64,000 nucleotides of DNA from Moheibacter lacus. Its GTDB lineage: Bacteria; Bacteroidota; Bacteroidia; Flavobacteriales; Weeksellaceae. Below, in pieces: positions 1 through 64,000 of the stretch. Both the position numbers and the translations under genes were made by a program. The DNA is taken from NCBI RefSeq assembly GCF_014042165.1, contig NZ_JACDZE010000001.1:1386595-1450594 (forward strand), in the 5' to 3' direction. The notes beneath the pieces are model-generated. The model was not told the origin of the DNA. It saw only the letters and a program-made list of their open reading frames with translations, and searched no databases. The stretch's first letter is position 1. Each line of letters starts with the position of its first letter.

Positions 1-979
1 CAACCAAACGGTCAGTTTCTTTTACTTTTAAAGTTTCCAATCCTGTCAATTTGCATTTAACTTTCAGTCCGGCACAGGTTACAGCAATGGTTTGGGCGAT
101 GTCCGGCGTATCGTTTAAATTTATTTCGAAATGCTCGGGATTGAATTTTTCGATTTTTTTAAGTCGAATTTGATTTTGACTAAAATCGGTTGCTACACCG
201 AAATGATTCCGGTATATTTCTATCAATTTCGCATCGCCTTGTAAACTTTCCGTTTTAAAAGAATTGATTTTTAAATCTGCCGAATTTGAAAGTGCAGCAA
301 TCGAATAAAAATAAGAAACAGAACTCCAATCTGACTCTACCGTAAATTCCTGATTTTTGATGTTTTCAACAGGGTAAATTTGAATCTCATTTTCTATCCT
401 TTCCGCTTTCAAACCAACTTGATTCATCATCTGAATCGTCATTTCCAAATAGGGAAGAGAAGTGATTTTTCCGTTCAATTTGATTTTTAAACCATTGGAC
501 AACTTAGGCGCGATGAGCATGAGCGCCGTGATGAATTGGCTGCTGACGTTTGCATTTAATTCGACAAAATCTTTTTCAAGTTTTTTCCCAACTATTTTCA
601 ACGGTGGAAATCCTTCCTTTTCTACAAAATAAATGTCAGCTCCTAAAGACCGCAAAGCTTCCACCAAAACACCGATAGGACGTTCTTTCATCCTTTCAGA
701 ACCGGTTAACAAAACTTCTTTTCCTTCTTGAATAGAATAAAAAGCCGTCAAAAAACGCATCGCTGTTCCGGCATGATGAATGTCGATGGTCTCGGAAGTT
801 GATTTTAAGGCTTTTTGCAACAATTCCGAATCTTCTGAATTGGATAGGTTTTTCAGTTGAATTGGGTTTCCAAATAGCGCATTTAAAATCAACAAACGAT
901 TGTTTTCGCTTTTGGAACCGCTGATCGATATTTCTCCTGAAATATCCTTTTTATTGTTATTTAATACTAAACTACCCAA
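1..979 (-). CDS. aroA: 3-phosphoshikimate 1-carboxyvinyltransferase (EPSP synthase), 3' end cut by window
   Basis: This gene transfers enolpyruvate from PEP to shikimate-3-phosphate, step six of the shikimate pathway, in the cytoplasm. About 326 codons are present and the C-terminal part runs off the left edge. I read the N-terminal SGSKSENNR segment, HAGTAMRF near residue 69, GSERMKERP near residue 94 and, at the edge, VKETDRLV, all typical of the EPSP synthase fold. No ATG is available: an in-frame stop lies two codons before a TTG at 979, so TTG is the probable start. It follows the MazG-like gene by 3 bp at the end of a long minus-strand run whose first gene is pheA, so it fits an aromatic amino-acid operon. 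The family call is firm; the start codon is inferred. Confidence 0.93.
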   Translation of the reverse strand, partial: MGSLVLNNNKKDISGEISISGSKSENNRLLILNALFGNPIQLKNLSNSEDSELLQKALKSTSETIDIHHAGTAMRFLTAFYSIQEGKEVLLTGSERMKERPIGVLVEALRSLGADIYFVEKEGFPPLKIVGKKLEKDFVELNANVSSQFITALMLIAPKLSNGLKIKLNGKITSLPYLEMTIQMMNQVGLKAERIENEIQIYPVENIKNQEFTVESDWSSVSYFYSIAALSNSADLKINSFKTESLQGDAKLIEIYRNHFGVATDFSQNQIRLKKIEKFNPEHFEINLNDTPDIAQTIAVTCAGLKVKCKLTGLETLKVKETDRLV

Positions 980-982
980 TTT

Positions 983-1312
983 TTATGACTTCAATTTATC
1001 ATTGTTCTGATGACGATCGTGGTCGCGTTTGGTTTTGATTTCCAATTTTTTTTGAAAAGCAGTCTCCAAATCTACGCCTGTTTGGTTGGCCAAACACAAA
1101 ACGACAAAAAGCACATCGGCGAGTTCTTCTCCCAAATCTTTCTGTTTATCGGACTCTTTTTCTGATTGTTCACCATATCGGCGTGCGATTATCCTGGCAA
1201 CTTCACCTACTTCTTCGGTAAGTTGGGCCATATTGGTCAATTCGTTAAAATAACGAACGCCATGGTTTTGGATCCAATCATCTACTTCTTTTTGTGCTGC
1301 TTTTATACTCAT
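983..1312 (-). CDS. MazG-like nucleotide pyrophosphohydrolase, short single-domain type
   Basis: This is a 109-residue all-alpha NTP pyrophosphohydrolase-like protein. The metal-binding pattern is visible as EEVGE at residues 33-37 and EELAD at 62-66, the ExxE and ExxD motifs of the MazG/dUTPase superfamily. An upstream ATG at 1372 would overlap the preceding gene; the ATG at 1312 lies 4 bp after that gene's stop and gives a normal N-terminus for the family. Proteins of this type hydrolyse non-canonical or excess nucleoside triphosphates, but the substrate cannot be read here. It differs clearly from the two-domain MazG at 25.4-26.1 kb. The C-terminus is Lys/Asp/His-rich. Confidence 0.85.
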   Translation of the reverse strand: MSIKAAQKEVDDWIQNHGVRYFNELTNMAQLTEEVGEVARIIARRYGEQSEKESDKQKDLGEELADVLFVVLCLANQTGVDLETAFQKKLEIKTKRDHDRHQNNDKLKS

Positions 1313-1316
1313 TTTA

Positions 1317-3263
1317 TTATATTTTGACCAATACGATTTCCTGACTTTCGGCATTGATTTGTTTGCTTTCAAAATCTTTCATCAGTCCATAATAATTGGC
1401 AGGTAAAACACTGTGCGCAATTTCATAAACGGAATTTAAAATGATATGTCCGTCTTTTTCTTCGATTTTATACACATATCCGGCTACATTTCCATCCACT
1501 ACAAATTGTTTTTCTGAAGGTAAGGATTCTACTTTATAACCTTCTGGAATTTTGATTTTGATGATTTTCGATTTAGAAATTAAAGAACCAAACTCCAAAG
1601 GATAATTCCTGTTGTCTTGGGTAAATGAACTTTCTTTTAATTGGGTGAAAAGCATAGGGTTGAGGATCAGTTTGTTGGAGATGGATTCTCCAACAGGAAT
1701 GTCTGTGAATTTGAAAGAATAGCGTAAAAGGCCTTTCTCAGCATTTTCATCAATTTTGTATTGCTCAACATCGAAATTAAATTGTTCCAAATAATTTTTA
1801 TCAAATCCTTTCGGGTCTTCTACTTGACTCATTTTATCGGTCATCGCAAAATACTTGTCTTTCGTTTCAGTAAATACGCCCGAAACTTTTCCATCTTCAG
1901 ACAAAGAAACATTGATTACTTCTTTTTCTGTACTTAGTGCATAATTGGTCAATTGAATTTCCTGAACTGTTCCGTTGTCCATGATTCGGAAGCCACGATG
2001 ATTGAGGTCGCGTAATGGTAACATATTGATATCGCTGTACTTTTCAGTTGCATCCATCAGATACAATCCATTGTTGATTTCAACAGCGGCAATTACGAAA
2101 TCCAAACTGGTAACTGAAGGGAAGGTATAGTTGACCATTAAATTCTGAACGGTACTTAAGACGACAGGATTGGCGTTTAGTCCAGCTTTTTGTAACATGG
2201 AGACGAGCATGAGATTTAGATCGGCTACATTTCCGGTTTTGTCTTTAAAAGTACTTTTTACTCCGGTGTCACTGCCCAATCCCGAATAATTGTTCCATGA
2301 ATAATTGGATTTTACAAAATTGAAAATCGCTTGCATTTTTTCTTTTGGAGAAGTCAATCCGGAAGTGATGTTTTCTACGGTTTCATCTAGAAAACCATTG
2401 CCTTTTAATTGTCCACCAAATTCACTGTGATTCATCAAATCTTTCCCAATTGCTACCCAAGTGGTCGAATAATTCTCTGTGAGGAATCCCGGGTGTTCAA
2501 ATTTCATCAATTCAAACCTGATGGAGGATTTTAAATTATTTAAATTGAAAACAAAAGGTTCTTTTCTAAGTGGTTTTACATTTTGAAATACATATTCCGT
2601 AATCGTATTATGGAAATTCATCCCCATAGCAGCCTTTCGAGTTTGGTTTACTTTTCCTCGTAAACCTCCTCTTTCATCTGGACTGTACACAAAGAACTCC
2701 GGTCTGATGAAAGTGAATTCACTATATTCAATCGGAATTTCTTGTTGGAAATACCATCTGTCGATTTCTTGATAAAAAGGAGAAACCACGGTGTATTTGT
2801 ATTCGAGGACAGATCCATTTTGGACATTTGGAAATGCAAATTTTTCTGATTCGTAGTATTTGTTTTCCTTTTCTTTGAATATATCTGATCCTTTTACTTT
2901 GGTTTCTACAGCTTTTCCGTTTTCGAGATTATAAGTTGAACCTTTGAAACTGGTGATTTTTTCACGAGTAGAATTAGGAGAATATACCCGAACTTTTTTA
3001 TTTAAAAATCGGCTGCTCAAATTGTCTTTATCGTAAACTTTTATACGACCTTCCACTTCTTCTGTGATGTAAAATCGATTTTCAGTTGTGGAAAGCTCAA
3101 GCCTTATCTCAGCTTTTTCATACAGAATTTCTCCTGCCGCATCAGCGTCGATCATGCTTTTTTCTTTTTTTAATTCTTCGACACTTACTTTCCCATATTT
3201 AAAATCTTGGGAAAAGCCATGAATGGTAAAAATGGAGAGGAGAAAAATAAATGTAGTTTTCAT
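1317..3263 (-). CDS. DUF3857/transglutaminase-like protein with the catalytic Cys lost
   Basis: A 648-residue exported protein beginning with a signal peptide (MKTTFIFLLSIF, cleavage likely after HGFSQ). The N-terminal half resembles the beta-rich DUF3857 domain, the middle (about residues 290-400) a transglutaminase-like fold, and the C-terminus a DUF3858-like beta domain. Where active relatives carry GDCK around the nucleophilic Cys, this protein reads TGNVADLN, so it is probably catalytically inactive. It lies 15 bp downstream of a second family member that keeps the Cys. These proteins are common in Bacteroidota, usually periplasmic or surface-exposed, with unknown substrates. The family call is firm and the function is unknown. 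Confidence 0.85.
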   Translation of the reverse strand: MKTTFIFLLSIFTIHGFSQDFKYGKVSVEELKKEKSMIDADAAGEILYEKAEIRLELSTTENRFYITEEVEGRIKVYDKDNLSSRFLNKKVRVYSPNSTREKITSFKGSTYNLENGKAVETKVKGSDIFKEKENKYYESEKFAFPNVQNGSVLEYKYTVVSPFYQEIDRWYFQQEIPIEYSEFTFIRPEFFVYSPDERGGLRGKVNQTRKAAMGMNFHNTITEYVFQNVKPLRKEPFVFNLNNLKSSIRFELMKFEHPGFLTENYSTTWVAIGKDLMNHSEFGGQLKGNGFLDETVENITSGLTSPKEKMQAIFNFVKSNYSWNNYSGLGSDTGVKSTFKDKTGNVADLNLMLVSMLQKAGLNANPVVLSTVQNLMVNYTFPSVTSLDFVIAAVEINNGLYLMDATEKYSDINMLPLRDLNHRGFRIMDNGTVQEIQLTNYALSTEKEVINVSLSEDGKVSGVFTETKDKYFAMTDKMSQVEDPKGFDKNYLEQFNFDVEQYKIDENAEKGLLRYSFKFTDIPVGESISNKLILNPMLFTQLKESSFTQDNRNYPLEFGSLISKSKIIKIKIPEGYKVESLPSEKQFVVDGNVAGYVYKIEEKDGHIILNSVYEIAHSVLPANYYGLMKDFESKQINAESQEIVLVKI

Positions 3264-3278
3264 TTGTGGTATTGGGTT

Positions 3279-5171
3279 TTATATTTTTTCTATTAAAATT
3301 TTCGCATTATCAAATGACGATATTTTTCTTCGAAATTCTACGTAATCATTGAATTTTTCTTTTGGATAAGTTCCGTCTTTGATGATCAATTTCCGATTGA
3401 CAGATAGTTTTCCGTTTTCTTTTTCTTCGGCCGATAAGAGATAGGTGCCAAATTCGTCCGCAAATAAAATGGGTTGAAATTTTTCGCTCATTTTGTATCC
3501 GGAAGGAAGTTGAAATTCAAATTCACTTTGGTCTGTATACCCAAATCTGATCTCAAAAGGATGTTGGCGGTCATTCATTTTTTTGAGATTGGTCGCCATT
3601 CCACCGATTGGTAAAATATTTAAAGTCATGCTGTTGCCGTAGTTTTTAGCAAATTGTCCCGATTCCAAATTGACCTTCATTTTAAATCTTGCATTTTCCC
3701 AATCATTTTCTATCTTATGTTGGTTGATGGTCAAATTTGGAAGGTTATTCCAAATATTTTGCAGAATTTTCTTTTGTTCTTTTTCCGTTTCAAAATGAAG
3801 TCGGTAAATATTGTCGTATTGCAAACCGGAAACTTCATATTGTATATCTGTTTTCAATTTCCCATCAGCTGAAATAATCCCCACACCTTTTATCAATTCT
3901 AAGTTTTGTTCGGTAGGAAAGGCTTGGGTTTTTTTGATTTCGGCACCGTCTGGTGTGATGATCAACGCCATTCTATTATCCGTAAATTTCCCCAAATAAT
4001 TAAAAGCAGTAGTTTGGCTCGTTGCTTCCAACCAAATTTCTTCTTCTTCCAGCGGAACGTAGAGGATGACGTGGTTTCCTTGTTCGAGACTTGCGAAATC
4101 TGTAAAGAAATCCTCTCTTGGTCCAGATTCTATAACGGTGTAATAGGATGGAATTCCGACGGCTTCCAGCATGGATTGTAAATAATTGGTCAGCGCTTTG
4201 CAGTCGCCATAACTTTTGTTCTCTACATAAGAAGCCGGATAGGGTTTGAGTCCTCCTATCCCGAGTTGTACGCCGATGTACCTCGTTTTATTTTGTAGAA
4301 ATTTATACACAATCTGCACTTTTTCTTTGTCAGAGGTTGCGTCTTTCACCAAATCTTGAAAAAATGCTTTTTGAGCAGGTTTTAAATCATTTGTTCCTTT
4401 TAGCAAAGTATTGTACCAAATGCCCAATTCATTCCAATTGGTGAAACTGCCTTTCACACCGTCGATTACAAATTCGGAAGTTGAAAATGCGACATAAGGA
4501 AAAAGATATTTTAAGCTCGGCATCAATTCTTCTTCCTGAAACGCTATTTCATTATTGATTTCATAGGTGATGATTGACTGTTCGTTGTTTTGAGTAGGGA
4601 TTTTAAATGCTTCCAAATTCAATTCTTTTGAGAGCACTTTCACATTGGCGTTGTTCTCTAGTGTAAAAGAAGATTTTTCGATGGCAAGATTTGGATGTTT
4701 AATCGGCATCCATGTTTCCAAATAAGTGTCAGAATTGGTGTAATTGGATTTAAAATGCAGCGTGTATGGATAAGTTACCGGAGTGTAGTTCAGGTATTTG
4801 ACCCTTGTGTCTGTGTACATTTGTCCATTGGAAATATAAGACTGATCAGAGAAATCTTTGGTTTTGAACTTTTTGATTTCTTTTCCATTGGCATTGTAAT
4901 AAACTGCTTCAAGCGAATGAATCTTCAGACTCGGTTCATACATTTGATAGGCAGTCGCAAAGGCGTCTCCGGCTTTGTTAAATACGGTTATGACCAATTC
5001 TTTTGAATAAACGATTTTATGGATGGATTCAAATCGGATATGAATTGATTCATTTCGGATGACTGCATAAGCGTCTTTTTTTAATTCATCTGAAATGTTT
5101 TGCGCTGAAAAGTTTTGGGCATTGAGAATTGGAAAAACGCAAATGAAAATTAGTAGGAGGAAACGGTTCAC
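3279..5171 (-). CDS. DUF3857 and transglutaminase domain protein, intact Cys-His
   Basis: A 630-residue protein with a signal peptide (MNRFLLLIFICVF, cleavage near LNAQ), an N-terminal DUF3857 domain, a transglutaminase-like core and a DUF3858-like C-terminus. The core shows YGDCKALTNYLQ with the nucleophilic Cys near residue 323, a His in GNHVILYVP, and an acidic residue in WLEATS where Asp is more usual. It is probably a periplasmic thiol hydrolase or transglutaminase; the substrate is unknown. It sits between dtd and the Cys-less paralogue, 15 bp apart, which suggests co-expression and perhaps a pair of one active and one structural partner. That partnership is inference. Confidence 0.86.
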   Translation of the reverse strand: MNRFLLLIFICVFPILNAQNFSAQNISDELKKDAYAVIRNESIHIRFESIHKIVYSKELVITVFNKAGDAFATAYQMYEPSLKIHSLEAVYYNANGKEIKKFKTKDFSDQSYISNGQMYTDTRVKYLNYTPVTYPYTLHFKSNYTNSDTYLETWMPIKHPNLAIEKSSFTLENNANVKVLSKELNLEAFKIPTQNNEQSIITYEINNEIAFQEEELMPSLKYLFPYVAFSTSEFVIDGVKGSFTNWNELGIWYNTLLKGTNDLKPAQKAFFQDLVKDATSDKEKVQIVYKFLQNKTRYIGVQLGIGGLKPYPASYVENKSYGDCKALTNYLQSMLEAVGIPSYYTVIESGPREDFFTDFASLEQGNHVILYVPLEEEEIWLEATSQTTAFNYLGKFTDNRMALIITPDGAEIKKTQAFPTEQNLELIKGVGIISADGKLKTDIQYEVSGLQYDNIYRLHFETEKEQKKILQNIWNNLPNLTINQHKIENDWENARFKMKVNLESGQFAKNYGNSMTLNILPIGGMATNLKKMNDRQHPFEIRFGYTDQSEFEFQLPSGYKMSEKFQPILFADEFGTYLLSAEEKENGKLSVNRKLIIKDGTYPKEKFNDYVEFRRKISSFDNAKILIEKI

Positions 5172-5195
5172 GTTGTAAAAGTTTGATTCTAAGTG

Positions 5196-5648
5196 TTATG
5201 CTTTATTTTTTGAGTCCATACAGATGGTAACCGGGCCGTCGTTGATCAATTCAACTTTCATGTCGGCACCAAATTCACCTGTTTGAATTGGACTAATATA
5301 TTTATTTTGCAAAATTTTAACAAAATTTTCATACTGATTTTTGGCCAAATCAGGTGGAGAAGAAAGGATGTATGATGGCCGATTTCCTTTTTTGGTCAAT
5401 GCATGAAGTGTAAATTGACTCACCACCAAAATTTGGCCGTTGATGTCCTGAACCGAAACATTCATTACGCCATCTTCATCGTGGAAAATCCTAAGCTGGA
5501 TCAATTTGTTAGCCATCCATTCAAAATCATCCTCAGCATCAGCTTGTTCAAATCCAACTAAAACCAACAACCCAACGCCTATTTCTCCGACGATTTTTTT
5601 ATCAACCGTCACATTTGCGTGTTTCACTCTTTGGATGACAACTCTCAT
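5196..5648 (-). CDS. dtd: D-aminoacyl-tRNA deacylase
   Basis: DTD hydrolyses D-amino acids and glycine mischarged onto tRNA, acting as a chiral proofreader. The 150-residue length is standard. Both active-site motifs are present: SQFTLHA at residues 77-83 and GPVT at 138-141 (the Gly-cisPro element), plus the N-terminal MRVVIQRV strand. It lies 31 bp after rsgA and 24 bp before the DUF3857 gene, on the same strand, so it probably shares the transcript. Confidence 0.96.
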   Translation of the reverse strand: MRVVIQRVKHANVTVDKKIVGEIGVGLLVLVGFEQADAEDDFEWMANKLIQLRIFHDEDGVMNVSVQDINGQILVVSQFTLHALTKKGNRPSYILSSPPDLAKNQYENFVKILQNKYISPIQTGEFGADMKVELINDGPVTICMDSKNKA

Positions 5649-5679
5649 TTGGTTTACGAATTACTATTTGGTGGTTATT

Positions 5680-6600
5680 TTAATATTCTTCTTCTTCAAT
5701 TTCTTCTAGAAAGCCGAGGTAATTATCATATCGGCTCGGTGCGATTTCTCCATTTTCAACAGCTTCGATGATTGCGCATTTGGGTTCGTTCAGATGCAAA
5801 CAATTGTCAAATTTGCATTCGCCCTTTCGTTCAAATATTTCCGGAAAATACTGCTGGATTTCTTCTTTTTCCATTTCCACCAAACCAAATTCTTTGATGC
5901 CCGGCGTGTCGATGCAGTATCCGCCAAACGGCCATTCATACATTTCGGCAAAAGTGGTTGTATGTTGGCCTTTTTGGTTAAAATCAGAAACGACGGAAGT
6001 TTTTAAATTCAATTCCGGATTCAAAACATTCATCAATGTGGATTTCCCAACACCGGAATGACCGGCAATCAAGCTGGTGATGTCCTTGAGTTCTGATTGT
6101 AATTCGTCCAAACCTAAACCCGTTTTAGAGGAAATCTCCATCGTTTTATAACCGATCGCTTCATATAAATACCGATAATATTTCACTTCTTCTTTTAAAT
6201 CTTCATCATAAGCATCCATTTTGTTGATCAACAAAACAACAGGAATATGGTAAGCTTCTGCTGTAACCAAAAATCTGTCGATGAAGCCAAAAGAGGTTTT
6301 TGGATTGTCAATTGTGACTACCAAAAATGCTTTGTCGATGTTGGATGCGATGATGTGTGATTTTTTAGATAAATTCACGGAACGACGAATGATGTAATTT
6401 TTCCGCTCATGGATTTTGGTAATGATTCCCAAACAGTCTTTGTCGGTCTCAAAGTCGACAAAATCACCGACAGCAACCGGATTGGTATGTCGGATGTTGT
6501 CCAACCTGAACTTTCCCCTGATCCGTGCTTTCACTATTTCGCCCGATTCGGTTTGTAAAATGTACCAACTTCCCGTTGATTTGATCACGCGTCCGTTCAT
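5680..6600 (-). CDS. rsgA: ribosome small subunit-dependent GTPase RsgA
   Basis: RsgA is a circularly permuted GTPase that helps late maturation of the 30S subunit. The 306 residues show an N-terminal OB fold (about 1-70), then the permuted G motifs: NKMD (G4) at 126-129, GHSGVGKST (G1) at 180-188 and DTPG (G3) at 231-234. A C-terminal zinc site is formed by C262, C267, H269 and C275. It starts 5 bp after the DAHP synthase gene ends and is followed by dtd, so it is embedded in the aromatic operon with no obvious functional link. Confidence 0.96.
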   Translation of the reverse strand: MNGRVIKSTGSWYILQTESGEIVKARIRGKFRLDNIRHTNPVAVGDFVDFETDKDCLGIITKIHERKNYIIRRSVNLSKKSHIIASNIDKAFLVVTIDNPKTSFGFIDRFLVTAEAYHIPVVLLINKMDAYDEDLKEEVKYYRYLYEAIGYKTMEISSKTGLGLDELQSELKDITSLIAGHSGVGKSTLMNVLNPELNLKTSVVSDFNQKGQHTTTFAEMYEWPFGGYCIDTPGIKEFGLVEMEKEEIQQYFPEIFERKGECKFDNCLHLNEPKCAIIEAVENGEIAPSRYDNYLGFLEEIEEEEY

Positions 6601-6605
6601 GGAAA

Positions 6606-7685
6606 TTAATTCGAATTTTCTTTGTTCATGATTTGATTTTGATGTGAAATGGATTCTTGATGGATGGCACGTACCAATTTGTCGATGAATTCTTCTGATA
6701 ATCCAAGTTTTTCTCCTTGTTGGACTGAATTGTCTTTAATTTGTTTCCATCTATCCGGTTGAAAAACCGCTACGTTATGCTCTTTTTTTAATTCACCGAT
6801 TTGGGATGCAATTTTCATGCGCTGCGCAATGGTTTCTAGAATTCCCTGATCGGTTTCATCGATTTCATTTCTAAGGTGATTGATTTTGGAATGGTAGAAG
6901 GCATCTTCGTCATCGCTTTTGCGCAATTCTATTTTTCGAAGAATTTCCAATAATCTATCTGGTGTGATTTGTTGTTTGGCATCGCTCCAAGCTTCGTCAG
7001 GTTGATGATGGGATTCGATCATCAAACCATCGTATTCAAAATTATAGGCCTGTTGAGAAACATCAAAAATCCCTTCTCTGTTTCCGCAAATATGAGATGG
7101 ATCACAAACCATAGGGATTTCCGGCATTTTATTCATAAAGTCGAGAGCGATTTGCCATTGTGGGTTGTTACGGTATTTTGTTTTTTTATAAGTTGAAAAC
7201 CCACGATGGATGGCGCCGAGGTTTTGGATATTTTGTTGTTGAAGCCGTTCGATGGCTCCCATCCAGAGTTCCAAATCGGGATTGACCGGATTTTTAACCA
7301 AAACTACTTTTTTGGTATCTCGTAAGGCTTCTGCAATTTCCTGAACGGTAAATGGATTTACCGTAGAACGCGCCCCGATCCATAGATAATCAACATCATA
7401 TTCCAGTGCCAATTTCACATGACTGGCATTGGCAACTTCAGTTGCGATTTTAAATCCGAATTCGTCTTTGACTTTTTTTAACCAATTTAGTCCGATGGCT
7501 CCTACGCCTTCAAAACAATTGGGTTTGGTGCGTGGTTTCCAGATCCCGGCGCGGAAAACTTGAACATAATCTTTGTTCAATTGTTCTGCGATTTCCATCA
7601 TCTGCTTTTCGCTTTCGGCACTACAAGGACCAGCGATGGCAAGTGGTTTGTCGAATTCTTTTATCCAGTTTAATTTCTGACTCAT
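6606..7685 (-). CDS. bifunctional DAHP synthase / chorismate mutase
   Basis: A 359-residue fusion with an N-terminal 3-deoxy-7-phosphoheptulonate synthase (AIAGPCSAES near residue 17, GVGAIGLNW, KNPVNPDLELWMG, CDPSHICGNRE) and a C-terminal AroQ-type chorismate mutase from about residue 268 (LRNEIDETD, ASQIGELKKEH). It therefore carries the first step of the shikimate pathway and the committed step to prephenate. A C-terminal mutase is the arrangement known in Bacteroidota; the Bacillus form has it N-terminal. Fused mutases in this family commonly act as the allosteric sensor for the synthase. It lies 28 bp downstream of pheA, and a possible promoter element in that gap might let it escape the pheA attenuator. 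Confidence 0.95.
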   Translation of the reverse strand: MSQKLNWIKEFDKPLAIAGPCSAESEKQMMEIAEQLNKDYVQVFRAGIWKPRTKPNCFEGVGAIGLNWLKKVKDEFGFKIATEVANASHVKLALEYDVDYLWIGARSTVNPFTVQEIAEALRDTKKVVLVKNPVNPDLELWMGAIERLQQQNIQNLGAIHRGFSTYKKTKYRNNPQWQIALDFMNKMPEIPMVCDPSHICGNREGIFDVSQQAYNFEYDGLMIESHHQPDEAWSDAKQQITPDRLLEILRKIELRKSDDEDAFYHSKINHLRNEIDETDQGILETIAQRMKIASQIGELKKEHNVAVFQPDRWKQIKDNSVQQGEKLGLSEEFIDKLVRAIHQESISHQNQIMNKENSN

Positions 7686-7692
7686 GAGTTTA

Positions 7693-7700
7693 CAAATTTA
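7693..7700 (-). promoter_or_regulatory. possible internal promoter (-7 element TAAATTTG)
   Basis: TAAATTTG on the minus strand matches the Bacteroidota -7 consensus TAnnTTTG and ends 8 bp before the DAHP synthase-chorismate mutase ATG. No TTG lies at the expected -33 distance, so confidence is moderate. If used, the transcript would be almost leaderless and independent of the pheA attenuator. Confidence 0.4.
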
Positions 7701-7713
7701 CGATTTTATTCAA

Positions 7714-8580
7714 TTAATTAATGGTTTCAAGGCTGGTGGGGTAGGCTTTAACATCCACGATTGGGTCGACAGCATTTTGATAGCATCCTAAAATTTCAAG
7801 GGATGTGGTTTTGGGTCGAATTCTTTCAAGTAATAATTCCAATTTTCGATCAAAATCCAATTCTAAATCGACATGAAAAGCGTATTGCCAAGGTTCGTCC
7901 ACGATAGGTACGGATTGAATTTTTTTCATGTTGATGTCCAAATTGGAAATTTCATTTAAAACATTGACCAAAGCTCCTTTTTCATGAGAAGTGGAAAATT
8001 TGAGTGAGACTTTTGAAAAGGAATCGGGTGCTGAAGCATTTTTTTTCAACACAAAGAATCGGGTGGAATTCTTGTAAATATTTTGGATATCGGGTTGTAG
8101 GATTTTTAATCCATATATTTCAGCTGAAAGTTTGGAGGCGATTGCGCCGATGTTTTTTAAATTTTTATCAGCAATCAATTTAGCAGTAGAAGCGGTGTCA
8201 GAGGATTCAAATATTTTGAAATGGCTGTTTTTCTCTAAAAATTTGTCACACTGTAAAAGCGCCATGGGATGCGAATGAACTTCTGTAATGCTTTCCCAAT
8301 CAGCTTCTGGATGCACCATGAATTGATGGTGAATGGGCAAATATACTTCACCTACGATTTTCAAATTGTATCGGGTGATCAAGCGGTAATTGGGCAATAG
8401 CGTTCCAGCGATGGAGTTTTCTATGGCCATAATCCCGAATTCTGACTCTTCTGTATGAATCGATTTGGCTACTTTTGAGAAGCTGTCCAATTTGTTTAAG
8501 TCCAAGTTTTGATTGGTGAAAAATTCAATTGCAGCTTGATGGTGGTAAGATCCTAAAGTTCCTTGAATGGCTATTTTCAT
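7714..8580 (-). CDS. pheA: prephenate dehydratase
   Basis: PheA converts prephenate to phenylpyruvate, the committed step to phenylalanine. The start at 8580 gives 288 residues beginning MKIAIQGTLGSYHHQAA; a longer frame to 8688 would read through the attenuator terminator and is rejected. Catalytic-domain motifs are ENSIAGTL at 54-61, SHPMALLQC at 103-111, SSDTASTA at 126-133 and TRF at 173-175. A C-terminal ACT domain (about 190-270) begins with HEKGALVNVL; the usual ESRP Phe-binding motif reads IQSVP, so allosteric behaviour may differ. It is the first gene of the aromatic run and sits directly behind a leader-peptide attenuator. Confidence 0.96.
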   Translation of the reverse strand: MKIAIQGTLGSYHHQAAIEFFTNQNLDLNKLDSFSKVAKSIHTEESEFGIMAIENSIAGTLLPNYRLITRYNLKIVGEVYLPIHHQFMVHPEADWESITEVHSHPMALLQCDKFLEKNSHFKIFESSDTASTAKLIADKNLKNIGAIASKLSAEIYGLKILQPDIQNIYKNSTRFFVLKKNASAPDSFSKVSLKFSTSHEKGALVNVLNEISNLDINMKKIQSVPIVDEPWQYAFHVDLELDFDRKLELLLERIRPKTTSLEILGCYQNAVDPIVDVKAYPTSLETIN

Positions 8581-8593
8581 GCGTTTTAAGTAT

Positions 8594-8622
8594 AAAAAAA
8601 GTCCCGCCTTTTGAGCGGGACT
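8594..8622 (-). terminator. intrinsic terminator of the pheA attenuator
   Basis: On the minus strand an 8-bp perfect stem AGTCCCGC / GCGGGACT (8615-8622 with 8600-8607) closes a 7-nt loop and is followed at once by seven T. It lies between the aromatic-rich leader peptide and the pheA ATG, 14 bp before that start codon, so it can only act by stopping transcription ahead of the structural genes. Confidence 0.9.
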
Positions 8623-8671
8623 GTGATTTCGTTTATGGTTTTGATTTATTTCATCACATAGATTACCCGCT
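8614..8671 (-). promoter_or_regulatory. antiterminator of the pheA attenuator
   Basis: On the minus strand, AGCGGG (8666-8671) and TGTGAT (8653-8658), inside and at the end of the leader peptide frame, are exactly complementary to CCCGCT (8614-8619) and ATCACA (8622-8627), which overlap and flank the 5' arm of the terminator. The two 6-bp helices nest with a 7/2-nt internal loop. Pairing here and pairing in the terminator exclude each other. A ribosome stalled on the Phe/Tyr codons would leave the first arm free; a ribosome at the stop codon would cover it. Confidence 0.8.
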
Positions 8672-8726
8672 TCTGAACGCTTGTCCAAAAGAAGTAATAA
8701 AAAAATGTGTTAAATAAATTGTTCAT
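8646..8726 (-). CDS. aromatic-rich leader peptide of the pheA operon
   Basis: This short frame of 26 codons runs from ATG at 8726 to TAA at 8646. Residues 8-14 are FFYYFFW, seven aromatic residues in a row; the peptide holds five Phe, three Tyr and one Trp in total. Codons 19-21 carry the first antiterminator arm. A stall at codons 9-12 leaves six or more codons between the A site and that arm, beyond the usual ribosome footprint. The layout matches the classic pheL-type attenuator of enterobacteria, though the peptide sequence is unrelated as far as I can see. Product function is regulatory in cis only. Confidence 0.85.
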   Translation of the reverse strand: MNNLFNTFFYYFFWTSVQKRVIYVMK

Positions 8727-8744
8727 TTCCTGATGATTGTTAGG

Positions 8745-8752
8745 CAAATGTA
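8745..8752 (-). promoter_or_regulatory. promoter -7 element for the pheA leader
   Basis: TACATTTG on the minus strand fits the TAnnTTTG consensus and lies 18 bp before the leader peptide ATG, giving a 5' leader of roughly 10-15 nt before the peptide. No clear TTG is seen near -33. Confidence 0.6.
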
Positions 8753-8800
8753 ATTAATTCTTGAAAAAAACGAAATTTTTTAAAAGAAAATTTGAAATAT

Positions 8801-8827
8801 AAAAAAAGCCGATTTAAAAATCGACTT
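8801..8827 (-). terminator. intrinsic terminator after the PorT-like gene
   Basis: On the minus strand AAGTCGATT / AATCGGCTT forms a 9-bp stem with one G-U pair and a 4-nt loop, followed by seven T. It lies 25 bp after the PorT-like stop codon and separates that transcript from the pheA leader promoter. Confidence 0.8.
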
Positions 8828-8851
8828 CCTAATTTGTATGTATAGAATGAT

Positions 8852-9568
8852 TTATTCGAATTTTAAGGAGAAGAAAACGCCTCTTGTAGAAAGCGATTTA
8901 AGCGATCCTGCCCATTGTGGAGGTGTGTCGGGATTGTCCTGAACCAATTCGTTGTTGAATAGGAAAATTCCTTTTAAAGCCGGCGTTAATTTGAACTTTT
9001 TGAAATAGATTTCAACACCTAACTCTGCTTGCCAGTTGACGTTATGGGTTTTCATCCGGAACATGGCATCTTGGTTGTCTTCCTCTTTCTTTTCATTGGA
9101 TTGAAGATTGACCATGTATCCGACACCAGCTTGTAGATAAGGTCTTGTGTTGACCCAACGATCACCATGGACTTTCAAAAGCAAAGGAATGTCGATGTAG
9201 GTAGATTTTACTTCACGAACGCTATCGACTTCAGAGGAAATGTTACCGAAATATAAATTTCTTTCAGCAAAATGAACACCTGGTTCTAATTTTAGATCCA
9301 AATATTCATGCAATTTCATTTTTCCCATTAAACCGACAGAAAATCCCATTTTATTTTCTTGTCGCAAATAAATCATCCCTTGTTGGTTCAGACCATTGTC
9401 GCCCGGCGTTACTTTGAAGGACATCAAATTGGTTCCCAAAAAGTATCCCCAGCTAAAAGGTTTTTCATCAAAATCCTCGCGATGCCAAGTTTTATCGTTG
9501 TTGGGACGAAATTGGCCAAATGAATTGACCATCAATGAAAAAAGGAGTATTGCCAAAAAATTTCTCAT
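8852..9568 (-). CDS. porT: PorT-like outer membrane beta-barrel protein
   Basis: A 238-residue exported protein: signal peptide MRNFLAILLFSLMV with likely cleavage near SFGQ, then repeated amphipathic strands ending in a terminal Phe (FFSLKF then E), as expected of an outer-membrane barrel. PorT/SprT-type proteins are accessory components of the type IX secretion and gliding machinery, and their position directly downstream of ubiE is a recurrent arrangement in flavobacteria. I chose ATG 9568 because it opens the signal peptide; a longer frame to 9631 adds a charged, non-signal extension. The family call rests on strand pattern and synteny more than on a catalytic motif, so another small barrel is possible. 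Confidence 0.7.
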   Translation of the reverse strand: MRNFLAILLFSLMVNSFGQFRPNNDKTWHREDFDEKPFSWGYFLGTNLMSFKVTPGDNGLNQQGMIYLRQENKMGFSVGLMGKMKLHEYLDLKLEPGVHFAERNLYFGNISSEVDSVREVKSTYIDIPLLLKVHGDRWVNTRPYLQAGVGYMVNLQSNEKKEEDNQDAMFRMKTHNVNWQAELGVEIYFKKFKLTPALKGIFLFNNELVQDNPDTPPQWAGSLKSLSTRGVFFSLKFE

Positions 9569-9675
9569 CTGTTCTGTTCTAGTTTTTTCATTTAGGTCAG
9601 TTTGATTTGCGGTTGAAAATGGATTTTTCAAAACTGCTGAATTCTTACCCTTTCCTTAACGAAAATTTCTGTGTT

Positions 9676-10401
9676 TTATTTTAAGCTCTCGTAAATGCTT
9701 GCGATTCCAAAAGTAAGTTTTTTATCGTAAGGTTCTACAAAATTTGAATTTTTTAAAATTTTCTTCATTTCATCTCCATATGGAAATGCTTTTACAGAGT
9801 CAGGTAGATAGGTGTATGCGCTTTGGTCTTTGGATATTTTTTTACCGATTTTTGGCAGGACATATCGCGAATAAAATGTGTACAATTGTTTCATGGGAAC
9901 GGCTTCCGGCTGTGAGAATTCTAAGATGATGAATTTTCCGCCCGGTTTTAAAACCCTGTAAATGTCGTCCAATCCCTTTTTTAAATTCTCAAAATTCCGA
10001 ACGCCAAATGCAACCGTAATTACATCAAAGGAATTGTCTGCAAATGGCATTTTCTCTGCGTCTCCTTGGATCATTTCGATGCGGTTTTCCAGATTTTGCT
10101 CTTTCACTTTTTTACGACCGACTTCCAACATACCAGCAGAAAGATCAAATCCGGTGATTTTGGCATCGGTTGCTTTTGCCATCGCAATCGCCAAATCTCC
10201 CGTTCCGGTGGCGATATCCAAAATGGTTTTTGGGTTTTCTTTTTTGACCGATTTTACCACTTTTTTGCGCCAACTTACGTCAATTCCCATCGATAAAATG
10301 CGGTTCAACAAGTCATATTTTCCTGAAATATTGTCAAACATCTGTTCGACTTGTTGCTTTTTGGTTAAATCTGAATCCGAATAGGGTTTTACATTACTCA
10401 T
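9676..10401 (-). CDS. ubiE: demethylmenaquinone methyltransferase
   Basis: This SAM-dependent enzyme carries out the last step of menaquinone synthesis. The 241 residues show the UbiE signature [18 protein letters not shown] near residue 23, SAM-binding [12 protein letters not shown], and [11 protein letters not shown]. In Bacteroidota, which use menaquinone and not ubiquinone, the MenG/UbiE substrate is demethylmenaquinone. It precedes the PorT-like gene by 107 bp on the same strand. Confidence 0.95.
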
Positions 10402-10408
10402 AAGTTTG

Positions 10409-10416
10409 CAAAGTTA
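10409..10416 (-). promoter_or_regulatory. promoter -7 element for ubiE
   Basis: TAACTTTG on the minus strand, a full match to TAnnTTTG, ends 8 bp upstream of the ubiE ATG. The mRNA would be leaderless or nearly so. Confidence 0.5.
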
Positions 10417-10530
10417 AATATTTTGTGCGAAGTTGGGTGTGGGATGTAGGAAGTAATTTTTTTGATTATTTTCTCCATTTGACTGATTTATGTAGATGAT
10501 AATTTACGTGAATTCACTATCTGTTGTTAG

Positions 10531-10555
10531 TCATCCATCATCCATCATCCAACAT
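10531..10555. repeat. degenerate CATC-word repeat in an intergenic gap
   Basis: The 153-bp gap between ubiE and the next gene contains the words tCATCCATCATCCATCATCCAA in tandem. The same word family recurs in the gap at 26.18-26.21 kb. No gene or structure is otherwise visible in the gap. Confidence 0.6.
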
Positions 10556-11109
10556 TACTCATAATTCTCAAAATAAAATTGTTTGAAATCGTCTTTGGAA
10601 AATATTTTGGATAAATCGGTCGGAACGCCTTTTTTCAAAAAGATTTTAGGGTAATTCTGATCCAGATTATAATAGAAATCTTGGATGTAAATTTCGTTGA
10701 AATGTTTGATGTTTCCATGATAAATTTTTTCATCGATGGTGATCGTTTGGGAAGTAAACAAGGAATCTCGGTTTCTTCCGGCGCCATAAGGCCGTAGAAA
10801 TACATAATAATCTGCGCGAGTTGGATTGATAATCGCATTGAAACGGGTTACGTTAATGATGGTATCGACGCTTTTTCCATTGTAATTGAACTTTAAACTA
10901 TGTTTTCCGCCGTCCATTTGGATTTCCGTAGTTTGTTTGGGTGCGATAGAATACGTCTTTTCATCCAATTGGACTTTTAATATTTCGTCAGAAGGATTGG
11001 TGATCAGATAACTGTCTTTTTTTTCCAAAAAGAATTTGTAAATACCAAAGGAAAGGATAATAATTCCGATGGTCACCAATAAACCGATCATCGCAGGATT
11101 CTTTTTCAT
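10555..11109 (-). CDS. unknown protein with one N-terminal membrane helix
   Basis: I do not recognise this 184-residue protein. It begins KKNPAMIGLLVTIGIIILSF, a single membrane anchor with a short positively charged N-terminus, followed by an extracytoplasmic-type domain rich in beta strands and aromatic residues (many Tyr, Phe and Asn in the last 80 residues). The ATG overlaps the stop of the upstream lipoprotein gene by 4 bp, so the two are translationally coupled and probably act together. The downstream 153 bp hold only a degenerate repeat. Confidence 0.75.
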   Translation of the reverse strand: MKKNPAMIGLLVTIGIIILSFGIYKFFLEKKDSYLITNPSDEILKVQLDEKTYSIAPKQTTEIQMDGGKHSLKFNYNGKSVDTIINVTRFNAIINPTRADYYVFLRPYGAGRNRDSLFTSQTITIDEKIYHGNIKHFNEIYIQDFYYNLDQNYPKIFLKKGVPTDLSKIFSKDDFKQFYFENYE

Positions 11110-11579
11110 TTTATTCTTTTTAAATAAATTTTGTATCCGTTTTCAAGTATTTTATTAAAATTATCCACAAATTCATCATGTTGATTAGGGTCATATTCAA
11201 TATTCATTACGACAGGATTAGGAGTATTGTGACTTATAAAATAAATAGAGTCATCACTAATTTTATGTATATTATAACTATAATAGTAATCGTAATCTAA
11301 AAATTCAATTATCGAATCCGATTTAAGTTTGTATGCTTGTTCATTTAAACAATCAGAAAGACCATTTTTATATGGATAAATTTTTAATTTTTCATTTGAT
11401 TTAAATTCAAATACAGAATTTATTCTTAATGTGTCGGTACACATAGAACCATGTGAAAATGGATTAATTTCACAGTCATAAATTTGCCATTTACCAATAA
11501 TCCAATCGGACTTATTTTTTTTACAATTAATCAGTACTAGAATAATACTAATAAATAGGATTCGCCTAAATAAATTCAT
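11106..11579 (-). CDS. unknown lipoprotein, lipocalin-like pattern
   Basis: A 157-residue lipoprotein: charged MNLFRR, a hydrophobic stretch, then the lipobox LINC with C19 as the lipidation site. The mature part opens with WIIGKWQIYD and continues as alternating short strands, a pattern seen in small lipocalin-like lipoproteins of this phylum; that similarity is only suggestive. The gene is visibly more AT-rich than its neighbours, with many Ile, Asn, Tyr and Asp codons ending in A or T, which may point to a separate history. It overlaps the next gene by 4 bp. Confidence 0.75.
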   Translation of the reverse strand: MNLFRRILFISIILVLINCKKNKSDWIIGKWQIYDCEINPFSHGSMCTDTLRINSVFEFKSNEKLKIYPYKNGLSDCLNEQAYKLKSDSIIEFLDYDYYYSYNIHKISDDSIYFISHNTPNPVVMNIEYDPNQHDEFVDNFNKILENGYKIYLKRIK

Positions 11580-11583
11580 TTAG

Positions 11584-11616
11584 CAAAATTACCCAATCGA
11601 AACCGAAATAATTCAA
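11584..11616 (-). promoter_or_regulatory. promoter of the lipoprotein pair
   Basis: On the minus strand TTG (11614-11616), 22 bp, then TAATTTTG (11584-11591) fits the Bacteroidota -33/-7 layout. The -7 element ends 4 bp before the ATG at 11579, so the transcript would be leaderless. Confidence 0.55.
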
Positions 11617-11652
11617 AACACCACAAAGTTTTTCTACTTTGCGAAATAATTG

Positions 11653-11660
11653 TACATTTG
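11653..11660 (+). promoter_or_regulatory. promoter -7 element for rpsO
   Basis: TACATTTG matches TAnnTTTG and lies 38 bp upstream of the rpsO ATG. A 6-bp inverted repeat CAAAGT / ACTTTG (11624-11641) sits just upstream, across the -20 to -35 region, and could bind a regulator; that is speculative. Confidence 0.55.
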
Positions 11661-11698
11661 CAGCCGCATACATAATAATCATTTAAAACAATATTGGA

Positions 11699-11968
11699 AT
11701 GTATTTGACAACAGAAAAAAAACAAGAAATTTTTGCAAAACACGGTAAATCTACAACAGATACCGGTTCTGCCGAAGGCCAAGTTGCCTTATTTACCTTC
11801 AGAATCAACCATTTGACGGAGCATTTGAAAAGAAATCGTAAAGATTTTGCTACGGAAAAAGCATTGGTTGCGCTCGTAGGTAAAAGAAAAAGTTTATTGG
11901 ATTATTTGAAAAACAAAGACATCGAAAGATATCGTGCGATCATCGCCGAGCTTGGTCTTCGTAAATAA
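11699..11968 (+). CDS. rpsO: 30S ribosomal protein S15
   Basis: S15 binds 16S rRNA in the platform of the small subunit. The 89-residue length is exact for the family, and the conserved core TGSAEGQVALFTFRINHLTEH and LVGKRKSLLDYL is present in outline (residues about 22-80). It is followed by pnp, the common bacterial order, but a strong terminator lies between the two. Confidence 0.97.
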   Translation: MYLTTEKKQEIFAKHGKSTTDTGSAEGQVALFTFRINHLTEHLKRNRKDFATEKALVALVGKRKSLLDYLKNKDIERYRAIIAELGLRK

Positions 11969-11984
11969 TTCAAAACAACAACAG

Positions 11985-12016
11985 AAAAAAGGGCAATTGC
12001 AAGATTGCCTTTTTTG
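11985..12016 (+). terminator. intrinsic terminator after rpsO
   Basis: GGCAAT / ATTGCC (11992-11997 and 12004-12009) with a 6-nt loop, extended by an A-run before and a T-run after. It could work in both directions. It lies 17 bp after the rpsO stop and 126 bp before pnp, so pnp probably has its own promoter or depends on read-through. Confidence 0.75.
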
Positions 12017-12033
12017 TTTTTTAGAAGTTTCAA

Positions 12034-12067
12034 TTTCAAACTTGAAACCTTGAACTTGAAACCTGAA
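12034..12067. repeat. degenerate AAACTTGAAAC-type intergenic repeat
   Basis: The gap before pnp carries tandem words TTCAAACTTGAAACC and TTGAACTTGAAACCTGAAA. Related words recur at 26.15 kb, 31.71 kb and 37.55 kb. They are not coding. Confidence 0.6.
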
Positions 12068-12141
12068 ATGAAAATTATAGAAAGACTATAAATAACCGTG
12101 AAGCAAACGGCTTCACACAGACGAATTAAAAACATTAGACG

Positions 12142-14304
12142 ATGATTCCACAAGCAATCACAGAAACGATTACACTGGCAGATGGCCGGGAAATCACGAT
12201 TGAAACGGGAAAGTTAGCCAAACAAGCTGACGGTTCCGTTGTTGTAAAAATGGGCGGTACGATGCTTCTTGCCACCGTAGTTGCCAACAAAGAAGCCAAC
12301 CCTGGTGTTGACTTTTTACCTTTGACAGTAGATTATAGAGAGAAATTTTATGCAGGAGGAAAGATTCCGGGGAATTTTTTCCGTAGAGAAGCAAGACCTT
12401 CTGACCAAGAAATTTTGACCATGCGTTTGGTAGACCGCGTTTTGAGACCTTTGTTTCCGGAGGATTTTCATGCGGAAGTTCAAGTGATGATTTCACTTAT
12501 TTCTTATGACGGACAGTCTATTCCGGACGATTTAGCCGGACTTGCTGCTTCTGCGGCAATCGCCATTACTGACATTCCGTTTAACGGACCGATGTCTGAA
12601 GTACGTGTCGTGCGTATCAATGGAGAATTGTCCATCAATCCCAACTACAAACAATTGGCAGAAGTCGAATTGGATATCGTGGTCGGTGCTACGAAATCTT
12701 CTATCGTGATGGTAGAAGGTGAAATGAAAGAGATCACGGAAGAGGAAATGCTCGAAGCGATCAGTTTTGCACACGAAGAAATCAAAAAACAAATAGAAGC
12801 GCAAGAAAGATTGGCCGAGAAAGTCGGGAAATCTGCGCCGAAAAGAGAATATAGCCATGAAGATCACGATGAAATAATCCGTGAAAAAGTATGGGCAGAA
12901 TGTTACCAAAAAGTATATGACGTTGCCAAATCTCCTTCTGCAAAAGAAGAAAGAGGAGAGAAATTCAAAGCCGTTTTGGATGAATTTTTAGCACAATATG
13001 AAGGTGATGAAGAAGAATTGGCCCGCGTTACGCCATTTGTAAAAGTATATTACCACGATGTGGAAAAAGAAGCGATGCGTCAGATGATTTTGAACGAACA
13101 AGTTCGTCTAGATGGTCGTAACCCGAAAGAAATCAGACCGATTTGGTGTGAAGTGGACTATCTGCCAGGAACACATGGTTCTGCAGTATTTACACGAGGA
13201 GAAACCCAGTCATTGACTGCTTTGACGCTTGGTTCTTCCAAAGATGCCAATATGGTAGACAGCGTGATTTCACAATACGATGAAAAATTCTTCTTACATT
13301 ATAATTTCCCACCATTTTCAACCGGTGAAGCGCGTCCATTAAGAGGAACTTCTCGTCGTGAGGTTGGTCATGGAAATTTGGCACAAAGAGCATTGACTTG
13401 GACCTTGCCAGAGGAATATCCTTATACAGTCCGTATCGTTTCAGATATTTTGGAATCCAACGGATCCTCTTCCATGGCGACGGTTTGTGCCGGAACTTTG
13501 GCGTTGATGGACGGTGGTGTGCCAATTAAAAAACCGGTTTCCGGAATCGCAATGGGATTGATAACCGATCAGAAATCAGGGAAATTTACCGTTCTTTCAG
13601 ACATCTTAGGAGACGAAGATCATTTGGGAGATATGGACTTTAAAGTTACCGGAACCAAAGACGGAATCACAGCTTGTCAGATGGACATCAAAATTCAAGG
13701 TTTGACCATGGACATCATGAAACAAGCGTTGGAACAAGCACGTGAAGGTCGTATTCATATTTTAGGCGAAATGATGAAAACAATCACCGAATCTCGTGAG
13801 CAATTGAAACCAAATGCACCGAAATTGATCGTAGTTGAAATCCCTAAAGAATTCATCGGTGCGGTAATCGGACCAGGTGGAAAAGTAATTCAAGAGTTAC
13901 AAAAAGAAACCGAAACGGTTATTGCAATCGAAGAAACCGAAACTTCAGGACGCGTAGAAATTGCAGGTGTAGATCAAGCGAAAATCGATGCAGCCATCGC
14001 TCGCATCAAACAAATTGCATTTGTACCGGAAGTAGGTGAGACCTACAATGCCGTTGTAAAATCCATCAAACCATTTGGAGCTTTTGTTGAGATTTCAAAA
14101 GGCGTAGAAGGATTGGTTCATATTTCCGAAATCGAGCACAGACGTTTGAATACGGTTGAAGAAGTATTGAACTTGAACGATAAAGTGAAAGTGAAATTCT
14201 TAGGTTATGATGATAAAAAGAAAATGAAACTTTCCATCAAAGCTTTGTTACCAAAGCCGGAAAAAGCCGAAAAGCCGGCTCAAAACAATAATTCTGCTGA
14301 ATAA
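12142..14304 (+). CDS. pnp: polynucleotide phosphorylase
   Basis: PNPase degrades RNA 3' to 5' by phosphorolysis in the cytoplasm. The 720 residues give the complete domain set: first RNase PH domain (about 10-145), linking alpha domain, second RNase PH domain (about 320-540), KH domain containing [12 protein letters not shown] near residue 577, and an S1 domain with [20 protein letters not shown] near 645. The C-terminal tail is short and Lys/Pro-rich. It lies behind rpsO. Confidence 0.98.
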
Positions 14305-14344
14305 TTTGACTTTGTCGAATCTTCGATTTCAGTTGTTATACTCG

Positions 14345-14374
14345 AAAAACGCCTCCATTTGGGGGCGTTTTTTT
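14345..14374 (+). terminator. intrinsic terminator between pnp and topB
   Basis: ACGCCTCC (14349-14356) pairs with GGGGGCGT (14361-14368) through one G-U, with loop ATTT, followed by seven T. An A-run before the stem means it could also serve topB, which converges from the other side. Confidence 0.85.
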
Positions 14375-14377
14375 ATT

Positions 14378-16483
14378 TCAATTCAACTCAACTTCAAAAC
14401 TCTCACCCAAACTCAAACTTCCTTCCGACTTATTTTCCGGATGCGATTTAAATCCTTTCAACTTTGAAGTTTTTCCTTTTTGTATCAAATCTTGTATTTG
14501 TTTCTCAGTCAGCTTTTTACCAAAAATTTCAAATGGAATTTTAAACCCACATTTCTTAAAATTCGTACAACCAACAGCCGTTTTCCCTTTGACCAATTTA
14601 GCGGATTTGCATTTCGGACAATCCATTTCTTCCCAAATGATTTTCGATTTTTTGCGTGATGCTTTTTCTTTTTTGACTTCAGGTTTTACTTCGTGCAGTT
14701 CTATGGTTTTGCCTCTTCCTGTTTTTACTTTTTGTGTCAATTCCCAAACCATTTTGATCAATTCTTGTTTGAATTGATTTGCTTCATATTCACCACTTTC
14801 TATCTTTCGGAGTTTTGATTCCCATTCGCCCGTCAATTCCGGACTTTTTAACAATTCATCTTCGATCGTATCGATGAGTTCCATTCCGGTTGAAGTCGCA
14901 ACTAGGTTTTTGCGTTTTTTTTCAATGTATTTTCTTCGAAACAAAGTTTCGATGATGTTCGCTCGGGTGGAAGGTCTTCCGATCCCATTGTTTTTCATCA
15001 TTTCCCGCAATTCCTCATCTTCTACTTGCTTTCCGGCAGTCTCCATCGCACGGAGTAAAGTCGCTTCTGTAAAGTGTTTAGGAGGGGAAGTTCTTCCTTG
15101 ATGGACAAATGGTTCATGTGGTCCGGTTTCGCCAACTTTAAATTCGGGAATGGATTGTTCTTCGTTTTTTTCTTCCTCAGATTCGTCCTTTTTGTCTTTA
15201 ACATAAACTTCGCGCCAGCCCAATTCTAAGATTTGTTTTCCGGTTGCTTTGAAAGGAATTTCGCCTACTTTACCTTCAACGAGCGTATTGGAAATTTTAC
15301 ACTCCGGATAAAAAACCGCAATAAACCGACGCGCAATCAGATCATAAATTAATTTTTCTTCTCTCACCAAACTAGCGCTCGGCGGAATGTCGGTTGGGAT
15401 GATCGCATGGTGATCGGTCACCTTTTTATCGTCAAAAACCGCTTTGGATTTCTGAATCGGTTTTTCCAGAAGAGGCGCAATTAAATGGGTGTAAAAATGC
15501 ATTTTCTGAAGAATTCCGGGAACTTTCGGATGCAAACTTTCCGACAAATAAGTCGTGTCTACCCGCGGATAAGTCACATGTTTTTTCTCGTATAAACTTT
15601 GGACATATTTCAACGTATTTTCAGCTGAAAAACCAAATTTTTTATTTGCCTCAACTTGCAAAGCCGTCAAATCAAACAACCGCGGATTTTTTTCTTTTCC
15701 TTCTTTGATTTCAAATGAAAGGATTTCAAAAAGGTGTTGTTTCAAATAATCCAAACCTTTTTCCGCTCTTTCTTGGGAATTCAACCGATCTATATCCGCA
15801 TTGAACACAACTTCTCGGTATTTGGTTTTCAATTCCCAATAATCTTCCGTTTGGAATGCATCGATTTCTTTTTGTCGCTGAACAATCATCGCCAAAGTCG
15901 GCGTTTGAACTCTTCCAATCGACAAAACCGCTTTTCCACCACCAAATTTTTTGGTAAATAATCTCGTTGCATTGATGCCTAGAAGCCAATCCCCAACAGC
16001 TCTTGCGTTGCCGGCGAGATAAAGATTCAGGTATTCTTCAGCAGGTTTCAGATTTTCAAAACCTTCCTTGATCGCTTCTTCCGTCAAAGACGAAATCCAA
16101 AGCCTTTTGGTCGGTTTGTCACAACCTGCTTTTTGTAAAACCCAACCTTGGATGACTTCTCCTTCCTGTCCGGCATCACCACAATTGATCACTTCTTCAC
16201 AATCTTGAACCAATTTTTCAATGGTTTTGAATTGTTTTTCAACGCCTTTGTTGGTCAGTAATTTGATGCCAAATCGCTGTGGAATAATCGGTAAAGTATT
16301 TAAATCCCAGTACTTTAAACTCGGATCATAATCATGAGGTTCTTTCAGCGTGCACAAATGCCCAAAGGTCCAAGTTACACAATAGCCATTCCCTTCCAAA
16401 TAACCATCCCGAGCCGTTGTAGCGCCCAGGACTTTGGCGATATCTCGTGCTACACTTGGTTTTTCTGCGATGCAAAGTTTCAT
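14378..16483 (-). CDS. topB: DNA topoisomerase III (type IA)
   Basis: A 701-residue type IA topoisomerase that relaxes or decatenates single-strand-containing DNA. The N-terminal TOPRIM domain starts MKLCIAEKPSVARDIAKVLG, with the acidic triad region NCGDAGQEGEVI near residue 100. The active-site Tyr is in VTYPRVDTTYLS near residue 315. The C-terminus holds one zinc-ribbon-like segment, CPKCKSAKL and CTNFKKCGF. It is distinct from the topA at 40.0-42.5 kb. TopB-type enzymes may be chromosomal or come from mobile elements; nothing mobile is seen here. Confidence 0.95.
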   Translation of the reverse strand: MKLCIAEKPSVARDIAKVLGATTARDGYLEGNGYCVTWTFGHLCTLKEPHDYDPSLKYWDLNTLPIIPQRFGIKLLTNKGVEKQFKTIEKLVQDCEEVINCGDAGQEGEVIQGWVLQKAGCDKPTKRLWISSLTEEAIKEGFENLKPAEEYLNLYLAGNARAVGDWLLGINATRLFTKKFGGGKAVLSIGRVQTPTLAMIVQRQKEIDAFQTEDYWELKTKYREVVFNADIDRLNSQERAEKGLDYLKQHLFEILSFEIKEGKEKNPRLFDLTALQVEANKKFGFSAENTLKYVQSLYEKKHVTYPRVDTTYLSESLHPKVPGILQKMHFYTHLIAPLLEKPIQKSKAVFDDKKVTDHHAIIPTDIPPSASLVREEKLIYDLIARRFIAVFYPECKISNTLVEGKVGEIPFKATGKQILELGWREVYVKDKKDESEEEKNEEQSIPEFKVGETGPHEPFVHQGRTSPPKHFTEATLLRAMETAGKQVEDEELREMMKNNGIGRPSTRANIIETLFRRKYIEKKRKNLVATSTGMELIDTIEDELLKSPELTGEWESKLRKIESGEYEANQFKQELIKMVWELTQKVKTGRGKTIELHEVKPEVKKEKASRKKSKIIWEEMDCPKCKSAKLVKGKTAVGCTNFKKCGFKIPFEIFGKKLTEKQIQDLIQKGKTSKLKGFKSHPENKSEGSLSLGESFEVELN

Positions 16484-16567
16484 GAATGGAAATTTGGACT
16501 ACAAAAATCTGTAAATTTTTTGACTTCGAATTAGCCTTAAGACGAAAGCTGAATTGAATTAGCTAAA

Positions 16568-16771
16568 TCATTGATCGACTGTGTGAAATTCGTAAAAACA
16601 AAAAATAGAAATTAAAAACAAAGTTGCAGCTCCGCCAATTCCTCTGATCAATCTTGCAGCAGCTAAATGGGATTTTTCTTTTTGATCTTTAATCCAATCT
16701 CTGTACAAATAAACCGAATAATAGATTCCCAAAATCCCAAATGAAATTCCTCCGATCAATTGAATGTTCAT
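16568..16771 (-). CDS. small unknown membrane protein
   Basis: A 67-residue protein with two predicted membrane helices (about residues 3-23 and 43-61) separated by a charged loop RDWIKDQKEKS. I do not recognise a family. Its ATG overlaps the stop of the upstream 112-residue gene by 4 bp, so the two are likely co-translated. Confidence 0.65.
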   Translation of the reverse strand: MNIQLIGGISFGILGIYYSVYLYRDWIKDQKEKSHLAAARLIRGIGGAATLFLISIFCFYEFHTVDQ

Positions 16772-17106
16772 CCTTTTACCAATTCTATCGACTCCAAATC
16801 GCTGAAATCTTCACTTAAATCTTTTGACAAATGGAAAATCTTTTCATTCTCAAATAATTCAATTGGACTGAAAACCACCAAAACATCTTGACGTTCATCG
16901 TTGACCAATAAAAAGAAATCTAACAAATCTTCGTTAACATCTGTATCATTTTTGCGAAGAAATTCCTTCAAATTTTGATCAATAATCGTTTTATCAATTG
17001 CCGCAATTTCAAAAATTTTTGTACTTCCTAAATAATATATCTCATCAAATTCTGCTAAAACTTCTTTCTCCAATAAAGTCTGTAAAGAATCCAACCAAAC
17101 ATTCAT
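16768..17106 (-). CDS. unknown acidic cytoplasmic protein
   Basis: A 112-residue soluble, acidic protein with no signal peptide or recognised motif. It lies 16 bp downstream of the DoxX gene and overlaps the small membrane protein gene by 4 bp, forming a three-gene minus-strand unit (DoxX, this gene, small membrane protein). Function unknown. Confidence 0.7.
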   Translation of the reverse strand: MNVWLDSLQTLLEKEVLAEFDEIYYLGSTKIFEIAAIDKTIIDQNLKEFLRKNDTDVNEDLLDFFLLVNDERQDVLVVFSPIELFENEKIFHLSKDLSEDFSDLESIELVKG

Positions 17107-17122
17107 AAATCTTTCTTTTTAA

Positions 17123-17524
17123 TTAATTTTCACTTTTTTTATCAAAAACCGCATCCAAACTAAATCTTCCTGCTCCTTCAAAAATCAACAACAAACTCCC
17201 AAAAAACATCGCCAAAGCCGGTGTCATTTCTTCCAAACTCAAATGTCTGTCCACAACAAAAAACGCAACCAGAAAATTGATCAACATCAGAAAAGCCACA
17301 AACCTTGTTTGGAGGCCGAGTACGATCAAAAGTCCGCAAATCATCTGTGCATAAACCGAGAGTGGCGCTGATAAAGTCGGATAAGGAACGCCATAACTAT
17401 CGAGAAATTGAGCAAATTCAGCCATTTTCTCTGAACTGACCACATTGTCCCAAACGCCTAAAAATATCCGACCTCCCATGAAAAATCGAAATAGTAAAAG
17501 TCCTAAACCTTTTAATGCTTCCAT
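17123..17524 (-). CDS. DoxX family membrane protein
   Basis: A 133-residue protein with four hydrophobic helices. The N-terminal LGLLLFRFFMGGRIFLGVWD and the MICGLLIVLGLQTRF segment are characteristic of DoxX/MauE-type proteins. Members are linked to quinol oxidation or redox stress in some bacteria, but most are uncharacterised. It leads a short unit with two unknown genes. Confidence 0.8.
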   Translation of the reverse strand: MEALKGLGLLLFRFFMGGRIFLGVWDNVVSSEKMAEFAQFLDSYGVPYPTLSAPLSVYAQMICGLLIVLGLQTRFVAFLMLINFLVAFFVVDRHLSLEEMTPALAMFFGSLLLIFEGAGRFSLDAVFDKKSEN

Positions 17525-17603
17525 AGTTTTTGAATTAGTTGCACTAAATTAACGAAAATCAATCAATTCATCGAAATATTTAGCTTTTGACAAACAGAAT
17601 GGA

Positions 17604-17636
17604 TTTGAAATGCTGAATAAAAATCCATTATATTTG
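17604..17636 (+). promoter_or_regulatory. promoter of the ABC-F gene
   Basis: TTTG (17604-17607), 21 bp, then TATATTTG (17629-17636): both elements of the Bacteroidota promoter with correct spacing, ending 20 bp before the ATG. Confidence 0.65.
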
Positions 17637-17656
17637 TTTCGACAACAAACACACAA

Positions 17657-19537
17657 ATGAATTATCTTTCGGCGAACAGCCTTTCCAAATCCTACGGGAT
17701 CAGGACGCTATTTCGTGAAGTTTCCTTTCACGTAAATGAAGGAGACCAAATCGCATTGGTGGCCAAAAACGGCAGTGGAAAATCTACATTGTTGAAAATT
17801 CTGGCTGGTAAAGAAACTTCAGATTCCGGTGAAATTCTATTCAACAAAGACGTTAAAGTTCTCTTGTTTGAACAAACCGATGATTTTAACGAAGCTTTAA
17901 ATGCAAGCGATTATATTTTTAATCATTCGAATTCGGTTTTGGATGTCATCCGAAAGTATGAAGAATTGATGCTGAAAAATCCATTTGATCCTAAACTTAT
18001 GGACCTGATGGAAAAAATGAACCAATTGGATGCTTGGAAAGTGGAATCAACGATTCAGGAAATTCTTTCCAAACTCAAAATTGATTTTCTTCATCAAAAA
18101 ATTGGCGAACTTTCCGGTGGTCAACGCAAAAGGATTTCTTTAGCTAAATTCTTGATTGACATCAGTTTAGAGTCTGGTCATTTGTTGTTGATACTGGATG
18201 AGCCGACCAACCATCTCGACATCGAAATGGTCGAATGGCTCGAATTCTTTTTGAACAAAGAAAATAAAACCATGATTTTGGTGACGCATGATCGCTATTT
18301 TCTCGATGCGATTTGTACCAAAATCATCGAACTGGAAGGTGGACAAACTTACGTACACAATGGTGATTATGAAACTTATGTGAACAACAAAGCCATCCGC
18401 ATTGAAAACCAAACTGCAGAAATCGGAAAAGCCCAAAACCTTTACAGAAAAGAATTGGAGTGGATGCGTCGCCAACCCAAAGCCAGAACGACAAAATCCA
18501 AAAGTCGGATCGACGATTTTTACGATACCAAAGAAAAAGCCCATCAGAAAATCGATAAATCGGAAGTGAAACTCGATATGCAGATGACGCGATTGGGTAA
18601 AAAGATTATCGAAATGAAAGAAGTTTCCAAACGATTTGGAGAGAAAATCATTTTGGACAATTTTTCCCATTTTTTCGGACGTGGCAATAAAATCGGGATC
18701 ATCGGGAAAAATGGCGTTGGAAAAACGACTTTTTTAAAAATAATTGAAGGAATCGAAACCGTTGATTCGGGTGAAATCGAAATTGGTGAAACGCTGAAAA
18801 TCGGCCATTTCAAACAAGATGGAATCGACTTTAAAGAAGACCAGCGCGCCATCGATTTTGTAAAAGATTTAGCTGAGTCTTTTCCGCTTTCAAATGGAAA
18901 ACAACTTTCGGCTTCGCAATTCATGGAATTGTTTCTTTTCAGTCCGGAACAGCAATACACGCCGATTCAGAAATTGAGTGGAGGTGAAAAAAAACGTTTG
19001 CAATTGCTGGCGGTTTTGTTTCAAAATCCAAATTTTTTAATACTCGATGAGCCGACCAATGATTTGGATTTACCGACTTTGACGGTTTTGGAGAATTTCT
19101 TACGGGATTTTCAAGGTTGTTTGCTCATCGTGAGTCACGACCGCTATTTCATGGACAAAGTTGTGGATGAAATGATGGTTTTTGAAGGGGATGGTAAAAT
19201 CAATTGGTTTTTGGGAAATTATACCGAATATTTTTTGATCCAAAAGGAATTGGAAGAAACCAAAAAGATTCAAGAAAAACCAAAAGAAAAAATCCAAGAG
19301 ACTTCAAAAGCAAATGCTAAAAAAGTGAGTTTTAAGGAAAAACGAGAATTTGAAACGCTTGAAAAAGAAATTCCAAAACTTCAAGAATTAAAAGAAAATT
19401 TAACCGATAAATTATCCCAACCCGATTTAGATTTCGAAGAATTACAGAAAATCAGTTTAGAATTGGAAAAAACCATAGAAAAGCTGGATGAAAAAGAAAT
19501 GCGTTGGTTGGAATTGTCCTTATTAACAGAAGATTAA
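17657..19537 (+). CDS. ABC-F family ATPase (Uup/EttA-like)
   Basis: A 626-residue soluble protein with two ABC domains in tandem and no membrane segments. First domain: Walker A AKNGSGKST near residue 36, signature LSGGQRKR, Walker B LLLILDEPTNHLD. Second domain: GKNGVGKTT and LSGGEKKR, LDEPTNDLD. The C-terminal 80 residues form a charged coiled coil, as in Uup. ABC-F proteins act on ribosomes or recombination intermediates and are not transporters. A resistance role cannot be inferred from sequence alone. Its stop overlaps the next gene's ATG by 1 bp. Confidence 0.93.
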   Translation: MNYLSANSLSKSYGIRTLFREVSFHVNEGDQIALVAKNGSGKSTLLKILAGKETSDSGEILFNKDVKVLLFEQTDDFNEALNASDYIFNHSNSVLDVIRKYEELMLKNPFDPKLMDLMEKMNQLDAWKVESTIQEILSKLKIDFLHQKIGELSGGQRKRISLAKFLIDISLESGHLLLILDEPTNHLDIEMVEWLEFFLNKENKTMILVTHDRYFLDAICTKIIELEGGQTYVHNGDYETYVNNKAIRIENQTAEIGKAQNLYRKELEWMRRQPKARTTKSKSRIDDFYDTKEKAHQKIDKSEVKLDMQMTRLGKKIIEMKEVSKRFGEKIILDNFSHFFGRGNKIGIIGKNGVGKTTFLKIIEGIETVDSGEIEIGETLKIGHFKQDGIDFKEDQRAIDFVKDLAESFPLSNGKQLSASQFMELFLFSPEQQYTPIQKLSGGEKKRLQLLAVLFQNPNFLILDEPTNDLDLPTLTVLENFLRDFQGCLLIVSHDRYFMDKVVDEMMVFEGDGKINWFLGNYTEYFLIQKELEETKKIQEKPKEKIQETSKANAKKVSFKEKREFETLEKEIPKLQELKENLTDKLSQPDLDFEELQKISLELEKTIEKLDEKEMRWLELSLLTED

Positions 19538-20352
19538 TGGGTTGCGAAGAAGTCATAGGGTATTTTGGAGCACTTTTTATAGGGCTCATCATGGGATTGA
19601 CCGGAAGCGGTGGTTCCATTCTTTCGATTCCTATTTTGGCTTATTTGTTCCATTTGGATGAAAAAACGGCAACGGCTTATTCGCTTTTTATCGTAGGTAC
19701 GACGGCATTGTTTGGAGCAGTTCAGTCTGTTTGCAAAGGATTGGTCAATTATAAATCGGTTTGGATTTTTGGGATTCCGGCAGTTGTTGGCGTTTTATTG
19801 ATCAGAAGAATCGTCTTACCGGTTCTACCCGAAGTATTGTTTCATGTACTCGGATTTGAAGTCACGCGTCGGATGTTTATATTTGGGCTTTTCGGGCTTT
19901 TGATGTTATTGGCAGCCTATACGATGTTGCATAAATCCAAAATAAATTTGTCCGAAATTGACAAAAAATCATTTGAGTTTAATCCCTTAATGTTGAGTGA
20001 AGGATTTTTCTTAGGCGTTTTTATGGGTTTAATCGGTGCTGGAGGTGGATTTTTAATCGTTCCGGCTTTGATGCTCATTGCCAAATTGCCGATCAAAGAA
20101 GCCATCGGAACTTCATTGGTAATCGTTTGTTTGAATTGTTTGATCGGATTCTTTTTGGGTGATTTTTTCACATTGGAGATCGATTGGTATTTCTTGTTAA
20201 AATTTGTGGTCATCTCCTTGATCGGTATTTTTATTGGCGGGATTCTAACTCAATTTGTCAACAATCAAAAACTGAAAGTACTATTTGGATACTTTATAGT
20301 AGGAATGGCGGTATTCATTTTTATGATTGAATTCTTTATAAAACCCAATTGA
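19537..20352 (+). CDS. TauE/SafE family sulfite/anion permease
   Basis: A 271-residue protein with about eight membrane helices in two halves, each opening with a Gly-rich repeat: GLIMGLTGSGGSILSIPIL and GVFMGLIGAGGGFLIVPAL. That duplicated motif identifies the TauE/SafE family, often sulfite or organosulfonate exporters. I use the ATG whose first base is the last base of the ABC-F stop; a longer frame from 19504 lies inside that gene. The downstream persulfide dioxygenase, whose product is sulfite, makes sulfite export plausible. Confidence 0.88.
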   Translation: MGCEEVIGYFGALFIGLIMGLTGSGGSILSIPILAYLFHLDEKTATAYSLFIVGTTALFGAVQSVCKGLVNYKSVWIFGIPAVVGVLLIRRIVLPVLPEVLFHVLGFEVTRRMFIFGLFGLLMLLAAYTMLHKSKINLSEIDKKSFEFNPLMLSEGFFLGVFMGLIGAGGGFLIVPALMLIAKLPIKEAIGTSLVIVCLNCLIGFFLGDFFTLEIDWYFLLKFVVISLIGIFIGGILTQFVNNQKLKVLFGYFIVGMAVFIFMIEFFIKPN

Positions 20353-20428
20353 ACTTAAGGATGAATGATATCATATTAAAATTTAAAACCAACTAAAATT
20401 CATAAATTTACACTTTAAATTCTTTAAA

Positions 20429-21850
20429 ATGAAAATCGAACAAATCTATACTAAATGTCTGGCTCATGCGGCTTATTATGTTGAAAGTGAAGGAGAAGCA
20501 GTTGTAATTGATCCCTTGCGTGAAATAGACTCTTATTTTGAAATGGCCCAAAAAAATGGCGCAAAAATCAAATATATTTTTGAAACGCATTTTCATGCTG
20601 ATTTCGTTTCAGGACATTTGGAATTGGCTAAAAAATCCGGCGCTCAAATCGTTTATGGACCAACTGCTGAAGCCGATTTTGACTTTCACATTGCAAAAGA
20701 TGGTGAAATTTTTCAAGTAGGAAAATTAACCTTTGAATTGTTGCATACACCAGGACATACCATGGAATCTTCTTGTTTTTTGCTGCGAGATGAAAATGGA
20801 AAAGAAATCGCGTTGTTTTCAGGAGATACACTGTTCATCGGTGATGTAGGTCGTCCGGATTTGGCGCAGCGCGTTTTTTCCGATTTGACACAAGATAAAT
20901 TGGCGGGGCATATGTTTGATTCGCTTCGAAATAAAATCATGCCTCTTTCCGACGAAATCGTCGTGTATCCCGGTCATGGAGCAGGTTCGGCTTGTGGAAA
21001 AAACATGAGCAAAGAAACCTTTGACACACTTGGAAACCAGAAAAAAGTGAATTATGCGTTGAATCCCGATTTGTCCAAAGATGAATTCATCAAAGAATTG
21101 ACCACCGGATTAACGCCTTCTCCGGCTTATTTCCCAAACAATGCTGTGATGAACCGCAAAGAATCTTTGGGATTTGATGACGTCTTGAAAAAGAATTTAA
21201 AACCATTGTCGGTAGAAGAATTTGAAACGTTGGCTGCTGAACCGGATGTGTTGGTTTTGGATACGCGTCATCAAAATGATTTCGTAAAAGGATTTGTTCC
21301 AAATTCTTATTTCATCGGTGTTCAAGGTGATTTTGCACCATGGGTGGGAACGGTAATCGAGAACATCAACCAGAAAATAATTTTTATCTCCGAAATCGGT
21401 AAAGAAGAAGAAGTGATCATGCGTCTGTCCCGAATCGGATATGACAACGTTTTAGGTTTTCTAAATCGTGGATTTGACGAATGGAAAAATGAAGGAAAAC
21501 CGGTTGAAACTTTGGAAAGCATTGATATTTCCGAATTTGAAAAACAATACACATCCAATCCTGAAATCAACATTTTAGATGTAAGACGTGCAGGCGAATT
21601 TGACTCAGAACACGTAAAATCGGCTCAGAATCTTCCGGTGGATTATATCCATAAAAATTTACATGAAGCTTCGGCCGATAAAACTTATTTCGTGCATTGT
21701 GCCGGTGGATATCGTTCTGTGATTTTCGCATCTATCGCGAAATCCAAAGGTTATGATAAATTGATCAATGTAGAAGGTGGATTTGGGAAAATCAAAACTT
21801 CAGATGTTTTTCCAAAAACTGAATTCGTTTGTCCGACGACGATGTTGTAA
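20429..21850 (+). CDS. persulfide dioxygenase-like MBL protein fused to two rhodanese domains
   Basis: A 473-residue fusion. The N-terminal metallo-beta-lactamase domain has THFHADFVSGH at residues 53-63, HTPGHT, and FSGDTLFIGDVGRPD, the ETHE1/persulfide dioxygenase arrangement. The first rhodanese domain (about 265-360) lacks the active Cys (the loop reads FISEIGKEEE); the second (about 370-473) keeps it at C424 in VHCAGGYRS. The family oxidises glutathione persulfide to sulfite, with the rhodanese part moving sulfane sulfur. The upstream TauE/SafE permease could export the sulfite. Cytoplasmic; sulfide detoxification is the likely role. Confidence 0.9.
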   Translation: MKIEQIYTKCLAHAAYYVESEGEAVVIDPLREIDSYFEMAQKNGAKIKYIFETHFHADFVSGHLELAKKSGAQIVYGPTAEADFDFHIAKDGEIFQVGKLTFELLHTPGHTMESSCFLLRDENGKEIALFSGDTLFIGDVGRPDLAQRVFSDLTQDKLAGHMFDSLRNKIMPLSDEIVVYPGHGAGSACGKNMSKETFDTLGNQKKVNYALNPDLSKDEFIKELTTGLTPSPAYFPNNAVMNRKESLGFDDVLKKNLKPLSVEEFETLAAEPDVLVLDTRHQNDFVKGFVPNSYFIGVQGDFAPWVGTVIENINQKIIFISEIGKEEEVIMRLSRIGYDNVLGFLNRGFDEWKNEGKPVETLESIDISEFEKQYTSNPEINILDVRRAGEFDSEHVKSAQNLPVDYIHKNLHEASADKTYFVHCAGGYRSVIFASIAKSKGYDKLINVEGGFGKIKTSDVFPKTEFVCPTTML

Positions 21851-21878
21851 ATTACAGTGTAAAAATATAGAATGTATC

Positions 21879-21913
21879 AACCTCGCAGGTTTCTGAAATC
21901 GGCGAGGTTTTTT
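21879..21913 (+). terminator. intrinsic terminator after the persulfide dioxygenase gene
   Basis: AACCTCGC (21879-21886) pairs perfectly with GCGAGGTT (21902-21909), loop 15 nt, followed by a short T-run. It lies 28 bp after the stop codon. Confidence 0.7.
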
Positions 21914-21926
21914 ATATATACTTAAA

Positions 21927-23090
21927 TCATTTTTTAGCAGACTTCTTAGTTTTCAAAAAAGCAAACGTCAGCATCACGCCTATAAAAGCCATTCCCACAC
22001 CGACCAAAACCGGCGTATCATACGCTAATCCCATCGTTATCGGAATTCCACCCAAATAAGCACCTAAAGTATTTCCCATATTAAAGCTGGCTTGTCCGGC
22101 AGAAGCAGCAAAGGTTTCTGCGCCTTTGGCATCTCGGATGAGCATCATCTGAATCGGTGAACCCACCGAGAAAGAAATCACACCCGTGATAAAAGCCATC
22201 ACATACGCCATTTCATGAATATGTGCTGTAAAATGAACGACCAATAAACAGAGAACCATCGATGAAAAACAAATGATGGTCGCTTTAGTCGGATTGACCG
22301 CATCGGCCAATTTTCCACCCAAAATATTTCCAAAAAACATCCCGAGACCTACCAGAATCATGATCATCGGAACACGTCCTTCGGGCACATTGGAAACTTC
22401 GGTTACCATCGGAGCGATATAGCTGATCCAAGCAAATAACCCTCCGGTTCCGATGGAAATGATCGCAATCAAAAGCCAAGAACGGCCTTTTTTAAAATAG
22501 GAGAGTTGACCAAAAAGATTTTTATTGGAACCTTGAATCTTAGGCAACCAAAACCATAAAGCTAAGAAAGTAACCAAACCCAAAAAGGCGATTATTCCAT
22601 AGGTAATTCGCCAAGAATAATGATGGCCAATGTAGGTTCCGAGCGGAACACCGATCAAATTGGCAAGTGTCATTCCGGTGAACATCGTCGCAATCGCTTG
22701 GGCTTCTTTTCCCTTTTTTGCCAAATGAGTAGCTACGACAGAACCTACGCCGAAAAATGCGCCATGCGGCAGTCCGGCTGCAAATCGGGAGACTTCAAGT
22801 AAGAAAAATCCAGGAGCGATGGCAAATAATCCATTGAACACAAAAAAGACCAACATTAACACCATCAATACGGTTTTGGGTGGATATTTCCCTGAAAACA
22901 ACACCAAAGTCGGTGCGCCAACTACAACACCAAGCGCATACAAAGCAATCAAATGAGCTGCTTTTGGGATTTCGATTTCGAGGTCTTTTGCGATGTCGGG
23001 AAGAATTCCCATCATCGTAAATTCAGTCATTCCTATCGCCATTCCCCCAAATGCGAGGGCTATCAATCCTTTGTTCATCTGAATTTTCAT
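21927..23090 (-). CDS. MFS efflux permease, AraJ-like (DHA1 type)
   Basis: A 387-residue major facilitator with twelve predicted helices. The N-terminal pattern GGMAIGMTEFTMMGILPDIA and the following GVVVGAPTLVLFSGKYPPK loop resemble the AraJ/YdhP sugar and drug efflux group. Substrate unknown. ATG 23090 and ATG 23078 (MNKGL) are both possible starts. It lies 154 bp downstream of uvrB on the same strand. Confidence 0.85.
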   Translation of the reverse strand: MKIQMNKGLIALAFGGMAIGMTEFTMMGILPDIAKDLEIEIPKAAHLIALYALGVVVGAPTLVLFSGKYPPKTVLMVLMLVFFVFNGLFAIAPGFFLLEVSRFAAGLPHGAFFGVGSVVATHLAKKGKEAQAIATMFTGMTLANLIGVPLGTYIGHHYSWRITYGIIAFLGLVTFLALWFWLPKIQGSNKNLFGQLSYFKKGRSWLLIAIISIGTGGLFAWISYIAPMVTEVSNVPEGRVPMIMILVGLGMFFGNILGGKLADAVNPTKATIICFSSMVLCLLVVHFTAHIHEMAYVMAFITGVISFSVGSPIQMMLIRDAKGAETFAASAGQASFNMGNTLGAYLGGIPITMGLAYDTPVLVGVGMAFIGVMLTFAFLKTKKSAKK

Positions 23091-23244
23091 AAGCGCACAA
23101 ATGTCGAGCTGATTTCAATAAGAAAAAATGGAAATGAGCATTATTTTTTTATGGCGAAATTAAATTTGGTTATGATGTTTATTTGTATCTGTAAATCAAT
23201 ATTTTAGGTAAATTTGATGAATTGATTTTAAGAAATAAAAAGAA

Positions 23245-25251
23245 TTAAACATCCATTTCTTTCAATTCTTTGATCAAATCCCGAAATTTCGCAGCTTCGA
23301 TAAAATCCAAATTGGCAGCTGCTTTTTCCATTTTCTTTTGAAATTCTTCGATTTTATTGTTTAAATCATCGGCCGACATATTACCATATTTCGCTTTTTC
23401 CTCTGCAGCAATATTGTTCAAAGGTTTTCTTTCATAAGGATTCAATTCAAATTGTTCCGCAGAATTTTTGATCAAATTGATTTTTTTGTTCAGCGGTTGC
23501 GGGGTTTTATTGTTATCTGCATTGTATTTCATTTGAATTTCGCGACGTCGATTGGTCTCATCGATGGTCATTTGCATGCTTCCGGTAATTTTATCGGCAT
23601 ACATGATCACACGTCCGTTTACATTTCGCGCAGCTCGACCTGAAGTTTGCGTCAACGAACGATGGTTCCTTAAAAAACCTTCTTTGTCCGCGTCTAAAAT
23701 CGCTACCAACGAGACTTCCGGTAAATCCAAACCTTCTCTCAATAAATTCACACCCACCAAAACATCAAACAAACCAATTCGTAAATCCTGCATGATTTGT
23801 ACACGCTCCAAAGTGTCCACATCCGAATGAATGTACCTTGTTCGCACACCAAATTTGGTTAAATATTTGGTCAATTCTTCTGCCATTCGTTTGGTCAAAG
23901 TCGTTACCAAAGTACGTTCGTCTATTTCCGCTCGTTTTTGGATTTCTTCCATTAAATCGTCCATTTGGTTTAAAGAAGGACGTACTTCGATGATCGGATC
24001 GAGTAATCCGGTCGGGCGGATGATTTGTTCCACCACCACACCTTCTGATTTCTCCAATTCGTAATTTGCCGGCGTAGCCGACACATAAATCACCTGATTT
24101 TGCATCGCTTCGAATTCTTCAAATTTCAATGGTCTGTTGTCCATCGCCGCCGGAAGTCGAAACCCGAATTCCACCAAATTTTCCTTACGGCTTCTGTCGC
24201 CACCGTACATCGCATGAACTTGAGGAATCGTTACGTGGGATTCGTCCACTACCATCAAATAATCTTTTGGAAAATAATCGAGCAAACAGAAAGGTCGCGT
24301 TCCGGGAAGTCGACCGTCGAGATAGCGCGAATAATTCTCAATTCCTGAACAATAGCCCAATTCTTTCATCATCTCCAAATCAAATTCGGTGCGTTCTTGT
24401 AATCGTTTCGCTTCCAAATGTTTCCCGATTTCCTGAAAATAAGCGACTTGTTTTCCCATATCCAATTGGATGGATTTGATGGCACCGTTTAGCGTATCTT
24501 GTGAAGTCACAAACAAATTCGCCGGATAAATATTGATTTTGTCTAAAGTCGAAATCGTCCGTCCTGAAGCCGGATCAAATGTGGAGATTTCTTCGATTTC
24601 ATCGCCAAAGAAATGAATCCGAACCGCTTGGTCAGAATACGCCGGAAAAATATCCGTTACATCACCACGAACCCGGAAATTTCCACGTTGAAATTCCACT
24701 TCCGAACGCGAATACAACGAACTCACCAACTTTTGTAAAAATTGTGTTCGGGAAATTGTATCACCTGCATTTATGTTGATGATGTTTTTATGAAATTCAG
24801 TCGGATTTCCGATACCGTACAAACAGGAAACGGATGCAACTACCAATACATCTCGTCTTCCGGAAAGGAGAGAAGAAGTTGTGCTCAATCGTAATTTTTC
24901 GATTTCTTCGTTAATTGACAAATCTTTTTCGATGTACAATCCCGTCGTCGGAATATACGCCTCAGGCTGGTAATAATCATAATAGGAAACGAAATATTCA
25001 ACCGCATTTTCCGGAAAAAATTCCTTGAATTCCATATACAATTGCGCCGCTAAAGTTTTGTTATGCGCCAAAACCAAAGTCGGTCGTTGTGTTTCCTGAA
25101 CGACATTTGCAACTGTAAAAGTCTTTCCCGATCCGGTTACACCCAAAAGTGTCTGGTATTTATCACCGGAAAGAATTCCATCCGACAAAGATTGAATCGC
25201 TTTCGGCTGGTCGCCCGTAGGCTCAAATTCAGAATTGATTTTAAATGACAT
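23245..25251 (-). CDS. uvrB: excinuclease ABC subunit B
   Basis: UvrB is the damage-verifying helicase-like core of nucleotide excision repair. The 668 residues carry Walker A GVTGSGKT at 37-44, the DNA-clamping beta-hairpin around YYDYYQPEAY near 92-101, DESH, the helicase motif VGVNLLREGLDLPE, and the C-terminal UVR domain (about 630-665) that binds UvrC. Complete and typical. Confidence 0.98.
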   Translation of the reverse strand: MSFKINSEFEPTGDQPKAIQSLSDGILSGDKYQTLLGVTGSGKTFTVANVVQETQRPTLVLAHNKTLAAQLYMEFKEFFPENAVEYFVSYYDYYQPEAYIPTTGLYIEKDLSINEEIEKLRLSTTSSLLSGRRDVLVVASVSCLYGIGNPTEFHKNIININAGDTISRTQFLQKLVSSLYSRSEVEFQRGNFRVRGDVTDIFPAYSDQAVRIHFFGDEIEEISTFDPASGRTISTLDKINIYPANLFVTSQDTLNGAIKSIQLDMGKQVAYFQEIGKHLEAKRLQERTEFDLEMMKELGYCSGIENYSRYLDGRLPGTRPFCLLDYFPKDYLMVVDESHVTIPQVHAMYGGDRSRKENLVEFGFRLPAAMDNRPLKFEEFEAMQNQVIYVSATPANYELEKSEGVVVEQIIRPTGLLDPIIEVRPSLNQMDDLMEEIQKRAEIDERTLVTTLTKRMAEELTKYLTKFGVRTRYIHSDVDTLERVQIMQDLRIGLFDVLVGVNLLREGLDLPEVSLVAILDADKEGFLRNHRSLTQTSGRAARNVNGRVIMYADKITGSMQMTIDETNRRREIQMKYNADNNKTPQPLNKKINLIKNSAEQFELNPYERKPLNNIAAEEKAKYGNMSADDLNNKIEEFQKKMEKAAANLDFIEAAKFRDLIKELKEMDV

Positions 25252-25273
25252 ATTCGGATTTGGAATGAGAATG

Positions 25274-25281
25274 CAAAGGTA
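25274..25281 (-). promoter_or_regulatory. promoter -7 element for uvrB
   Basis: TACCTTTG on the minus strand, a full TAnnTTTG match, 22 bp before the uvrB ATG. No SOS-type operator is obvious next to it. Confidence 0.55.
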
Positions 25282-25294
25282 CGTTAAAAATGAT

Positions 25295-25320
25295 GGAAGC
25301 TGGATGTTGGAAGCTGGATG
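25295..25320. repeat. tandem 12-mer in the uvrB upstream gap
   Basis: GGAAGCTGGATG occurs twice (25295-25306 and 25309-25320), 14 bp apart start to start. It belongs to the set of short word repeats found in several gaps of this window. Two copies are not a CRISPR array. Confidence 0.55.
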
Positions 25321-25334
25321 ATAGAAAAAGAAAA

Positions 25335-25368
25335 GTTAATTTTCACGCGCCGCAGCGGACAAATTAAC
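25335..25368 (-). terminator. hairpin after mazG, also a palindromic repeat
   Basis: GTTAATTT (25335-25342) and AAATTAAC (25361-25368) are perfect inverted arms around an inner CCGC / GCGG stem. Read on the minus strand the hairpin follows mazG by 6 bp and is trailed by CTTTTCTTTTTC, so it probably ends that operon. Its GTCCGCTGCGG centre resembles the palindrome at 31741-31754, and the flank AAATTAACTCATTTTCAAATTAG recurs at 35.71-35.74 kb. Confidence 0.6.
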
Positions 25369-25374
25369 TCATTT

Positions 25375-26139
25375 TCAAATTAGCTTCGCCTTTTCCCACA
25401 ACTCATCTTGTTCTTTCAGCGAAAGTTCTGCGATGTTTTTCCCTTGTTGCTTCGCTAAATCCTCAATTTTTTGAAATCGTGAAATGAATTTTTTATTGGT
25501 GCGTTCGAGTGCATCCTCAGGATTGATTCCGGTGAAACGCGCATAATTGATGAGTGAAAACAAAACATCCCCAAATTCTTGTTCGCGTTTGGTTGCTTCT
25601 GTTTCTGCTTTGAATTCGTTGATTTCTTCCTGCACTTTTGCCCAAGTGTCTTCCGAATTCTCAAATTCAAATCCTACACCTTTTACTTTTTCCTGAATCC
25701 GATAGGCTTTTACCATTGCCGGAAGGGATTTGGGAACGCCTTCAAGAACGGATTTTTTTCCCTCTTTCAGCTTGAGTTTTTCCCAATTTTGTTTGACTTC
25801 CTCTTCGTTGGCAACTTCTACATCGCCATAAATATGCGGATGACGGTGAATCAATTTCTCCGAAATGCCATTCAGCACATCGGCCACATCAAAATCATTA
25901 GTTTCGGAAGCAATTTTCGAATAAAAAATCAAATGAAGGAAAAGGTCGCCCAATTCCTTCTTGATTTCATCTGTATCCTTTTCCAGAATCGCATCGGAAA
26001 GTTCATACATTTCCTCGATGGTCAAAATACGAAGCGATTCCAAGGTTTGTTTTTTGTCCCAAGGACATTTTTCACGCAAATCGTCCATAATGTCTAACAG
26101 ACGGTTAAAAGCTTCTAATTTATCTTTGCGTGAATTCAT
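25375..26139 (-). CDS. mazG: nucleoside triphosphate pyrophosphohydrolase MazG
   Basis: A 254-residue two-domain MazG. The N-terminal domain shows CPWDKKQTLESLRILTIEE near residue 35, then EEMYELSDAI and KELGDLFLHLIFYSKIA, holding the ExxE and ExxD metal ligands; the C-terminal half repeats the fold (EINEFKAE, EFGDVLFSLINYARF). MazG removes abnormal NTPs and can affect (p)ppGpp levels. It ends the ruvX-def-DUF5606-mazG run. Confidence 0.94.
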   Translation of the reverse strand: MNSRKDKLEAFNRLLDIMDDLREKCPWDKKQTLESLRILTIEEMYELSDAILEKDTDEIKKELGDLFLHLIFYSKIASETNDFDVADVLNGISEKLIHRHPHIYGDVEVANEEEVKQNWEKLKLKEGKKSVLEGVPKSLPAMVKAYRIQEKVKGVGFEFENSEDTWAKVQEEINEFKAETEATKREQEFGDVLFSLINYARFTGINPEDALERTNKKFISRFQKIEDLAKQQGKNIAELSLKEQDELWEKAKLI

Positions 26140-26143
26140 ATTC

Positions 26144-26213
26144 GTTTAAAGTTCAAGGTTTAAAGTTTAATGTTTTTTAAATCATCCAACATCAAACATC
26201 CCTCATCCAACAT
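26144..26213. repeat. intergenic word repeats between DUF5606 gene and mazG
   Basis: The gap holds GTTTAAAGTTCAAGGTTTAAAGTTTAA followed by ATCCAACATCAAACATCCCTCATCCAACAT in outline, joining the two word families seen separately at 12.03 kb and 10.53 kb. No gene. Confidence 0.6.
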
Positions 26214-26681
26214 TTATTCTTCTTTCTTCGCTTTCGCAGCTTTTTTCTTCGGTTTTTCTTCCGTTGCAACTTCCTCTGTAGCAACTTCTGCAACTGGTTC
26301 CGGCGTCACCAAACCTTTGGCTTGAAGGATGTTGTACCATTGGAATAACTTTTTCAAATCGGAATCATAAACTCTGGATTCGTCGTATTCCGGTAAAACT
26401 TCTTCAATGTATTTTCTTAAAGTAGCACCTGATTCTTTATGGTTGATTGTCGGTCCACCGTTTTCTTTTTCATAGATTTTGGTGAAAACGTCTTTCAATG
26501 GAAATTCTTCCGAAACCCCATAAATCGCTACATTTTCGAGCAAACTCACGTTGTTATGTGCTGAAATAGAAGTCTTTTTTCCTTTGTCTAAATCTTCTAC
26601 GATAAAACTTCCTTTGGCTTGAGAAACCAATTTGAACAATCCCGGTTTTCCGGAAATTGAAATAATCTTTGTTAAATCCAT
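26214..26681 (-). CDS. DUF5606 domain protein
   Basis: A 155-residue protein starting MDLTKIISISGKPGLFKLV, the conserved opening of the DUF5606 family of Bacteroidota. The C-terminal 30 residues are a low-complexity Ala/Glu/Lys tail (EEVATEEKPKKKAAKAKKEE). Function unknown. It lies 20 bp downstream of def and upstream of mazG, a conserved neighbourhood, so a housekeeping role is likely. Confidence 0.88.
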   Translation of the reverse strand: MDLTKIISISGKPGLFKLVSQAKGSFIVEDLDKGKKTSISAHNNVSLLENVAIYGVSEEFPLKDVFTKIYEKENGGPTINHKESGATLRKYIEEVLPEYDESRVYDSDLKKLFQWYNILQAKGLVTPEPVAEVATEEVATEEKPKKKAAKAKKEE

Positions 26682-26701
26682 AATTCTTCTTCAGTCAATT
26701 T

Positions 26702-27274
26702 TTAGTTGGGAAATTGCATCTGATAATCTGCTTTCACTTTCCCTTTTGATATATTTTTTAATTTGTTTTGAACCAATTTTTTCTTGAATGGCGATAAATA
26801 ATCCGTAAACAAAATGCCTTCGATGTGATCGTATTCATGTTGAATCACGCGGGCACGAATGTCGGAAATTTCTTCTTTGTGTTTTTTAAAATTTTCATCT
26901 AAATATTCGATGACTATGGTTTCCGGTCTGGAAACGTCTTCCCGCACACCCGGAATGCTCAAACAGCCTTCGTTAAACTTCCATTCTTCTCCTTTTTTCT
27001 CGATGATTTTTGGGTTGATGAATACTTTTTTGAAAGATTTTAATTCTTCAGAAATATCCTCATATTCTTCATCATCTGCAAAAGGCGTCAAATCTACTAT
27101 AAAAAGTCGGATTGCCAAACCGATTTGAGGTGCTGCCAAACCTACGCCGTAAGCATCTGCCATCGTCTCAAACATGTTTTCAATCAATGGTTTGAGGTTT
27201 TTGTAGTTTGGGTCGATGTCAACTGCTTTTTGTCTTAAAACTGGATCACCAAATGCACGAATGGGTAAAATCAT
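26702..27274 (-). CDS. def: peptide deformylase
   Basis: Deformylase removes the N-formyl group from nascent proteins. From ATG 27274 (an upstream ATG at 27292 adds six residues before the normal MILPIRAFGDPVLR start) the protein has 190 residues. The three motifs are present: GVGLAAPQIG at 43-52, EGCLSIPGV at 102-110 and QHEYDHIEG at 145-153, giving the metal ligands Cys, His and His and the catalytic Glu. A -7 promoter element lies 16 bp upstream. Confidence 0.97.
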   Translation of the reverse strand: MILPIRAFGDPVLRQKAVDIDPNYKNLKPLIENMFETMADAYGVGLAAPQIGLAIRLFIVDLTPFADDEEYEDISEELKSFKKVFINPKIIEKKGEEWKFNEGCLSIPGVREDVSRPETIVIEYLDENFKKHKEEISDIRARVIQHEYDHIEGILFTDYLSPFKKKLVQNKLKNISKGKVKADYQMQFPN

Positions 27275-27289
27275 GTTGAAAATTTGATG

Positions 27290-27297
27290 CAAAGATA
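27290..27297 (-). promoter_or_regulatory. promoter -7 element for def
   Basis: TATCTTTG on the minus strand fits TAnnTTTG and lies 16 bp before the def ATG at 27274. It supports that start over the ATG at 27292, which would sit at or before the transcription start. Confidence 0.5.
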
Positions 27298-27362
27298 AAA
27301 CTATGTAGAAAGTAAAAAATAGAAAGTAAAAAGAATTTAACGCAAAACACTCAACTCAGAAC

Positions 27363-27776
27363 CTACAACTTAGATTCCATATATGATTGCAAAATAATCG
27401 TTGCACTGACTTTGTCAATTAAGGATTTGTCTTGGCGTTTTTTCTTTTTGGCTCCGGATTGAAAAATTGCTTGAGAAGCCATTTTGGAGGTGAAAGATTC
27501 ATCTTGCCGGAAAATCGGAATGAGTGGAAATTTCTCTTTTAATTTCAATATGAATTTTTGGATTTCCGTTTCCAGTTGACCAACTTCACCATACATACGC
27601 ATCGGAAGCCCAATCACGATTTCCTGAATATTATTTTCACTGAAATATTTTTCCAGAAAAGGAATCAATTTAGAAGTTTCGATGGTGTCAAGTGCAGTGG
27701 CGATGATTTGCAATTCGTCGGTGACGGCAATTCCCGTTCGTTTCATTCCGTAGTCGATGGCAATGATTCTTGGCAT
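27363..27776 (-). CDS. ruvX: Holliday junction resolvase-like RuvX/YqgF
   Basis: A 137-residue RNase H-fold protein starting MPRIIAIDYGMKRTGIAVTD, which supplies the first catalytic Asp; ENNIQEIVIGLPMRMYGE and RQDESFTSKMA complete the pattern. RuvX/YqgF takes part in 16S rRNA 5' end processing and is annotated as a putative resolvase. It heads the minus-strand run to def, DUF5606 and mazG. Confidence 0.94.
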   Translation of the reverse strand: MPRIIAIDYGMKRTGIAVTDELQIIATALDTIETSKLIPFLEKYFSENNIQEIVIGLPMRMYGEVGQLETEIQKFILKLKEKFPLIPIFRQDESFTSKMASQAIFQSGAKKKKRQDKSLIDKVSATIILQSYMESKL

Positions 27777-27780
27777 AGAG

Positions 27781-27788
27781 CAAATTTA
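27781..27788 (-). promoter_or_regulatory. promoter -7 element for ruvX
   Basis: TAAATTTG on the minus strand ends 5 bp before the ruvX ATG, which would make the mRNA leaderless. Confidence 0.5.
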
Positions 27789-27851
27789 GAATATAGAAAT
27801 TAGAAGTCAGAAGTTTCGTGAGATATTTTAAAATCAAATTGAAATAAAAAG

Positions 27852-27881
27852 CGAAATTCGATTTTCGAAGTTCGAATTTCG
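27852..27881. promoter_or_regulatory. 10-bp inverted repeat upstream of the dapD promoter
   Basis: CGAAATTCGA (27852-27861) and TCGAATTTCG (27872-27881) are perfect inverted arms separated by 10 bp. The element ends 12 bp upstream of the dapD -7 element, so it covers the -33 position where a regulator would act. Centre spacing of two helical turns is typical of dimer sites. Function is inferred only. Confidence 0.45.
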
Positions 27882-27892
27882 TTTGAAAAATG

Positions 27893-27900
27893 TAGTTTTG
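27893..27900 (+). promoter_or_regulatory. promoter -7 element for dapD
   Basis: TAGTTTTG matches TAnnTTTG and lies 20 bp before the dapD ATG. Confidence 0.55.
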
Positions 27901-27920
27901 TAGCCAACTGAATTATTAAA

Positions 27921-28736
27921 ATGGAAAATTTACAATCGATCATAGAAGCGGCTTGGGAAAACCGAGAATTATTGAATCAAACTGAAACCCAAAATGCCGT
28001 ACGAAAAGTTATTGACTTATTGGACGAAGGAAGTTTACGCGTGGCAGAACCAGTAGAATCAGGTTGGAAAGTGAATGAGTGGGTGAAAAAAGCGGTAGTG
28101 ATGTATTTTCCAATCCAGAAAATGGAAACGATTGAAGTTGGGATTTTTGAATTTCACGATAAAATTCCATTGAAAAGAAATTATGCTGAAAAAGGTGTTC
28201 GTGTCGTTCCACATGCAATCGCACGACATGGTTCTTATGTTTCAAAAGGTGTGATCATGATGCCTTCTTATGTTAACATCGGCGCTTATGTAGATGAAGG
28301 AACGATGGTCGATACTTGGGCGACGGTAGGAAGTTGCGCTCAAATCGGGAAAAATGTTCATCTAAGTGGTGGAGTAGGAATTGGAGGGGTTTTGGAGCCA
28401 TTGCAAGCTGCGCCGGTTATCATTGAGGACAATGCATTTATCGGTTCGCGTTGCATCGTAGTAGAAGGCGTACGCGTAGGGAAGGAAGCGGTTCTAGGCG
28501 CAAATGTCGTGTTGACGGCTTCGACCAAAATCATCGATGTAACGGGTGAGACTCCGGTTGAGGTAAAAGGTTCCGTTCCACCGAGATCGGTAGTGATTCC
28601 GGGAAGTTATACCAAAAAGTTTCCAGCAGGAGAGTTCCAAGTGCCATGTGCCTTGATCATAGGAAAAAGAAAAGAAAGCACCGATTTAAAAACCTCATTA
28701 AATGATGCTTTGAGAGAGCATAATGTTGCGGTTTAA
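27921..28736 (+). CDS. dapD: tetrahydrodipicolinate N-succinyltransferase
   Basis: DapD succinylates tetrahydrodipicolinate in the lysine/diaminopimelate pathway, using succinyl-CoA. The 271 residues show an N-terminal helical domain and a left-handed beta-helix built of hexapeptide repeats (VNIGAYVDEGTMVDTWATVGSCAQIGKNVHLSGGVGIGG region, about 112-150). Length and motif order are standard for trimeric DapD. Forward strand, 36 bp before the glycosyltransferase gene. Confidence 0.97.
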   Translation: MENLQSIIEAAWENRELLNQTETQNAVRKVIDLLDEGSLRVAEPVESGWKVNEWVKKAVVMYFPIQKMETIEVGIFEFHDKIPLKRNYAEKGVRVVPHAIARHGSYVSKGVIMMPSYVNIGAYVDEGTMVDTWATVGSCAQIGKNVHLSGGVGIGGVLEPLQAAPVIIEDNAFIGSRCIVVEGVRVGKEAVLGANVVLTASTKIIDVTGETPVEVKGSVPPRSVVIPGSYTKKFPAGEFQVPCALIIGKRKESTDLKTSLNDALREHNVAV

Positions 28737-28771
28737 GGAAATTCTGCTTAAATTCATTTTGAGGAAAAGGT

Positions 28772-30691
28772 ATGCTGGAATTTCAAAAAAATAATCAGAT
28801 CGATTCAAAATTCGTTTCGGGTAGAACAAAAGCTTTGATTTTGCAAAACAAATACATCGGCGATGTGTTGACTTCTTCGGTCATCGCTGAAAATTTGAAA
28901 CAAATTGATCCTGAAATTGAGGTACATTATTTTTGTTATAAACCTGCAGTTTCAGTGTTGGAGAACAATCCTTTTATCGATCAAATCATTTCATTTGATG
29001 AGAAAAAACTTAAAAAGATTTTGGTTTTAAACCAATATGCCAACCAAATCAAACAGGAGAATTATGACATCGTTCTAGATCCTTATGCCAAATTGCAAAG
29101 TCGGTTCATCGTCTTAAAATCCAGAGCCAAACGTCGCATCAGTTACGACAAACCCTTTTTTAAACACATTTATACGGATGTGGTCAAGAAAACGATGATT
29201 CCTTCTGTAGAGACTTCTTGTACGGCCATTGATAACCGAGTTTCACTTGCTAGTCCTTTGATGAAAGGACAAATAGAACTAGCACTTCACCCCAAAATTT
29301 ATTTAACGGAAGAAGAAATTCAGGAAGGAAAGGATATTTTGCAAAAAGCCAAATTGGATTTTGATCGTAAAACCTTGATGGTCGGAATTTTAGGAAGCAG
29401 TGAAGAAAAGTCATGGCCGATTGAATACATGATCAAATTGATTTCTCATCTCCAGAAATATTATGATTTCAATTTGTTGTTCAATTATATTCCGAGCCAA
29501 CAAAGTACCGTCGATAAAATATTAGCAGGATTGAGTTCGACTGATAAAATTTATCCGGAAGTGATGGGGAAATCGGTTCGAGAATTTTTAAAAATTCTTT
29601 ACCATTGTGATGCGTTTGTTGGAAATGAAGGTGGAGCGGTAAATATGTCCAAAGCTTTGGATATTCCGACTTTTAGCATTTATTCGCCGCATAAATTTCC
29701 TTCTGACTGGGGCTGTTTTGAAGATGGATTTCATCATGTGAGCGTTCATTTCCAAGATTTGGATAAAAAAACGGTAGACAATTCAACTGCTAAACAACTA
29801 TTAAGAAATACTCACAAATACTATAGAAAATTGAACTATCCTTACGTAAGGACGGAAACCGACAAATTTTTGCAAGATAATTTTGGTGCGATTGATTTGC
29901 CTGTTGAATTCAAAAAGGAAACGCCAAAAATTTCTGCTTTGTTGATTACGTATAACGAAGAGCGCAACATTCAGAAATTTCTGGATGAAGCTTGGTATGC
30001 GGACGAAATCATCATTGTGGATTCTGAAAGTACAGACCGAACAGCAGAAATTGCCAAAAAGCATCCGAAAGTCACTTTCATCACGCGGAAATTTGACAAC
30101 TTTACAGCGCAAAAAAACTTTGCCATCGATCAAGCTCAGAACGAATGGGTCACTTTTTTCGATGCAGATGAGCGGATTTCAAAAGCCTTAATTTTTGAAA
30201 TGATGGATGAAATTAACAAAGCAGAAGCCGATGCTTTTTTTGTTTACCGCCGATTCTATTTCATGGAAAAATACATCAAGCGATCTGGTTGGCAAAACGA
30301 CAAAGCCATTCGTCTATTTAGGAAATCCAAAAATCGATATGGTGAAGGAAGATTGGTTCATGAACTCATCGATAGCAAGGGAAAGGTGAAGTTTTTACAA
30401 AATAAATTGGACCATTATTCTTATTATTCAGTTGAAGAATACGACCGAAAATTGACCCAATACTCCATTTTACGCGCCAAAGAATTGTTCTCTAAGCGAT
30501 TGAAACCCAATGTTTTTCATTTTTGGGTAAAACCATGGTTCCGATTTGTGCACCATTATGTTTTGAGGATGGGGATTTTAGATGGAGGAGAAGGATACAT
30601 CATTTCCAAACTGCATGCGCACCACGTTTTTAAACGATATCTTTTCCTTTCCAAAATGTGGGAAAGTGAAAAAGAGAAAAAAGCAAAATAA
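28772..30691 (+). CDS. GT9-GT2 glycosyltransferase fusion
   Basis: One uninterrupted 639-codon frame joins two enzymes usually encoded apart. Residues about 20-360 resemble heptosyltransferase-type GT9 proteins: ALILQNKYIGDVLTSSVIAE opens the fold, and CDAFVGNEGGAVNMSKALDIPTF is the donor-site region. Residues about 388-630 are a GT2 enzyme of the WaaE/KdtX type: ISALLITYNEERNIQKFLD, IVDSESTDRTAEIA, and the metal-binding DAD in TFFDADER. Both would act on lipopolysaccharide core sugars at the cytoplasmic face of the inner membrane. Whether both halves are active, and in what order, is not shown. The junction (about 360-388) looks like a simple linker. Confidence 0.88.
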   Translation: MLEFQKNNQIDSKFVSGRTKALILQNKYIGDVLTSSVIAENLKQIDPEIEVHYFCYKPAVSVLENNPFIDQIISFDEKKLKKILVLNQYANQIKQENYDIVLDPYAKLQSRFIVLKSRAKRRISYDKPFFKHIYTDVVKKTMIPSVETSCTAIDNRVSLASPLMKGQIELALHPKIYLTEEEIQEGKDILQKAKLDFDRKTLMVGILGSSEEKSWPIEYMIKLISHLQKYYDFNLLFNYIPSQQSTVDKILAGLSSTDKIYPEVMGKSVREFLKILYHCDAFVGNEGGAVNMSKALDIPTFSIYSPHKFPSDWGCFEDGFHHVSVHFQDLDKKTVDNSTAKQLLRNTHKYYRKLNYPYVRTETDKFLQDNFGAIDLPVEFKKETPKISALLITYNEERNIQKFLDEAWYADEIIIVDSESTDRTAEIAKKHPKVTFITRKFDNFTAQKNFAIDQAQNEWVTFFDADERISKALIFEMMDEINKAEADAFFVYRRFYFMEKYIKRSGWQNDKAIRLFRKSKNRYGEGRLVHELIDSKGKVKFLQNKLDHYSYYSVEEYDRKLTQYSILRAKELFSKRLKPNVFHFWVKPWFRFVHHYVLRMGILDGGEGYIISKLHAHHVFKRYLFLSKMWESEKEKKAK

Positions 30692-30723
30692 TTTTTTTAC
30701 ATTTATTTTTTAATTAGAACAAA

Positions 30724-30790
30724 TCACATGAAACACCCATGATTAAACTTAAATCACACTGCGGAATGTTAATTTGGGTGTTCCATGTGA
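30724..30790. repeat. long imperfect inverted repeat before fabD
   Basis: TCACATG.AACACCCA on the left and TGGGTGTT.CATGTGA on the right pair over 7 + 8 bp with one mismatch, then continue through a bulge with ATTAAC / GTTAAT, enclosing about 20 nt. It fills most of the 125-bp gap between the glycosyltransferase and fabD. No T-run follows, so it is not an ordinary terminator. Could be a small mobile palindrome, an RNA structure or a regulator site. Confidence 0.6.
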
Positions 30791-30816
30791 CCATAGAAAT
30801 CAATAAATAATAACAA

Positions 30817-31698
30817 ATGAAAGCATACGTATTTCCGGGACAAGGTGCCCAATTTACTGGCATGGGAAAAAATCTTTATGATACTTCCGATTTGGCCCGA
30901 AATCTTTTCAATCAAGCTGATGCACAATTGGGTTTTGAAATCTCAAAAATCATGTTTGAAGGAACCGCAGACGAACTCAAACAAACCAAAGTAACCCAAC
31001 CTGCGGTTTTTTTACATTCGGTTATTTTAGCCAAAACTTTGGAGAATTTCAAACCGGATATGGTGGCCGGTCATTCCTTAGGAGAAATTTCAGCTTTGGT
31101 TGCCAACGGAACTTTGGATTTTGAATCCGGATTGAATTTGGTATTTAAAAGAGCGATGGCGATGCAGAAAGCCTGTGAAATGCAACCTTCTACTATGGCT
31201 GCCATTCTCGGATTGGAAGACGAAATCGTCGAGAAAATATGTGCGGAAATTGATGGCGTTGTTGTTCCTGCTAACTATAATTGTCCGGGGCAATTGGTGA
31301 TTTCAGGTGAAGTTCCGTCGGTAGAATTGGCTTGTGAAAAACTAAAAGAAGCCGGAGCCAAACGTGCTTTGTTATTGCCTGTCGGTGGTGCTTTCCATTC
31401 GCCACTCATGAAACCTGCCGAAGATGAATTGGCAGAAGCAATCAATCAAACAAAATTTAATACACCTATTTGTCCCGTTTACCAAAATGTAACGACAACG
31501 GCTGTGACTGATCCGGAAGAAATCAAGAAAAACCTGATTGCGCAGTTGACTGCTCCTGTAAAATGGACACAATCGGTTCAAAATATGGTCAAAGACGGAG
31601 CGGCGGAATTCATCGAAGTCGGTCCGGGAAATACTTTACAAGGATTGATCAGAAAAATTGATGGAACTGCTGTGACGAGTTCGGCAACTGCTACTTAA
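30817..31698 (+). CDS. fabD: malonyl-CoA:ACP transacylase
   Basis: FabD loads malonyl groups onto acyl carrier protein for fatty-acid synthesis. The 293 residues include YVFPGQGAQFTGMG near the start (oxyanion hole Gln), the nucleophile S87 in GHSLGE, and GAFHSPLM holding the catalytic His. Typical length. Forward strand, upstream of the GHMP kinase. Confidence 0.97.
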   Translation: MKAYVFPGQGAQFTGMGKNLYDTSDLARNLFNQADAQLGFEISKIMFEGTADELKQTKVTQPAVFLHSVILAKTLENFKPDMVAGHSLGEISALVANGTLDFESGLNLVFKRAMAMQKACEMQPSTMAAILGLEDEIVEKICAEIDGVVVPANYNCPGQLVISGEVPSVELACEKLKEAGAKRALLLPVGGAFHSPLMKPAEDELAEAINQTKFNTPICPVYQNVTTTAVTDPEEIKKNLIAQLTAPVKWTQSVQNMVKDGAAEFIEVGPGNTLQGLIRKIDGTAVTSSATAT

Positions 31699-31721
31699 CC
31701 TAAAGGCCTCAAACTCCAAAC

Positions 31722-32678
31722 ATGAAACCTGAAACACCTGTCCGCCGTGGCGGATTAAACGTTTTTAGAGCCAACGGAAAACTATTGATCGCTGGCGAAT
31801 ACACGGTTCTCGATGGCGGGCTTTCATTTGCGGTCCCTACAAATTTAGGTCAAACGTTAGAAGTGAAATATTTGGAGGTTTCTGAAAATCCTAAATTAAT
31901 TTGGGAGGCTTTTTTAGAGGATGGTTCGCTTTGGTTTTCAGTTGAATTTGAACTCAATCCATTGATGATACTTCGAAGTTCTGATGCTAAATTGGCTTCC
32001 AAATTATTGGATATTTTTCAGGCAATTGAAAACTTAAACCCCAATTTTTTTCAAAGTCAAAATCGAAACATTCATTGCAAAACCCAATTGGAATTTCCAA
32101 ATAATTGGGGATTGGGAAGCAGTTCGACTTTGATTTATTTATTGGCTCAATTTTCCGGTGTGGATGAGTTTGAATTGAACAAATTGACTTTTAATACAAG
32201 CGGGTATGATATTGCTTGCGCCGAAGAAAATCAACCTATTTTATATCAAATTGAAGAAAATCAAAGACAATTTGAGCCAATTCATTTTCAACCTAAATTT
32301 TTGGACAAACTTCATTTTGTTTATTTGAATCAAAAACAAGACACGCAAATCAGCGTTTCAAAAATCTATAAGTCCAAACTAAAAAATGAGAAATTGGTTC
32401 GGGAAATTTCTGAAATTGTTTCTAAAATGATTCAAGTTGAAGAATTGAATGAATTTGAAAATTTAGTGAATCAACACGAAAATCTGCTTTCCGCACATTT
32501 AGAAATTCCGAAAGTGAAAGATTTGTATTTCTCAGATTACGAAGGAACGGTAAAAAGCTTAGGTGCTTGGGGCGGCGATTTTGTGATGGTTACGGAACGT
32601 GAAAATTTCCGAAATTATTTTTTTGAAAAAGGATTCAAAACGATTTTCAGTTTTCGGGAAATGGTTTTATGTTATTAA
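31722..32678 (+). CDS. GHMP kinase of the GYDIA family
   Basis: A 318-residue GHMP-superfamily kinase. The substrate-binding opening ANGKLLIAGEYTVLDGG starts near residue 17, the phosphate loop is NNWGLGSSSTLIYLL near 126, and the eponymous GYDIA is seen as SGYDIACAE. In flavobacteria this family is associated with the mevalonate route, but the substrate is not proven. The first 13 residues (MKPETPVRRGGLN) are encoded by an intergenic-type repeat and a 14-bp palindrome, and no other start codon is available before the conserved core, so the N-terminus seems recruited from repeat DNA. It overlaps the converging SDR gene by 12 bp. Confidence 0.86.
   Translation: MKPETPVRRGGLNVFRANGKLLIAGEYTVLDGGLSFAVPTNLGQTLEVKYLEVSENPKLIWEAFLEDGSLWFSVEFELNPLMILRSSDAKLASKLLDIFQAIENLNPNFFQSQNRNIHCKTQLEFPNNWGLGSSSTLIYLLAQFSGVDEFELNKLTFNTSGYDIACAEENQPILYQIEENQRQFEPIHFQPKFLDKLHFVYLNQKQDTQISVSKIYKSKLKNEKLVREISEIVSKMIQVEELNEFENLVNQHENLLSAHLEIPKVKDLYFSDYEGTVKSLGAWGGDFVMVTERENFRNYFFEKGFKTIFSFREMVLCY
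31741..31754. repeat. palindrome TCCGCC-gt-GGCGGA inside the GHMP kinase start
   Basis: Perfect 6-bp inverted arms with a 2-nt centre, preceded by AAACTCCAAACATGAAACCTGAAAC in outline, the same word family as the gaps at 12.03 and 37.55 kb. The element lies within codons 7-11 of the GHMP kinase. Confidence 0.6.
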
Positions 32679-33558
32679 ATCTTTCAAAGCAGCGTCCGAG
32701 TTCTTGAACTTAAAATCGAATCCGGTTTTTTGAATTTTTTCGGAAGAAATCGCACTTCCTTTCAATAAAATAGTTGACATTTCTCCTAAAATTAATTTCA
32801 ACATAAAACTTGGAACATTTGGAAAAATAACTTTTTTGTCCATTGCTTTTGTCAATTTTTGGACGAATTCTTTTTGGGTTATAAATTCGGGCGCGGAAGC
32901 ATTGTAAGCGCCATTTAAATTTTCATTTTCTAAAATTTGAATATAAATATCGGTTAAATCGTCAATGTGAATCCAAGGTAAAATTTGTTTTCCCGAACCC
33001 AAAGCCGATAATAAATTCCATTTTGCTATCGGCATTAATTCTTTCAACATTCCGCCTTTTTTGGATAAAACAGCTGCAGTTCTCACCATCGAAACACTTG
33101 CACCGATTTCCTCAAATTTTTGGGCGGAATTTTCTAAATCGAAACAAAGTTTTCCTAAAAAATCATTTGCATGTTTGTCGTTTTCAGTGAAAATTTTATC
33201 AGTCGTTTGGGTTCCGTAATAATTGGTTCCGGAAGCGGTGATGAATTTTTTGACAGGAGAATTTAATTTTTTAGCAAATTCAAAAAGCAAATCTGCAGAT
33301 TCGACTCTGCTGTCATACACTTCTTTTTTATAGGATTTGGTCCATCTTTTCGAAATAGGAGCACCCGCCAAATGGATGATGGCATCCAGATTTTCAAAAG
33401 CGGCTTCATCTATCTTTTTTTCATCAGGATCCCAATGGAATTGTCCAGGTTTTTTTAATTCTAGATAGCTTTCGGACCTCATATCCTTTTTCTTCTAATT
33501 TTTTGGAAATTGGTTTGCCAATTAATCCGGTTGCTCCGCTGATTAATACAGTTTTCAT
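32667..33558 (-). pseudogene. TIGR01777-type SDR epimerase, frameshifted at an A7 run
   Basis: The ATG at 33558 opens the expected Rossmann start MKTVLISGATGLIGKPISK and runs 36 codons to LSRIKK; there the A7 run (33450-33456) puts the rest of the protein one frame away. The remainder, GQFHWDPDEKK to the end, is the normal TIGR01777 sequence (IIHLAGAPISKRW, WIHIDDLTDIY). With six A instead of seven the gene would be one intact frame of about 296 codons. So it is a recent loss, a slippage-prone gene or a sequencing error. The family is a putative NAD-dependent epimerase linked to cell division in some bacteria. It overlaps the GHMP kinase end by 12 bp. Confidence 0.8.
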
Positions 33559-33595
33559 TTATAATGTGTACATTCGTTTTACAAATTTAGTTGAA

Positions 33596-34459
33596 ATGAA
33601 TTTGATTGATAGGCTGTTTTTTCCCAAAATGGAGAAAACAAAACTGAATCGTCGCAAAGACCGAATTTTTGAAATCATTTTTGAAGCAGACACTTATTAT
33701 GGGAAGTTGTTTGATATCCTTCTTTTGGTTGTAATTATGATCAGTGTGGGGTTGGTTATGTTGGAATCAGTTCCGATGATCAACGCCAAGCACCATAAAT
33801 TATTGGTCATACTGGAATGGATCGTTACCGCCATTTTTACCGTTGAATATGGATTTAGACTTTATTGTGTACGCAAACCTTGGCGGTATTTTTTCAGCTT
33901 TTATGGCATCATCGATTTGTTGAGTATTTTACCCACTTATTTGGGTATCATATATCCGCAAACCAAATATTTATCCAGTATCCGCATTTTAAGGCTCTTC
34001 CGTATCTTCCGTATTTTTGGTTTGACCCAATTTAATCGCGGCGGATATACCATGCTGATTGCTTTACGGAAAAGTCGTGCGAAAATTGTCGTTTTTCTGG
34101 CTTTTGTGATATTAATTGTCGTGGTGATAGGTTCTATCATGTATGTGGTGGAGGGAAAACATCCCGAATCCGGATTTACCAGCATCCCGATCAGTATTTA
34201 TTGGGCAATTGTAACGCTTACGACGGTTGGTTATGGTGATATAGCTCCAGTCACATCAGTTGGAAAATTTTTAGCCTCTGTTGTAATGATCATAGGTTAT
34301 GGTGTGATTGCGGTGCCAACCGGAATTGTGTCTGCTGAGGCAATGAGCGCCAATTTAGGGGAATCCAAACGAACCACTCAGGTTTGCCAAAATTGTCATG
34401 ATCAAAACCATGAAGAAGCTGCCAACTATTGTAAAACCTGTGGAAATCCTTTAAAATAA
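33596..34459 (+). CDS. voltage-gated K+ channel-like protein with C-terminal zinc ribbon
   Basis: A 287-residue ion channel of the Kv type. Six membrane segments are seen; S4 has Arg at 130, 133, 136 and 139 (one in three) and the selectivity filter is TVGYGD at 210-215. After S6 the tail carries C264, C267, C279 and C282 (CxxC-x11-CxxC), a small zinc ribbon unusual for this family. I use ATG 33596; the longer frame to 33503 runs into the divergent SDR gene. The two start codons lie only 37 bp apart, so the promoters overlap. Confidence 0.9.
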   Translation: MNLIDRLFFPKMEKTKLNRRKDRIFEIIFEADTYYGKLFDILLLVVIMISVGLVMLESVPMINAKHHKLLVILEWIVTAIFTVEYGFRLYCVRKPWRYFFSFYGIIDLLSILPTYLGIIYPQTKYLSSIRILRLFRIFRIFGLTQFNRGGYTMLIALRKSRAKIVVFLAFVILIVVVIGSIMYVVEGKHPESGFTSIPISIYWAIVTLTTVGYGDIAPVTSVGKFLASVVMIIGYGVIAVPTGIVSAEAMSANLGESKRTTQVCQNCHDQNHEEAANYCKTCGNPLK

Positions 34460-34484
34460 AAAATCCCGACCTAAGCCGGGATTT
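34456..34484 (-). terminator. intrinsic terminator after secG, possibly bidirectional
   Basis: AAATCCCG (34461-34468) and CGGGATTT (34477-34484) form an 8-bp stem. Read on the minus strand it is followed by TTTTTTATTTT and lies 25 bp after the secG stop. On the plus strand, after the channel gene, the T-run is weak. Confidence 0.75.
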
Positions 34485-34509
34485 CAATATCTCAATATTT
34501 AAATCCTAA

Positions 34510-34854
34510 TTAATTTCCTGATCCATCTACCGGTGGTGTAGCAGGAGCGTCTGTTGCAGGTGTTTGAACCGGTGGTAATTCTACCGGAACGCTTTCTACA
34601 TTTGTACTCGTAGTATATGGGTTTTCCATCAGAACGTTTGCGGTAATGATCAGAATTACGATGATTCCAGCGAGTGTCCAAGTTGCTTTGTCAAGGAATT
34701 CGTTGGTGCGTTGTACACCGAACATTTGTCCTCCTCCAGAACCACCAAATGTAGAAGAAAGTCCTCCTCCTTTAGGGTTTTGGGATAAAATAACCAAAGC
34801 CAATATGACACAAACCGCAATGATGATGATCATTAAAAATAAAAACGTCTGCAT
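34510..34854 (-). CDS. secG: Sec translocase subunit SecG
   Basis: A 114-residue membrane protein with two helices. The loop NPKGGGLSSTFGGSGGGQMFG (about residues 27-47) between them is the SecG signature. It supports the SecYE channel for protein export. The C-terminal 40 residues are a Thr/Pro/Val-rich tail (PVELPPVQTPATDAPATPPV), common in Bacteroidota SecG. Downstream of the TPR and LptE genes, a recurrent order in this class. Confidence 0.93.
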   Translation of the reverse strand: MQTFLFLMIIIIAVCVILALVILSQNPKGGGLSSTFGGSGGGQMFGVQRTNEFLDKATWTLAGIIVILIITANVLMENPYTTSTNVESVPVELPPVQTPATDAPATPPVDGSGN

Positions 34855-34931
34855 TTTAATCTTATTTTTTCAAATTTTAGTCTGCAAAGAAACTAAATTT
34901 TCGTATAATATTCAAAATTATTTACTTGAAC

Positions 34932-35708
34932 TTATTTGGAATCGATCAGATTTTCGATTTCTTCAATTTTGTCTTCAAAAATTTCTTTTTTATCCGGATA
35001 CTTTAAACTTAAAATTTTATAAGCACGGATGGCTTTGTCATACTTTTTTTGTTCTGCATAAATTTGCGCCAAAGTCTCCGTCATCAAATCTGAAAATTCA
35101 GTCGAAATCTCTGATTTTTTTAGGACCGGATTCGGCTCATGGGTCTTGTTGACCGGAGAAATTTTGGGTGATTTTTCGATAAATTCATCGATCAATTGGT
35201 ATTTAATATCCTTTTCACTCGGTGTTTTTTCCGGTTCTTCCGAATTGGATTTTGAAAGCGAAAGCCATTCAGAAAAAGTATGTTCAGATGAGGTTGTATT
35301 GATTTCTTCTTGAACTTCCTCTTCTTTTTCCACTTGATTTTCAATCCTTTCTTCTGGCTGAATCAATTCAGTTTCTTCTTTTTGAATTTCTTTTTCAACT
35401 TCAACCTTTTCAATTACTGAAGTTGCTGTTTCTTCAATATTTGCCGTTTTATTATCGACAGTAGATGTTTGTTTTTCACGTTGGAGATAATGGTAAAGCG
35501 CAACACGACTCGGGCTGTGGATGCTCGTTTTCTTTAATTCTTCTTGATAAGTATCATGATCCAATTCCTTTAAACCAAATAACAAAAGCGTGCGCAAAGT
35601 CGCGAAATAGGGATATTTTTCGATTTCGTCTTGTAACAAAGCGATGTCTTCGTTTCCTACTTCAAATGGATTTTGTAAAAGGTGTGAAATTCTTGTATTC
35701 ATTTTCAA
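34932..35708 (-). CDS. TPR-like protein with acidic central region
   Basis: A 258-residue cytoplasmic protein. The N-terminal 85 residues are helical (LLQNPFEVGNEDIALLQDEIEKYPYFATLRTLL in outline), the centre (about 90-175) is a Glu/Lys low-complexity stretch, and the end holds one TPR-like helix pair (LAQIYAEQKKYDKAIRAYKIL). ATG 35708 or 35702 could be the start. It sits between lptE and secG. Function unknown; the context suggests an envelope or export link. Confidence 0.82.
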   Translation of the reverse strand: MKMNTRISHLLQNPFEVGNEDIALLQDEIEKYPYFATLRTLLLFGLKELDHDTYQEELKKTSIHSPSRVALYHYLQREKQTSTVDNKTANIEETATSVIEKVEVEKEIQKEETELIQPEERIENQVEKEEEVQEEINTTSSEHTFSEWLSLSKSNSEEPEKTPSEKDIKYQLIDEFIEKSPKISPVNKTHEPNPVLKKSEISTEFSDLMTETLAQIYAEQKKYDKAIRAYKILSLKYPDKKEIFEDKIEEIENLIDSK

Positions 35709-35739
35709 AGCTTCAAATTAACTCATTTTCAAATTAGCC

Positions 35740-36243
35740 TTACCAATCCATTGCGATCGCATTAAAAATTTGCGTGGTCAATTGTTCCAAAATACTGTCA
35801 AGTAGTGCTCCTTCCGCTTGTTGCAAAGTCAAATTCGAAGCAAAATCTTCATAAGCAGAAAAAGACCGGTCAAAACTCTTGGTCTCGTCTTGGTTGTTTT
35901 GGTAGCGTACTCTCACGGTCATGGTCAAACGGTTTTGGCCGGCAACTTCGTTGGATTGAATTGCAACAGAACTTTGTTGGTATCCCGTGATTTCACCATC
36001 GATTAACAAGTCTGCCGTTTCATCTGTGGTCAGCGCCAATTTCGTTCGATTATTGAAAATGTCTTGCAGTTGATTAGTGAACTCTTGACTGAGATTGGGG
36101 TTTTGGTATTGCGGCGCATAATTGGGGAAAGTCGAAATATTGATCGTTTGCCATTCCGGTTTGATGGAGGAGCCCGAAAGCGTATAACAACTATTTAAAA
36201 CCAAGATGCCCAAAATGAGAAGCAATATTTTTAAAGTTCGCAT
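35740..36243 (-). CDS. lptE: LptE-like lipoprotein (LPS assembly)
   Basis: A 167-residue lipoprotein: signal MRTLKILLLILGILVLNSC with C19 as lipidation site, then the small alpha/beta domain typical of the LptE family (INISTFPNYA, TLSGSSIKPEW, LTTDETADLLIDGEITGY). LptE plugs the LptD barrel that places lipopolysaccharide in the outer membrane. I chose ATG 36243 because it begins the signal peptide; the frame is open to 36285. Sequence conservation in the family is low, so context matters: it follows the sigma-54-type activator gene by 38 bp. Confidence 0.83.
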   Translation of the reverse strand: MRTLKILLLILGILVLNSCYTLSGSSIKPEWQTINISTFPNYAPQYQNPNLSQEFTNQLQDIFNNRTKLALTTDETADLLIDGEITGYQQSSVAIQSNEVAGQNRLTMTVRVRYQNNQDETKSFDRSFSAYEDFASNLTLQQAEGALLDSILEQLTTQIFNAIAMDW

Positions 36244-36281
36244 TTTAAAGTTTGATTTCAATTCTTTCATTTTTATATAGA

Positions 36282-37532
36282 TCATTCTAAATCAAATTGT
36301 TTGATTTTTCTATAAAGCGTCCGTTCTGAAATGCCCAATTCGTCTGCAGCAGATTTTCTTCTTCCTTTGTATTTTTCCAAAGCTTTTTTGATCATTTCTT
36401 TTTCTTTATCCTGAAGCGAAAGCGGTTCTTCCAAATCGTTCACTTCTTCAAATTCATGATCGTCAAAATCATAATTTTGGACGATGGAACTCGGTTTTTC
36501 CTCTTTTGGGATGATTTTTAAAGGAGAGAAATCATTTTCAGCTTCATCATTGTCCTGAATGACACGTTTTAAAACATCCAGATTTTGAGACGAAATATTT
36601 TCTTTATTATGAATCAAATCCAAAGTCAATGAACGCAAATCATTCAAGTCTTGTTTCATTTCCAATAAGAATTTGAACAAAATTTCACGCTCCAAATGGT
36701 CTGCACTCCCAGTTGATTTTTCTGAATTGACCAATACAGGAACTGAATTTTGATAAGGAAGATAAGCTTGGATTTTTTCCAAAGAAATCAGCCTGTCTTT
36801 TTCCACAACCGAAATTTCTTCAGCTACATTTCGCAATTGGCGTATATTTCCAGGCCATGGGAAATTGACGATGTATTGGGCTGCTTCTGGGCTTAAATCC
36901 AACGGAGGCATACGGTATTTTGCAGCGAAATCAGCCGAGAATTTTCTGAACAAAAGCGGAATGTCTTGTTTGCGGTTGCGTAGGGCCGGCATGTCAATTT
37001 GAACGGTATTCAGCCTATAATACAAATCTTCTCTGAATTTTCCTTTTTCGATGGCCTGCATCATGTTGACATTGGTCGCAGCGACAACCCGGACGTCTGT
37101 TTTTTGGATTTCAGAAGAACCCACTTTCATGAATTCGCCACTTTCCAAAACCCGGAGTAAACGAACCTGGGTAGGTAAAGGCAATTCACCGACTTCGTCT
37201 AGGAAAATCGTTCCTTTATCTGCCACCTCAAAATAACCTTTTCTAGTGGTTGTAGCTCCTGTAAAAGCACCTTTTTCATGCCCAAATAATTCAGAATCAA
37301 TCGTTCCTTCAGGTATGGCTCCACAGTTAACAGCGATGTAATTATTGTGTTTTCGGGCGGATTGCGAATGGATGATTTTTGGGATGAATTCTTTCCCTAC
37401 GCCACTTTCTCCACTCACCAAAACGGAAATGTCAGTCGGCGCAACTTGAATGGCTTTCTCCAAAGCACGATTGAGCCCGGCATCATTACCTATGATTGAA
37501 AATCTTTGTTTTATCGTTTGTAAGTTGTCCAT
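36282..37532 (-). CDS. sigma-54-dependent activator without receiver domain
   Basis: A 416-residue AAA+ transcription activator. Walker A is GESGVGKE at 41-48, the sigma-54 contact loop GAFTGA is at 88-93, and a Fis-type helix-turn-helix ends the protein (RRKSAADELGISERTLYRKI). There is no N-terminal receiver or GAF domain: the AAA+ domain begins almost at residue 10. An acidic insertion (about 300-375) separates it from the HTH. It may be controlled by an unknown partner or be constitutively active. It precedes lptE. Confidence 0.92.
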   Translation of the reverse strand: MDNLQTIKQRFSIIGNDAGLNRALEKAIQVAPTDISVLVSGESGVGKEFIPKIIHSQSARKHNNYIAVNCGAIPEGTIDSELFGHEKGAFTGATTTRKGYFEVADKGTIFLDEVGELPLPTQVRLLRVLESGEFMKVGSSEIQKTDVRVVAATNVNMMQAIEKGKFREDLYYRLNTVQIDMPALRNRKQDIPLLFRKFSADFAAKYRMPPLDLSPEAAQYIVNFPWPGNIRQLRNVAEEISVVEKDRLISLEKIQAYLPYQNSVPVLVNSEKSTGSADHLEREILFKFLLEMKQDLNDLRSLTLDLIHNKENISSQNLDVLKRVIQDNDEAENDFSPLKIIPKEEKPSSIVQNYDFDDHEFEEVNDLEEPLSLQDKEKEMIKKALEKYKGRRKSAADELGISERTLYRKIKQFDLE

Positions 37533-37544
37533 TAATTTGTTTAA

Positions 37545-37600
37545 TGTTTCAGGTTTTAAGTTTCGGATTTCAAGTTTCAGGTTTAAAAATTAAACTTGAA
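37545..37600. repeat. degenerate intergenic repeat upstream of the activator gene
   Basis: The gap holds the complement of the AAACTTGAAACCTGAAA words (TTTCAGGTTTTAAGTTTC, TTTCAAGTTTCAGGTTT), the same family as at 12.03 kb but inverted. No gene is visible in the gap. Confidence 0.6.
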
Positions 37601-37606
37601 GCCAAC

Positions 37607-39049
37607 TTAGTTTATCATCTCTCCCAAAAGGGTTGCCGAAGTACAATCATTTGCTTTGACCATCACAAAATCACCTACTTTGGTTCCTTCTGTTTTTGGG
37701 AAAACCATTACAGCATTTTGTGAAATTCTTCCAAACCAATAGTTCTCATCGCGCTTGCTGTTTCCTTCGATCAAAACTTCATGTACTTTTCCGACATAAG
37801 CTTCCATTCTTTCTTTTCCGTGTTTTTGTTGAAGATTGATGATTTCGGTCAATCTTCTTTTTTTGATTTCTTCCGGAACATCATCTTCCATTTTTTTATG
37901 GGCCGGGGTTCCCGGGCGGTCAGAATACGCAAACATAAATCCGAAATCGTATTTCACATATTCCATCAAAGAAAGCGTGTCTTGGTGTTCTTCTTCTGTT
38001 TCTCCACAGAAACCTGCAATCATATCATGTGAAAGCGCCAAATCCGGAACGATTTCACGGATTTTATCGATTAATTCAATGTATTCTTCTCTGGTATGTT
38101 GACGATTCATTCTTTCTAGGACAGTCGTGCTTCCTGACTGAACCGGAAGGTGGATGTATTTACAGATATTATCGTATTTTGCAATCATCCGTAAAACATT
38201 TTCGTGCATATCTTGAGGGTTGGAAGTAGAGAATCTGATTCTCATTCCGGGTAATGTTTCAGCAACTAAAGAAAGCAATTGAGCAAAATCAACTGCAGTG
38301 GCTTTTTGCATTTCAGAAGCTTTTTTGAAATCTTTTTTCATACCGCCTCCAAACCATAAATAAGAATCTACATTTTGACCCAAAAGCGTGACTTCTTTGT
38401 AACCTTCTTTCCATAGATTTTTACATTCTTCAACGATCGAATAAGGATCTCGGCTTCTTTCACGTCCACGTGTAAATGGTACCACACAGAAAGTACACAT
38501 ATTGTCACAGCCTCTGGTGATCGTCACAAATGCAGTTACGCCATTTCCGCCTAAACGAACCGGATTTAAATCCGCATAAGTTTCATCTTTTGATAGAATG
38601 ACATTGATCGCTTGTCGACCATCATCTACATCTTCTAACAAATTAGGCAAATCCCGATAAGCATCAGGCCCAACTACTAAATCTACGATTTTTTCTTCTT
38701 CGAGAAATTTAGATTTCAAACGTTCTGCCATACAACCGAGAACACCCACTTTCATCGTTGGATTGGTCCTTTTCAACGCATTGAATTCACCCAATCTTTT
38801 ACGTACCGTTTGTTCGGCTTTTTCACGGATGGAACAAGTATTGACCAAAATCAAATCAGCTTCCTCCATCTTATTGGTCGTATTGTATCCGTTTTCAGAT
38901 AAAATAGAAGCCACGATTTCAGAATCAGAAAAATTCATCTGACAACCATAGCTTTCGAGAAAAAGCTTTTTGGAATTGGTTTTATTATCCTGTAACAACA
39001 AAGATTCGCCTTGTCTGCTCTCGTTTATTTCTTTTGTTTCGGTATGCAT
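37607..39049 (-). CDS. miaB: tRNA-2-methylthio-N6-dimethylallyladenosine synthase
   Basis: MiaB is a radical-SAM methylthiotransferase that modifies A37 of tRNAs. The 480 residues show the UPF0004 domain with its cluster cysteines ([33 protein letters not shown]), the radical-SAM motif [12 protein letters not shown], and a C-terminal TRAM domain. Complete. A -7 promoter element lies 22 bp upstream. Confidence 0.97.
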
Positions 39050-39070
39050 TTTTTGAAATCAAATAGTTTG

Positions 39071-39078
39071 CAAAGGTA
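39071..39078 (-). promoter_or_regulatory. promoter -7 element for miaB
   Basis: TACCTTTG on the minus strand, a full match to TAnnTTTG, lies 21 bp upstream of the miaB ATG. Confidence 0.55.
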
Positions 39079-39113
39079 CAAATTTCACTGACAATATGGC
39101 AGTTTTTTTGATC

Positions 39114-39144
39114 TTTGCATATTTTTAACTTTTCCCTATTTTTG
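39114..39144 (+). promoter_or_regulatory. promoter of the 260-residue membrane protein gene
   Basis: TTTG (39114-39117), 19 bp, then TATTTTTG (39137-39144) gives both promoter elements with the expected spacing, ending 18 bp before the ATG. Confidence 0.7.
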
Positions 39145-39162
39145 AGGCAGAAACAAATTGAC

Positions 39163-39945
39163 ATGAATTCAGAAATAGAAAAAATTCAGAATAAAGAATA
39201 TTCGATTAAATATGGAGTCGTATTTAACGAGTCTTGGAATCTTTTTACAAAATTAATTGGTGTAGGAGCTTTGGCGGTAATATTATATAGTTTTGCTTCT
39301 TTTTTGGTCAATTTTTTATTGGAAAGCCTCACGGGTTTTCGAAATGTCACCAACGAATTCATGATGGACATACAAGGCATCCAAGATCCAAATGTTCTTT
39401 TGTATGAAGTCCAGGATTTTTACATGGAACATATGAATACCTTATTAATTACCCGATTGGGAACGGAATTCGTCATGTTACTTGCTTTTCCATTAGCCGG
39501 CGGATTTATGATGGTTTGTCGAGAATTGGATAAAAATGGTGCTTTCAATATAGGGACGTTATTTGAAGGATTTAAGCCGCAATATTGGAGCCGATTGATG
39601 GTTCTGGCCGTGATTTATTTCTTTATTTCCAAAATTGCAACAGTTTTTTTCGTGCTTCCTGGAATTTATATTTGGGTAGCAGCTGTGATTGCTTGTCCGA
39701 TCGTGATGTTCACTAACGCAAGTGGTGTTCAGGCTTTTACAACCAGTATCAAATTGGTCAATAAAAATTGGTTCACTGTATTTCAAATTCTTTTTGTGGC
39801 TTCACTCATAGGAATAGCCGGATATTTATTGTGTTTGGTAGGGAGAATCGTAACCTATCCATTGGTTCTGGTAACGGTTTATATGTTGTACAAACACATC
39901 GTAGGATTTCAAGAAAACGAAATCGAAGAAATAGGGCATTCTTAG
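39163..39945 (+). CDS. multi-pass membrane protein of unknown function
   Basis: A 260-residue protein with about five hydrophobic segments; no catalytic motif is seen. ATG 39163 is chosen because it follows a good promoter; a frame from 39115 starts inside that promoter. Proteins of this look (GLYIWVAAVIACPIVM-like helices, a C-terminal charged tail) are common in Bacteroidota and unassigned. It lies 53 bp upstream of topA with a separate promoter for topA. Confidence 0.8.
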   Translation: MNSEIEKIQNKEYSIKYGVVFNESWNLFTKLIGVGALAVILYSFASFLVNFLLESLTGFRNVTNEFMMDIQGIQDPNVLLYEVQDFYMEHMNTLLITRLGTEFVMLLAFPLAGGFMMVCRELDKNGAFNIGTLFEGFKPQYWSRLMVLAVIYFFISKIATVFFVLPGIYIWVAAVIACPIVMFTNASGVQAFTTSIKLVNKNWFTVFQILFVASLIGIAGYLLCLVGRIVTYPLVLVTVYMLYKHIVGFQENEIEEIGHS

Positions 39946-39950
39946 TAGTT

Positions 39951-39983
39951 TTTGGTTGCTTCAAAAATTTGTTTCTATTTTTG
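39951..39983 (+). promoter_or_regulatory. promoter of topA
   Basis: TTTG (39951-39954), 21 bp, then TATTTTTG (39976-39983), ending 15 bp before the topA ATG. A second TTG at 39956-39958 is also within the accepted spacing. Confidence 0.7.
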
Positions 39984-39998
39984 CGGAAAAATTAACAA

Positions 39999-42491
39999 AT
40001 GCCCAAGAACCTCGTCATAGTCGAATCACCTGCAAAAGCCAAAACCATTCAAAACTACTTGGGGAGCGATTTTACAGTCGAATCCAGTTATGGTCATATC
40101 GTCGATTTACCGAAAAAAGGAATGGGAATCGAAATCGAAAATAATTTCAAACCGATTTATGAAGTTTCAGCCGAAAAGAAAGAAGTTGTCAAAAAACTCA
40201 AAGACTTAACAAAAAAAGCAGAAATCATTTGGTTGGCATCCGATGAAGACCGTGAGGGAGAAGCAATTGCTTGGCATTTGTACAATGTTTTAGGTTTAGA
40301 AAAAAAGGATACACATCGAATTGTTTTCAATGAAATTACAAAAAAAGCAATTCAAAAAGCGGTTGATAATCCAAGAAAGATTGATGAAAATTTAGTCGAT
40401 GCGCAACAAGCAAGACGCGTTTTAGACCGATTGGTTGGATTTGAAGTTTCACCTATTTTGTGGAAAAAAATCAAACCGGGACTTTCAGCCGGACGTGTTC
40501 AGTCTGTGGCTGTTCGGTTGATCGTAGAAAGAGAAAAGGAAATTCAGAATTTCAAACCGGTATCGAGTTTTAAGTTTACGGCGCAATTTCTGACCAAAGA
40601 AAAAAAATCTTTGAAAGCCGTTTTGACCAAAGAATTCAAATCACTAGAAGAAGCGCAGTCTTTTATCAATTCTTGTGTAGATGCTGATTTTAAAGTCAAA
40701 GAATTGCAGAAAAAACCTGCAAAACGTTCTTCTTCCGCACCATTCACTACTTCCACTTTGCAACAAGAAGCATCGTTGAAATTAGGTTTTCCGGTTTCCA
40801 GAACCATGCGCGTTGCGCAACAATTATACGAATCGGGTTTGATCACTTATATGCGAACTGATAGTGTGAATTTGTCACAAGATGCGATTGCAGCAGCTGA
40901 AAATGCGATTACCAAGGAATTTGGTTCGAAATACAGTTCCCCAAAAAATTATACCAACAAAAATAAATCGGCACAAGAAGCGCACGAAGCCATCCGTCCG
41001 ACCAATTTCGAAGTGAAATCGGCGGGTGGAGATGACGCTCAAAGACGTTTGTATGATTTGATTTGGAAAAGAGCCATTGCAAGTCAGATGACCGATGCGG
41101 AATTGGAACGAACGATTATCGACATCGACAATACAAAAAACAAAGAAATCTTTCAAGCAAAAGGCGAAATCATCGTATTTGACGGGTTTTTAAAAGTTTA
41201 CCAAGATACAATTGCTGACGATGAAGATGCGGAAAATGATACTTCGACAAGCTCAGCGCCTATTTTACCTGATGTTAAAAAAGGAGAGGATTTGAACGCA
41301 GAAGAAATATTTGGAACCCAAAAATTCACCAAATCACCACCGAGATATACAGAAGCTTCGTTGGTAAAGAAATTAGAAGAATTGAACATCGGTCGTCCTT
41401 CCACTTATGCACCTACGATTTCGACGATTCAAAACCGAGATTATGTAATCGTAGGGAATTTGGATGGTGAACAAAGAAAACTACAAACCTTGTCTTTGAA
41501 AAAAGGAAAAATTTCTGAGAAATTGGAAACCGAAACTTATGGTGCAGACAGAAGGAAGTTGATGCCAACGGATATAGGAATTGTGGTAAATGACTTTTTG
41601 GTGGATTATTTCCAAACCATTTTGGATTATGATTTCACGGCAAAAGTGGAAGAAAGTTTTGATGATATCGCGGAAGGAAAAGAGAAATGGACTTCGATGA
41701 TTGATGGATTTTATAGCAAGTTCCATTCCAATGTTGAAAAGGTCGAAGAAACGGCAGAACGTGCTACGGGAGAGCGAGAGTTGGGAAAAGATCCGAAGTC
41801 AGGGAAACCGGTTTTTGCGCGCATCGGTCGATTTGGGCCGATGATCCAAATTGGTGAAGCAGAAGACGAAGAGAAACCGAGATTTGCGAGTTTGTTGAAA
41901 ACGCAATCCATTCATAATATTACGCTTGAAGAGGCTTTGAAACTTTTTGAATTGCCAAGGAATTTAGGTGAATTTAAAGGTGAAACGCTAGAAGCCAATG
42001 TGGGAAGATTTGGTCCTTATATCAAATTTAAAGATACATTTGTTTCCATTCCAAAGGGAGAAGATTTGATGGAGATTACACTGGAAAGAGCCGTTGAATT
42101 GGTAGAAGAAAAATTAAAAGCCGATGCGCCGATTGCGACTTATGATGGCCTAGATGTGACGAAAGGAAAAGGGAGGTTTGGGCCATTTATCAAATGGAAT
42201 GATTTGTATATCAATGTCAATAAGAAATATGATTTTGACCATCTTTCTCAATCAGATATCAACGAATTGATCGAAGCGAAACTGAAAAAAGAAGCGGAAA
42301 AAGTTGTACAGAATTGGGAAGCGGAAGGAATCCGAATCGAGAAAGCAAGATGGGGAAGGCATAATTTGATCAAAGGAAAAATGAAGATCGAATTGACAAA
42401 AGAAGTAGATGTGACCAAAATGACATTGGCGGAAGCCCAAAAATTATTGGATGCTAAAAAACCTGCTAAAAAATCTACTAAGAAAAAATAA
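39999..42491 (+). CDS. topA: DNA topoisomerase I
   Basis: TopA relaxes negative supercoils. The 830 residues start with the TOPRIM domain (VIVESPAKAKTIQNYLG; ASDEDREGEAIAWHL), the active-site nucleophile is Y284 in GLITYMRTDS, and the C-terminal third has repeated GRFGP modules (ARIGRFGPMIQ, NVGRFGPYIK, GKGRFGPFIK) in place of zinc fingers. An acidic linker near residues 405-425 contains TSTSSAP, encoded by a copy of a dispersed palindromic repeat. Its stop shares one base with the next start codon. Confidence 0.97.
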   Translation: MPKNLVIVESPAKAKTIQNYLGSDFTVESSYGHIVDLPKKGMGIEIENNFKPIYEVSAEKKEVVKKLKDLTKKAEIIWLASDEDREGEAIAWHLYNVLGLEKKDTHRIVFNEITKKAIQKAVDNPRKIDENLVDAQQARRVLDRLVGFEVSPILWKKIKPGLSAGRVQSVAVRLIVEREKEIQNFKPVSSFKFTAQFLTKEKKSLKAVLTKEFKSLEEAQSFINSCVDADFKVKELQKKPAKRSSSAPFTTSTLQQEASLKLGFPVSRTMRVAQQLYESGLITYMRTDSVNLSQDAIAAAENAITKEFGSKYSSPKNYTNKNKSAQEAHEAIRPTNFEVKSAGGDDAQRRLYDLIWKRAIASQMTDAELERTIIDIDNTKNKEIFQAKGEIIVFDGFLKVYQDTIADDEDAENDTSTSSAPILPDVKKGEDLNAEEIFGTQKFTKSPPRYTEASLVKKLEELNIGRPSTYAPTISTIQNRDYVIVGNLDGEQRKLQTLSLKKGKISEKLETETYGADRRKLMPTDIGIVVNDFLVDYFQTILDYDFTAKVEESFDDIAEGKEKWTSMIDGFYSKFHSNVEKVEETAERATGERELGKDPKSGKPVFARIGRFGPMIQIGEAEDEEKPRFASLLKTQSIHNITLEEALKLFELPRNLGEFKGETLEANVGRFGPYIKFKDTFVSIPKGEDLMEITLERAVELVEEKLKADAPIATYDGLDVTKGKGRFGPFIKWNDLYINVNKKYDFDHLSQSDINELIEAKLKKEAEKVVQNWEAEGIRIEKARWGRHNLIKGKMKIELTKEVDVTKMTLAEAQKLLDAKKPAKKSTKKK
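41241..41256. repeat. copy of a dispersed repeat inside topA
   Basis: ACTTCGACAAGCTCAG fits the core TCGA(G/C)A(A/G)(C/G)CTC shared with the intergenic palindromes at 48483-48507 and 48868-48888. Here it is in frame within a non-conserved acidic linker of topoisomerase I. Confidence 0.5.
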
Positions 42492-43627
42492 TGGTAAACG
42501 AATTTTTAACGCCGGTTTCAGATGAATTAAGAGGCTTGGCTGCTGAATTGGATCAATTTTCAATCGGAAGTTCATTGAGGTTTGATACAGAGATTGCTGA
42601 GAATGCTTTGGTGATTTTGGGTGTAAGAGATACCCGAGGTGGGAAGGAGAGTTTTAATGATGAATTGGAATTTGATTCGATCCGAAAAGCTTTTTATCAA
42701 TTAAAAAAAGGAGGCTGGAATCTAGAGATGTATGATCTGGGTGATTTACACGCAGGCGCAACTAGGGAAGATACCCATTTTGCATTTTTAAAGATTCAAG
42801 AAGAATTGTTAAAGAAAAGATCTATTCTAATCATTTTAGGAGGTGCTCCTGAATTGGTTTATACACAGTTTAGGGCTTTTGATGTGATTCAACATACGGT
42901 GAATTTAAGTTGTGTGGACAATCGGTTTCGGTTGGGAAATGATGGTCAGGAATTGCATTCCCAAAATTATTTCAGCAAAATCATCACAAATGAGCCGCAT
43001 ACGCTTTTTGAATACCATCATTTGGGATACCAGACTTATTTTGTAGCCCAAGAAGAATTGGATTTGATGGAGCATTTGAATTTTGATGTGAAGCGGTTAG
43101 GGAAATTGACCGATAACGTCAAGGAAGCAGAGCCTGAATTGCGAAATTCGGATGTGGTGGTTTTGAATTTGGAGGCCATTCAATCCTCTGATTTTCGTTC
43201 TACAGTTGAATTGTCGCCCAATGGATTTAACTCCAGAGAGATTTGTTCTATCGCAAGATATGCAGGGATAAACAATAAAGTGCGGTCTTTTGGCGTTTAT
43301 AATTTCAAAGCGAAAAACATTCCGTCAGATGAATTATTGGTGGCGGAGATTCTTTGGTATTTTATAGAAGGGAAAAACCACGTGCCAGAGCAAATAAATT
43401 TTGAAAAAGGGGAATCACTGGAAACATTTTTTGTGCAGATTCCGGAGCAGGATTTGGTTTTTTACAGAGATACAAAAGCAGATCAATGGTGGATGGAATT
43501 AGGAGAGATGAATGATGCGGAGCCGTTAGGGAAGCAAGTAATTCCTTGTTCATTAAAAGATTATGAAGATTCGCTGAAAGGAAAGGTTCCGGATAGATGG
43601 TGGAAATCTTTCAAAAAATTGTATTAA
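42491..43627 (+). CDS. ureohydrolase-fold protein lacking the metal site
   Basis: A 378-residue protein of the arginase/formimidoylglutamase superfamily by overall pattern. All three metal motifs are altered: the GGDHS position reads GGAPE (117-121), the DAHxD position reads VDNRF (142-146), and SxDxDxxDP reads LNLEAIQ (225-231). It is therefore unlikely to be an active Mn2+ hydrolase. It lies between topA (1-bp overlap) and gldK (98-bp gap), a neighbourhood repeatedly seen in flavobacteria, which hints at a role near gliding/secretion genes. That role is inference. Confidence 0.8.
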   Translation: MVNEFLTPVSDELRGLAAELDQFSIGSSLRFDTEIAENALVILGVRDTRGGKESFNDELEFDSIRKAFYQLKKGGWNLEMYDLGDLHAGATREDTHFAFLKIQEELLKKRSILIILGGAPELVYTQFRAFDVIQHTVNLSCVDNRFRLGNDGQELHSQNYFSKIITNEPHTLFEYHHLGYQTYFVAQEELDLMEHLNFDVKRLGKLTDNVKEAEPELRNSDVVVLNLEAIQSSDFRSTVELSPNGFNSREICSIARYAGINNKVRSFGVYNFKAKNIPSDELLVAEILWYFIEGKNHVPEQINFEKGESLETFFVQIPEQDLVFYRDTKADQWWMELGEMNDAEPLGKQVIPCSLKDYEDSLKGKVPDRWWKSFKKLY

Positions 43628-43679
43628 TAACAATAAAATATAGAATTATTCGTTTAGCTAAATGCCAACGAAATAATAT

Positions 43680-43710
43680 TTTGGAGAATCGTAAAATTAT
43701 AATAGATTTA
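43680..43710 (+). promoter_or_regulatory. probable promoter of gldKLMN
   Basis: TTTG (43680-43683), 19 bp, then TAGATTTA (43703-43710), seven of eight bases of the -7 consensus, ending 15 bp before the gldK ATG. The remaining 50 bp of the gap show nothing further. Confidence 0.45.
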
Positions 43711-43725
43711 CACGCTTAAAAAAAA

Positions 43726-45180
43726 ATGAGGATGAATAAAGCATTGGTAGCAGTTATCATTTTATCCTTTTCACTTTCTTCTTGTAACATGTTAAAAAAG
43801 GGAAGAAATGGAGGGAAAGACGATGGTCAGATTGTAGGATCTAAATCGTCATCTTGGACGCCACAACGCCCAAAGGGGATGGTGCCGGTTCCAAGTGGTT
43901 CGTTTGTATTGGGACAGACCGACTACGACTTTACGTTTGACAATTATGCCCCGGTTCGTACGGTGTCGGTATCCGGTTTTTACATGGATGATACCGAAAC
44001 TACGAACTCCGAATACCGCGTGTTTGTCGATTATGTAAAAGATTCTATCGCTCGAACCATGTTAGCTGAAAAGGCTGCTGAATTAGGATTTGATCCTACA
44101 AACGGCGGTTCTGGCGATGCAACTGGGATTGCAGCATTTCGATATGTTTCAGGAGGTGAGGACGGAGAGTCTACACCATGGGATGAATATGTAGCTTCAA
44201 AGGCTACAGGTCGAGAAGGTGATTTGCCAGTAGATCAAAGAAAATTAAATTGGAACCAAGAATTGTTTTGGGACAAATACGAATATCCGGACATCGATTA
44301 TGCAGAAGCAATTGATGCACTTTATTATCCGCCGGAAGAGCGATTCAACAACGAACGATTGGTTGATGTACGAAAATTGAAATTCAAATATGTTTGGGTT
44401 GACCAAGAAGGAGCAGCAAGAGAAGGAAAAGATGGAGAGTCATTCCGCATCGATTTCCGTCATGAAGAAGAGGTGAACGTTTATCCAGATACGACAGTTT
44501 GGGTAAGAGATTTCAACTATTCACATAACGACCCGATGCATGAAAATTATTTCTGGCATGAAGCTTATTCGGACTATCCGGTAGTAGGTGTTTCATGGGA
44601 TCAAGCGATGGCTTTCTGTGCTTATAAATCAAAGAAACACAATGATTTCCTTTCTACAAAAAAGAAAAAGAGAGGAGCGTCCAATAAAGTAATCGACTAT
44701 CGATTGCCTACTGAAATCGAATGGGAATATGCTGCAAGAGGTGGTCTACAAGATGCGCCGTATCCATGGGGAGGTCCTTATTTGACAGATGACAGAGGAT
44801 GTTATTTGGCGAACTTCAAACCAAAAAGAGGAGATTATGTTGAGGAACAAGGAAAAGGATATATGTACACAGGTCCGGTAAAAACTTTCCATGCAAACGG
44901 ATATGGACTATATGATATGGCCGGAAACGTTGCGGAATGGACAAGTTCGGCTTATGACAAATCTTTTTACCAAATGACTTCTACATTAAATCCAACCATG
45001 TCACGTGATCATAGTGAGAACAAAACAATTAGAGGTGGTTCATGGAAAGACATCGGATATCTATTGATGGTAAGTGCAAGGGATTGGGAACATTCTGACT
45101 CTGCAAGAAGTTACATCGGATTCCGTACCGTTCAATCTTTCCCTGAAGGGTCAAAAATTAAATTTAGAAAGAAAAGATAA
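43726..45180 (+). CDS. gldK: gliding motility/T9SS lipoprotein GldK
   Basis: GldK (PorK in Porphyromonas) forms, with GldN, the periplasmic ring under the outer membrane of the type IX secretion system. The 484 residues begin with a lipoprotein signal ending LSSC (C20). The rest is a formylglycine-generating-enzyme-like (FGE/sulfatase-modifying) fold: GMVPVPSGSFVLGQ, MDDTETTNSEYRVF, RLPTEIEWEYAARGG, GLYDMAGNVAEWT, RGGSWKD. Such domains in GldK are structural. First gene of gldK-L-M-N. Confidence 0.96.
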   Translation: MRMNKALVAVIILSFSLSSCNMLKKGRNGGKDDGQIVGSKSSSWTPQRPKGMVPVPSGSFVLGQTDYDFTFDNYAPVRTVSVSGFYMDDTETTNSEYRVFVDYVKDSIARTMLAEKAAELGFDPTNGGSGDATGIAAFRYVSGGEDGESTPWDEYVASKATGREGDLPVDQRKLNWNQELFWDKYEYPDIDYAEAIDALYYPPEERFNNERLVDVRKLKFKYVWVDQEGAAREGKDGESFRIDFRHEEEVNVYPDTTVWVRDFNYSHNDPMHENYFWHEAYSDYPVVGVSWDQAMAFCAYKSKKHNDFLSTKKKKRGASNKVIDYRLPTEIEWEYAARGGLQDAPYPWGGPYLTDDRGCYLANFKPKRGDYVEEQGKGYMYTGPVKTFHANGYGLYDMAGNVAEWTSSAYDKSFYQMTSTLNPTMSRDHSENKTIRGGSWKDIGYLLMVSARDWEHSDSARSYIGFRTVQSFPEGSKIKFRKKR

Positions 45181-45237
45181 AAACTTAGAATTAAAACAAT
45201 TATTCACTAATTAATTAACACAAATTCAAATTAAATT

Positions 45238-45912
45238 ATGGCATTAAAAGCGAGCAAAAAGGATGTTAACTTAAACTTCTTTTACAGTATTGGGGCGGCT
45301 ATCGTAATTTTGGGGGCTCTTTGTAAGATTAACCACTATTCACTTGGTCCATTGGATGGTTCTATCATCTTATTGATTGGTATGGGAATGGAGGTTGTCG
45401 TATTTACGATTTTTGCATTTGACAAACCAAAAGGTGAGTATGAGTGGGAAAAAGCTTATCCTGAATTGTTAGATGGAACACCGGTAGTAAAAAAAGCACA
45501 AAAAGTTGTAGAAGAATCAGACAATATGTCTCTTTCTCAGAAATTAGATAAAATGTTGGGTGAGGCTAAATTGGATGTTTCCTTGATGGAAAGATTGCGT
45601 TCTGGAATTGAGAACTTCGGATCTGCAGTAAACGAAATCAACAAAACAACCAGTGCTGCTGCTGCAACACAACAATATGGTGATCAATTAGCCCTTGCCG
45701 CTAACCATATGGAATCATTGAACGCACTTTACCAAGTTCAATTGGAAAGTGGTCAAAAACAAGTAGAATTAAACAAACAATTCATTTCGGAAATGGAAGC
45801 ATCAGCAGGTGGTTCTCAGAAATTCCAGCAAGAATTGGAGTCATTGACACAAAGCATCAACAGCTTGAACAAAGTTTACGGTGGTATGTTGTCGGCGATG
45901 AAAGGAAGTTAA
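45238..45912 (+). CDS. gldL: T9SS motor protein GldL
   Basis: GldL is the inner-membrane stator of the proton-driven GldLM motor. The 224 residues have two N-terminal helices (about 14-31 and 40-60). E52, within the second helix (GMGMEVVVF), corresponds to the proton-carrying Glu of the family, and K30 closes the first helix. The long cytoplasmic tail is predicted coiled coil with Gln and Ser repeats. It lies 57 bp after gldK. Confidence 0.96.
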   Translation: MALKASKKDVNLNFFYSIGAAIVILGALCKINHYSLGPLDGSIILLIGMGMEVVVFTIFAFDKPKGEYEWEKAYPELLDGTPVVKKAQKVVEESDNMSLSQKLDKMLGEAKLDVSLMERLRSGIENFGSAVNEINKTTSAAAATQQYGDQLALAANHMESLNALYQVQLESGQKQVELNKQFISEMEASAGGSQKFQQELESLTQSINSLNKVYGGMLSAMKGS

Positions 45913-45976
45913 TTACGGATTTTGTATTAACTAAAAAATTTAACTAAATGTTTAACAATCTACTTATTAAATAAAA

Positions 45977-47506
45977 ATGGCAGGTAAACAGACACCACGT
46001 CAGAAGATGATTAACTTGATGTACCTTGTGTTCATCGCTATGATGGCCATGCAGGTCGATCGTCAAGTCTTAAGATCTTTTGAAGGGATAACAGTTACTT
46101 TGGATGATTCATCCAAACTAACAGCAGAAAATAACGCAACGTTTTACGAGCAAATCGTAAACAAAGCCGCAGATGATCCTGATTATGCAGCGATCAAAGG
46201 AAAAGCAGATCAAGTAAAATCAGAGTCCAATAAAGTATTTGATGTAATTGAGGGCATCAAAAAAACAATTATGGATGAACAGGAATATCAACTTCCTGAA
46301 TGGGGAGCAGGTGATGAAGTAGAGACCAACTACAACTCTTTACAGAATGTAGATGTGATCACTAAATTATTATTTGCTAAACAAGATACACCAACAGCTA
46401 AAGGAGCTGAGTTGAAGAAAGCGATCGATGACTATAAAACATTTATGGCAACACAATACGCAACTTCAGCACGAGATAAAGAGCGTGTAGAACATATCTT
46501 CAGCACGGAAGACCGTGGTAGAAAATCTTGGTTAAATGACCAATTCTATGACCAACCAATGGTTGCCGGTTTGGCGAATTTGACTAAAATTCAATCCGAT
46601 ATCCGTACGGAAGAAGGAAACTTGGTAAGAACATTATTGGCCAACAAACTTCAAGACGAAATCGAATTGAAAGCTTTCCAACCTATCGTAATGGTTCCAC
46701 CATTTGTTAGAGTGGGTGAGAAAGTTGAAGGTAAAATTGCTTTTGGAGCATTTGACAATACTTTGCAAGGTACAGTTTCAGTAAATGGAGCAAACGTTAC
46801 TTTGACAGACGGCGTTGCCCAATTCAATTTAGATGCTGGTTCACCAGGGAAAAGAACCGTTTCCGGTACGATGACTTATAAAGGTCCTGATGGAAAAGAT
46901 GTTTCTATTCCTTATTCTCAAGAATATGAAGTAGTATCAGAAACCATCGTTAAGCCACCAAGTGGTGCGGTAATTACTGCAGATAAGATGAATGTGGTTT
47001 ACCGTAACTTAGATAACCCTATCACAGCAACAGTAAATGGAGCAAATGGCGCCATTAGCTTGAGTGCTTCTTCAGGAAGTTTAAGTGGATCAAATGGTAA
47101 ATATGTATTCAGACCAGGTTCTGGAAATACAGTAACATTTACTGCTTCTGCAACCACTTCAACAGGTAAAAAAGTTTCAGGAACGCAAGAATTCCGTATC
47201 AAACCAGTTCCACCAGCACGTGGTGTAATCTTAGGGAAAACACATATTACAGTTCCTGCAAATGGTATTGCAGCCCAAACAGTACGTGTAGACTGGCCAG
47301 ACTTCTTGTTTGACATGACCGCTACAGTAACTTCATTTAAAGTGAAAGTTCCGGGTCAACCTACAACTTCTGTGAATGGTACAACCATAGGTTCTGCTGC
47401 TAGCAAAGCCAAAAAAGGAGATGCCGTATTCATATTTAACATTAAGTATAAGAGCTCAACAGGAATTACGGGTGAAGCATCACCAATTACAATTGAAGTA
47501 AGATAA
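45977..47506 (+). CDS. gldM: T9SS motor protein GldM
   Basis: GldM pairs with GldL and spans the periplasm to touch the GldKN ring. The 509 residues start with the conserved AGKQTPRQKMINLMYLVFIA, giving one membrane helix (about 15-32), followed by four periplasmic beta-rich domains. The segments GKIAFGAFDNTLQGTVSVNG and VTSFKVKVPGQP fit the D2-D4 folds. It lies 64 bp after gldL. Confidence 0.96.
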   Translation: MAGKQTPRQKMINLMYLVFIAMMAMQVDRQVLRSFEGITVTLDDSSKLTAENNATFYEQIVNKAADDPDYAAIKGKADQVKSESNKVFDVIEGIKKTIMDEQEYQLPEWGAGDEVETNYNSLQNVDVITKLLFAKQDTPTAKGAELKKAIDDYKTFMATQYATSARDKERVEHIFSTEDRGRKSWLNDQFYDQPMVAGLANLTKIQSDIRTEEGNLVRTLLANKLQDEIELKAFQPIVMVPPFVRVGEKVEGKIAFGAFDNTLQGTVSVNGANVTLTDGVAQFNLDAGSPGKRTVSGTMTYKGPDGKDVSIPYSQEYEVVSETIVKPPSGAVITADKMNVVYRNLDNPITATVNGANGAISLSASSGSLSGSNGKYVFRPGSGNTVTFTASATTSTGKKVSGTQEFRIKPVPPARGVILGKTHITVPANGIAAQTVRVDWPDFLFDMTATVTSFKVKVPGQPTTSVNGTTIGSAASKAKKGDAVFIFNIKYKSSTGITGEASPITIEVR

Positions 47507-47525
47507 TTAAATAAATATTTTCATC

Positions 47526-48428
47526 ATGAAATGTCTTTTTTTCGGAATTATGAGTATGGTAACATCACTGGGTTTTGCTCAGAATGTTTTGAACTCCATG
47601 TCTCCTGACGAACTCAGAGAACAACGAGCCAACAAAACAAAAGTTACCGAAGCAGGAGATACAGTGAGTACAGTGGCTGAGCCACTCGAATACGGTTTTA
47701 TTGAAGATAAAGACGTCATTTGGTCAAAAGTAGTTTGGGAAGTCATCGATTTGAACGAACGTTTGAATCAACCCTACTACCGTGCATCTGATGGATTGAT
47801 CACCGAATCTGCATCTTTATTTGATGCATTGGTAGAAGGTGTAGAATCCGGTAAGATCCAGCAAGTGTATGATGATGAGTATTTTACGAATAAAATGACC
47901 TATCAGCAAATCGTTGATCGTACCAATCGTATCGATACGCAACAGTATTATTACGATATGATCGATGCCGGTGAAGAACCAGATCCGGCTGCTATCTTTA
48001 AATTTGAGATGGACTCTCAAGACATCGAAATGATCAAATTGAAAGGGATGTGGTACATAGACCGTCGTTTAGGTGAAATGAAATACCGTCTTTTGGGATT
48101 GTGTATCATGGGACCGGACGCGCAAACCATCGGAACTGAATTTGATGATGGCGTGTTTGTAGAAATGTTCTGGATCTGGTATCCGGACGCCCGTGAAGTG
48201 CTAAACAACTATACGGTATTCAACCCAAACAACTCATCTTCCAGTATCACCTTTGATGATTTGCTCAATGCAAGACGATTCTCATCGGTCATTTATAAGG
48301 CACAAACCATGTATGGTATCACGCCGATAGAAGAATACATCCCGAAAAACTCTAAAGGTCAGCTTGAAGAAAGTGACCGAATCAGGGAAAGTATCCTACA
48401 GTCGGAAGCCGATATGTGGAGTTATTAA
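47526..48428 (+). CDS. gldN: T9SS ring protein GldN
   Basis: GldN (PorN) assembles with GldK as the periplasmic ring complex. The 300 residues start with a signal peptide (MKCLFFGIMSMVTSLGFAQ) and continue with WSKVVWEVIDLNERLNQPYY, LGLCIMGPDAQT and FWIWYPDAREVLN, conserved in GldN. Last gene of the cluster, 19 bp after gldM, followed by a strong terminator. Confidence 0.95.
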   Translation: MKCLFFGIMSMVTSLGFAQNVLNSMSPDELREQRANKTKVTEAGDTVSTVAEPLEYGFIEDKDVIWSKVVWEVIDLNERLNQPYYRASDGLITESASLFDALVEGVESGKIQQVYDDEYFTNKMTYQQIVDRTNRIDTQQYYYDMIDAGEEPDPAAIFKFEMDSQDIEMIKLKGMWYIDRRLGEMKYRLLGLCIMGPDAQTIGTEFDDGVFVEMFWIWYPDAREVLNNYTVFNPNNSSSSITFDDLLNARRFSSVIYKAQTMYGITPIEEYIPKNSKGQLEESDRIRESILQSEADMWSY

Positions 48429-48450
48429 AATTCAATTTGAATGAAATATA

Positions 48451-48482
48451 AATCCGTCAGTTTTTACTGGCGGATTTTTTTT
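48451..48482 (+). terminator. intrinsic terminator of the gldKLMN operon
   Basis: AATCCGTCAG (48451-48460) pairs with CTGGCGGATT (48467-48476) over 10 bp with one G-U, loop 6 nt, followed by a run of about eight T. It lies 23 bp after gldN. Confidence 0.9.
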
Positions 48483-48507
48483 GGTGGCTGAGGCTCTCGA
48501 AGCCACC
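48483..48507. repeat. palindromic repeat GGTGGCT...AGCCACC
   Basis: Perfect 7-bp inverted arms around GAGGCTCTCGA, directly after the gldN terminator. On the other strand the centre reads TCGAGAGCCTC, one base from the centre of the element at 48868-48888. A degenerate relative may follow at 48535-48555 (TTCGAAGATCTCGATAAGC). Confidence 0.65.
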
Positions 48508-48556
48508 AATCAAAGACTTTCATTATCTTCATTTCGAAGATCTCGATAAGCTAAAG

Positions 48557-48820
48557 CTAAATTTGGAAGCAATTCGGGAATGCCATTGATAAGAGCTTTT
48601 TTTTTCTCCTACTCCAGCCTTGTATTTGTTTTTCTCTGTAAAAAGCATCCTCAATTCTCAAATATTCCTCCACATAAATCAATTGAATGGGTAATCTTTT
48701 TTTTGTGTAATTGGCGCCTTGTCCGGATTGGTGTTGTAGTATTCTTTGTTCCAAATTATTTGTACTTCCGGTGTAATAACTACCATCAGAACATAAAAGT
48801 ATATAAACCCAGCCTTTCAT
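48557..48820 (-). CDS. GIY-YIG domain protein (UPF0213/YhbQ-like)
   Basis: An 87-residue single-domain protein beginning MKGWVYILLCSDGSYYTGSTNN, which supplies the two Tyr motifs (VYIL and YYTG), followed by LEQRILQHQSGQGANYTKKR. It belongs to the small stand-alone GIY-YIG proteins widespread in bacteria; function is uncertain and nuclease activity is not shown for most. It lies alone between repeats, in a region free of other genes. Confidence 0.88.
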   Translation of the reverse strand: MKGWVYILLCSDGSYYTGSTNNLEQRILQHQSGQGANYTKKRLPIQLIYVEEYLRIEDAFYREKQIQGWSRRKKKLLSMAFPNCFQI

Positions 48821-48867
48821 AAGTTGGAATTTTAGTGAAATTAAATTTACAAAATTCTTTCAATTGT

Positions 48868-48888
48868 TCCCTTCGAGAACCTCAGGGA
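48868..48888. repeat. palindromic repeat TCCCT...AGGGA
   Basis: Five-base inverted arms around TCGAGAACCTC. The centre matches the element at 48483-48507 in ten of eleven bases while the arms differ, as expected of a family whose arms co-vary. Confidence 0.6.
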
Positions 48889-48964
48889 TTAATTTGACCA
48901 ATTTTAACAAACCTACTTTATCAACAATGACATGAATTGACGTTTTCAATTTGTAATTTTAAAT

Positions 48965-50020
48965 ATGATTTCAAAAGCAACAAAAGGACAAGGTGCGATT
49001 CAAAATATTCAAAATCATTTTGAACGAAATCAGCTCGTTTCTACCTTTTATGAAGACGAAATCGAAGAATCTACTGTAAAAACCGAATTTCTCGAAGTAT
49101 TTCCAAAATCGATCTTAAACGTTATAAAACGAAAAGATATGCCAATTGAATATTCCATCAATCCCTATCAAGGTTGTGAACACGGATGTGCCTATTGTTA
49201 TGCCCGTCCTACACATGAATATTGGGGTTATAGTGCAGGAGTAGAATTTGAAAGAAAGATTATGGTAAAAAAAACTGCGCCAGTATTATTGGAGAAATTA
49301 TTTCAAAAGAAAAACTATCAGCCGCATTCTTTTATGTTATCCGGCAATACAGATTGCTACCAACCGATAGAAAGAAAATTGGAGATCACACGGAAGATTT
49401 TAAAGATTTGTTTGAAATACAAGCATCCTGTTTCGATTATTTCCAAAAACGCATTGGTTCTTCGTGATTTGGATATTTTAAAGCAATTGGCAGAAATGAA
49501 TTTGGTAAATGTTGCTATCAGTATTCCGACGATCAATGAAGATTTGCGCAAAAAATTAGAGCCCCGAACTTCTGCGATTACCAATAAACTAAGCGCAATT
49601 GAAATTCTTTCCCAAAACCAGATTCCAGTAATTGCGATGGTCGCACCGATCATTCCCGGCTTAAACAGCGACGAAATCCTCCAAATTCTTAAGAAAGTCT
49701 CAGCGTTGGGAGCGGTTGATTTCGGGTATACATTGGTTCGTTTAAATGATACAGTAGAGCCTGTGTTTATTCATTGGTTAGAAGCGCATTTTCCGGATAG
49801 AAAAGAGAAAATTCTTAACCAAATCCGTTCCATCCATAGTGGAAATTTAAATGAGAGATGGGCAAAAAAACGATATGTTGGAAATGGAAATTATGCAGAA
49901 ATGATTCACCAAACGTTTAAAATCGGAAGACAAAAATATTTTAAAGATCAACCCAAACGGGAAAAATTAAGTACTGATTTATTTGTGGGCTCAAATGCAG
50001 ATCAACTTTCTTTGTTTTAA
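48965..50020 (+). CDS. PA0069-type radical SAM protein
   Basis: A 351-residue radical-SAM protein. The cluster motif is CEHGCAYCYARPTHEYWGY near residue 69 (CxxxCxxC followed by a Tyr/Ala stretch), typical of the PA0069/SplB-like group. The TIM-barrel core continues with SGNTDCYQPIERKLEITR and APIIPGLNSDEIL. The reaction is unknown; relatives are sometimes called spore photolyase-like although Flavobacteriia make no spores. Forward strand, converging on ribBA. Confidence 0.9.
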   Translation: MISKATKGQGAIQNIQNHFERNQLVSTFYEDEIEESTVKTEFLEVFPKSILNVIKRKDMPIEYSINPYQGCEHGCAYCYARPTHEYWGYSAGVEFERKIMVKKTAPVLLEKLFQKKNYQPHSFMLSGNTDCYQPIERKLEITRKILKICLKYKHPVSIISKNALVLRDLDILKQLAEMNLVNVAISIPTINEDLRKKLEPRTSAITNKLSAIEILSQNQIPVIAMVAPIIPGLNSDEILQILKKVSALGAVDFGYTLVRLNDTVEPVFIHWLEAHFPDRKEKILNQIRSIHSGNLNERWAKKRYVGNGNYAEMIHQTFKIGRQKYFKDQPKREKLSTDLFVGSNADQLSLF

Positions 50021-50027
50021 GACTATT

Positions 50028-51167
50028 TTACAAACAAGTGTATTCCACGATTTCGATATCAAATCCACCCACATTTTGTTGAGTTTTTTTAGGATTTCGG
50101 GTGATCAAATTGATTTTTTTAATGCCTAAATCTTGGATGATCTGTGCTCCGATTCCATAGTCCTTCATGTCGTTTGGAATGATTCCTTTCTCCGCTTTTC
50201 CTTCCACCCATTGACGGAATTGATTCATTTTACTCATGAGCAATTCAGATTCAGAAACATTATTGATAAAAATCATCGCACCTTTTCCATATTCATTGAT
50301 GATTTTACTGGTGGTTTCGAGTTGTGGCGTTTCCCCAAATTCTAATGCTGAAAAAAGATCATAATAACTATTGGACGAAATCACTCTAAGTGGAACGGTT
50401 TCTTCTTTTTCCCATTCACCTTTTGTCAAAACGAAATGAATTTGGTTATTGGTCGTTTGTTTATAAGAAATCAATTGAAAATCGCCATAAATAGTTTTTA
50501 CCGGAAAACTATCAATTTGTTCAATCAACGAATCATACTGCAAACGATAGGCAATCAAATCTTGAATCGAAATGATCTTCAAATCAAATTTTTCTGCGAT
50601 TTGGATCAATTGCGGCAAACGGGCCATGCTTCCATCTTCATTGAGAATTTCTACTAAAATTCCAGCCGGCTGAAAACCTGCCAATCGCGCCAAATCAACC
50701 GCAGCTTCCGTATGTCCGGCTCTTCGAAGTACACCGCCATTTTTGGCTTGAAGCGGAAAAATATGTCCGGGACGACCCAAATCTTCCGGTTGGGTGTTGG
50801 GATCAACGAGAGCTTCTATGGTATTGGAACGGTCTTGAACCGAAATTCCAGTCGTATTGCCCTTTCCTTTGAAATCGACGGAAACTGTAAATTGGGTTTC
50901 ATGCAAAACCGTATTATGCGAAACCATCAATTGTAAATCCAATTCTTTACATCTATCGATGGTCAACGGCGCACAAATCAAACCTCGGCCATGCTGCGCC
51001 ATGAAATTGATCATTTCGGGAGTTACGGTTTCGGCTGCAGCGATAAAATCTCCTTCATTTTCACGGTCTTCATCATCGACAACGATGATGACTTTTCCAT
51101 TTTGGATTTCTTCTAGCGCTTCTGCGATTGTGTTCAATTGAATTTTGTCTGCTATTGTTTCCATCAT
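50028..51167 (-). CDS. ribBA: DHBP synthase with degenerate GTP cyclohydrolase II domain
   Basis: A 379-residue protein with the RibB domain (about 1-205) and a RibA-like domain. RibB is intact: DDEDRENEGDFIAAAE at 31-46 and GHTEAAVDLARLAG. In the RibA half, the place where the zinc site should read as a run of Cys (CLTGDVFGSLRCDCG in active enzymes) reads SNSYYDLFSALEFGE at about 265-279, with no Cys. GTP cyclohydrolase II activity should therefore be absent, so riboflavin synthesis needs another RibA outside this window. It overlaps lptF by 4 bp. Confidence 0.92.
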   Translation of the reverse strand: MMETIADKIQLNTIAEALEEIQNGKVIIVVDDEDRENEGDFIAAAETVTPEMINFMAQHGRGLICAPLTIDRCKELDLQLMVSHNTVLHETQFTVSVDFKGKGNTTGISVQDRSNTIEALVDPNTQPEDLGRPGHIFPLQAKNGGVLRRAGHTEAAVDLARLAGFQPAGILVEILNEDGSMARLPQLIQIAEKFDLKIISIQDLIAYRLQYDSLIEQIDSFPVKTIYGDFQLISYKQTTNNQIHFVLTKGEWEKEETVPLRVISSNSYYDLFSALEFGETPQLETTSKIINEYGKGAMIFINNVSESELLMSKMNQFRQWVEGKAEKGIIPNDMKDYGIGAQIIQDLGIKKINLITRNPKKTQQNVGGFDIEIVEYTCL

Positions 51168-52627
51168 TGATAACGGCTATGTTCTGTTTCTTTTTGTTTG
51201 CGGAATCTCGTGAAAAATTTGGCAATTGGATCCCAATAATTGCTGAAATTGAATAGTCCCGAATCGTTATTGGCTTTGTAAAATAGCACCAATGCGATGG
51301 GGAAAAATATCAAATTTGCCGACCATGCAGCAAAGGTAGGATGTAAAATCCCATTTTTGGTCATGTTTTCAGAAGAAAAATTGATGATGTAATAAAGCAC
51401 AAAAATCACGATCGATATCACAACTGGCATCCCAATTCCTCCTTTTTTAACAATCGCGCCAAGCGGTGCTCCGATTAAAAAAAAGACGATACAGGTAAAT
51501 GCATAAGAGAAATTTCGGTGAAAATGTAATTTTTGTTTGGCCTGTAATTTTACTTTTCCGGTGATTTCATCACCTTGGTATTTGTAATTGTCAATTTCTC
51601 GATCGATGAATTCCAGCGCCTCTTTGATGATTTGATTTTGTTTGGGTTGGGATAATTTATCCAGTGAATGAGGTAATTTGTCCGTTTCCGAAATTTTTAT
51701 CGTATCCATTCCGCCTGAACCATAAATGTTCTTTGAAATATTGTTGGTGTAAATTCGGTCATAATATTTTTGATAATCCAACTGCATGGAATCAATTCTC
51801 TTGGCCAATTGATTGGAATTCAAAAATTTATAATGATCCTGTATGTTTTCTTCATCCATGGCTTTTTGAAGGATTTCAGAAATATCGATGTACTGGGTCA
51901 AAGTATCAAACTTGATGGCTTGGTTGGGTTGGTTTTTCCTTTCTTGTCCATTTTTTCCTTTGATTTGGTCCACATAAATATTGCCATCTACCAACACCAT
52001 TTTTAACAAACGGATGTCATCTTTATCGCGATTTAAAGTTCCGTGATCAGCGACGATGGTTCTTTTGTCCTCATCAAACTTTCCATCTTGGAAAATGAAA
52101 ACATCTTTCAACTGATCTTTTTCTTCACCCGAAACCTGACTGATTTTCATGCTGAATCCGGGAATGTTTTCAATAAAAGCGCCTTCCACTAATTGTAGTG
52201 TAGGATTGGCTTTGACGATGTTATAAGCCAAATTTTTTGCTTTGCGTTGCGAATAAGGCATCACGTGATCCCCAAAAAAATAGAGACCAATCGACATCAA
52301 ACTCACTATCGTGAATAGTGGAAGAAGAATTCTTGCCAATGAAATTCCGGAAGCCTTCATCGCTGCCAATTCATATCGCTCACCTAGTCCACCAAAGGTC
52401 ATAATAGAACCCAATAAAATCGCCAATGGAAGCACCAACTGGATAACGTTGATGCCTAAATACAATAAAAGTTCACCGATGGTAATCCAACTCAATCCTT
52501 TTCCGGCAAATTTTTCCATTTCTTGCCAGGCAAACTGGACGATGAAAATGAAAAACAATATGCTGAAAATAAAGAAAAAAGGTCCTAAAAATGTTTTAAC
52601 CGTGTACCAATCAAGCTTTCTGAACAT
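51164..52627 (-). CDS. LptF/LptG family LPS export permease
   Basis: A 487-residue YjgP/YjgQ-type permease with three N-terminal helices, a large periplasmic beta-jellyroll domain (about 110-370) and three C-terminal helices. These proteins, with LptB, extract lipopolysaccharide from the inner membrane. The N-terminal KLDWYTVKTFLGPFFFIF and ASGISLARILLPL are typical. The periplasmic part is longer than in E. coli LptF, with charged insertions. Operon order: ftsK, lolA, this gene, ribBA. Confidence 0.92.
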   Translation of the reverse strand: MFRKLDWYTVKTFLGPFFFIFSILFFIFIVQFAWQEMEKFAGKGLSWITIGELLLYLGINVIQLVLPLAILLGSIMTFGGLGERYELAAMKASGISLARILLPLFTIVSLMSIGLYFFGDHVMPYSQRKAKNLAYNIVKANPTLQLVEGAFIENIPGFSMKISQVSGEEKDQLKDVFIFQDGKFDEDKRTIVADHGTLNRDKDDIRLLKMVLVDGNIYVDQIKGKNGQERKNQPNQAIKFDTLTQYIDISEILQKAMDEENIQDHYKFLNSNQLAKRIDSMQLDYQKYYDRIYTNNISKNIYGSGGMDTIKISETDKLPHSLDKLSQPKQNQIIKEALEFIDREIDNYKYQGDEITGKVKLQAKQKLHFHRNFSYAFTCIVFFLIGAPLGAIVKKGGIGMPVVISIVIFVLYYIINFSSENMTKNGILHPTFAAWSANLIFFPIALVLFYKANNDSGLFNFSNYWDPIAKFFTRFRKQKETEHSRYQ

Positions 52628-53254
52628 TTAGATAGAGGTTACGACGTAGCCGTCTTTTTCATATTTTGATTGGTCAAATTTAAACAAAGCACGTGGAATA
52701 ATTAAATTTTCTAAATAATCTTTTACGGTCAATGTTCTCGTATGACCATTTTGGTATGTTTCTTTGTACGTATATAATGAATTGGATTTGGTCTTGATGC
52801 CAACTTGAACCATTTTGATTTCCGATTTGGAAGTTGGTGTCAGTTTCACAAATTGAACTTTTTCACCTTTGATGGTTTCCGTTTTTTCAAGTTCCAATTT
52901 GAAACCAGTTTTGTACATTTTCAAAACTTTGGTCGGTGTCAATAAATCATCACTATCAGCCGCCGGAGTAGAAATCGTGACTTCTTTGTCCTCTTTTGAA
53001 ACGGTATAGAGTGTTTTTCCATCATACATTTGTTTGATGTCCATCACATCTAGACTATAACGTTCTTTCGCCGCAAAGATTTCTCCTTTGTGTACCGCAG
53101 AACTTCCAGTTTCTACCAAATCAAATTGGATATAATAAGTCGGAATATTTTGATAAGTATGACTCAATTTCTCCATCCATTCTTGTGCGGTTTGCGCTTG
53201 AATTGAAACAGAAATAAATAACGTTGTCAATAGGGAAAATACAAATTTTTGCAT
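52628..53254 (-). CDS. lolA: LolA-like outer-membrane lipoprotein carrier
   Basis: A 208-residue periplasmic protein with a signal peptide (MQKFVFSLLTTLFISVSIQA). The fold is the open beta-barrel of LolA, with KGEIFAAKERYSLDVMDIKQMYDGKTLYTV as the recognisable stretch in outline. LolA carries lipoproteins through the periplasm. It lies 4 bp downstream of ftsK and abuts lptF with no gap. Confidence 0.88.
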   Translation of the reverse strand: MQKFVFSLLTTLFISVSIQAQTAQEWMEKLSHTYQNIPTYYIQFDLVETGSSAVHKGEIFAAKERYSLDVMDIKQMYDGKTLYTVSKEDKEVTISTPAADSDDLLTPTKVLKMYKTGFKLELEKTETIKGEKVQFVKLTPTSKSEIKMVQVGIKTKSNSLYTYKETYQNGHTRTLTVKDYLENLIIPRALFKFDQSKYEKDGYVVTSI

Positions 53255-53258
53255 CGAA

Positions 53259-55628
53259 TTAATTTTGGTTCAAATTATCCAACAACTGTTCCAAACTCAT
53301 ATCATCCTGAATCAGCACCTGTCTGGCTTTACTTCCTTCAAATGGTCCAACGATTCCGGCTGCTTCCAATTGGTCAATCAACCTTCCGGCACGGTTGTAT
53401 CCCAACTTTAATTTGCGTTGCAATAAAGAAGCAGATCCTTGTTGCGCCATAACGATGACGCGAGCCGCATCTTCAAATAATGCATCTCTCTCGCTCAAGT
53501 CGATATCTAGTGGACTTCCACCATCTTCGCCCACATATTCCGGCAACAAGAAAGCATCTGAAAATCCGGCTTGAGAACCGATGTAATCCGTAATGTCATC
53601 TACTTCTGGTGTGTCGACAAAGGCACATTGTAACCTTACCAATTCATTTCCGGTCGTAAACAACATGTCTCCTTTCCCGATCAATTGGTCTGCGCCTGCC
53701 GAATCCAAAATCGTTCTTGAATCAATTTTGGACGTGACACGGAAGGCAACCCTCGCCGGGAAATTGGCTTTGATCGTTCCGGTAATGACATTTACGGAAG
53801 GTCGCTGTGTTGCGATGATCAAATGAATCCCAACTGCACGTGCCAATTGTGCCAATCTCGCAATCGGTGTTTCCACTTCTTTTCCTGCCGTCATGATCAA
53901 ATCGGCAAATTCGTCCACGATCAAAACGATATAAGGCAAATATCGATGTCCATGTTCCGGATTCAGTTTGCGGTTTTTGAATTTTTCGTTGTATTCTTTT
54001 AAATTTCTGACGTAAGCGTTCTTTAGCAATTCATAACGTTCATCCATTTCGATACAAAGCGAATTCAATGTGTTGATTACCTTGGTGTTATCGGTTATGA
54101 TTGCATCTTCGCTATCCGGTAATTTGGCTAAATAATGGCGTTCTATTTTTGAATAAAGGGTTAATTCCACTTTTTTGGGATCGACCATCACAAATTTTAA
54201 TTCGGTCGGGTGTTTTTTATAAAGCAATGAAGCAATGATGGCATTCAAACCAACTGATTTTCCTTGTCCTGTAGCTCCTGCCATCAAAAGGTGAGGCATT
54301 TTGGCCAGGTCGGCGACAAAAGTTTCATTTTCGATGGTTTTCCCAAATGCAATTGGAAGATCCATTTTGGATTGTTGGAATTTGTTTGACGCGATCACCG
54401 AACGCATAGAAACGATCGTCGGATTGCTGTTTGGTACCTCGATTCCAATGGTTCCTTTTCCCGGAATTGGTGCGATGATACGGATTCCGAGCGCACTTAA
54501 ACTCAAAGCGATGTCATCTTCCAGATTTTTGATTTTCGAAATTCTGATTCCCGCTTCTGGAACGATTTCGTATAAAGTTACCGTTGGACCTATGGTCGCT
54601 TTGATTTGGGAAATACCAATTCCATAGTTAGCAAGCGTTTCGACAATTCTGTTTTTATTTTGTTCCAATTCTTGTTGGTTCACCGTCACATTGTCTCCCG
54701 TTTCGTATTTGCGGAGCAAATCCAAAGTGGGGAATTTAAATTTCGGTAAATCCAAACGATGATCGTATTCGCCATGTTTTTGAACCAAATCGGCGGCAAT
54801 TTTTTCGACTTCATCTTCATGTTGGACTTTTTCGATGGTGAGCGCCACATCGTTTTCGTCTTTGGCAGGAATGATTTCAGGTGTTGGCTCCGGTTGTACG
54901 ATCGTTGGTTTTTTTTCTTCCAAAACGATTTTCTCAACCGGTTTTATGGCTTCATCTAGAAAATTTTCCGTGATTTTTTTATCGGTTGGATTTTCTTTTT
55001 CTTCTGTTAGTTTGGGTTCAACCGTTTTTTCTTTTAATTCGATGTCCAATTCATCTTTGTCTAAATTTTTTGATTTCTTTTCAATAGTTGAAGCAATTTG
55101 ATCAGGAGTAATCCGCCAATTGATTACGATGTACAAAATCAAACTTACCAAAAGTGTAATTCCAACTCCGATTTTCCCGATGAGCATATCCAGGAAATCG
55201 TTGATTTCAAAACCCATGACACCATGTAAAATGCCAATTTTTGTGGCAAATCCAAGTGCAATTGGCAACCAAATCAAAAAGAACAAACAATTGTATAAAA
55301 GTTTAAAAGGTTTGATTTGTCGGAACCTGAAAATGATTTTTAAACCCAATAAAATCAGGAAGATAGGCAAGAAAAATGCGGTAACGCCAATTCCATGGTA
55401 AATGAACAATTCACCCATATACGCCCCAACTTTCCCCATCATATTGTCCGCTACGATTTCTCGATTCCAAAAATCTCCGAGTTGGCTTTGGTCGTTTTGA
55501 AAATTGAGCAGATAGGAAACAAAGGAAATCAATAAAAAAAGTCCGATAGCAGTAAATAGTACGCCCAGTATCGTTTTGGCTACATTTTTCCTTGAATTGG
55601 TTTGAGTAATCAGCGTTGGTTCGTCCAT
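53259..55628 (-). CDS. ftsK: DNA translocase FtsK
   Basis: A 789-residue septal DNA pump. Four N-terminal membrane helices (to about residue 175), a charged linker, then the motor: Walker A GATGQGKSVGLN, Walker B region YIVLIVDEFADLIM, and the C-terminal gamma winged helix (SASLLQRKLKLGYNRAGRLI) that reads KOPS-type sequences. I place the start at ATG 55628 because the promoter element at 55653-55660 would leave the upstream TTG (55655) outside the transcript. First gene of ftsK-lolA-lptF-ribBA. Confidence 0.96.
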   Translation of the reverse strand: MDEPTLITQTNSRKNVAKTILGVLFTAIGLFLLISFVSYLLNFQNDQSQLGDFWNREIVADNMMGKVGAYMGELFIYHGIGVTAFFLPIFLILLGLKIIFRFRQIKPFKLLYNCLFFLIWLPIALGFATKIGILHGVMGFEINDFLDMLIGKIGVGITLLVSLILYIVINWRITPDQIASTIEKKSKNLDKDELDIELKEKTVEPKLTEEKENPTDKKITENFLDEAIKPVEKIVLEEKKPTIVQPEPTPEIIPAKDENDVALTIEKVQHEDEVEKIAADLVQKHGEYDHRLDLPKFKFPTLDLLRKYETGDNVTVNQQELEQNKNRIVETLANYGIGISQIKATIGPTVTLYEIVPEAGIRISKIKNLEDDIALSLSALGIRIIAPIPGKGTIGIEVPNSNPTIVSMRSVIASNKFQQSKMDLPIAFGKTIENETFVADLAKMPHLLMAGATGQGKSVGLNAIIASLLYKKHPTELKFVMVDPKKVELTLYSKIERHYLAKLPDSEDAIITDNTKVINTLNSLCIEMDERYELLKNAYVRNLKEYNEKFKNRKLNPEHGHRYLPYIVLIVDEFADLIMTAGKEVETPIARLAQLARAVGIHLIIATQRPSVNVITGTIKANFPARVAFRVTSKIDSRTILDSAGADQLIGKGDMLFTTGNELVRLQCAFVDTPEVDDITDYIGSQAGFSDAFLLPEYVGEDGGSPLDIDLSERDALFEDAARVIVMAQQGSASLLQRKLKLGYNRAGRLIDQLEAAGIVGPFEGSKARQVLIQDDMSLEQLLDNLNQN

Positions 55629-55632
55629 TTTT

Positions 55633-55887
55633 TTGGTTAAAATTTCAACTGACAAAATTAAGAAAAAATCGGTTAGTAGGTTGGACGGAAATCGGTTCTT
55701 TCAATTTCTGATATCTCAAATTACTTTTGTGTTTGAAAAAGTCAAAGAATTGACCCAAGCCAATCCGAAATATAAAACAGAAAGCCCATATAAAGAAATG
55801 GTAATTCATGTTTTGGAATTAGCTAAGCGAAATGGTTGGACGATCATCGATATGGAAAAAGATTGGAAATCGGTTTTTCCGGAGTGA
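55633..55887 (+). CDS. small unknown protein divergent from ftsK
   Basis: An 84-codon frame reading FEKVKELTQANPKYKTESPYKEMVIHVL and ending DMEKDWKSVFPE. The second half looks like a real, conserved small helical protein, but the start is doubtful: the first possible codon is TTG 55633, and a TACTTTTG promoter-like element lies at 55722-55729, inside the frame, so translation may begin later (for example a TTG in KELTQ). I do not recognise it. Confidence 0.5.
   Translation: MVKISTDKIKKKSVSRLDGNRFFQFLISQITFVFEKVKELTQANPKYKTESPYKEMVIHVLELAKRNGWTIIDMEKDWKSVFPE
55653..55660 (-). promoter_or_regulatory. promoter -7 element for ftsK
   Basis: TAATTTTG on the minus strand fits TAnnTTTG and lies 24 bp upstream of the ATG at 55628. 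It supports that start codon. Confidence 0.5.
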
Positions 55888-55950
55888 TCAATTACATCCA
55901 ATTCATGAGTAGTAAATTTCATTCTAACTTTCCCATCTTAAAAATTCGTT

Positions 55951-55958
55951 TACCTTTG
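55951..55958 (+). promoter_or_regulatory. promoter -7 element for dnaX
   Basis: TACCTTTG matches TAnnTTTG and ends 8 bp before the dnaX ATG, giving an almost leaderless mRNA. Confidence 0.55.
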
Positions 55959-55966
55959 TATTCCTT

Positions 55967-57687
55967 ATGCAAAATTTCGTTGTTTCTGCTCGTAAATACC
56001 GTCCGCTACAGTTTGAAGATGTAGTGGGGCAATCTACCATTACAGAAACACTCGAGCATGCAATTTCGAGTAATCATCTGGCTCAGGCTTTGCTTTTTTG
56101 TGGGCCGAGAGGAGTTGGGAAAACGACTTGTGCACGGATTTTGGCACGAAAAATCAATGAAGAAAACGGAGCGGAAGGTGGAGAAGATCAGGATTTTGCT
56201 TTTAATATATTTGAGCTTGATGCTGCTTCAAACAATTCCGTGGACGACATCCGAAATCTGATTGACCAAGTTCGGTTTGCGCCTCAAGTCGGGAAATACA
56301 AAGTTTATATCATCGATGAGGTTCACATGCTTTCTACACAGGCTTTCAATGCATTTTTGAAAACACTGGAAGAGCCACCTGCGCATGCGATTTTCATTTT
56401 GGCTACGACGGAAAAGCACAAAATCATACCTACGATTTTATCGCGATGTCAGATTTATGATTTCAAAAGAATTTCTATTCAGGACATTCAAAGTCATTTG
56501 GCTAAAATCGCAAAAGAAGAAAACATCAGCTATGAAGAGGATGCTTTGCATCTGATTGCTTTAAAGGCAGATGGAGCACTTCGCGATGCGCTTTCGACTT
56601 TTGATCGGATGGTGACTTTTACATCAGGTAATCTGACTCTGGAAAAGGTGGCGGAAAACTTGAATGTATTGGATTACGAATATTATTTCCGAATTACAGA
56701 TGCAGCACTGAAAAACCAAATTCCGGAATTGCTCTTAGAATTCAACGGAATTTTAAACAAAGGATTTGATGCGCATATTTTTATCAATGGACTAGGTGGT
56801 CATTTCAGAGATTTATTGGTAGCAAAAATTCCTCAAACCGTAGATTTACTTGAAGTAGGCGAGAAGACCAAATTGAAATATCTGGACCAAGCGCAACATT
56901 GTGATGTGAAATTTTTGACAGATGCCATTGAAATCTGCAATACGACGGATATTCAATATAAATCCAGTAAAAATCAGCGTTTGACAGTTGAAATTGCTTT
57001 GATGCAAATCGGTTCTTTAACTGCTGTTGGAAATTCTGCTGATAAAAAAAAAAGTTTAGGATAATTCCACCGGTAATTGCTGAAAAGGAAAATTCAACAC
57101 CAGCTTTACCTACTTCTAATTCAACTCCAAAAGAAAATAAAACTGAAGAAGTTGTCGAATCAACTCTTGCAAAAGTTCCGCAAGTAGAAACTTCAAATCG
57201 TTCAGAAAAACCGGTTTCAAATGTTTCCCGAGGTTCTTTTTCACTCAAAAATATATTTGATAAAAAAGAGGAAGAAAAGCCGATTGTTGAAAATCTGGAA
57301 GACAGACCGAAGACTGATTTTACAGAAGAACGGCTTTTAGAATTATGGAATGAATTTGTTGGGAATTTGTTGAAAATGAATAAAATTCCGGCTTATAATG
57401 CGCTTCATACTGGAAAAGTTCAATTAAAAGAAAATTTTCAGATCGAATTTGAATTCACCTCGGCTTCGCTTGCCAACGAATTTGATTTGGAAAAAGACAA
57501 TTTGATGCGATTTTTACGTGAAAAATTGAACAATCATTTGATTGAATTTCAAACCAAAATCATCGAAGATTTCACCAAAAAATATGTAAAAACCAATCAG
57601 GATAAATTCAAAGATATGGTGGATCAAAATCCGATTCTTTTGAAAATGAAGGATGAATTTGGGTTAGATTATAATTCGAACGAATAA
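55967..57687 (+). CDS. dnaX: DNA polymerase III gamma/tau, two frames joined at A10
   Basis: The clamp-loader subunit. Frame 0 gives 365 residues: AAA+ with GPRGVGKTT at 46-54, DEVH at 117-120, SRC at 159-161 and the helical lid, ending after GAT-A10-GT at SLG-stop (57062-57064). The tau-type C-terminus, about 211 residues to 57687 (LLELWNEFVGN, LLKMKDEFGLDYN), is open in the -1 frame from the A10 run. A -1 slip or one extra A in the mRNA would give a tau of about 573 residues. The usual Cys zinc module after Walker A is absent (the loop reads NEENGAEGGEDQDF). Either programmed slippage or a homopolymer error explains this. Confidence 0.88.
57044..57054 (+). promoter_or_regulatory. A10-G slippery site in dnaX
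   Basis: Ten A (57044-57053) then G. In frame 0 the codons are AAA AAA AAA AGT; slipping back one base gives AAG TTT and enters the 3' frame. Thermus dnaX uses an A9 run for transcriptional slippage and E. coli dnaX uses A AAA AAG for ribosomal frameshifting. No strong downstream hairpin is visible, which favours transcriptional slippage if it is real. Confidence 0.6.
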
Positions 57688-57873
57688 TCCTACTGAGATT
57701 TTATTGGTCTGAATTCGAATTCAATAAAAATTCATCAGTCTCTAAATAATTTCGTAAACTTGCCGAAAATTTATAAACAAATGAAATGAGCCTAACTTTA
57801 TTGAGTTTCTGTTAACTGAAATTTATAATGGCGAATTCCATTTGGCAACTGAAAAACAATTAAAAATAAACAA

Positions 57874-58797
57874 ATGAAAAAAATCATTACGACTGTAATT
57901 TTAGCGGCGGTTGTGGTTTCCTGTAATAAATCTGGAGGAAGCTTAGGTACCGTAGATAAGTTGGAAAACAATGACCAAAAAGCGGGTTATGCCTATGGGA
58001 TGAACATAGGTGAGCAAGTGATGGGATATTCTGAATCCTTGAAAGAAGATAGTTTGAACTATGATGAATTGCAAAAAGGATTGAATGATTATTTAAGTGG
58101 TAATGTTAAAACCAGAGATTCTTACACAAGCGGTATGCAAATCGGTAAAACGATTCAAGATTTCTTGAAAATGCAAAAGTTGGAAGGTGTTGTGGATCAA
58201 AAATACATCGTTCAAGGTTTGATGGATGTTTTGAAAAAGAAAAAAGATCCTTTGTTTGCAAAAGATTCTATCGATACTTTCATGCGTCAATACATGCAGG
58301 ATAATGTGACTAAAATCCAAACTACGAATAAAGAAAAAGGAACGAAATTCTTAGAAGAAAAGAAAAAAGACAGCAAAGTAAAAGCGACAGAATCCGGATT
58401 GCTTTATGAAGTGGTAACAGAAGGAACTGGTGCAATGCCAACTGAAAACAGCATCGTTGAGGTCAACTATACCGGAAAAACGGCTGATGGAAAAGAGTTT
58501 GATGCTTCTAAAAAAGGAGAACCTGCAAAATTCCCATTGCGCAACGTAATCGCGGGTTGGAAAGAAGGACTTCAGTTGATGAAAATTGGCTCCAAATATA
58601 AATTCTACATTCCATCTGAATTGGCGTATGGAGAATATGGAGATCAGTCCGGTAAAATCGGTCCAAACGAAGTTTTGGTATTTGATGTAGAATTGATTTC
58701 TGCTGAAGATGCGCCGGCTCAAAGCCAACAACAACCGCAATTGACTCCGGAACAAATGCAACAATTGCAACAACAAATGCAAGCGCAAGGACAATAA
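57874..58797 (+). CDS. FKBP-type peptidyl-prolyl isomerase lipoprotein
   Basis: A 307-residue lipoprotein with C17 in the lipobox VVSC. The N-terminal region (about 35-150) is the FKBP_N helical dimerisation domain (GYAYGMNIGEQVMG, YTSGMQIGKTIQDFL), the C-terminal FKBP domain (about 165-272) has VEVNYTGKTADGKEFDAS and FYIPSELAYGEYGD. The last 25 residues are Gln-rich. Likely an outer-membrane or periplasmic folding factor. The 186 bp upstream hold only a 14-bp palindrome TGAATTCGAATTCA (57710-57723). Confidence 0.93.
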   Translation: MKKIITTVILAAVVVSCNKSGGSLGTVDKLENNDQKAGYAYGMNIGEQVMGYSESLKEDSLNYDELQKGLNDYLSGNVKTRDSYTSGMQIGKTIQDFLKMQKLEGVVDQKYIVQGLMDVLKKKKDPLFAKDSIDTFMRQYMQDNVTKIQTTNKEKGTKFLEEKKKDSKVKATESGLLYEVVTEGTGAMPTENSIVEVNYTGKTADGKEFDASKKGEPAKFPLRNVIAGWKEGLQLMKIGSKYKFYIPSELAYGEYGDQSGKIGPNEVLVFDVELISAEDAPAQSQQQPQLTPEQMQQLQQQMQAQGQ

Positions 58798-58818
58798 ATC
58801 GTTCTTGAAATCATAAAG

Positions 58819-58846
58819 AAAGCCACCCGATTGAGGTGGCTTTTTT
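58819..58846 (+). terminator. intrinsic terminator between the FKBP gene and rho, likely bidirectional
   Basis: AAAGCCACC (58819-58827) pairs with GGTGGCTTT (58835-58843), loop 7 nt, with T6 after it on the plus strand and TTTCTTT on the minus strand. It lies 21 bp after the FKBP stop. Between it and rho a compound hairpin (AGGCT...AGCCT, 58877-58916, enclosing CCTTC / GAAGG) is also visible. Confidence 0.85.
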
Positions 58847-58914
58847 ACTTTATGCTCAATTGATTTTGTCAATTGGAGGCTGAGAACCTTCGTCCGCAGA
58901 AGGAAGATTGAAGC

Positions 58915-60585
58915 CTACTTGTTCATCGAAATCAGAAACTCTTCATTGGAACGCGTTCCTTTGATATGACTGATCAAGAATTCCATAGCTTCCAGCGGAT
59001 TCATGTCCGCCAAATGATTGCGCATGATCCACATACGTTGCATGGTCGGGTCGTCTAACAATAAATCATCGCGACGCGTACTGGAAGAAACCAAATCAAT
59101 GGCAGGGAAAATACGTTTGTTGGCGATTTTTCTGTCCAATTGCAATTCCATGTTACCCGTTCCTTTGAATTCTTCAAAGATCACTTCGTCCATTTTGGAT
59201 CCGGTATCGATCAAAGCGGTTGCAATGATGGTCAGTGAGCCACCACCTTCAATGTTTCTTGCGGCGCCAAAGAATCGTTTTGGTTTGTGAAGTGCATTGG
59301 CATCCACACCACCGGACAATACTTTTCCGGAAGCCGGAGCAACTGTATTATAAGCTCTTGCCAAACGGGTAATGGAATCCAAAAGGATTACGACATCATG
59401 ACCGCACTCGACCATTCTTTTGGCTTTGGATAAAACCAAATTGGCAACTTTTACGTGCTCAGAAGCTTCTTTGTCAAAAGTAGAAGCGACCACTTCGCCA
59501 TTTACACTTCGTTTCATATCGGTCACCTCTTCCGGACGCTCGTCGATCAATAAAACGATCAAATAAGCTTCAGGATGATTGGCGGCGATTGCGTTTGCAA
59601 CTTCTTTTAGTAAAACGGTTTTACCGGTTTTGGGTTGTGCGACGATCATACCGCGCTGTCCCTTACCGATGGGTGCAAAAAGGTCCAAAATTCTTGTGGA
59701 CATGGTTGAATTATTTTCTGCCAATTTGAATTTCTCATCCGGAAATAAAGGAGTCAAATGCTCAAAAGCCACTCGATCTCTCACGAAATCCGGAGTTCGA
59801 CCATTGATTTCTTTGATTTTGATCAATGGGAAATATTTTTCTCCTTCTTTTGGAGGTCTAACTTCCCCTGTGATGGTATCTCCGGTTTTTAGTCCAAATA
59901 ATCGGATTTGAGATTGTGAAACATATACATCATCTGGAGAAGAAAGATAGTTAAAGTCAGAAGAACGTAAAAAACCATAATTGTCTGGCATGATTTCGAG
60001 AACACCTTCAGTATCGATTATCCCTTCAAACTCATAGTTGGCAGCACGGTATTTGTTTTTTTCCGTGGTTTCCTGGTTTTGGTTGCCGTTATTTTGATTC
60101 GCTTGATTGGGGTTGTTGGGTTTGTGTTGGAAGTTTTTATTTTGGTTCTTTTTGTAGTTGGGGTTGTTGGGGTTGTTTTGGTTGGCGTTTGCGTTGTTGT
60201 TTCGCGGGTTGTTGGGGTTGTTTTGTTTAGGAGGATTGGGTTTTGGGTTTTGTTTTTCCTTTTCTTTGTTTTCAGGAGTTTTATTTTCTGAAGATTCATT
60301 CTTGGGTGGAATGGCTTCTTTTTTATCTTCTTTTTCTTCAGGTTTTGAAATTTCCGTTTTTGCGGTTTCTGTTGCATTTGAACTTTTTCGAGGCCGTTTC
60401 TTTTTGGGCTCTTCTTTCATTCCCGGCTCATTTTTTTGCAAGGCAGAATTGTCTGCTTGATGATCCAGTATGCTGTAAATCAGATCCATTTTCTTTTGTT
60501 GTTTGGCTTTTTTTATGTCCAAATTACCAGCGATTTCCTGAAGTTCATCAACTTTTTTAGTCTTGAGTTCGTTTAAATCAAACAT
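58915..60585 (-). CDS. rho: transcription termination factor Rho with Asn-rich disordered region
   Basis: A 556-residue Rho. The N-terminal helical Rho_N domain (1-43) is followed by a disordered stretch (about 44-183), of which residues 112-171 contain about 27 Asn among 60 ([25 protein letters not shown]). The RNA-binding cold-shock domain (about 187-265) and the ATPase (Walker [13 protein letters not shown], then [10 protein letters not shown] and the R-loop TRRDDLLL) are standard. Insertions of this kind are known in Bacteroidota Rho and have been tied to condensate formation in Bacteroides. The mRNA leader (60586-60720) carries paired inverted repeats that may be autoregulatory. Confidence 0.96.
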
Positions 60586-60630
60586 ATGAGTATGTAATTT
60601 TTGCTAATTATAAGAATGTAGTGTGTACTA

Positions 60631-60706
60631 TAGGATTAATCCTAACAATTCTGAGTTGAAAAACATCCAATAAATGTTATGTGAAGTAAGGTTGTTAGGA
60701 ACAACC
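60631..60706 (-). promoter_or_regulatory. rho upstream leader with competing inverted repeats
   Basis: Three structures overlap: TAGGATTAATCCTA (60631-60644), a 14-bp palindrome; GGTTGTT-agg-AACAACC (60690-60706), a short hairpin; and TCCTAACAA (60640-60648) paired with TTGTTAGGA (60692-60700), a 9-bp long-range helix. The long-range helix excludes both local ones. The segment lies 46-121 bp upstream of the rho ATG. Switching is inferred from complementarity only. Confidence 0.45.
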
Positions 60707-60732
60707 CTGCAATGTTACGAATAAATTTTAAA

Positions 60733-60761
60733 TTGAAAGAAAAAAAATATTCATAATTTTG
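60733..60761 (+). promoter_or_regulatory. promoter of the DUF4293 gene
   Basis: TTG (60733-60735), 18 bp, then TAATTTTG (60754-60761), with the ATG 18 bp further on. Both elements and spacing fit the Bacteroidota promoter. Confidence 0.65.
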
Positions 60762-60778
60762 TAGCTGAATTTTGAAAA

Positions 60779-61186
60779 ATGATACAGAGAAAACAGAGTA
60801 TTTATTTGTTTTTTGCGGCTTTGGTTTCCGGAATTTCCACTTGGGTAGCAGATTTATGGAAGTTGACCAATGAGTGGATTCAACCGGAAGATAACATAGA
60901 AACCATATTGTTTTTTGGAATTTCAGCTCTTTTATCGTTGACTACTATTTTTTTGTATAAAAGCAGAAAATTACAAATGCGACTAAATGGACTGAATGTA
61001 ATATTGAACATTTTGTTAATTGGATATTTGGCTTATGGTTTATCAAATTTACCCGGAGGGTTTTCGGACTCAGAGAAGGGTATTGGGCTTTTGGTTCCTT
61101 TCATATCGATTGTTTTGCTGTTTATAGCTAATCGATTTATCAAGAAAGATGAAAAGCTTGTAAAATCGGTAGACAGGTTCAGGTAG
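60779..61186 (+). CDS. DUF4293 family membrane protein
   Basis: A 135-residue protein with four predicted helices, starting MIQRKQSIYLFFAALVSG, the typical DUF4293 opening. The family is confined mainly to Bacteroidota and lies next to rho in many of them. Function unknown; inner membrane. Confidence 0.9.
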   Translation: MIQRKQSIYLFFAALVSGISTWVADLWKLTNEWIQPEDNIETILFFGISALLSLTTIFLYKSRKLQMRLNGLNVILNILLIGYLAYGLSNLPGGFSDSEKGIGLLVPFISIVLLFIANRFIKKDEKLVKSVDRFR

Positions 61187-61213
61187 ACTTAACAACTTTT
61201 TATATGAGCGCGA

Positions 61214-61240
61214 AAGCAGTCCATTTGGGCTGCTTTTTTT
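61214..61240 (+). terminator. intrinsic terminator after the DUF4293 gene
   Basis: AAGCAGTCC (61214-61222) pairs with GGGCTGCTT (61227-61235), one G-U, loop ATTT, T7 after. It lies 27 bp after the stop codon. Confidence 0.9.
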
Positions 61241-61290
61241 ATGGTGAATTTTTAGATTTAAATTATAAATTATAAAAAAAAATCACAAGT

Positions 61291-61311
61291 ACCCCTAAAA
61301 AAAATAGGGGT
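61291..61311. promoter_or_regulatory. inverted repeat ACCCCTA-A7-TAGGGGT upstream of glnA
   Basis: Perfect 7-bp arms separated by seven A. The centre lies 29 bp upstream of the -7 element, about where an activator would touch RNA polymerase or a repressor would mask the -33 site. Symmetry and spacing suit a dimeric regulator of nitrogen genes. No -33 TTG is present, as expected for an activator-dependent promoter. Function is inferred. Confidence 0.6.
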
Positions 61312-61329
61312 GTGTATTAAAATATCATA

Positions 61330-61337
61330 TAAATTTG
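61330..61337 (+). promoter_or_regulatory. promoter -7 element for glnA
   Basis: TAAATTTG matches TAnnTTTG and lies 28 bp upstream of the glnA ATG. No TTG is present near -33. Confidence 0.6.
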
Positions 61338-61365
61338 CAGCATAAACTTTAAAAACAAGACTTAG

Positions 61366-63552
61366 ATGTCAAAATTAAGATTTCATGCTTTAAAAGAAGT
61401 GTTCAAAAGAGAGCCGGTAGATGTAGAAATTCCGGAGCAATTGTCCAGATTATATAATTCAAATGTATTTTCGATCGATACGATGCAAGAGTATTTGACG
61501 CAAAGTGCATTTAAGTATATAGTGGCGGCAAAAGAAAAAGGAGAAAAAATTCCTCGCGATGTGGCTGATCAAATTGCGGCGGCGATGAAAGAATGGGCGC
61601 TTTCAAAAGGCGCTACGCATTATACGCATTGGTTTCAACCCTTGACTGGGACTACTGCTGAAAAACATGATGCGTTTTTTAATACGGTAGGAAATGGAAA
61701 AGCAATTGAACAATTTAACGGTTCGCTTTTGGTTCAACAAGAGCCGGACGCTTCCAGCTTTCCAAACGGTGGGATTCGAAATACGTTTGAAGCTAGAGGT
61801 TATACAGCTTGGGACCCAACTTCCAGTGCTTTTGTGATCGATACGACATTGTGTATTCCTTCTGTATTTATTTCTTATACCGGAGAAACTTTAGATTATA
61901 AAACACCACTTTTACGTGCGCTTCAAGCGGTAGATGAAGCGGCAACCGATGTGGCGCGTTATTTTGATCGAAATGTAAATAAAGTACAATCAACACTAGG
62001 TTGGGAGCAGGAATACTTTTTAGTAGATTCTGCTTTGTTCAATACCCGTCCGGATTTGCAATTGACCGGAAGGACGCTTTTGGGGCATTCGCCTGCAAAA
62101 GGGCAACAATTGGAAGACCATTATTTTGGATCCATTCCACTTCGAATCATCCGTTTCATGCAAGAATTGGAAGTTGAATGTATGAAATTGGGGATTCCGA
62201 TCAAAACACGTCATAATGAAGTGGCACCCAATCAATTTGAATGTGCGCCGATTTTTGAGGAAGCTAACCAAGCGGTGGACCATAATTCACTTTTGATGGA
62301 TTTAATGACCAGAGTTGCAAGACGACATAATTTTAAAGTTTTGCTTCATGAAAAACCATTTGCAGGAGTGAATGGTTCAGGAAAACACAACAACTGGTCT
62401 TTGAGTACAGATACCGGAGAAAATTTATTGAGTCCCGGAAAAAATCCAAAAAAGAATTTACAGTTTTTGACCTTTTTTATCAATACGATTAAAGCGGTTC
62501 ATGATTATGGTGATATCTTGAGAAGTGCGATTGCTTCTGCAAGTAATGACCATAGGTTGGGGGCCAACGAAGCACCGCCTGCGATTATTTCGATTTTCAT
62601 CGGGTCTCAATTGTCAGCTGTTTTGGACGAATTGGAAAAAGTGACCAAAGGGAAACTTTCTCCGGACGAAAAGACCGATTTGAAATTAAACATCGTAGGG
62701 AAAATCCCTGAAATCCTTTTGGACAATACAGACCGAAACAGGACTTCACCTTTTGCATTTACCGGAAATAAATTTGAATTCCGTGCGGTAGGTTCGACTG
62801 CCAACTGTGCAGAGCCGATGATGGTGATCAACACCATCGTTGCACATCAATTGAAAAAATTTAAGGCAGAAGTAGATGTGTTGATAGAGAAAGGTTTGAA
62901 GAAGGACGAGGCGATTTTTAATGTTCTACGTGATTATATCAAAACTTCAAAAAGCATTTTATTTGAAGGAGACGGATACAGTAAGGAATGGGAAAAAGAA
63001 GCTGCCAAACGTAAATTGAACAATTTGAAAACAACTCCAGAAGCCTTGAAGGTGGAAATGCTTCCTAAATTCATGGAATTGTTTGTAGAAAATGCGGTTT
63101 TAAGCGAAACGGAAATTGAAGCGAGAAATGAAATCAAATTGGAGAAATATTCGACTTTAATTGACATTGAAGCGCAGGTTTTGGCAGATTTGGCTAGAAA
63201 TCACATCATCCCAACTGCGATCCGCTACCAAAATAAATTGATTGAAAACGTACAAGGATTGAAAGAAATCTTTAACTCTTCTGAGTATAAATCGATTTCG
63301 AAAGAACAAGTTGATTTGATCAAAATGATTTCGGAAAAAATTTCTAAAATCAAGGTAGGAGTAGATCAATTGTTATCTGAAATGGAAAAATCACATGCTA
63401 TTGAAGATTCACAAAAAAGAGCAGAAGCTTTTGCCAATAAAGTGAAACCTTTCTTTGATTCGATTCGTGAAGATGTAGATGATTTGGAGATGTTGGTTGA
63501 TGATGAGATCTGGCCATTGACCAAATACCGTGAGTTATTGTTCACAAAATAA
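61366..63552 (+). CDS. glnN: glutamine synthetase type III
   Basis: GSIII makes glutamine from glutamate, ammonia and ATP. The 728 residues are the long form characteristic of Bacteroidota and cyanobacteria. Seen are an N-terminal GSIII-specific domain with THYTHWFQPLTGTTAEKHDAF in outline near residue 86, LGWEQEYFLVD, PIKTRHNEVAPNQFECAPIFEE, the ammonia/ATP region NGSGKHNNWS at 336-345, and the long helical C-terminus. It is dodecameric in known members. An inverted repeat upstream suggests nitrogen control. Confidence 0.97.
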   Translation: MSKLRFHALKEVFKREPVDVEIPEQLSRLYNSNVFSIDTMQEYLTQSAFKYIVAAKEKGEKIPRDVADQIAAAMKEWALSKGATHYTHWFQPLTGTTAEKHDAFFNTVGNGKAIEQFNGSLLVQQEPDASSFPNGGIRNTFEARGYTAWDPTSSAFVIDTTLCIPSVFISYTGETLDYKTPLLRALQAVDEAATDVARYFDRNVNKVQSTLGWEQEYFLVDSALFNTRPDLQLTGRTLLGHSPAKGQQLEDHYFGSIPLRIIRFMQELEVECMKLGIPIKTRHNEVAPNQFECAPIFEEANQAVDHNSLLMDLMTRVARRHNFKVLLHEKPFAGVNGSGKHNNWSLSTDTGENLLSPGKNPKKNLQFLTFFINTIKAVHDYGDILRSAIASASNDHRLGANEAPPAIISIFIGSQLSAVLDELEKVTKGKLSPDEKTDLKLNIVGKIPEILLDNTDRNRTSPFAFTGNKFEFRAVGSTANCAEPMMVINTIVAHQLKKFKAEVDVLIEKGLKKDEAIFNVLRDYIKTSKSILFEGDGYSKEWEKEAAKRKLNNLKTTPEALKVEMLPKFMELFVENAVLSETEIEARNEIKLEKYSTLIDIEAQVLADLARNHIIPTAIRYQNKLIENVQGLKEIFNSSEYKSISKEQVDLIKMISEKISKIKVGVDQLLSEMEKSHAIEDSQKRAEAFANKVKPFFDSIREDVDDLEMLVDDEIWPLTKYRELLFTK

Positions 63553-63576
63553 ATTCATCAAAAATCAATGAAAATG

Positions 63577-63608
63577 AAAAAGCCACCTCAACTGAGAGGT
63601 GGTTTTTT
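63577..63608 (+). terminator. intrinsic terminator after glnN
   Basis: CCACCTC (63583-63589) pairs with GAGGTGG (63596-63602), loop 6 nt, with an A-run before and T6 after. It lies 25 bp after the stop codon. Confidence 0.85.
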
Positions 63609-63672
63609 GTGATATAAATCATGTATATAGTGATTTTAACATCTATTATTGTGTTTGTTATACTGTTAAAAT

Positions 63673-63680
63673 TATTTTTG
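63673..63680 (+). promoter_or_regulatory. promoter -7 element of the secreted protein gene
   Basis: TATTTTTG, a full TAnnTTTG match, lies 24 bp upstream of the ATG at 63705. A TTTG at 63654-63657 is 15 bp away, slightly short of the usual spacing. Confidence 0.55.
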
Positions 63681-63704
63681 GAAAACAAACTTAATTTAAT
63701 AAAA

Positions 63705-64000
63705 ATGAAGAAAATTTTATTCTCTTTGGCTATGGTAGCCGGATTGATGGCAGTAAATGCACAAACGGTAATTTGGTCTGATAATTTCGATGATGAAGAT
63801 ATTTCGGATTGGACGATTTATGACGAAGACGGTGATGGAAATACTTGGGGAGATATGTTTCAAGTAACTGATGGAACGACTGGTGAGCCAGTTAGCCCTG
63901 TTTCACTTATTTCTAGATCATGGCAAGGAGGTGCTTTGACACCAGATAACTGGGTAGTTTCACCGGCAATTGATTTAACAGGAAGTACAGGGACAATTGC
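63705..64000 (+). CDS. secreted choice-of-anchor/cleaved-adhesin protein, 5' part only
   Basis: The first 98 codons of a secreted protein; the rest lies beyond the right edge. The signal peptide is KKILFSLAMVAGLMAVNAQ. The mature start VIWSDNFDDEDISDWTIYDEDGDGNTW is, in outline, the opening of cleaved-adhesin or choice-of-anchor J domains, followed by LTPDNWVVSPAIDL. Such proteins usually end in a type IX sorting domain, which cannot be checked here. It would be a cargo of the secretion system encoded at 43.7-48.4 kb. Confidence 0.8.
   Translation, partial: MKKILFSLAMVAGLMAVNAQTVIWSDNFDDEDISDWTIYDEDGDGNTWGDMFQVTDGTTGEPVSPVSLISRSWQGGALTPDNWVVSPAIDLTGSTGTI

Follow-up and report, generated by a model that had tools for sequence, protein, structure and literature searches.

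What controls the pheA gene of Moheibacter lacus, and why is it preceded by a short reading frame packed with aromatic codons? The locus lies in a stretch of 64,000 nt (contig NZ_JACDZE010000001.1, positions 1,386,595 to 1,450,594; hereafter the window, numbered from its first letter). The gene itself (nt 7714–8580, minus strand) encodes prephenate dehydratase (PF00800, E = 5.9e-55) and is followed on the same strand by a DAHP synthase-chorismate mutase fusion as second gene of the operon (nt 6606–7685; PF00793, PF01817), and then by rsgA. The initial annotation had listed both the fusion and an aroA downstream of pheA; the two domain matches bear out the former, and a separate aroA was not observed. 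The immediate upstream neighbour of the pheA leader is a PorT/SprT-like type IX secretion gene (nt 8852–9631, minus strand), and apparently the same gene precedes the leader in two other species of the genus, L013 and L014. The possibility that the terminator in the leader belongs to this gene was rejected, as the gene has a hairpin and T-run of its own (nt ~8800–8826).

Read directly in the sequence, the region upstream of pheA carries, in order on the minus strand, a promoter element, a leader ORF, an antiterminator and an intrinsic terminator, and re-reading placed all four where the initial annotation had put them. The promoter element is a Bacteroidetes-type −7 motif, TACATTTG (nt 8745–8752), and the leader ATG (nt 8726–8724) lies 18 nt downstream of it. 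The ORF (nt 8646–8726, ending with TAA at 8648–8646) specifies MNNLFNTFFYYFFWTSVQKRVIYVMK, 26 codons plus stop, and has counterparts in relatives. Its putative regulatory codons are numbers 8–14 (nt 8685–8705), Phe Phe Tyr Tyr Phe Phe Trp (FFYYFFW). Codons 19–25 hold the 5′ arm of the antiterminator (nt 8653–8671), made up of AGCGGG (8666–8671) and TGTGAT (8653–8658), which are complementary to CCCGCT (8614–8619) and ATCACA (8622–8627), respectively, in the 3′ arm (nt 8614–8627). The 3′ arm is shared with the terminator (nt 8594–8622), AGTCCCGCT-CAAAA-GGCGGGACT followed by seven T residues. The position and T-run of the terminator were correctly described before, while its stem, given as 8 bp, has 9 bp (eight Watson-Crick pairs and a terminal U-G) around the loop CAAAA; it ends at nt 8594, 13 nt upstream of the pheA ATG (8580). 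The minimum-free-energy fold of the untranslated leader adds one element to the original list of parts, a strong protector (1:2) hairpin in which codons 10–15 (nt 8698–8683), that is, regulatory codons serving as arm 1, pair with arm 2 (nt 8678–8662) and bury AGCGGG; arm 1 is near-identical in L013 and L014. On these predicted structures, the leader is a full 1:2, 2:3 and 3:4 set of alternative hairpins, the anatomy of a classical ribosome-mediated attenuator.

The specificity of this arrangement was assessed with a caller that looks for an ORF of 10–45 codons with at least 6 aromatic residues in 10 and an intrinsic terminator starting no more than 90 nt from its stop. When the whole window was cut into 508 tiles of 500 nt, counting both strands, only two were called, both covering the pheA leader, and none of 405 shuffled upstream regions was called. 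The same caller recovered pheL of Escherichia coli in a run with a lowered threshold, where its 7 aromatic residues in 10 were above the standard one. The leader fold has a z-score of −4.25 against dinucleotide shuffles and, since window tiles and shuffled regions were otherwise uncalled, a chance origin of the leader was rejected. A candidate second copy in the genome (an 80% match at G000:C6:64946, L010) turned out to lie behind an unrelated gene and to resemble the leader only in its terminator hairpin.

A search for pheA homologues at the levels of genus, family, order and class then supplied 133 upstream regions. An aromatic leader with a terminator was called in 81 of these 133 genomes (55 genera), and in 0 of 133 when the opposite strand of the same regions was used. 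The count of 81 is a lower bound because two further regions, L058 and L030, carry weaker attenuator-like features below the threshold of the caller; that of L058 consists of MNRLENTFNSFYFIYDR and a hairpin with a T-run. All three genomes of the genus that have pheA were called, the other two leaders being MNHLFNTSFYYFFWTQVQKRVIYVVK and MTNLFNTSFYYFFWARVQKRVIYVG, as were 13 of 14 in the Empedobacter/Faecalibacter/Chishuiella group (for example, MTTFNYFNAFFFYFFGYYPEEQGLRCHN); in the fourteenth (L016) the leader is present and its hairpin fails the terminator rule. The leader frame and its aromatic run are kept in L013, L014, the 14 genomes of the Empedobacter/Faecalibacter group and L029. Every sampled genome of the Flavobacteriaceae (35/35, 25 genera; family f3, assigned to that name from its size and gene content) was called, and so were 26 of the 40 genomes that represent the remaining families of the class, a sample taken down the match list and not at random. 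No leader was found before the divergent pheA genes of the family members g6, g8, g10, g12 and g23 (E ~1e-26, in another gene context) or before the closer homologues of two genera, g3 and g25. Of the 81 called leaders, 63 have a match to TAnnTT[TA]G in the 60 nt that precede the leader start, mostly 24–35 nt before the start codon, compared with 5 of 232 control windows, which backs the assignment of the −7 element. The aromatic frame is conserved in relatives, along with stems that covary. The suggestion of a lineage-specific family in the initial annotation is not supported, as the element before pheA is widespread, occurring throughout the Flavobacteriaceae and in many other families of the Bacteroidia.

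Covariation was examined in both stems. With one sequence per genus (55), antiterminator arms paired with their own partners at a mean score of 18.1, against 14.1 ± 0.36 for permuted partners (z ~11), and the score of the true pairs was reached in 0 of 20000 permutations. Compensated changes can be seen in individual cases, such as GAGGCTTTGTA/TATAAAGCCTC versus GAGACTTTGTA/TATAAAGTCTC in one genus and GGGATTGT/ACAATCCC versus AGGATTGT/ACAATCCT in another, including a compensatory A-U/G-C change inside one genus. In an alignment of 25 Flavobacteriaceae genera, five of the seven antiterminator pairs show two-sided changes, with a covariation score of 0.284 versus 0.219 ± 0.018 for shuffled alignments (0/500) and 70% of cells paired. 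This column test is weaker than the permutation test because an alignment slid by one column scores nearly equally, probably owing to some rows that are out of register by one. For the terminator, two-sided changes were found in 6 of 11 pairs across the 25 genera, and 92% of cells are paired, well above every slid version.

The alternative pairings were modelled by treating the ribosome as a masked stretch and folding the RNA up to the end of arm 3, a procedure that ignores cotranscriptional kinetics. Across the 55 genera, the antiterminator paired with a mean probability of 0.92 when the ribosome occupied the aromatic codons. The mean was 0.16 for a ribosome at the stop codon and 0.65 when none was present. 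Arm 2 starts a median of 5.3 codons past the last aromatic codon, just beyond the leading edge of a ribosome stalled there. In the M. lacus leader the nascent antiterminator reached 0.94 with the ribosome stalled at codon 9 or 14, compared with only 0.10 in its absence. Moving the ribosome to the stop codon gave 0.82, 0.31 or 0.00 when 12, 15 or 18 nt were masked behind the P site, so that a block at this position would need 15–18 nt of masking, or release of the ribosome. The initial annotation had stated that the arm is free during an aromatic stall and covered at the stop; the model agrees with the first half and makes the second dependent on the footprint. Most of the other pheA leaders of the Bacteroidia place the end of the antiterminator arm close to the stop codon and lack a strong predicted 1:2 hairpin. 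The modelling therefore suggests that in M. lacus the 1:2 hairpin may provide the block for which most relatives would rely on a ribosome at the stop. For L014, the automatic antiterminator call took the wrong arm (TTCTTTTGG) and its 2:3 probability is not meaningful; those of L012 and L013 are sound.

In the M. lacus leader, the terminator is favoured at equilibrium in every state modelled (probability ~0.94 even with a stalled ribosome), and switching must therefore be kinetic. Attenuators in general are held to switch kinetically. The same result would also suit a terminator that simply removes a constant fraction of transcripts and so reduces pheA transcription, with an ORF that is accidental or encodes an unrelated small hydrophobic protein. 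Such an explanation is very improbable, however, given that the aromatic ORF, the antiterminator complementarity and the position of the stop codon are jointly conserved across dozens of genera and that pairing between the true partners is under selection. Slightly further from likelihood is arrest by the nascent chain, in the manner of TnaC, whereby an aromatic-rich peptide would stall the ribosome upon binding free Phe or Tyr, and high amino acid levels would cause the stall. A short aromatic-rich peptide and an adjustable terminator would fit this scheme, but an arrest peptide needs specific residues, and here the peptide shows no conservation between genera beyond its aromatic run, the length of the run varies, and F and Y replace each other freely from genus to genus with the aromatic content retained. 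The sign would also be wrong, as a biosynthetic operon would be raised when its product is abundant. Least credible of all is a scheme in which the ORF is a passenger and control is exerted by an RNA-binding protein or by a riboswitch for a small molecule. It would match a structured 5′ leader with mutually exclusive folds, but the leader RNA has no match at gathering score among 4227 Rfam models and the alignments contain no conserved aptamer-like segment outside the ORF, antiterminator and terminator. The peptide, likewise, gave no match in a Pfam search. The sole Rfam match in the window is the S15-Flavobacteria ribosomal protein leader (RF03161, nt 11653–11701, plus strand, 60.8 bits), ahead of a long ORF at nt 12142.

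A cognate codon run, an intrinsic terminator, a mutually exclusive antiterminator and a suitable ribosome geometry were all found, and a classical ribosome-mediated transcription attenuator very probably controls pheA and the DAHP synthase-chorismate mutase gene that follows it. Conservation, covariation, geometry and folding all lend good support to this reading, which the initial annotation had already put forward. From these computed features we infer promoter use, leader translation and a response to Phe- and Tyr-tRNA, which would operate as follows. RNA polymerase would start at the TACATTTG promoter and a ribosome would begin the 26-codon leader. If charged tRNA-Phe and tRNA-Tyr are ample, the ribosome would pass FFYYFFW and reach the stop codon, where it would cover the antiterminator arm (codons 19–25), or its release would let the 1:2 hairpin hide that arm; with the antiterminator blocked, the 3:4 terminator would form just before pheA and transcription would end. 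If Phe or Tyr is short, the ribosome would stall at codons 8–14 with its leading edge short of codon 19 and arm 1 covered, leaving arm 2 to pair with arm 3 once this is made, so that no terminator would form and pheA would be transcribed. Without translation, the 1:2 hairpin would lead to termination.

As to the putative signal, the mean codon content of the 81 leaders is 5.5 for Phe, 3.7 for Tyr and 0.4 for Trp. The initial annotation proposed that aromatic supply in general is sensed; this is a weaker description than Phe plus Tyr, as Trp occurs in only 35 of the 81 leaders and a separate leader with WWW precedes trpE. Several observations count against an attenuator: the regulatory run of M. 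lacus mixes Phe and Tyr rather than using one amino acid, and a recognisable tyrA is absent, so that Tyr codons would report Phe-derived Tyr; the equilibrium preference for the terminator, the antiterminator still predicted with 12 nt masked at the stop codon and the blurred register of the antiterminator alignment weigh on the same side. The presence of both kinds of codon is explained by the operon of Faecalibacter (pheA, aminotransferase, tyrA, DAHP synthase/chorismate mutase). Searches of the M. lacus genome with PF20463 and the Faecalibacter TyrA did not find TyrA, and a role for it as second gene of the operon was accordingly rejected. Since TyrA was not found and an aromatic amino acid hydroxylase domain (PF00351) is present, Tyr may, and probably does, come from Phe in this organism, in which case both kinds of codon would still report the output of pheA. 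The second attenuator-like leader of the genome (L169, G000:C1 ~568–570 kb) encodes MKNLVSNNNWWWTSQLRK, with WWW, is preceded by TACATTTG and has a terminator, AAGCCTGTC-CTTCAC-GACGGGCTT with seven T residues, upstream of trpE; no clear antiterminator was found in it. With WWW before trpE and FFYYFFW before pheA, the repeated codon appears to follow the pathway. A his attenuator was also considered for this genome and rejected, as HisG was not found; His is probably imported.

The M. lacus leader resembles pheL-pheA of E. coli in having a short ORF with tandem cognate codons and an intrinsic terminator before pheA, and in the placement of an antiterminator arm (GGGAGGC/GCCTCCC in E. coli) just past these codons. 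It differs in its length (26 codons versus 15), in a run that mixes Phe, Tyr and one Trp where pheL is of the Phe type, in an antiterminator arm that lies inside the ORF, and in its Bacteroidetes-type promoter. The enzymes differ as well, PheA being a separate dehydratase here and chorismate mutase forming part of the DAHP synthase fusion. The two leaders showed no sequence similarity; they are too short and too different to decide on common descent, and an origin independent of enterobacterial pheL is likely. The trp leaders (trpL) likewise combine alternative hairpins with an ORF that carries cognate codons, and differ in the identity of the codons. Lopatovskaya et al. (2010), a paper cited in PMC4833913, reportedly described attenuation across many bacteria, possibly with cases from the Bacteroidetes.

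As a kind of regulation, then, the attenuator is known; what is added here is the anatomy of the pheA leader, its class-wide distribution and its two designs. A 2010 study stated that leader peptides had been shown only in Proteobacteria and Actinobacteria, and added Firmicutes (PMC2965389). The suggestion in the initial annotation that this leader may be undescribed is not supported, as a structured, transcribed 5′ element was listed for pheA of Flavobacterium psychrophilum in 2021, with conservation in other Flavobacteriaceae and no Rfam hit (PMC9723704). The same transcriptome study reports strong indications that operons for amino-acid biosynthesis are preceded by leader-peptide attenuators, and its main text gives the pheA element no anatomy, distribution beyond the family or explicit leader-peptide assignment (PMC9723704).

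Weighing about evenly for and against, we propose that the Phe/Tyr attenuator before pheA could be an old trait of the Bacteroidia, kept in most families despite near-complete sequence turnover, with leaders that lack an obvious Shine-Dalgarno sequence and with two designs, one using a protector hairpin (the genus of M. lacus) and the other relying chiefly on a ribosome at the stop codon for the block (most Flavobacteriaceae). Attenuation of pheA across the Bacteroidia would provide a test bed for the workings of attenuation in a phylum that departs from E. coli in its promoters and translation starts. It contributes dozens of short genes that lack annotation, together with a conserved regulatory RNA that is absent from Rfam, and offers a predicted Phe/Tyr-responsive switch in genetically tractable species of Flavobacterium.
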